From the IMG/VR virus record IMGVR_UViG_3300032020_000054, positions 1 to 20,738 of that record: a DNA stretch of 20,738 bases. The stretch is one strand, 5' to 3'. Below, in pieces: positions 1 through 20,738 of the stretch. Position 1 is the stretch's first letter, and every line of letters starts with the position of its first letter. The notes under the pieces are model-generated. The model was not told where the DNA came from. It was given only the letters and a program-made list of their open reading frames with translations, and did no database searches. Position numbers and translations under genes: made by a program. Source of the stretch: a virus.

Positions 1-1
1 T

Positions 2-193
2 CTGAAAATTCAAAAAGTTGAAGGAGAGGGAATTGGAGGCAGTCCAGTCTTTATCATCCAGACAAACCACAACCAGCCAAAGACCGAAGATAAGCCTCAA
101 GATGTTTCAAAGCGGTTTCGTCTTGAGCCAGGCTCGCTATCCGGCGATGGTCTCGGCTTGGGCAACCGGGAAAACGATGTGCGGGATTCTTAG
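2..193 (+). CDS. Possible C-terminal end of an upstream gene (terminase small subunit?), partial
   Basis: The frame starting at base 2 is open from the left edge to TAG at 191-193. Its first 40 or so codons (LKIQKVEGEGIGGSPVFI, then a polar QTNHNQPKTEDK stretch) read like a natural protein end, with purine-rich first codon positions. The gene before a large terminase is usually the small subunit, so that is the inferred identity; nothing here proves it. The weakness is that the reading overlaps the terminase frame by 90 to 160 bases, and its last 20 codons look like a shadow of the terminase. The rival reading is that the upstream gene ends at the TGA at 19-21 in frame 1, directly on the terminase ribosome site. 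Confidence 0.3.
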   Translation: MKIQKVEGEGIGGSPVFIIQTNHNQPKTEDKPQDVSKRFRLEPGSLSGDGLGLGNRENDVRDS

Positions 194-1370
194 GTCGATG
201 GTTTACTCAGAGATGATTCCCCATAATCTCGGTGTGATCTTCCGAAAGGAATTTGTCGATTTACGAGACAGCACTTTGATTGACTTTGAGAAATACACCA
301 ACAAGAAAGTCAATAGCCAAAGGAATGTGGATTTGAAGAACGGTTCAAGAATCATGTTCCGGCATCTTGAGGAGATGAATAATCTGCAAAACTTAAATCT
401 CGGATGGTTCTTTATCGAGCAGGCAGAGGAACTTAAAAGCGACAATGAATTCATCACACTTTGGGGACGGCTCAGGAGACAAGTGAATCCCTCACAAGAA
501 TTTTTGAATCTTAATCTTCCTATGCATTCTGGTTTCGATACCGCCAATGTCAAAGGGCATAATTGGATTTATTCGCTCTGGAAAAATCCCCCTAAAATAG
601 AAAAAGATTTTAGATTGACTGAAGCAGTTACTTGGGATAATGCTGATGTTCTCCCAAAAGATTTTCTTGAGAGTTTATTGAAACTCAAGGAGATTGATCC
701 CAAGAAATATGCCCGCTTTGTGATGAATGACTGGGACGTCGAAGCCGAAGGCTTGGCTATTTCTGTTGATCTCATCGAGGCTTGCATCGGCGGGGAGCTT
801 GCCGATCCGATCATGGGGCATGAATACGTTTTGGGTTCGGACTTTGCCAAGCATTCGGACTGGTGGGTGGTGATCGTTGCCGACAAGCAAAACGGGCAGA
901 TCGTATATTTTGACAGATTCCAAAAAGAGTCCTGGGGACTGATGAAAGGCAAGACTGTGGCGACCGCCAAGAGATATAATGATGCCGAAGTGATTCCCGA
1001 CAGCACGGGCATAGGCGATCCGATCACAGAGGACTTAGAGCGGGCGGGATGCAGGATATACAAAGAGGGCGACCGTCCGGGCTATGTGTTTACCGCAAGG
1101 TCGAAAGAGCAACTCATCGAAAACCTGATTGTGACCATGACGAACAGAGGAATCAAATATCCCCATATTCCCAAACTTATTGATGAGATGAAAGAGTTTG
1201 AAAGGACGGAATCGAATGCGGGCAACATTCAATATTCGGCGCCACAAGGCAAGCATGACGATTGCGTGATAGCGCTGGCGTTGACGTGCTGGGGCTTGCC
1301 TCACATGATATTCGGCAATGTCGAGACTTCTGGCAAGCCAAGAGAATCTACGCAAACGCAGGAGTTTTAA
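33..1370 (+). CDS. terL: Phage terminase large subunit (ATPase/nuclease)
   Basis: This is the motor that pumps DNA into the prohead and cuts it. Counting from TTG at 33 (445 residues), a Walker A-like loop SAWATGKT lies at 41-48, with serine in place of the usual leading glycine. A Walker B-like strand GWFFIEQAEEL lies at about 124-134, with Glu-Gln where Asp-Glu is commoner. The RNase H-fold nuclease acids are in GSDFAKHSDW (Asp 270), VIPDSTG (Asp 323) and KHDDCVIAL (Asp 409/410). I chose TTG 33 because AAGGAG sits 6 bases before it and because the segment PKISLKMFQSGF ahead of the first ATG fits the family's Q-motif region. ATG at 102 (422 residues) and TTG at 18 are alternatives. The stop directly abuts the portal gene, the standard order. 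Family call firm; start uncertain. Confidence 0.9.
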   Translation: MEAVQSLSSRQTTTSQRPKISLKMFQSGFVLSQARYPAMVSAWATGKTMCGILRSMVYSEMIPHNLGVIFRKEFVDLRDSTLIDFEKYTNKKVNSQRNVDLKNGSRIMFRHLEEMNNLQNLNLGWFFIEQAEELKSDNEFITLWGRLRRQVNPSQEFLNLNLPMHSGFDTANVKGHNWIYSLWKNPPKIEKDFRLTEAVTWDNADVLPKDFLESLLKLKEIDPKKYARFVMNDWDVEAEGLAISVDLIEACIGGELADPIMGHEYVLGSDFAKHSDWWVVIVADKQNGQIVYFDRFQKESWGLMKGKTVATAKRYNDAEVIPDSTGIGDPITEDLERAGCRIYKEGDRPGYVFTARSKEQLIENLIVTMTNRGIKYPHIPKLIDEMKEFERTESNAGNIQYSAPQGKHDDCVIALALTCWGLPHMIFGNVETSGKPRESTQTQEF

Positions 1371-2699
1371 GTGATCGGAAAAGTCCTTAAATTTTTAAAT
1401 AAGAACTACGAGCGGATCGCTGGCAAGCCGGCGATGATAGAAGTCGCTCCGATCTCCAAGAGCATCGAGGCGATGAACTATTTTGTTGGGGACGTCCTTC
1501 TCAATCCCGACCGGGTGCTATCCTCTGTCCATGCGGGCTTATTCAACGCAGAAAAAGGATTGAATCTATATCAGGAGATGCTGGACAAGGACCCGCAGAT
1601 AGCCTCTTGCATCCGATCACGCAAAAAGGCGGTATTGAATAATTCATGGGAGATCGTGCCTGCAAGCAAAAAACACCGGGACGTGCAGATTGCAGATTTT
1701 GTGGCAGAAGCCTTTAAATTCCCAAGACAAAGGGAGGCGTTTTACGAGCTTCTGGATTGCATTCCCAAAGGGCTGTCCGTATCCGAGATCATGTGGGGAA
1801 TGAAAGACAACAAAGCAATGATATCGGATTTATTCGGTCGCAATCCAAATCGGTTCGTCTTTGACAAAGATTACCATCTTCGGCTGAAGACTGCGTCCTC
1901 TCCATGGATGGGAGAGGAGCTTTCTGCGGGCAAATTCATTTATCTTCGTAACGAACCCTTTGCCGAGAATCCCTATGGCAATGCAATCCTAAAGGAGATA
2001 TACTGGTATTATTGGTTCAAGAAGAACGCCTTGAAATGGTGGAATATCTTTATGGAGAAATTCGGCTCCCCTACGGTGATAGCCGAGCATCCATCCGTTC
2101 AGCTTACCACTGCTCAACAGCAGGCATTAGACACAGTGCTTGAGACGTTGCAGAATAGCTCCCAGATAAAAGTGCCGGAGGGAATCAAGATTAGCTTTCT
2201 GGAGGCTTTGAGGCGTGGGGATGCGGGCTACTTGCAATTCATAAGCTATTGCGATGAACAGATGACCAAATCCATCAACGGGCAGACGTTGACAAGCGGA
2301 CAAGGTTCTGGTGGAACAGGATCGTATGCTCTGGGCAAGGTGCATGCGGAGACCAAATACGAATACACTGCCGATGATTGCGAGCTTCTTATGGACGGAA
2401 TAAACTCTCAGCTGATCCCTTTTTTGGTCGAATATAATTTCGCCAACGTGACGGCATATCCCAGGTTCGTAATTCATTATCAGCCACCGGAAGATTTGGA
2501 GAGCGAGGCGAAAAAGGATAAAATTATTTTTGTGGAGATAGGGCTCCCGGTCAGCAAAAATTTTCTTTACGAAAAATACAACGTGCCTAAGCCCGTAGAG
2601 AATGAAGAGCTTTTGGAAGTGCCTAAAAAATCAGCTTTGCCTTTCGGCGAAAGGGGTAAAAAAAAACCCTGGAGTTCAAGTCTAAGGGCTATCAGATAG
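1371..2699 (+). CDS. Portal protein, DUF935 / Mu gp29-like
   Basis: This protein should form the dodecameric ring at the head vertex through which DNA passes and to which the tail binds. It has 442 residues, close to the usual length. The N-terminal part contains DKDPQIASCIRSRKKAVLN (73-90), the typical portal opening. GRNPNRFVFD (156-165) and the glycine-rich GQTLTSGQGSGGTGSYALGK (304-323) are hallmark DUF935 segments. Translation starts at GTG immediately after the terminase stop, implying translational coupling. Near the 3' end an A9 run (2658-2666) precedes a short tail that looks out of frame (WSSSLRAIR). The -1 frame instead continues into the next gene, so the annotated C-terminus may be only one of two products. 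A sequencing error in the run is the other explanation. Confidence 0.9.
   Translation: MIGKVLKFLNKNYERIAGKPAMIEVAPISKSIEAMNYFVGDVLLNPDRVLSSVHAGLFNAEKGLNLYQEMLDKDPQIASCIRSRKKAVLNNSWEIVPASKKHRDVQIADFVAEAFKFPRQREAFYELLDCIPKGLSVSEIMWGMKDNKAMISDLFGRNPNRFVFDKDYHLRLKTASSPWMGEELSAGKFIYLRNEPFAENPYGNAILKEIYWYYWFKKNALKWWNIFMEKFGSPTVIAEHPSVQLTTAQQQALDTVLETLQNSSQIKVPEGIKISFLEALRRGDAGYLQFISYCDEQMTKSINGQTLTSGQGSGGTGSYALGKVHAETKYEYTADDCELLMDGINSQLIPFLVEYNFANVTAYPRFVIHYQPPEDLESEAKKDKIIFVEIGLPVSKNFLYEKYNVPKPVENEELLEVPKKSALPFGERGKKKPWSSSLRAIR
2658..2666 (+). other. A9 run: candidate -1 frameshift site joining portal and MuF protein
   Basis: Nine consecutive A bases lie near the 3' end of the portal gene. In the portal frame the last seven read A AAA AAA, followed by C, a canonical slippery heptamer type. 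After a -1 slip the reading continues with no stop from codon ACC at 2666 into the MuF gene and would give a fused product of about 666 residues. A small hairpin TAGCG-TCCA-CGCTA spans the portal stop (2697-2710). At about 30 bases from the slip site it is farther away than usual for a stimulatory element. Whether this is real recoding or an indel in the assembly cannot be told from one sequence. Confidence 0.45.
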
Positions 2700-2758
2700 C
2701 GTCCACGCTAAAGCTAAGAGACAAATATGCCAAGCAGATCGGGATCATAATCAAGGGC

Positions 2759-3370
2759 ATGCAGAAGGAATATCTGGACATAATCGAAAGCAACGCCCCA
2801 TTGCGGACGGCACTGGAGGAGTTGATCCGCAGGGACTATCAGCCCAAGATGTCGGATGTGCTGAGCAAGGGGCAGAGGGACGCCATCATATTGGGAACTC
2901 AAAGCATGGCGGATCAGCTTAACTTGACGGTCAATAAGAATGTTTTCAACAGGCTGATGGACGATTATTTTTCTAAGAGAACTTATGAGCTTGGAACGAT
3001 TGAGGACATGGGGAGCACTTTAAGGAAACTGTTAGAGGGCAAGACTCAGGAGCTTTTTGATTTGAAGTTGACGCCTGCCGACATATCGGCACGGATCAGA
3101 GAGGAGTTTCCCGATATGGCGGAATGGAAGGCGGATCAGATAGCGGAGACGGAAATTAGCCGGGCGGCGGACTTTGCGGGGACAGAGATGGTCAAGGAGT
3201 CGGGCTTGGACGTGGACGCCTGGTTTCTGATCGACCCGGAGTCCTGCGATATTTGTCAAGAATTGGCGAGCGGGAATCCGTATACACTTCTGGATGCTGA
3301 ATCGATGGGGCTTCCGCACCCAAGTTGTCGGGATCAGTGGAGTTTTACGCTGAAAGGAGAGGAGGCATAA
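2759..3370 (+). CDS. MuF-type minor head / head morphogenesis protein
   Basis: This is a minor capsid protein of the Mu gpF / SPP1 gp7 family, thought to act with the portal inside the head. The C-terminal half carries the MuF pattern: a helix with ADQIAETEISRAADFAGTEM, then VDAWFLIDPESCDICQEL with two cysteines, then GLPHPSCRDQW (His-Pro-x-Cys-Arg). From ATG 2759 it has 203 residues. That ATG lacks a good ribosome site, and coding quality clearly continues upstream in the same frame (GYQIASTLKLRDKYAKQIGI) back to a TAA at 2657-2659, with no ATG, GTG or TTG start. The missing start is best explained by entry from the portal frame at the A9 run. A rare CTG start at 2669 is possible. Confidence 0.85.
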   Translation: MQKEYLDIIESNAPLRTALEELIRRDYQPKMSDVLSKGQRDAIILGTQSMADQLNLTVNKNVFNRLMDDYFSKRTYELGTIEDMGSTLRKLLEGKTQELFDLKLTPADISARIREEFPDMAEWKADQIAETEISRAADFAGTEMVKESGLDVDAWFLIDPESCDICQELASGNPYTLLDAESMGLPHPSCRDQWSFTLKGEEA

Positions 3371-3703
3371 ATGCCAGGGAAGAAAAAGGGGAAGAAGAAA
3401 GTTGAGGTTTGGAAAATGGCAAGCAATATCGATCCGAAGATTCCAGATGATAATATTCCGTTTGAGGATGTGCCAGTAGCCGTAGCTTTAGAGGATAGCA
3501 CATTTGACGGAAAAGAGCATCACGTCAAAGTAGAGTTGATTTCTTATAAGATCGGGGTTTTGACCGCCTGGTTTCTTAAAAAGCACCGCCAGTATTCCTA
3601 TCGACAGCATGAAAACAAATTTTGCTTTGAGTTGGCAAAACGTCTTTTGGAGATCATTGAGCATGAACCCGACCATGAGATTGCGAAAGTGTTGAAGGAG
3701 TAG
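3371..3703 (+). CDS. Hypothetical protein, lysine-rich N-terminus
   Basis: I do not recognise this 110-residue protein. It starts at ATG directly after the MuF stop, with GGAGG 5 bases ahead, so it is co-translated with the head genes. The first ten residues are almost all lysine and glycine (MPGKKKGKKK). An acidic proline-rich stretch follows (PKIPDDNIPFEDVPV), and then a mixed region with a predicted helix near HENKFCFELAKRLLEIIEH. No transmembrane segment or catalytic motif is evident. A second in-frame ATG at 3419 (MASNID) could be the true start if the basic leader is untranslated. Its place between head genes and a zinc-finger protein gives no firm hint of role. Confidence 0.7.
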   Translation: MPGKKKGKKKVEVWKMASNIDPKIPDDNIPFEDVPVAVALEDSTFDGKEHHVKVELISYKIGVLTAWFLKKHRQYSYRQHENKFCFELAKRLLEIIEHEPDHEIAKVLKE

Positions 3704-3704
3704 A

Positions 3705-3893
3705 ATGAGAAAACCCAAGAAAGATTTTAGCTATATGTTCACAGCAAAGGCATGTCCAGAATGTTATGGTTCTGGTTCAGATTACAATAATGGTGATGCT
3801 TGTTTCTCTTGTAAAGGCTCTGGGCAGATAAAAAGAAATTTAACCTCTGATCAACGTAAAGCTATAAACATACATTTTGGAATCGTCTCATAA
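3705..3893 (+). CDS. Small DnaJ-type (CxxCxGxG) zinc-binding protein
   Basis: This 62-residue protein has two CxxCxGSG units, CPECYGSG (Cys 17/20) and CFSCKGSG (Cys 33/36). That is the signature of the DnaJ cysteine-rich zinc domain, reduced here to a single four-cysteine site. No J-domain is present, so it is not a co-chaperone in the usual sense; a small zinc-stabilised adaptor is the most that can be inferred. The start ATG follows the previous stop by one base, with AAGGAG just upstream. Small proteins of this kind are frequent in phage genomes and in most cases have no known function. Confidence 0.8.
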   Translation: MRKPKKDFSYMFTAKACPECYGSGSDYNNGDACFSCKGSGQIKRNLTSDQRKAINIHFGIVS

Positions 3894-3927
3894 AATTGAA
3901 AAAAGAAAATAAAAAAGGAGACGTAAA

Positions 3928-4020
3928 ATGAAAGAAGATTTGAAGACAACAAACATCCTGCTGGGCATCATAGCCTTTTTGTCCTTTGTGAAGATAATTC
4001 TGGACTTGGGGATTTTTTAA
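3928..4020 (+). CDS. 30-residue single-pass membrane peptide
   Basis: A strong AAAAGGAG lies 7 bases before ATG 3928. The peptide is a short charged head (MKEDLKTTN) and then one continuous hydrophobic helix of about 20 residues (from ILLGIIAFLSFV), ending at TAA 4018-4020. The strength of the ribosome site and the clean membrane-helix design argue for a real gene despite its size. The function is unknown. Small single-helix phage peptides include holin-like, antiholin-like and exclusion proteins, but the position between head genes does not match a lysis cassette. Confidence 0.55.
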   Translation: MKEDLKTTNILLGIIAFLSFVKIILDLGIF

Positions 4021-4023
4021 AAA

Positions 4024-4191
4024 ATGCTTGACAAAAAGAACGAGGCATATTTAGATTATATCCGAGAACTTCTGGAGACGGACTTCACAGGGAATATAAC
4101 GGTCAATGTGTTCAAGGGGGTAATCGGGAATGTGCAGAAAGGATTCGAGCCTCCGATAAAAGTGTTGGAGACGGTGATGGTGAAAAGATGA
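4024..4191 (+). CDS. Small hypothetical protein (55 residues)
   Basis: The reading frame starts at ATG four bases after the membrane peptide's stop. The product, MLDKKNEAYLDYIRELLETD then a beta-like ITVNVFKGVIGNV stretch, looks like a compact helix-strand protein. I do not recognise it. There is no clear ribosome site, so expression probably depends on coupling to the preceding gene. Its stop (TGA 4189-4191) overlaps the next possible ATG as ATGA. Confidence 0.5.
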   Translation: MLDKKNEAYLDYIRELLETDFTGNITVNVFKGVIGNVQKGFEPPIKVLETVMVKR

Positions 4192-4322
4192 AAAAGAAGA
4201 AAACAAACAGCGTGACCGAATCACCCAGCGTGACTGACAGTGGCTGTCTTTTACATTGGAGCAGTTGGGTCACGAAAATAAATTGGGAACATTCGACACG
4301 CAAACGGAGACGAATATTATAA
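4188..4322 (+). CDS. Doubtful small basic reading frame, possibly part of a decayed gene
   Basis: An ATGA overlap starts a 44-codon frame (MKKKKTNSVTESPSVTDSG, ending in a basic TRKRRRIL). The composition is poor. Two other frames across the same bases carry more protein-like pieces: FTLEQLGHENKLGTF around 4253-4297 and, in another frame, NIRHANGDEYYNSELATLEE, ending in a TAA at 4378-4380. Three half-convincing frames in 190 bases suggest a gene broken by indels, or non-coding sequence with chance openings. Confidence 0.25.
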   Translation: MKKKKTNSVTESPSVTDSGCLLHWSSWVTKINWEHSTRKRRRIL

Positions 4323-4414
4323 TAGTGAGTTGGCTACATTGGAGGAAACTTTCAGTAAGTTAATGAAAACTATAAAATAAAATCTGAATAGCAGTTTCGG
4401 ATGATCTGACACAG

Positions 4415-4461
4415 AAGCCGATTAGTTCTGTCCGAGTGGACAAGGCTAATCGGCTTTTTTT
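4415..4461 (+). terminator. Intrinsic (rho-independent) terminator before the capsid operon
   Basis: AAGCCGATTAG (4415-4425) pairs perfectly over 11 bases with CTAATCGGCTT (4446-4456). Inside the loop a second perfect stem TGTCC-GAGT-GGACA (4429-4442) extends the hairpin. A run of T follows to 4461. An alternative hairpin, ACAGAA (4411-4416) with TTCTGT (4426-4431), would sequester the 5' arm and prevent terminator formation, as in attenuators. No promoter is visible between the T-run and the next gene's start 26 bases on. Confidence 0.85.
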
Positions 4462-4486
4462 ATTATTAAGAAAGAGAGGTGACAAA

Positions 4487-5737
4487 ATGCCTTATGATAA
4501 ATCGAGTCCGCCGGAAAAGATAAAGGGCTTGCCTGCCCATGCGCAGGACATCTGGATTTCCGCTTTTAACTCCGCTTACGAAAATACCCCCGAAGGCAGA
4601 GACAAGGAGGAATATGCAAGTCGAGTGGCTTGGTCGGCAGTCGAGAAGGCGGGATACAAAAAAAATAAAGAAGGGGATTGGGTGAAAATGTCCGATGTCA
4701 ATGAGCCCAATTTCGATGAGGTCGAGATTTGGCAAGCGGGAGAATATCCGCAAGGGACGTTTACGGAAAAAGATATAGACGAAATGGTTGCTAACTTTGA
4801 TCCGGGTTACCATGAACCGCCCGCTATAGTCGGGCATAATAAAGAAGGGGAGGATGAAAAACCGGCACATGCTTGGGTGGAGAAGATATGGCGAAACGGT
4901 TCTAAGTTAATGGCGAAATTCAAACAAGTTTCAAATGAATTGAAAACTTGGGTAAAAGAAGGCAAATACAAGAAAAAAAGCATCGAACTTTGGGATAACT
5001 TTGAAGGAACAGGCAAATTGGTTTTGAAGGCAGTGGCTTTTTTGGGACAAACCATCCCGCAAGTCAAGGGACTTCAGAATCAGTTTGGGTCTTTTGAAGA
5101 TGCTCATGGCAAGGTGCTTTGTATTGGTCTTGAGGAGAAAGGCAGAAAGTTTAAACAAGGAGATATCGACATGACAAAAGAAGAGTTCGACAATATGTTC
5201 GCAGAGAAAGTCAAGCCCCTTGAGGCTAAGGTCGCCACCTTGACTACCGAGAATGCAGAGTTGAAAAAGAGTCAGGTGACCCAATTTTCAGATGAGGCGA
5301 AAAAAAGAAAGCAGGAGCGGATAGACGGGGTCGTAAGCCAGCTGTTGAAAGACGGGAAGATAACGCCTGCCTATATGGATGCCGGATTCAAGCAGTTTCT
5401 CATGGCACAGCCAGACGGGATAGTCTTGACTCTCGGCGAGGAGAACGAGAAGAAGGAAATCCCGGTCATAGACTTCGCCATAGAGTTTTTCAGCAACAAG
5501 ATCAAGGGCGCTCCGGTAATTTTCAAGGAGATCAGCAAGGAGTCGGGAGATCCCATTGGGATGACAAACATGGGAATCTCATTCAAGGTCATCGATCCAA
5601 GCGACCAAATCACGGAAGATTCTTTGGATTTGCATGAGAAGACCGTGAAATTCATGGAGGAGTATAACGCCAAGAATCCGCAGCAAAGGATAGGTTACAA
5701 GGACGCCCTCTTTGAGATAAACAGAATCAATCCATAA
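4487..5737 (+). CDS. ChaB-domain / prohead protease fusion (Mu gpI-like)
   Basis: The first 66 or so residues match the ChaB domain: a PHAQDIWISAFNSAYE-like core (the sequence has LPAHAQDIWISAFNSAYENT), then AWSAVEKAGYKK and GDW. Residues from about 78 resemble phage capsid maturation proteases of the Mu gpI type: VGHNKEGEDEKPAHAWVEKI (115-134), KKSIELW (163-169) and AVAFLGQTIPQVKGL (182-196). His 117 and Ser 165 are candidate catalytic residues by position only. The C-terminal 188 residues form a scaffold region that begins with a coiled-coil-like segment and also has its own start at 5171. ATG 4487 with AGAGAGGTG upstream is chosen; an earlier in-frame GTG at 4436 lies inside the terminator hairpin. 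The protease would cleave the scaffold once the shell is built. Confidence 0.85.
   Translation: MPYDKSSPPEKIKGLPAHAQDIWISAFNSAYENTPEGRDKEEYASRVAWSAVEKAGYKKNKEGDWVKMSDVNEPNFDEVEIWQAGEYPQGTFTEKDIDEMVANFDPGYHEPPAIVGHNKEGEDEKPAHAWVEKIWRNGSKLMAKFKQVSNELKTWVKEGKYKKKSIELWDNFEGTGKLVLKAVAFLGQTIPQVKGLQNQFGSFEDAHGKVLCIGLEEKGRKFKQGDIDMTKEEFDNMFAEKVKPLEAKVATLTTENAELKKSQVTQFSDEAKKRKQERIDGVVSQLLKDGKITPAYMDAGFKQFLMAQPDGIVLTLGEENEKKEIPVIDFAIEFFSNKIKGAPVIFKEISKESGDPIGMTNMGISFKVIDPSDQITEDSLDLHEKTVKFMEEYNAKNPQQRIGYKDALFEINRINP
5171..5737 (+). CDS. Internal in-frame scaffold protein nested in the protease gene
   Basis: Inside the protease gene an excellent ribosome site AAGGAG (5157-5162) lies 8 bases before an in-frame ATG at 5171. 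The product would be the last 188 residues: MTKEEFDNMFAEKVKPLEAK, a heptad-like acidic/basic helix with TLTTENAELKKS, then a mixed C-terminal part. This is the arrangement known for Mu I/Z and lambda C/Nu3, where a separate scaffold shares the C-terminus of the protease. The position directly before the decoration and major capsid genes fits. The alternative is that the motif is a chance purine run in codons for Lys-Gln-Gly-Asp. Confidence 0.7.
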   Translation: MTKEEFDNMFAEKVKPLEAKVATLTTENAELKKSQVTQFSDEAKKRKQERIDGVVSQLLKDGKITPAYMDAGFKQFLMAQPDGIVLTLGEENEKKEIPVIDFAIEFFSNKIKGAPVIFKEISKESGDPIGMTNMGISFKVIDPSDQITEDSLDLHEKTVKFMEEYNAKNPQQRIGYKDALFEINRINP

Positions 5738-5764
5738 AACCAATTTAGAAAAAGGAGCAAAAAA

Positions 5765-6145
5765 ATGGCATACACACAGTCAGAAATAGTGTTGAGCGAA
5801 GTGCTAACACGCATCGCCGGGGCGGCAATAACAAGATATCGATGCGTGAAGCTTCATACCACCGACGGTCAGGTGATCATGAGCACCGACAATGACGTGC
5901 CTTTCGGCATATCTTTAGAGACGGTCGCCAGCGGAAAGCCGGTGCGGATTTGCACGCTTGGAGTAGCGCCCTGTTATAGCGAAGGTGGCACCGCCCTGAA
6001 TGCAGTTGTTCATCCTTCCGGTGCCGACGGGGTGATTGATGACGATGGTGCCAACGGGGAATTCGCTCTGGGCTGGGCATTGCGGGCCGGGGTGGCCGGC
6101 GATGAGATTCCCGTCCGGGTGAGCGTTCACCAGATAGCGGCTTAA
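5765..6145 (+). CDS. Head decoration protein, DUF2190-like
   Basis: This 126-residue small beta-rich protein has the usual DUF2190-type sequence of features: a valine/glycine-rich start, RYRCVKLHTTDGQV, DVPFGISLETVASGKPVRIC, GADGVIDDDG, and ALRAGVAGDEIPVRVSVHQ at the end. Such proteins sit on the outside of the capsid at the three-fold positions and stabilise it. It lies immediately before the major capsid gene, the normal place. AAGGAG is 9 bases ahead of the ATG. Confidence 0.8.
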   Translation: MAYTQSEIVLSEVLTRIAGAAITRYRCVKLHTTDGQVIMSTDNDVPFGISLETVASGKPVRICTLGVAPCYSEGGTALNAVVHPSGADGVIDDDGANGEFALGWALRAGVAGDEIPVRVSVHQIAA

Positions 6146-6177
6146 ATTCGATTTAATATCAAAAGGAGAAGATAAAA

Positions 6178-7164
6178 ATGGAAACAACAAGAGCGCTGAA
6201 ATTCGGAAGTGTCAAAACTCCGGTGGTCAAGTTTTACGATGCGAAGGAGGCTCACATTTCCGCCTATTTGTCGCAAGTCAGCAAGATGCTGAAAAACGAG
6301 GCATTCATCTGGGATCAGCTTTTTCCCAGATTTGCGGTAGTCAAGGACAAGGACAAGGTTCCGGTCTACCAGACTGAGCATTTAAAGAGGCTCATCACCG
6401 ATCGGGCGCCCAAAACCCAATCCAATATGGCGACAAGGCATCTGGGCACGGCGATAGAATACGAATGCACCGCTAAAGCCTTGCACGATCTTTGCGGAGA
6501 CGAGGAGAAGGTCAATGCCGATCCGCCCATTAAGCCAGAGGTCGACACGATGGAGTTCGTCACTAACCTGATCGAGCTGGACTTGGAGTTCAGGGCATAT
6601 GACTCCATCACCACCACGGGCAATTATGCCTCCTCAAGCCATTACAGGACGCTTGTGGCAGGCGAGCAGTGGGACGACTTTGTGAATTCCGATCCGCTGG
6701 CAAATATCGAGACGGCGAAGATTCAGATTTACAACGCCTGCGGAAAAAAGGCTAACAGGATAATGCTGCCTTATAAAGTCGCCACCAAAATCTGCCGCCA
6801 TCCCGACATTCTGGAATTGAGGAAATATACCGATCCCAATCTTCTGACTGCGGGCGGACTTCCGCCTGTCCTTCAAAACCTTCGAGTTGTGGAAGCAGAC
6901 GCCATTTATGACACCGCCATGCAAGGACAGACGGCCAACCTGTCTGGGTTATGGAGCGACTACGTATGGATCGGCTTCGTCAATCCAAGGATGGGTTTGA
7001 AGGACACCACCTGGGGAGTTTGCTTTGATCGGGGCGGAAGGATTGTCAGGACTTGGTATGAGCAGAAGGTGAAAGCCACCTGGATCGAGGTCGAAGAGCA
7101 AGGATTGGATTTGAAAATCTTCGACAACCGGTGCGGCTATCTGCTCATAGACGTCTTGTCCTAA
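6178..7164 (+). CDS. Major capsid protein
   Basis: This is the shell subunit, 328 residues, in the usual size range for HK97-fold coat proteins. It follows protease/scaffold and decoration genes and precedes the connector genes. Recognisable stretches are an early P-rich segment (KTPVVKFYDAKE), a conserved-looking TRHLGTAIEYECTAKA, an RIMLPYKVATKICRHPDI segment in the usual spine-helix area, and a C-terminal DTTWGVCFDRGGRIVRTWYE beta region like other Mu-type coat proteins. AAAAGGAGAAG precedes the ATG. Codon usage is GC-rich and regular, as expected for the most highly made protein. The call rests mainly on position and size. Confidence 0.85.
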   Translation: METTRALKFGSVKTPVVKFYDAKEAHISAYLSQVSKMLKNEAFIWDQLFPRFAVVKDKDKVPVYQTEHLKRLITDRAPKTQSNMATRHLGTAIEYECTAKALHDLCGDEEKVNADPPIKPEVDTMEFVTNLIELDLEFRAYDSITTTGNYASSSHYRTLVAGEQWDDFVNSDPLANIETAKIQIYNACGKKANRIMLPYKVATKICRHPDILELRKYTDPNLLTAGGLPPVLQNLRVVEADAIYDTAMQGQTANLSGLWSDYVWIGFVNPRMGLKDTTWGVCFDRGGRIVRTWYEQKVKATWIEVEEQGLDLKIFDNRCGYLLIDVLS

Positions 7165-7192
7165 AAGATCAACTTAAAAGGAGATTAAAAAA

Positions 7193-7663
7193 ATGAAGAG
7201 ATTATTTTTCTTGGCGGGATTTCTTGCGGTGGCGCTTTTGCCCTGCCTATGCTTTTCCCAGCAAAAGGTCAATGTGCATATTTGGGATATTGCCGATTTG
7301 GCGGAGGACAGTAGCGGTTCTACCACTTGGCTGATAAAGGGACCGGACAGTGATACGAGTGCGAAGATCATTGTCGGCGCATATACGACAGTTGCACATG
7401 CTTTAAGAATTAGGGGAGCATTCGCAACAGGGACAGATTCCCTCTCACTCAAAGCGGTGATGGAGGTTTCACTTGACGGCACTTATTGGGCTCGTTACGA
7501 TTCAGTTGCCGCTATCACGACAGTCATGGGAGTGGATTCGGTCTATGTCAAAAAATGGACGCTTCCCCCGACCTATAAAGCACGATTGATATTGACAGGC
7601 AACGCCGCCCATGATGTGGGCGGAGGCGTGAACATTTACATTAAGACCATGAGGCAACAGTAA
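7193..7663 (+). CDS. Signal-peptide-bearing beta-rich protein inside the head operon
   Basis: The N-terminus is a typical export signal: MKR, then a hydrophobic core LFFLAGFLAVALLPCLC, then CFSQQ, where signal peptidase I could cut after Ser or Gln. The cysteines do not fit a lipobox because Pro, not Ala/Gly/Ser, precedes the first. The mature part of about 130 residues is rich in alternating beta patterns (ALRIRGAFATGTDSLSLK, VMEVSLDGTYWARYDS) and has no cysteines. AAAAGGAG precedes the ATG, and the gene sits tightly between the major capsid and connector genes, so it must be made late in large amounts. Phage structural proteins normally have no export signal. A host-surface or periplasmic role is inferred; the family is not recognised. 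Confidence 0.75.
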   Translation: MKRLFFLAGFLAVALLPCLCFSQQKVNVHIWDIADLAEDSSGSTTWLIKGPDSDTSAKIIVGAYTTVAHALRIRGAFATGTDSLSLKAVMEVSLDGTYWARYDSVAAITTVMGVDSVYVKKWTLPPTYKARLILTGNAAHDVGGGVNIYIKTMRQQ

Positions 7664-7666
7664 ACT

Positions 7667-8140
7667 ATGGCAGATTGGATTTCGATAGGCGATGTCAAGA
7701 CCAGGCTGGGCGTGGCGGAGACCGCCAAGGGCTATACGGACACGGACATAACCTCCCGGATCGCCAGGGCGCAGAATCGGATCAAATCCAAACTGCAGTC
7801 TGTTTTTGACCTTGACACAATAGACGGTTGGGACGGAACGACCGCTCCGCCGGAGATCAGGGAATGGGCGAAGGACTTGGCGGCGGCATATGTCCTGAGC
7901 GACTACGGCGGACAGCCATTGGCGGACAGATCTACCCAGGCGGGATCGCTCTGGCGGATAGTGGAAGACGACCTTGAGGCGGTCAGGCTGGGGAAGATGC
8001 AGATAGTCGACACGTCCAATGCAAGTGTGGAGCCGGTGGTGGACTTGGTCTCAAGCACCACGCAAAGTCGAACTCCTGTCTATAGCATGAACCATCCTTC
8101 CGATTCGAATCATGGAGATGGCACCCTGGATGAGCTATGA
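7667..8140 (+). CDS. Head-tail connector protein (gp6 / Mu gp36 type)
   Basis: This 157-residue mostly helical protein begins WISIGDVKTRLGV and continues with DITSRIARAQNRIKSKL and APPEIREWAKDLAAAYVLSDYGG. That pattern (short N-terminal helix, amphipathic helix, then the IREWAKDLAAAY helix) is typical of adaptor proteins that bind under the portal. The gene starts 3 bases after the preceding stop and ends in an ATGA overlap with the next gene, in the correct place for the first connector gene. The last 35 residues are low-complexity and polar (SSTTQSRTPVYS). Confidence 0.75.
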   Translation: MADWISIGDVKTRLGVAETAKGYTDTDITSRIARAQNRIKSKLQSVFDLDTIDGWDGTTAPPEIREWAKDLAAAYVLSDYGGQPLADRSTQAGSLWRIVEDDLEAVRLGKMQIVDTSNASVEPVVDLVSSTTQSRTPVYSMNHPSDSNHGDGTLDEL

Positions 8141-8643
8141 TAGTCAGATTCACCAGAAAGCATAATCGGACGACAAAAGACATCTTCGGCGAGAAGTTTC
8201 AGCAGAAGTTGAAAATGCAGTTGCAGGGCGCCACTCAGAAGATCGCCCACTACTGCAAGCACAACCACACCTGGCAGAACAGGACTGGAGCGCTGGAGGA
8301 GTCGATCAACTTCACTCCTCCAGTGCTTAAAGGAAACATGTGGACTTCGACTGTGTTCGCCGGCGGATGGGCTAAGGTGAAATATGCTTTTTCTGGAAAA
8401 GCATGGGCATGGAGAGTCTACGGTGAATCAAAGGTGTTGGATTATCGCAAGCGAAATATCGGATATTCGAGAGGGCAAAGATTCGCATTCAAAAGAGGCA
8501 TGGGTCGGCTGGTGAACTACGCCCATTGGGTAGAGAAGAAGGGCTATCCTGTTTTGATACAGGGTATTGAAAAATACCGTCCTTTGCTTACGAGGATTTT
8601 TGCAGGTAACCTGAAGATCGAGAAGATAGGTCTGGGCAAATGA
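8137..8643 (+). CDS. Tail completion / head-closure protein, HK97 gp10-like
   Basis: This is a basic 168-residue protein. The N-terminal part has QNRTGALEESINF, and the C-terminal part has VNYAHWVEKKGYPVLIQGIE. The TGAL-ES-I and YA-x-W-V-E-KK-G segments are typical of the HK97 gp10-like / Mu gpG-like family, which joins the tail to the finished head. It overlaps the previous gene by ATGA and the next by ATGAG, so the three are translationally coupled. A 13-base-pair hairpin lies within its coding region at 8290-8326. Confidence 0.75.
   Translation: MIVRFTRKHNRTTKDIFGEKFQQKLKMQLQGATQKIAHYCKHNHTWQNRTGALEESINFTPPVLKGNMWTSTVFAGGWAKVKYAFSGKAWAWRVYGESKVLDYRKRNIGYSRGQRFAFKRGMGRLVNYAHWVEKKGYPVLIQGIEKYRPLLTRIFAGNLKIEKIGLGK
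8290..8326 (+). repeat. Intragenic inverted repeat (13-bp stem, 11-base loop)
   Basis: GCGCTGGAGGAGT (8290-8302) can pair with ACTCCTCCAGTGC (8314-8326) over all 13 positions in RNA, with one G-U wobble. It encodes the segment around TGALEESINFTPPV of the tail completion protein. A stem this long and GC-rich is uncommon inside a gene and could slow ribosomes or mark an RNA processing site. It may simply be coincidence. Confidence 0.6.
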
Positions 8644-9098
8644 GCCATTACATAGACGAATACGCAGTCCTTTCGGCATTGAAGACAATCCTTGACGCTG
8701 ATTCGACACTGGACACGCTTCTGAACGTCAAAGGCGGAAGCTCGAAGGTGATCATAGGAATGGAGCGACCTGACATCTGCGCCATGCCCACCGTCCATCT
8801 ATCCTTTCTGACCCGCAATATTGATCCAGAAACCAAGATGAACAACGTGCTCTATCGGGTGACTTGGTTCGTGAGCGCCTATCCTGACAAGAAAGAGGAC
8901 ATAGACACTTTGACGAACATCGGCGAGCGGATTTACGACCTTCTTGACGATGTGCTCCCGACCGTGTCCGGGCACGGGGTCCAGGTCAATGTGGCGGAGT
9001 CGGGGGAAAGCTCGGCAGTAGACATAAAGGAGCCGGAGGGCAGACCGAACCATTTTCAGTCTTTGACCTTCAGGATGGTGGTCAAGAGAAACACATAG
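8640..9098 (+). CDS. Tail terminator-like protein
   Basis: This 152-residue protein starts in an ATGA overlap with the completion gene. The order connector, completion, then this gene just before the tube is the normal place of the protein that caps the tail tube (lambda gpU / DUF3168 / Mu gp37 type). The content fits: helix YAVLSALKTILDADSTL, a strand CAMPTVHLSFLTRN, then YRVTWFVSAYPDKKEDIDTL with a helix ERIYDLLDDVLP, and a final strand SLTFRMVVKRN. No single diagnostic motif is visible, so the call depends on position and fold pattern. Confidence 0.65.
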   Translation: MSHYIDEYAVLSALKTILDADSTLDTLLNVKGGSSKVIIGMERPDICAMPTVHLSFLTRNIDPETKMNNVLYRVTWFVSAYPDKKEDIDTLTNIGERIYDLLDDVLPTVSGHGVQVNVAESGESSAVDIKEPEGRPNHFQSLTFRMVVKRNT

Positions 9099-9109
9099 GA
9101 GGAGATGAG

Positions 9110-9598
9110 ATGCCGTTAAACAAGACATTGCTCTATTCGGGACCGGTATCATACATTTCGATTAATTCAGCCAATCCTAATATTTATTATACTTTGGATG
9201 GGGTCAATATATCATTCGACACTCAGTGGATGGATATAAGCGTGGATCAGATACCGGGCACGGCAATCAAAAAGAAACTTTCACATAAAATCATAGTCAG
9301 TTTTAAAGTTCCCGAATTGTCTGGTGTGCTACTCAAATTTGCCTTTGCTCAACCCGATGAGAGCCTTGTTGGAACTAATCTGGAAATCAGTAATAATACA
9401 CGTCCAACCGAAACACTTGATATCGTAATACCAACGGTTTCTGGAAGAGTGCGATTGTTTTCTTTTCTTAGGGCTTTTTGTTTGGGAGCGACAGAAATAA
9501 AATTTGGCAATGGCGAACAAACTGCGTGGGAATTAAAGTTTGAATGTTTATATGATATTTCATTGCTGGCTTATGGCGATGTAACGATAACTGCTTAA
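9110..9598 (+). CDS. Tail tube-like protein, first paralogue (AT-rich)
   Basis: This 162-residue protein shares a colinear framework with the next gene: LYSGPV near the start, DGV, an acidic-Asp pair before DQI-G, then K-L--K-IVS. Both are therefore taken as tube-type proteins from one duplication. This copy is clearly AT-rich; bases 9181-9240 are 33% G+C against 57% for 9721-9780 in the second copy, and it uses many A/T-ending codons. It may be a recently acquired or relaxed copy, for example a minor tube or tube-initiator protein. GGAGGAG precedes the ATG. Which of the two builds the main tube cannot be told from sequence. Confidence 0.65.
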   Translation: MPLNKTLLYSGPVSYISINSANPNIYYTLDGVNISFDTQWMDISVDQIPGTAIKKKLSHKIIVSFKVPELSGVLLKFAFAQPDESLVGTNLEISNNTRPTETLDIVIPTVSGRVRLFSFLRAFCLGATEIKFGNGEQTAWELKFECLYDISLLAYGDVTITA

Positions 9599-9618
9599 TA
9601 TATAAAGGAGGTTTTAAA

Positions 9619-10101
9619 ATGGCAGTAGACACTACGCAATTGTATTCGGGTCCGGTCACCTTCGTCAAGATCGGCGGGGTGGACATGGGGTCGACCTTCG
9701 ATGGCGTGGAGATTGCAAGGGAGGACGCCTTCGCCGATCTTCACTGCGATCAGATACTCGGCCCCGTAGTCAAGAACCTTACTTCAAGGAAATTTATAGT
9801 CTCCTTGAGGGGCGCCGAGCTTCAGCTTGGAAAGATAGAGAAACTTCTGGGACAAGAGGCCGGCAATCTCCAAAGCTCGTCATTAAAACTGAATGACGAC
9901 GAGCAAGGCTCGACCACGCTTGAGATCGTGCATCCTTGCCCGACTGGAGTGGGCAACAGGACGTGGAAATTCGATACCGTCTATAACGTGAGCGGAGGGG
10001 CGATAGCCTTCAAAAAAGACGGCACGCAGGCCGTGATCCCGACCACCTTCGACTGCCTGCCGGACACAAGTGGAAACTTTGGCTATGTCAAAGACGCCTA
10101 A
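9619..10101 (+). CDS. Tail tube-like protein, second paralogue
   Basis: This 160-residue protein has LYSGPVTFVKIGGVDMG at the start, then FDGVEIAREDAFADLHCDQI and KNLTSRKFIVSLRGAEL, lining up with its neighbour upstream. A C-terminal VYNVSGGAIAFKKDGTQAVI and TTFDCLPDTSGNFGYV resemble tube proteins of siphoviruses and myoviruses (beta-sandwich, final loop-strand). Its GC-rich regular codon use matches the capsid gene, so this is the likelier main tube subunit. AAAGGAGG lies upstream of the ATG. Its 3' end overlaps the glycosyltransferase start by 17 bases. Confidence 0.7.
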   Translation: MAVDTTQLYSGPVTFVKIGGVDMGSTFDGVEIAREDAFADLHCDQILGPVVKNLTSRKFIVSLRGAELQLGKIEKLLGQEAGNLQSSSLKLNDDEQGSTTLEIVHPCPTGVGNRTWKFDTVYNVSGGAIAFKKDGTQAVIPTTFDCLPDTSGNFGYVKDA

Positions 10102-11074
10102 GGTTCTGTTTGAAAGCCACGCACGGGTCGGCGGCTACGGGAGTGCTTATCAGAATTTTATGCTTGAGCTTTTGAGGGGGGGCGTGGATTTGGTCGATCC
10201 CAATGAGGACAAGTCCGCCCTTGCGGATGTCCATGTCTATCTTGGACAGCCCGACCGCAGATGGCAAAACGAATGGAAGCGAAGAGGGAAAGCCTTCGGC
10301 GTCTTCACCATGTTTGAGACGGAATTGCTCCCGCCGACCTGGGCGCAGGACATAAACGATATTTGCGACTTTGTGATCGTGCCCTCAAGATGGTGCAAGG
10401 AGATATTTGAGAGGAACAAGGTTGGGAAGCCTGTCTTTGTCGTTCCGCTCGGCGTGAATCCCTCGTCTTTCTTTTATCTGGAGCGTCCTGAAAGGGACAC
10501 TTTCACGGTCATCTGGCAGGGATTCCATGAGAAGGACAGGAAGGGATTCGCCATATTGGAAAAGGTCTTTGACGAGTTGGGTTTGCCAAATTCCTTGCTC
10601 ATCAAAAAGATCAGCCCCTTTTCTTTGTTTTCGCCGGTTCAATATGACTTGAGGCACAAGCATTGGGCTATCTGCAAGAACATGACACAGGCGGAGATGC
10701 TCATGCTATTGCGTCAAGCTGACCTTTCGGTCAATCCCACATCGGGAGAGGGATTCGGACTGATACCGCTTGAGCACATGGCTACGGGTTTGCCGGTGAT
10801 CGTCTCAGAGAACTCTGGATGCCTTGACTATCGGAATCCGCTTTACAACATCGGGATCGAATGCGAGGAGGGACTGAGCTGGTTCGGAGAGGATTTCGGA
10901 AAAATGATGGTGCCTTCTCCTGCCGAATTGAAAGCCAAAATCCAATGGACATATGATCACAAGGACGAGACAAGAGAAATGGGCAGGCGGGCTTCGGAAT
11001 GGGTGCGGAAGGAGTGGACTTACGAAAAAGCCACCCAAAAACTTTTGGAGGTAATAAATGGATTTGTCTCTTGA
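10085..11074 (+). CDS. Glycosyltransferase, GT4-like (GT-B fold)
   Basis: The enzyme should transfer a sugar from a nucleotide-sugar to an unknown acceptor. Counting from ATG 10085 (329 residues), the N-terminal acceptor half has RVGGYGSAYQNF (15-25) and CDFVIVPSRWCKEIF (94-108). The donor half has VVPLGVN (119-125) and the classic GT4 E-x7-E in SGEGFGLIPLEHMATGLPVI, with Glu 222 and Glu 230. A GTG five codons upstream (10070) is an alternative start. The gene begins inside the tail-tube gene and overlaps the methyltransferase by 17 bases, so it is made with the tail proteins. A virion protein such as the tube is the natural guess for acceptor; host envelope sugars or nucleotides are alternatives. 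Acceptor unknown; enzyme class firm. Confidence 0.9.
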   Translation: MSKTPKVLFESHARVGGYGSAYQNFMLELLRGGVDLVDPNEDKSALADVHVYLGQPDRRWQNEWKRRGKAFGVFTMFETELLPPTWAQDINDICDFVIVPSRWCKEIFERNKVGKPVFVVPLGVNPSSFFYLERPERDTFTVIWQGFHEKDRKGFAILEKVFDELGLPNSLLIKKISPFSLFSPVQYDLRHKHWAICKNMTQAEMLMLLRQADLSVNPTSGEGFGLIPLEHMATGLPVIVSENSGCLDYRNPLYNIGIECEEGLSWFGEDFGKMMVPSPAELKAKIQWTYDHKDETREMGRRASEWVRKEWTYEKATQKLLEVINGFVS

Positions 11075-11666
11075 GAAAAACAAAGAGATTCAAATCGATC
11101 ATTATCACAGATGTAAATCAATGCCAATTGATCCGCAACGACAAAAGTCCGATCAAAAAAGCTATGAAACACTGAAAGATTTCTTGCCGAAAGAAAAGGG
11201 CAAAGTGCTCGACCTGGGATGCGGCGAGGCGAATGCCTATCAGGTCTTGGCTGGACATGAATATTACGGACTGGATTGTTGTGAGGAAGCTCTTGAGGTA
11301 GCCAAGAAAAAAGTTGACGATCCCGATTGTTTAAGATTTGGCATGATCGAAGAGATTCCCTTTGAGAATGATTGTTTTGATATGGTATGGGCAAGGCATG
11401 TCTTGGAGCATTCTTGCGACATAGAAAAGACGCTGGATGAAATCATCCGAGTATTGAAGCCTGACGGATTGTTGATCTACGCCGTTCCCCAGGGGATTCA
11501 TGACGAGCCCGCCCACCGTTTCCAGACCGACAGGCAAGGATGGTTTGACCTTCTTTCCAAGAAATTCGGAATGCTCAAGGATGGCGTAAATGCAGACCCC
11601 GTGCTCTTAAACGAATATTACGGCGTTTGCCGAAACCAAAAACCAAAAGGAGGTTTTTATGAATGA
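11058..11666 (+). CDS. Class I SAM-dependent methyltransferase
   Basis: This 202-residue protein has the Rossmann methyltransferase core: motif I GKVLDLGCGEA (48-58), an Asp 73 at the end of strand 2 (YGLDCCEEALEVA), post-motif EIPFENDCFDMVWARHVLEH (99-118) and LKPDGLLIYAVP (133-144). It resembles the UbiE/methyltransferase-11 group that modifies small molecules or sugars rather than DNA; no DNA-methylase (D/N/S)PPY motif is present. TTGGAGG before its ATG lies in the end of the glycosyltransferase gene. The next gene's ribosome site AAAAGGAGG lies in its own end. The pairing suggests it methylates what the glycosyltransferase makes or attaches. Confidence 0.88.
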   Translation: MDLSLEKNKEIQIDHYHRCKSMPIDPQRQKSDQKSYETLKDFLPKEKGKVLDLGCGEANAYQVLAGHEYYGLDCCEEALEVAKKKVDDPDCLRFGMIEEIPFENDCFDMVWARHVLEHSCDIEKTLDEIIRVLKPDGLLIYAVPQGIHDEPAHRFQTDRQGWFDLLSKKFGMLKDGVNADPVLLNEYYGVCRNQKPKGGFYE

Positions 11667-12105
11667 ACCAAGCGAATTGTCGATCTTATGCGAGGATTCG
11701 ATAAGGGTGCACGTGGGAGAGGAGGAGGTCGAAGTGTTTCCGCCGACTTTGGCGAAGCTGAACGCCACCGTGCCTTTGTGGACGGCTTTGATAAAACACG
11801 GAGGCGAGAGGTTCGGCAAGCTCTCCGAATCGCCAAAAAAGGGCAAGGACAAGTCAGTAGAGCTTGACATAGGAGCGGTGCTCAAGGACATTTATGGATT
11901 CATAGATGATCTGCTTCCGATTGTGAAGGTTTACTTGGCTCCAAGAGGCAAGATCGATTCTAAGTTTACAGTGGATCAGTTGAGAGAAGGCTTGGACATA
12001 AGCGACATGAAGAAGATACTGAAATTCGTGCAGGTGGGTGATCTGCTAAAAAACGTGCTGAGCCCCGAGACGCCCCAGAAGGAGGCTCCGGGGGCTCTTG
12101 GGTAA
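11659..12105 (+). CDS. Tail assembly chaperone, G-type
   Basis: This 148-residue protein sits directly before the tape measure gene, the place of lambda G. It overlaps the methyltransferase gene by 8 bases and has AAAAGGAGG upstream. The sequence includes EEEVEVFPPTLAKLNATVPLW, a charged linker (KKGKDKSVELD) and helices IYGFIDDLLPIVKVYLA and MKKILKFVQVGDLLKN. The last of these ends exactly on a slippery site A AAA AAC. About 5% of ribosomes in lambda-type systems slip at such a place to make a longer GT form; the efficiency here is unknown. Both forms bind the tape measure and help the tube polymerise, and are absent from the finished virion. Confidence 0.8.
   Translation: MNEPSELSILCEDSIRVHVGEEEVEVFPPTLAKLNATVPLWTALIKHGGERFGKLSESPKKGKDKSVELDIGAVLKDIYGFIDDLLPIVKVYLAPRGKIDSKFTVDQLREGLDISDMKKILKFVQVGDLLKNVLSPETPQKEAPGALG
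12048..12097 (+). other. Programmed -1 ribosomal frameshift signal (A AAA AAC plus stem)
   Basis: The heptamer A AAA AAC (12048-12054) is in the correct phase relative to the G frame (codons AAA, AAC). Five bases further on, GAGCCCC (12060-12066) pairs perfectly with GGGGCTC (12091-12097). Spacing, phase and stem all fit a classical -1 signal. The -1 frame is open from 12042 to the TGA at 12291-12293, and reading through joins G to the T-type reading frame. Confidence 0.88.
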
Positions 12106-12113
12106 AGGTTATA

Positions 12114-12293
12114 ATGACGCTGATAGAGGCTACGGGCTGGAGCCTGCATTACATCACGCACGAGATCGGACTGCCGGCTTTGGTGATCCTCTTGACGGAA
12201 GAGGAAAAGGGCAAGCCGAAAGCCAAGGGGCTTCTTGCAAGCCCAAGCCTGAATAAGAAGGCGTTAGAAGAAATGGGACTGAAGGTGATGTGA
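12114..12293 (+). CDS. Tail assembly chaperone T-type extension (made as G-T fusion)
   Basis: The frame has no ribosome site at its first ATG (12114) but is open back to 12042, overlapping the end of the G gene in the -1 frame. Slippage at 12048-12054 would give 132 G residues plus 79 more, 211 in all. The part after the linker, ATGWSLHYITHEIGLPALVI, has the GWS-x-H-x-I pattern found at the start of many T-type chaperone domains. The stop overlaps the ATG of the tape measure gene (ATGTGATG), so termination and reinitiation are coupled. Confidence 0.82.
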   Translation: MTLIEATGWSLHYITHEIGLPALVILLTEEEKGKPKAKGLLASPSLNKKALEEMGLKVM

Positions 12294-14383
12294 TGGCTAC
12301 GACAGTCGACGTATTGCAGTATGTTTTGGGGATGGACATAAAAGGTTTGCAGGCTGGAGCCATACAGGGGGACAGGATTGTCTCTGGTATGGCGAGTTCG
12401 ATCAAAAGGACTTTGATGGGGCTTGCGGGAGCTTTCGGCGTAGCCTTTAGCTTAAGTGCGGCGATAGGCGAATTGAAAAGCATGATTTCCGCCTCGATGG
12501 AATCGGAACGTGTCTATAATCGGATGCGAACTGCAGTAGAGTTGACAGGGGTAAGTTGGAATTCTGTAGAGGGAGAGATTAAAGATTATGCCATGGAGCT
12601 TCAAAAGACTACCCGATTCAGCGATGAGCAAGTGATAGGCGTCCTCCAAAGGATTACCCAGCTTACGGGAAGCCTCAAAAAGGGATATGAGGGAACAAGA
12701 ATTGCCCTTGCAATGGAGGCAGCCGGACTCATGGATGCCGAGAATGCTGGGCGCATGCTGGCGAGAGCGATGGAGGGACAGATCGGAAGGTTGGGAATGC
12801 TCGTTCCTTTAATCGGGACGCACAAAAAACAAATTGAAGAAGCCGCATCCGCCGAAGCAAGATGGGTTTTGATAAAGAAGGATTTGATCACCACTTTTGG
12901 CGAAAGTGCCGGAGAGATAAGGACATTCGAAGGGTTGGTAGTTTCTTTGCGGAATTGGATCGATGAGTTAGAAGAAGGATTTGGGGCTGTAATAGCTTTG
13001 CAATTTGCTTCAAAAGTCAAAGAGTGGCGGGATGCCATAATAGAGTTCATAGAAAGCGGGAATTTGGAATTTTGGGCAAAAGAGTTGGGGCAAGCGATTA
13101 GCGGAACTATTGCTTTGATTAAAGATGTGACTTGGCTTTTGCAAGGATTAGGAATATTGCCTGAAGGCATTCCGAAAGATATTGATGGCATAAATAAAAA
13201 ATTAGAGGAAACAAAAGGCAAATTAGATGAGGTTAAAAAGAAAATAGAATCATTGGGAGTTTCTTACGAACCGGGAATTGAGACGAAGCGATATATCAAG
13301 GAACTCGAAGACTATATAGCCATGTTGGAAAAGGCAGCATTGAGGCTTGAAACTCTTGGTCAAATGCCTGGTCGGAGGATCGAGTTGCCGGAAAAACCGC
13401 CACCCATTGACCAAGAGGCAGTTCAAAAAGCCTACGAGGGCGTAGCGAAGCAAAGAATGTGGCTCATGGATCAGATGCTCAAATACGACAAGATAAGCGA
13501 GCTTGAATACAAGGGTATGCTTGAGCGGATGCTGGAAGATGTGAGACTGACAGATGAACAAAAAGTGAACATAAGACAAAGAATTCTTGAAACTTTGTTT
13601 AATATGGAAAAAGAGGCAAAGGATATTCAAATACAAATGGATGCAGATGCTAATGCTATTATTGCTCAGGGCAAAGAGGACATGGTTCAGTTGGTTTTGG
13701 ATCAGATGGAGGTTGAAACGGAAAGAAGAAAAGAATCCCTTGAGGCAAGCCAAGAATATTTGGAACAATACAGACAGAGAGCAATCGAGATATTTTCAGG
13801 CGTGGGGGATTTTTTCGGCAATGTCTTCAAGAATATGTTCGATAACACCAAAGACTGGCACGCAAAAATGAGGAGTGCATTTATGGCTTTGGGTAATTTC
13901 ATAATAAATCTGCTTGCCAAGTGGCTGGCGTCATATATCACCAATTGTTTAGTCGAACTTGGAATATTCAGGGCGACCGAAAAGGCAAAGACGGCAATAC
14001 TGGCAGAAGAATTAGCTAAAAGGGCAGCTATGCAGGCGGCTTATGGGGTTGCGACAGGAGCATTTGGCATTTTTGGATTTCTTTTCGGCGAAGGCGGCTT
14101 TGTCGGGAAGATGATGCAGGCGGGCGGTTTCTTGAGAAAGTTCGGGATAGCTGAGCCTGGCGAGTATGTGATTCCGGCTCCGGCGGTGGCGAGCATAGGA
14201 ATACCTGCCCTTGAGTATATGAGAAGAATGGGAGAGATTCCGTCCCAGCCCCTTGTGATAAATATGGGGGGATTCAGCTTTAGCGGAATGAAAAAGGCGG
14301 ACGCCTATTTCACCAAGGATGTATTTAGGACAGCGGTGGTGGAGGCGATAAAAGAGGCACGCAATAACCGGGATATAGATTGA
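12293..14383 (+). CDS. Tail tape measure protein
   Basis: This 696-residue protein sets tail length; at roughly 0.15 nm per residue the tail would be about 100 nm. The start is MATTVDVLQYVLGMDIKGLQ. A hydrophobic segment LMGLAGAFGVAFSLSAAI lies at 41-58, a charged heptad region (LEETKGKLDEVKKKIESLG) near 302-320, and a second hydrophobic group FIINLLAKWLASYI near 535-550. The C-terminus has the usual GGF-x-AEPGEYVIPAPAVASIG block. The middle (about 12960-13900) is AT-richer than both ends, which suggests a mosaic join. ATG 12293 overlaps the preceding stop; an in-frame GTG one codon earlier is less likely. Expressed with the chaperones that coat it. Confidence 0.92.
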   Translation: MATTVDVLQYVLGMDIKGLQAGAIQGDRIVSGMASSIKRTLMGLAGAFGVAFSLSAAIGELKSMISASMESERVYNRMRTAVELTGVSWNSVEGEIKDYAMELQKTTRFSDEQVIGVLQRITQLTGSLKKGYEGTRIALAMEAAGLMDAENAGRMLARAMEGQIGRLGMLVPLIGTHKKQIEEAASAEARWVLIKKDLITTFGESAGEIRTFEGLVVSLRNWIDELEEGFGAVIALQFASKVKEWRDAIIEFIESGNLEFWAKELGQAISGTIALIKDVTWLLQGLGILPEGIPKDIDGINKKLEETKGKLDEVKKKIESLGVSYEPGIETKRYIKELEDYIAMLEKAALRLETLGQMPGRRIELPEKPPPIDQEAVQKAYEGVAKQRMWLMDQMLKYDKISELEYKGMLERMLEDVRLTDEQKVNIRQRILETLFNMEKEAKDIQIQMDADANAIIAQGKEDMVQLVLDQMEVETERRKESLEASQEYLEQYRQRAIEIFSGVGDFFGNVFKNMFDNTKDWHAKMRSAFMALGNFIINLLAKWLASYITNCLVELGIFRATEKAKTAILAEELAKRAAMQAAYGVATGAFGIFGFLFGEGGFVGKMMQAGGFLRKFGIAEPGEYVIPAPAVASIGIPALEYMRRMGEIPSQPLVINMGGFSFSGMKKADAYFTKDVFRTAVVEAIKEARNNRDID

Positions 14384-14384
14384 G

Positions 14385-14771
14385 ATGGCAATTCCTTACT
14401 TTTTAAAAACTGCGACTTATATTTATTTCGACAATGGAATGATTGTCTCCTATCCCATCGACTACGAGAAACCTCAATCGGTCGGCAGGGCGGAGAATCT
14501 AAAGCTGAAAGTCTACGACCATAGCCTCGAAGGGACTTACAAGCGGACATGGAGATTGAAGGCGATCATGGACAATAACGCCGTAGCCAATCATAAATTT
14601 TCAGACTGGCTGGCTTTCGTCACATTGACCATAGTTTATGCCAAGTATCAATTCAGCTATTACGACAAGGGCGGGACGGCATACACGGTAAGGTTGGTCG
14701 ACTGGTCGGAGAAGATCATAGATGAGACGAATCATGAGGTCAACATAGTGATCGAGGAGGACTACGCTTGA
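14385..14771 (+). CDS. Minor tail protein (distal tail-like position)
   Basis: This 128-residue beta-rich protein starts one base after the tape measure stop (TGAGATG). The order tape measure, this gene, then hub is the place of distal-tail or lambda gpM-type proteins. The sequence shows YIYFDNGMIVSYPIDYEKP, LKLKVYDHSLEGTYKRTWRL and a final NHEVNIVIEEDYA. No diagnostic motif was recognised, so the specific role is an inference from position. The last codons contain GAGGAGG, which serves the TTG start of the next gene. Confidence 0.6.
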   Translation: MAIPYFLKTATYIYFDNGMIVSYPIDYEKPQSVGRAENLKLKVYDHSLEGTYKRTWRLKAIMDNNAVANHKFSDWLAFVTLTIVYAKYQFSYYDKGGTAYTVRLVDWSEKIIDETNHEVNIVIEEDYA

Positions 14772-16918
14772 AGACTCTGCCTGATGCCATCACGACTGGA
14801 AAGGTCGGGGATTCCGAAAGGGTGATCCTGTTTCGGATCGTGCCGGAAGCGGGGGACTCCTGGACTGAGTTTCTCTGGGCTACAAGGGACATAACTATAA
14901 CCGCTTGGGAAGGCGGGGCGGGAACAAAGGTTTTTGTCGGCAATATGCTGGCGGAAAAGAAGCTGGGAAAGATCAGCCAGAGCGTGGACATCGAGAAGGG
15001 AGGGAACATAGCCAAGGTGAGTGGGCTGACGATAAGGATCATCAATCCCGAATATAGCGGATCGAATAGGTTCGATCAGTCCTTCGCCTCATACAATCTT
15101 GAAAACCGCACTTGCGAGATATATCTTGCCTTCTGGACGGGATCGAATCCAGCCTGGAGCGACATTCTCCGGCTGCACACCTTCTTGATAGATGATGTCT
15201 CCTTTGACTACGGCGAGTATGAGATCAAGCTGAGGGATGCGGGATTGAAGAGGCATAAGACAATTCCTGATTTAGTTCTTAATTTGAATGATTATCCGGC
15301 ATTGCCGGAGACAAACAAGGGTTGCGTTATTCCACTCCTTTACGGGCAAATGTGCGATGGGGTTTTCGGTTACGGGAATAATTCGTTCGCCCCGATGTTT
15401 TTGGCTGACAAAAATAAACGGATTTATTTAGCGTCAAGAAACCAATCGGTCAATGTCGGAGACGGCTCAATGGTTTATTTATTTTTAAACGCAGTGAACC
15501 GTTTCGGACAAATCTTGCCGGTAAGCGGATCTTATAGCTCCACTTATACAAGGCCTACCAAGTTGGAGTTTCCCTTGGGCACTGAGTTCAAAGGGCGATT
15601 GAGGTCTCAATGTCATGGGCAAGGGTCTCAGACTTCGCCTACAAGCATGTCTTTGACGAATGCCACTGACGATGATGATACAACTTACCTGACCATAGGC
15701 AACAATGAAAAGCTTTACTTAAAGCCGATCCTACCCAGCATGTTCGGTAAATGGGTCGGCGTATTGGGAGATTTGGTTCTCTATATTCAATTTGGCACAC
15801 GGACCGGGAACGGCGCCACCGTAAAAAGATACAATACAGAAACAGCCGTCTTTACCACTCTTGGCACGGCTCCGGCGGGAGTTCCATCTTTATTAAGTTT
15901 TTCATTGGGAACTTTGGAGTCGGGAGATTTGGATGCGATTTCGCTTTACGAATTCGGAATTGAATGCGACGCCTCTTCAACGGCACAAGTCGACACGATG
16001 TATTTTTACTTTCAGGGCTATCTTCTGCAGGGTGAATGGTTCAAATATACCACGCAGATCAATGAAAAATCGGGTCAAAGGGAAAGGGTCCTCGTTGAAC
16101 AGGGCGTAGTGGAATGGGAGCAACGGGACAAACTTTACGTGGATGCCAAGGGCGAACAATATGGTTCGGCGATAGGCGGACGGGGCAATGGTCGATTTTC
16201 AACCGCCATAGCTGAATACGGCGCTTATATAATCGAGTTAATACTACGAAGTGAACTTGGCTTAGGTGATTCACAAATCAACGTAACTGCTTTTGACGGA
16301 ATTGGCAACACGACTAATGGCACACGGAAAGATTGGAAATTCGCCAATATTGTGGATCGGCAAAGCTTGTCCTTGAATATAATCAAAGATTTTTGCGAGC
16401 AGTGCGCTATCGCCTATTTCGTCAATTATGAGAATAAAGAAAGCCTGTTCGCCTTAAAAAATAGCACCCCGGTCAAAACCATTGACAGAACCACGATACA
16501 AGAAGGCGGAATTAAACCAATTGGGTTTTCAGATTTAAAAAACACCTACAATGAGTTTTATGTTCAATATAGGAAAAATAATATCGACGCATTCGCAAGA
16601 ACGCTATTTCTAACCGCCTCCAATCACAATCTTTCGAGCAACGTCCGGGGGGGCACGCCCGCCACTTACACCGGGCTTTGCGCCGACAGCCAGACAAAAT
16701 ATAACTTCACCCAGAGATTGACTTTGGACTGTAATTGGATCCGGGACGATGCCACCGCCGAACTTCTGATTAAATGGCTGACTGAGTGGTTTTGCTTCCG
16801 CAAGTGCATTGTGGAATTCGAGAGCGCGGGACTGGATCATATCGAGCTTGAATTGGGAGATCAAATCAACTTCGATCACACCCTTGTAACGAGCGGGGGC
16901 GCTCAAATGGGAGGATAA
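14768..16918 (+). CDS. Tail hub / tail-associated (Tal-like) protein
   Basis: This 716-residue protein lies between the distal tail-like gene and the lectin-like tip genes, where the hub that closes the tail tube is expected. A segment KGCVIPLLYGQMCDGVFGY at about 184-202 is the feature I associate with large tail hub proteins. The first 170 residues are beta-rich, and the last 200 contain NIVDRQSLSLNIIKDFCEQC, also common near the ends of hub proteins (binding of a barrel-forming domain). No lysozyme or peptidase motif was recognised. It starts at TTG 14768, overlapping the previous TGA, with AGGAGG eight bases ahead. Confidence 0.75.
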   Translation: MKTLPDAITTGKVGDSERVILFRIVPEAGDSWTEFLWATRDITITAWEGGAGTKVFVGNMLAEKKLGKISQSVDIEKGGNIAKVSGLTIRIINPEYSGSNRFDQSFASYNLENRTCEIYLAFWTGSNPAWSDILRLHTFLIDDVSFDYGEYEIKLRDAGLKRHKTIPDLVLNLNDYPALPETNKGCVIPLLYGQMCDGVFGYGNNSFAPMFLADKNKRIYLASRNQSVNVGDGSMVYLFLNAVNRFGQILPVSGSYSSTYTRPTKLEFPLGTEFKGRLRSQCHGQGSQTSPTSMSLTNATDDDDTTYLTIGNNEKLYLKPILPSMFGKWVGVLGDLVLYIQFGTRTGNGATVKRYNTETAVFTTLGTAPAGVPSLLSFSLGTLESGDLDAISLYEFGIECDASSTAQVDTMYFYFQGYLLQGEWFKYTTQINEKSGQRERVLVEQGVVEWEQRDKLYVDAKGEQYGSAIGGRGNGRFSTAIAEYGAYIIELILRSELGLGDSQINVTAFDGIGNTTNGTRKDWKFANIVDRQSLSLNIIKDFCEQCAIAYFVNYENKESLFALKNSTPVKTIDRTTIQEGGIKPIGFSDLKNTYNEFYVQYRKNNIDAFARTLFLTASNHNLSSNVRGGTPATYTGLCADSQTKYNFTQRLTLDCNWIRDDATAELLIKWLTEWFCFRKCIVEFESAGLDHIELELGDQINFDHTLVTSGGAQMGG

Positions 16919-16922
16919 AAAC

Positions 16923-17936
16923 ATGGCACTTTTATTTGTGGATGGGATGCAACACTATGCCACCAACGATATAGAAAAAAAGTGGGATGTCGCCTATTCG
17001 GTCAATATTAACAATGAAAATCCGAGGAGACCCGGTGGAAAGCATCTCAGGATCGTCTGGCCTAATGCCTATGTCACCAAATATTTTCTATCCGTGAAAA
17101 CTGGGATTACACTCGGATTCGCAATCAAGGTGACCCATTACGGCACTGATGGCGATCAATTGATCAAACTTGTGCGATTGGGGGATACGCAATGCTCTGT
17201 CTCGATATTGGCAGATGGAAGCATAACTGTGAGAAGAGGGGATGATATAGCAACACTGGGAACCTCCGCCATAGGAATCGTCCCTCTGAATGCATGGTTC
17301 TACTTGGAATTCAAGGTATATATACATGCGGAGTACGGACTATTTGACGTGCGGATCAATGAGACATCGGTCGTCAGCGGGTCTGGCGTTAATACAAGAG
17401 GGGCGGTTGGCATGGGAGCCGATTCCGTTAGAATCCTCGCTGACGCAGTGGTAGGCATTACTGATATTTGTGATCTCTATATTGATGATGGTCCCGACTT
17501 TCTGGGTGACTGCCGGATAGACTGCATCTGGCCGAACGGGGTCGGGGATCACACCATGTGGGATGCCGTGCCATCCGGGGACAACTGGGGGAATGCTCAT
17601 GATGATAGCAACATCGACGACGATGCCACCTACAATAAGACCGGTATCGTAAATGACATCGACACTTATGAATTCGAGGATATAGCGGAAATAGCGGGCA
17701 CCATAATAAAGGCAATCGTCTTGGATTTGTGCATCAGAAAAGATGATGCGGGCATGAGAAAATACAAAAGCGTATGTCGGATGACAGCAACCGATTATCT
17801 CGGTGATGAGCGTGATTTTTGGGATAGTTACAAAGTACACCAAACCATCTGGGAAAATCCGCCGAACAATCCAAGCAATCCCTGGACCAAGGCGGATGTG
17901 GACGCCGCTGAATTCGGCATAAAATTGACGGTGTAA
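16923..17936 (+). CDS. Tail-tip protein with lectin-like (jelly-roll) fold
   Basis: This 337-residue protein has the outline of the concanavalin-like proteins common in siphovirus tail tips: a start LFVDGMQHY, strands TLGFAIKV, CSVSILADGSITVRRGD, WFYLEFKVYIHAEYGLFDVRIN and the characteristic DLYIDDGPDFLGDCRIDCIWPNGVGD. The C-terminal half is beta-rich and acidic. It probably forms part of the tip complex and may bind a sugar on the host surface. GGAGGATAAAAAC leads into the ATG, and only four bases separate its stop from the next, related-looking gene. Confidence 0.8.
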   Translation: MALLFVDGMQHYATNDIEKKWDVAYSVNINNENPRRPGGKHLRIVWPNAYVTKYFLSVKTGITLGFAIKVTHYGTDGDQLIKLVRLGDTQCSVSILADGSITVRRGDDIATLGTSAIGIVPLNAWFYLEFKVYIHAEYGLFDVRINETSVVSGSGVNTRGAVGMGADSVRILADAVVGITDICDLYIDDGPDFLGDCRIDCIWPNGVGDHTMWDAVPSGDNWGNAHDDSNIDDDATYNKTGIVNDIDTYEFEDIAEIAGTIIKAIVLDLCIRKDDAGMRKYKSVCRMTATDYLGDERDFWDSYKVHQTIWENPPNNPSNPWTKADVDAAEFGIKLTV

Positions 17937-17940
17937 ATTT

Positions 17941-18843
17941 ATGTCTCAAAACTCTACGGACTTTTCAAGTTATACAACTGGCGAACAGCCCTCCGATTGG
18001 GTCAAGATTTGGGCAGAGTATTGCACCTGGACAGTGCAAACCGCTGCCAGTCAGTCTCTGGCGACAGCCTTTGGGGCTAAGGTGCTGAGGGGAGATGTCT
18101 CAGGTGGCTTCCCTAACGGTCTTTATTGGCAGGTTCCGGGGACTCCCACAAATACAGACATTACAATCCGTGCTCAAGCCTATGATGTAAGTGGAAGCGG
18201 GAGAATTGGAATAGCGGTCAGAATGGATGCGGGCGTTGAAACTGGCTACATGCTTAGGTTTGTTGTTGCTGACAATGAATTAAAACTCACCAAAAGAGTA
18301 GGTGGGATTGAGACAGTTTTAGACACCTATGATACTGATGGTGCTTGTCTTTTTCTCGGATTCAATATATGGTATTGCATAAGATTCCAAGTCAACGAAA
18401 CGGCATTGAAAGGGAAGATATGGAGAGCCGATGCCAGCGAACCCGCATCTTGGAATATCGAAGTAACCGATTCAGAAATTTCTGCCGCTGGTCGAGTGGG
18501 TTTAGTGTTTATGAATGACGGATACTGTGATTGGTTCGGCGTGGGCACGGACGGAGACGCTCCACCTTCATTCCCGTCAGTCGAGGGTTTGGGACGGTTT
18601 ACGCAAACTATTGCCGAAGTTGCCAGGACAGGGGACTTCGTGGCACATATAACTCAATCCATAGTCGAAGTGCCGAGAGAAGGTTGGCGTGACGGTCGAT
18701 TAACTCAGTCAGTTGTGGAGATACTGAGAGAAATACTCCTCCCTTCAGTTCCGCCGAATTTTCTCATCTTTGATATAGACCATGATTTAGAGGGTGATAA
18801 GGTGAAATATAAATGTATTCAACTTCCGAAGTTACTGCCATAA
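17941..18843 (+). CDS. Second lectin-like tail-tip protein with 17-residue C-terminal repeats
   Basis: Residues 20-205 of this 300-residue protein look like a lectin-type jelly-roll, with GLYWQVPG, GRIGIAVRMDAGVETGYMLR, WYCIRFQV, LKGKIWRADASEPASWNIEV and GRVGLVFMNDGYCDWFGVG. From 219 there are three units with an exact 17-residue period: TQTIAEV (221), TQSIVEV (238) and TQSVVEI (255). This type of repeat is often seen in tail-tip and fibre proteins and may form a beta stalk. The C-terminus ends FDIDHDLEGDKVKYKCIQLP. I infer a receptor-contacting role. It differs from its neighbour in sequence but shares its place and fold class. Confidence 0.8.
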   Translation: MSQNSTDFSSYTTGEQPSDWVKIWAEYCTWTVQTAASQSLATAFGAKVLRGDVSGGFPNGLYWQVPGTPTNTDITIRAQAYDVSGSGRIGIAVRMDAGVETGYMLRFVVADNELKLTKRVGGIETVLDTYDTDGACLFLGFNIWYCIRFQVNETALKGKIWRADASEPASWNIEVTDSEISAAGRVGLVFMNDGYCDWFGVGTDGDAPPSFPSVEGLGRFTQTIAEVARTGDFVAHITQSIVEVPREGWRDGRLTQSVVEILREILLPSVPPNFLIFDIDHDLEGDKVKYKCIQLPKLLP

Positions 18844-18886
18844 CCAGATGCATTTCAAATTTATCGAAGTGCCGGACCTTTTGCCG
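18752..18886 (+). repeat. Short repeated C-terminal tail motif (K-x-I-x-x-P-x-L-L-P)
   Basis: The 300-residue tail protein ends YKCIQLPKLLP. About 40 bases later a 13-codon frame, ATG 18848 to TGA 18886-18888, encodes MHFKFIEVPDLLP, matching the same F/Y-K-x-I-x-L/V-P-x-L-L-P pattern. It may be an edge duplication or a small leftover of another tail protein end. Length is too small to call it a gene. Confidence 0.2.
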
Positions 18887-18906
18887 TGAGAGGAGGTGAA
18901 AAAAGT

Positions 18907-19386
18907 ATGTATCGTTTAATGATTTTGATAACCATAGCTTTGGTCTTCTGTGCCTTGATAATCGGTAAGGCACAGGGTCAGGACTTCATTCAAGGGAAGG
19001 GTGGAGTGACCGCCAACCTTAGCCAGCTTGAAAAGGGCAAGGTGAGTGGAGCCAGCGAGATATGTTTCTTGAAGAAAGCCTTTAAGAACGTATACCTGTC
19101 CGTCTCTTATTTGAATCAGTCCTCTGATTGGGAGAACTATTCGGGCAAAATCCTTTGGTTCACATCCGCACCCGATCCCACCAGGATCAACCTGTATCTT
19201 TTGACCTCTGGGGGTTATACTCATTCGGGTTTGAATGAGATAGACGCAGGCTCGCTGGGGATAGGCTTCGGATCGGTCTTTGCGGTGAAGGGATTCAATC
19301 CTCTTCTGGAGGTGGCTTTCTACCAGATTGACGGGGATTGGACAAGCTATATAAACGCAGGGTTACAAATCGGACTTTCTTTCTAA
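18907..19386 (+). CDS. Exported small beta-barrel-like (outer-membrane?) protein
   Basis: The N-terminus is an export signal: MYRLM, hydrophobic ILITIALVFCALIIG, then KAQGQ with probable cleavage around Gly-Gln. The mature 135 or so residues are built of alternating strands (KNVYLSVSYLNQ, RINLYLLTSGGYTHSG, SLGIGFGSVFAV, PLLEVAFYQIDG, YINAGLQIGLSF) and end in phenylalanine, the usual C-terminal mark of outer-membrane barrels. AGGAGGTG precedes the ATG by 9 bases, so an upstream in-frame GTG at 18886 is disfavoured. It could mask or alter a host receptor (superinfection exclusion) or act in adsorption. The family is not recognised; barrel fold is an inference. Confidence 0.7.
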   Translation: MYRLMILITIALVFCALIIGKAQGQDFIQGKGGVTANLSQLEKGKVSGASEICFLKKAFKNVYLSVSYLNQSSDWENYSGKILWFTSAPDPTRINLYLLTSGGYTHSGLNEIDAGSLGIGFGSVFAVKGFNPLLEVAFYQIDGDWTSYINAGLQIGLSF

Positions 19387-19404
19387 CTCACATAAGGAGG
19401 CTTA

Positions 19405-19509
19405 ATGCCTAAGAAGAAACCTACTGGCTATATCTTACCTGATGGTTCAGCATTTTTTGTGGCAACCGTGCCATCCAAAAAGAAAAAGCCAAAGGGCAAG
19501 CCAGAATAG
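19405..19509 (+). CDS. 34-residue basic peptide
   Basis: TAAGGAGG lies 5 bases before ATG 19405, one of the best ribosome sites in the window. The peptide MPKKKPTGYILPDGSAFFV then a lysine-rich SKKKKPKGKPE ends at TAG 19507-19509. It is not recognised. The strong site and position right after the exported protein suggest that it is translated. The basic end could bind nucleic acid or membrane lipid. Confidence 0.55.
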   Translation: MPKKKPTGYILPDGSAFFVATVPSKKKKPKGKPE

Positions 19510-19511
19510 AC

Positions 19512-19697
19512 ATGGACGGATTGGAGCGACCGTTTTCCGAAGTAACTGAGGAAGGGACTTCGGCGGTATGTATCCGAGCCGTCCGCCAAATCCGCAGGGT
19601 GGGGTCTTCTATTATAAAGGCAGTCTACAGCCTATCACCTCCTCATAATCCCCTGAAGACCCGCCCTGCAAAAAAAGTCTTGACAAAAAAATATTGA
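19512..19697 (+). CDS. Doubtful 61-residue frame spanning an inverted repeat
   Basis: ATG 19512 opens a frame of 61 codons rich in arginine and serine, with no ribosome site of its own and poor composition (CIRAVRQIRRVGSSI). It crosses the inverted repeat at 19594-19669 and the promoter region. A second overlapping frame, ATG 19568 to TAA 19646-19648, encodes MYPSRPPNPQGGVFYYKGSL and looks more like a protein. Neither is well supported; both may be by-products of the inverted repeat. Confidence 0.2.
   Translation: MDGLERPFSEVTEEGTSAVCIRAVRQIRRVGSSIIKAVYSLSPPHNPLKTRPAKKVLTKKY
19594..19669. repeat. Long imperfect inverted repeat upstream of the promoter pair
   Basis: GCAGGGTGGGGTCTTC (19594-19609) and GAAGACCCGCCCTGC (19655-19669) pair as 8 bp (GGGTCTTC/GAAGACCC), a small internal loop, then 6 bp (GCAGGG/CCCTGC). 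The 45-base loop holds a small AGGC/GCCT hairpin. The + strand continues with A7, not T, so it is not a simple terminator on this strand. It could be a processing stem, a protein site, or the end of the preceding transcript. Confidence 0.6.
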
Positions 19698-19708
19698 TGT
19701 CGTATAGT
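19680..19708 (+). promoter_or_regulatory. Near-consensus sigma-70-type promoter P1
   Basis: TTGACA (19680-19685), a 17-base spacer and TATAGT (19703-19708) give a perfect -35 box, ideal spacing and five of six bases of the -10 box. The surroundings are AT-rich. Start of transcription would be near 19715. It drives rightward, into a segment with extensive RNA base-pairing potential and then small genes. Confidence 0.8.
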
Positions 19709-19722
19709 AAATTGGGTATAAT
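19694..19722 (+). promoter_or_regulatory. Overlapping second promoter P2
   Basis: TTGATG (19694-19699), 17 bases and a perfect TATAAT (19717-19722) make a second promoter shifted 14 bases from P1, with its -35 in P1's spacer. Transcription would begin near 19729, at the start of the first hairpin. Two overlapping strong promoters could compete for polymerase or switch between two 5' ends. Confidence 0.65.
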
Positions 19723-19723
19723 G

Positions 19724-19846
19724 AGAAGGTTGCCTTCTGTAAAAAGAAAGGGCGTATCATTATACCAAGTCGGTATGGGGATTAGCAACCTTACCCCATT
19801 TCGGCGAAACAAGGAGTATGTTCGCTTTTTGTTTACGCCCTTCTTT
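19724..19846 (+). ncRNA. Candidate structured RNA or 5' leader with pseudoknot potential
   Basis: The transcript from P1/P2 holds several pairings found by eye. A closing stem joins AAGGGCGTA (19748-19756) to TACGCCCTT (19834-19842), extended after a one-base bulge by AAAG/CTTT. Inside lie ATACC/GGTAT (19762-19776), ATGGGG/CCCCAT (19775-19799) and GCGAA/TTCGC (19804-19825). At the 5' end AGAAGG-TTG-CCTTCT (19724-19738) forms a hairpin, while AAGGTTGC (19726-19733) can instead pair with GCAACCTT (19785-19792) in the loop of the ATGGGG hairpin, giving a pseudoknot. No known RNA family is recognised. It ends 12 bases before a small membrane-protein start, so it may be a leader of that gene or a free RNA. 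Confidence 0.5.
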
Positions 19847-19858
19847 GGAGCGTGTTTG

Positions 19859-20005
19859 ATGAGCAAGCCCCTTCAAACGATAATCCCAGTTATCCGAGAA
19901 AATGGTCTTTCTATTCTTGCTTTATTCCTAATAATAGTAAGCTCTTTTGAATGCTGGGATAAAAACATATTCTTTAACCATACTTGCACAATTCAAAGCA
20001 CGTAA
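19859..20005 (+). CDS. Small single-pass membrane protein (48 residues)
   Basis: ATG 19859 has TGGAG about 9 bases before it. The peptide has a polar start MSKPLQTIIPVIRENG, a hydrophobic segment LSILALFLIIVSSF (about 17-30) and a polar end with two cysteines (CWDKNIFFNHTC). An upstream extension of the same frame to 19694 exists, but it reads through the structured segment and promoter and looks non-coding. As the first gene behind P1/P2 it may be controlled by the structured RNA. Possible roles are a holin-like or exclusion peptide, given the probable cell-wall peptidase 570 bases further on. Not recognised. Confidence 0.45.
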   Translation: MSKPLQTIIPVIRENGLSILALFLIIVSSFECWDKNIFFNHTCTIQST

Positions 20006-20058
20006 TTTTTGTTTTTTGAGATTTTTTTTCAAATTTGTTTTTTTCTTATCTCGGAAAC

Positions 20059-20071
20059 AAAGAAAGGGCGT
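20059..20071 (+). repeat. 13-base direct repeat AAAGAAAGGGCGT (copy 2 of 2)
   Basis: AAAGAAAGGGCGT occurs at 19743-19755 and again at 20059-20071, identically. Its near-complement ACGCCCTTCTTT lies between them at 19835-19846, so either copy could form the closing stem of the structured segment. That would give two alternative RNA foldings. The region around the second copy is followed at once by a hairpin. Confidence 0.6.
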
Positions 20072-20077
20072 GCTATC

Positions 20078-20099
20078 AAAAGCATAAGAGAATGCTTTT
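20078..20099 (+). repeat. Perfect 8-bp hairpin
   Basis: AAAAGCAT (20078-20085), a six-base loop and ATGCTTTT (20092-20099) form a perfect stem. The T4 at its end is too short for a strong terminator, but the AT-rich sequence after it may assist. It may end the transcript of the small membrane protein. Confidence 0.5.
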
Positions 20100-20165
20100 A
20101 AGGTTTTAAGTTTTAGATTTTAAGATTTTAGATTTTAAGGGTTTAAGATTTTAAAGACTTTAAAA
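20100..20165. repeat. Degenerate AT-rich tandem repeat (TTTTAAG / TTTTAGA units)
   Basis: Eight or so units of 7 to 9 bases vary around TTTTAAG and GATTTTA. Bases 20101-20160 hold 12 G or C in 60 (20%). The unit length is not constant and no clear boundary is visible. It could be a DNA-unwinding element, a curved spacer, or simple slippage expansion. Confidence 0.7.
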
Positions 20166-20193
20166 TCGGTGCGAGGTTTGTCTTGAAAAATAT

Positions 20194-20287
20194 GAGGGCA
20201 CCATCTTGCTTGCAAAATGCCGAGCTTGAATCTATCGTATCAGTCTCAATCTTGAACACTCGCAGGTTTTTCAGGGATGGTGCTCTC
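20194..20287. repeat. 12-base inverted repeat with 70-base interior
   Basis: GAGGGCACCATC (20194-20205) and GATGGTGCTCTC (20276-20287) pair at 11 of 12 positions, the remaining position being G opposite T (a wobble in RNA). The interior contains CGAG/CTCG and two copies of CTTGAA. It could be a long RNA hairpin before the HNH gene or the trace of a mobile element; no target duplication is visible. Confidence 0.6.
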
Positions 20288-20314
20288 CTTAAATGTTTCA
20301 GAATAAAAAAATAT

Positions 20315-20575
20315 ATGAATAAAGAATACTATAGAAACTATATGAGAGTCTGGCGTAAAACTCATCCCCTGACACCAGAACAAAAGAAAAAAGATAATTG
20401 CCGTTCTTATCTGGGTGTCTATGTTAGGCGAGGCAAAATAAAGAAATTGGCATGTGAAGTATGTGATGATATAAATTCACAGTCTCATCATGATGATTAT
20501 AATAAACCCCTATCGGTTAGATGGTTCTGTGTAAAACATCATCTGGAATATCATAAAAATAGATGTGGCACGTGA
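20315..20575 (+). CDS. Small HNH-like zinc-finger protein
   Basis: This 86-residue protein of a type common in phages has a basic tyrosine-rich start (MNKEYYRNYMRVWRK). Then come CEVC (Cys 47/50), SHHDDYNKPLSVRWFC (His 58/59, Asp 60/61, Asn 63) and CVKHHLEYHK (Cys 72, His 75/76, His 80). The usual second zinc knuckle is CxxC; here its last cysteine is replaced by histidine, still a possible ligand. Full-size HNH homing enzymes are longer, and whether this small class cuts DNA is not established. No good ribosome site is seen before ATG 20315, so the start is chosen by homology-type pattern. It lies between the structured region and the peptidase. Confidence 0.75.
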   Translation: MNKEYYRNYMRVWRKTHPLTPEQKKKDNCRSYLGVYVRRGKIKKLACEVCDDINSQSHHDDYNKPLSVRWFCVKHHLEYHKNRCGT

Positions 20576-20579
20576 AACA

Positions 20580-20738
20580 ATGATTGAATTTAAAACGCCC
20601 AGAATAGAAGAGGAATTCAGGTACTGGAAACTCTGCCATCCCCGATTAAGGGCGATGGTGCAGGAGATTTCTAATATGCTGGACTTCTTTTTCATTGGTC
20701 GAAGCAAGCTGATTGTCGTTTGTATCTATCGAAGCCCA
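20580..20738 (+). CDS. N-terminal part of a probable M15-type peptidase (endolysin?), cut by window edge
   Basis: ATG 20580 opens a frame that continues off the right edge; 53 codons are visible. The start IEFKTPRIEEEFRYWKLCHP, a helix (RLRAMVQEISNMLDFFF) and LIVVCIYRSP follow the outline of phage VanY/M15 peptidases: I-x-F-K at the start, P-x-L-R, and the strand I-x-x-x-x-R ahead of the S-x-H zinc motif. The zinc ligands would lie beyond the window, so activity cannot be judged. An enzyme of this type cuts cross-links in peptidoglycan to release progeny, consistent with a position after the tail genes. Confidence 0.55.
   Translation, partial: MIEFKTPRIEEEFRYWKLCHPRLRAMVQEISNMLDFFFIGRSKLIVVCIYRSP

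Follow-up and report, generated by a model that had tools for sequence, protein, structure and literature searches.

A putative pseudoknotted 5′ leader upstream of a small membrane-protein ORF in an uncultured Mu-like phage

We describe a compact, densely base-paired element located between the last tail-side genes of a phage and the gene for an HNH-type phage endonuclease (phrog_2340, E 3e-14). The sequence studied is an IMG/VR virus record, of which the window (i.e. the whole stretch of DNA that was analyzed) comprises 20,738 bases. Of several explanations for this non-random element, the best, which we hold tentatively and which is unproven, is that the segment is a 5′ leader exerting translational control over a 48-amino acid (aa) membrane peptide encoded from position 19859. 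The element would then be a so far single-copy case of a pseudoknotted translational leader. A first-pass annotation of the same DNA had pictured a promoter of its own driving a structured RNA that precedes a small ORF for a membrane protein. The folding statistics, the strand asymmetry, the placement of the promoter, and the position of the Shine-Dalgarno sequence all support that picture.

The genes of the window (terminase, Mu-type portal, head, and tail genes) all lie on the plus strand, and a family search of the window proteins assigned the portal to Portal_Mu (E 4e-91); the source is an uncultured Mu-like phage. Bacterial relatives of the portal among the scan matches are all in Candidatus Sumerlaeota genomes (30–39% identity), and they have head genes in common with this phage but nothing around the RNA. 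The head genes of the phage resemble those of prophages in a phylum that is known chiefly through metagenomic data. The element lies in a 0.8-kb stretch (19505–20310) that holds no gene with known relatives and that is AT-rich over 19640–20310 (GC content of 36% versus 47%). We also note a glycosyltransferase and a methyltransferase gene inserted among the tail genes (10070–11666) and, at 19405–19509, a lysine-rich 34-aa ORF with a perfect AAGGAGG Shine-Dalgarno sequence, which had no family match in the family search. A search for tRNA and tmRNA genes found none. A 4.7-kb viral contig encodes a portal that is 78% identical and a next gene that is 77% identical, and its terminase match is confined to the C terminus (49% over 42 aa).

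Both promoters and all pairings of the first-pass annotation were recovered where it had placed them. The predicted fold consists of the following plus-strand helices. Helix S1 (10 bp; 19715–19724/19757–19766), in which GGTATAATGA pairs with TCATTATACC, was identified in a helix search as the second-strongest helix in the region and is absent from the pairings of the first-pass annotation. The closing helix S2 (19748–19756/19834–19842) is a perfect Watson-Crick stem of 9 bp, as annotated, yet it is longer than had been proposed, continuing beyond a bulged A19747 by four more pairs (19743–19746/19843–19846). The 8-bp match between the leader and the loop of hairpin 2 (S3; 19726–19733/19785–19792) is present and also perfectly Watson-Crick. 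Three hairpins had been placed inside the closing stem; two of these are there, namely hairpin 2 (5+6 bp with a U-U mismatch and two G-U pairs; 19769–19805) and hairpin 3 (10–11 bp with three G-U pairs; 19808–19833), both from fold prediction, whereas the third, the small hairpin AGAAGG/CCUUCU (19724–19729/19733–19738), lies 5′ of that stem. The small hairpin excludes S3, so that the two compete. The four strongest helices of the region are mutually compatible. Further, S1 crosses S2 with zero bases between their strands at 19756/19757, an arrangement that would correspond in our model to an H-type pseudoknot with stacked helices. We note separately that an exact 13-base direct repeat, AAAGAAAGGGCGT, occurs at 19743–19755, on the 5′ side of the closing helix, and again at 20059–20071.

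The density of pairing exceeds chance, as had been claimed, by each of three measures. Folded with RNAfold, the 145-nt element gave a z score of −4.0 and its core (19743–19846) a z score of −5.0, with none of 200 shuffles as good in either case; this comparison of folding energy with shuffled sequence had been named beforehand as a test that could refute the claim, and it did not do so. In the third measure, helix packing, the best set of non-overlapping helices is scored with crossing (pseudoknots) allowed, and the element scored 60.9 compared with 38.1 ± 5.2 in shuffles (z 4.4; reached by 0 of 1000). Across 1213 tiles on both strands, the element ranks first in helix packing, with a tile phase that was chosen by hand and for which a 6-nt shift lowers z to 2.8, and it ranks 4th and 5th among 592 window tiles in nested folding. 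The core folds better as the plus strand than as the minus strand (−37.9 versus −32.4 kcal/mol; z −5.0 versus −3.4), and hairpins 2 and 3 together hold five G-U pairs, which a DNA palindrome does not need. Strand asymmetry and G-U pairs favor, short of proof, a plus-strand RNA in these models.

The annotated pair of promoters, staggered by 14 bases, is found on the plus strand as P1 (TTGACA-17-TATAGT; 19680–19708; 11/12 consensus match in the promoter scan) and a promoter-like P2 (TTGATG-17-TATAAT; 19694–19722; 10/12). The scan returned 10 promoter-like sites compared with 4.6 ± 2.0 in shuffles. At the usual distance from the −10 hexamer, transcription from P1 would be expected to start at about 19715, which is the first base of S1. 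The −10 hexamer of P2, TATAAT, falls within S1, and a P2 transcript would begin near 19729 and thus be without S1 and part of S3; P2 may simply arise as a side effect of the sequence of S1. Further, S1 sets two GGTATAATGA boxes face to face, which creates a promoter-like site on the minus strand (19788–19759; TTGCTA-18-TATAAT with an extended −10), so far a consensus match only. The scan for an intrinsic terminator marking the 3′ end of the RNA found none.

Directly after S2 is the Shine-Dalgarno sequence GGAG (19847–19850), 8 nt ahead of the ATG at 19859. The ORF (19859–20005, plus strand) encodes a predicted small membrane protein of 48 aa with a single hydrophobic segment (best 19-residue hydropathy of 1.93), for which protein searches found no relatives; its codon score is not gene-like, although the HNH gene scores no better despite having known relatives. 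In an alternative hairpin, ACGCCC (19835–19840) pairs with GG-A-GCGU (19847–19854) and hides the Shine-Dalgarno sequence. Because S2 and this mask both use ACGCCC, they are mutually exclusive. The nested minimum-energy fold masks GGAG in this way, and folding of the growing transcript takes the same path. In the energy model, the masked state is at −54.8 kcal/mol and the S2 state at −50.7 kcal/mol with the pseudoknot gain not included, so that, leaving aside the contributions of S1 and S3, S2 with the hairpins lies only ∼4 kcal/mol above the masked fold. The stacking energies of S1 (−15.9) and S3 (−14.1) are to be set against pseudoknot penalties of perhaps 15–20 in total, which is our own estimate, pseudoknot energies being rough; the two states would therefore be close in energy. 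It is in the energy model only that the leader has two mutually exclusive folds, one of which masks the ribosome binding site. As a control, we note that the Shine-Dalgarno sequences of several other window genes (e.g. at 3705 and 14385) are equally buried in the model, and masking alone is thus weak evidence.

We propose the following course of events for the leader. A short mRNA would be made from P1, beginning at the first base of S1, and the nested hairpins would form first during its synthesis (S1 enclosing a small helix, followed by hairpins 2 and 3). ACGCCC would then pair forward onto the Shine-Dalgarno sequence, and translation would be low. In the other state, S2 would hold ACGCCC, S1 and S2 would stack as an H-type pseudoknot, S3 would tie the leader to the loop of hairpin 2, and GGAG would be left free immediately 3′ of the knot. 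Any factor stabilizing one state, be it protein, ligand, or antisense RNA, or simply the passage of time, would set the output of the peptide, plausibly for lysis or membrane toxicity. The sequence analysis shows the pairings, which of them fit together or exclude one another, their excess over shuffles, and where the promoters and the Shine-Dalgarno sequence lie. From this arrangement we infer transcription of the RNA, the switch and its direction, indeed any regulation at all by the RNA, and the role of the peptide. With respect to that role, the contig L037 encodes a protein that has the N terminus MIEFKTPRIE in common with ORF 20580, and directly 5′ of it a small protein whose N-terminal part bears a hydrophobic segment; in a relative prophage contig, two small proteins with hydrophobic segments follow the tail fiber. 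The 48-aa peptide might likewise act in lysis or in the manner of a holin, which would fit that gene slot.

The proposed leader has features in common with several known systems. Translational riboswitches of the SAM-II and preQ1 types swap an anti-Shine-Dalgarno element between two helices, and the leader likewise has such an element shared by two alternative helices; unlike them, it has no Rfam match, no downstream metabolic gene, and no recognizable conserved ligand pocket. In the ribosomal-protein operators of Escherichia coli (rpsO and the alpha operon), a pseudoknot exchanges with a nested fold at the ribosome binding site, as would be the case here, but in those operators the regulator is known and the start codon lies inside or next to the knot, and there is no relation in sequence or genes. 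The gene 32 mRNA of phage T4 resembles our element in being a phage mRNA with an H-type pseudoknot in its leader (here predicted). The T4 knot is far smaller than this leader; unlike the arrangement here, 67 nt separate it from the start codon and an unstructured A+U-rich operator follows it, the regulated gene encodes a single-stranded DNA-binding protein that is autoregulated (by gp32), and no second interaction like S3 is present. The T4 pseudoknot, upstream of the start codon, consists of two coaxially stacked helices, and a pseudoknot is likewise known in the rpsO mRNA of E. coli (PMC3014915). A 2010 review remarked that, among viruses, translational autoregulation by means of a pseudoknot may be confined to the T4-type gene 32 leader (PMC3014915). 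If the leader reading is true, the element would be a second phage leader of the T4 gene 32 kind, widening that list, and a compact model for the timing of a membrane protein by RNA.

A broader claim, which is unlikely, is that the element represents a phage regulatory RNA of a new class. It would be a translational switch with two pseudoknots (the S1/S2 knot and the S3 lock), setting the timing of a small membrane peptide at the late-gene end of phages related to Sumerlaeota prophages. The first-pass annotation had recognized no known RNA class here, and this is supported by a search of Rfam 15 (including riboswitches, ribozymes, GOLLD, and ROOL), which gave nothing above the gathering score, the best match reaching 19.6 bits versus 78. 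We found no homologue in named phages, in scans of viral contigs with DNA patterns and flanking proteins, or, with a covariance model built from one sequence, in 40 genomes of the Sumerlaeota phylum or related contigs. The hits of the covariance model were chance matches, the best (in L036) being a plain terminator-like hairpin. The flanking-protein queries were the 716-aa tail protein, the 337-aa tail-side protein, a 166-aa signal peptide-like protein, the 48-aa peptide, and the last ORF; compared with these and the DNA patterns, only the portal query returned real relatives. In a Sumerlaeota prophage contig (L047), a structured stretch lacking genes at a comparable position proved to consist of repeats where the prophage meets the host gene dprA. 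A type III toxin-antitoxin unit (ToxIN-like) was rejected, as the region is without tandem pseudoknot repeats and no ToxN-like nuclease family was found.

The helices could instead belong to a larger noncoding RNA of the phage spanning most of 19505–20310 rather than a leader for the 48-aa ORF, which we consider unlikely. Large ornate RNAs such as GOLLD and ROOL do occur in phages, and the AT-rich stretch lacking genes with known relatives would suit one. The segment 19505–19680 folds at z −5.1, better than the element described here, 20190–20292 folds at z −3.75, and the whole 806 nt folds at z −6.0 (20 shuffles). With neighboring stretches equally structured, the leader does not stand out clearly as a unit of its own, and these values make a larger RNA conceivable. 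However, relaxing the Rfam search to E 10 brought up no family with a plausible score, and P1 lies in the middle of the stretch with the Shine-Dalgarno sequence and ORF directly downstream of the element. Structures observed in the flanks include a pair of long, imperfect hairpins side by side immediately upstream of P1 (19512–19590 and 19590–19676; z −4.4 and −5.8, plus strand) and a 12-nt inverted repeat (92% complementary; 20194–20287) that closes an ∼95-nt element just before the HNH gene (z −3.75 on the plus and −2.0 on the minus strand).

An explanation at the level of DNA, namely inverted repeats without RNA function (host palindromes of the REP/MITE type, or operator/promoter repeats), is also unlikely, if only slightly more so. 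In a related prophage (L047, 14666–15395), the end beside dprA carries a near-perfect palindrome and a 161-bp tandem repeat with inverted repeats, which fold even better (z −10.2); because host intergenic palindromes near phage ends can thus fold more strongly, DNA repeats are a serious rival. Repeat-like scraps at 19616–19642 and 20105–20165 resemble Sumerlaeota intergenic repeats, AAAGAAAGGGCGT recurs at 20059, and the face-to-face GGTATAATGA boxes of S1 are what forms the minus-strand promoter-like site. Against this, the element has no second copy in the record or in the 40 Sumerlaeota-phylum genomes, among which the phage host may not be, no target-site duplication was seen, and the strand asymmetry and G-U pairs point to RNA. 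Further, a palindromic repeat accounts for neither S3 nor the crossing of S1 and S2. Were DNA repeats the answer, the case would caution against calling RNAs from folding alone. We note that TTTTAAGATTTTAGA-type repeats at 20096–20167 are also like Sumerlaeota intergenic repeats.

Less likely still is that the locus is a type I toxin-antitoxin-like unit, in which the 48-aa peptide would be a membrane toxin, kept silent by its leader and repressed by an antisense RNA that starts from the minus-strand site at 19788–19759. Membrane type I toxins are generally <60 aa and hydrophobic with one putative helix, and toxin mRNAs with a masked Shine-Dalgarno sequence are known (PMC8309996); the peptide fits this definition in size and hydrophobic segment, and the locus shares with the hok, tisB, and fst mRNAs a structured leader, a masked Shine-Dalgarno sequence, and a hydrophobic peptide of <60 aa (PMC8309996). 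In contrast to those systems, the peptide has no toxin-family match in Pfam, NCBIfam, or PADLOC, and the antisense side consists of the putative promoter, with no minus-strand terminator seen.

We regard it as very unlikely that the segment encodes protein, in which case an ATG at 19721 would open a frame that crosses the leader and joins the membrane ORF, giving a 94-aa protein from a nearly leaderless mRNA. The frame is indeed open for 46 codons ahead of ATG 19859, but 5% of shuffles have an open frame of that length, 19721 is without a Shine-Dalgarno sequence, and no relatives were found. The in-frame codon score of the leader (−0.095 versus 0.18 ± 0.11 for the genes of this phage) falls under the 1st percentile for pieces of genes, and by sequence the leader does not look coding. 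Least probable of all is chance structure, for although the stretch was picked by a reader from a 20.7-kb window in which other tiles reach similar z values, no shuffle reached its packing score and it tops the 1213 tiles.

Elsewhere in the window, the strongest nested-fold tile is 8191–8330 (∼5.7 S.D.), within an ORF of unassigned function (8137–8643), and a 717-nt gap without long ORFs (3719–4435) has at its right end (4341–4550) some of the best-folding tiles.
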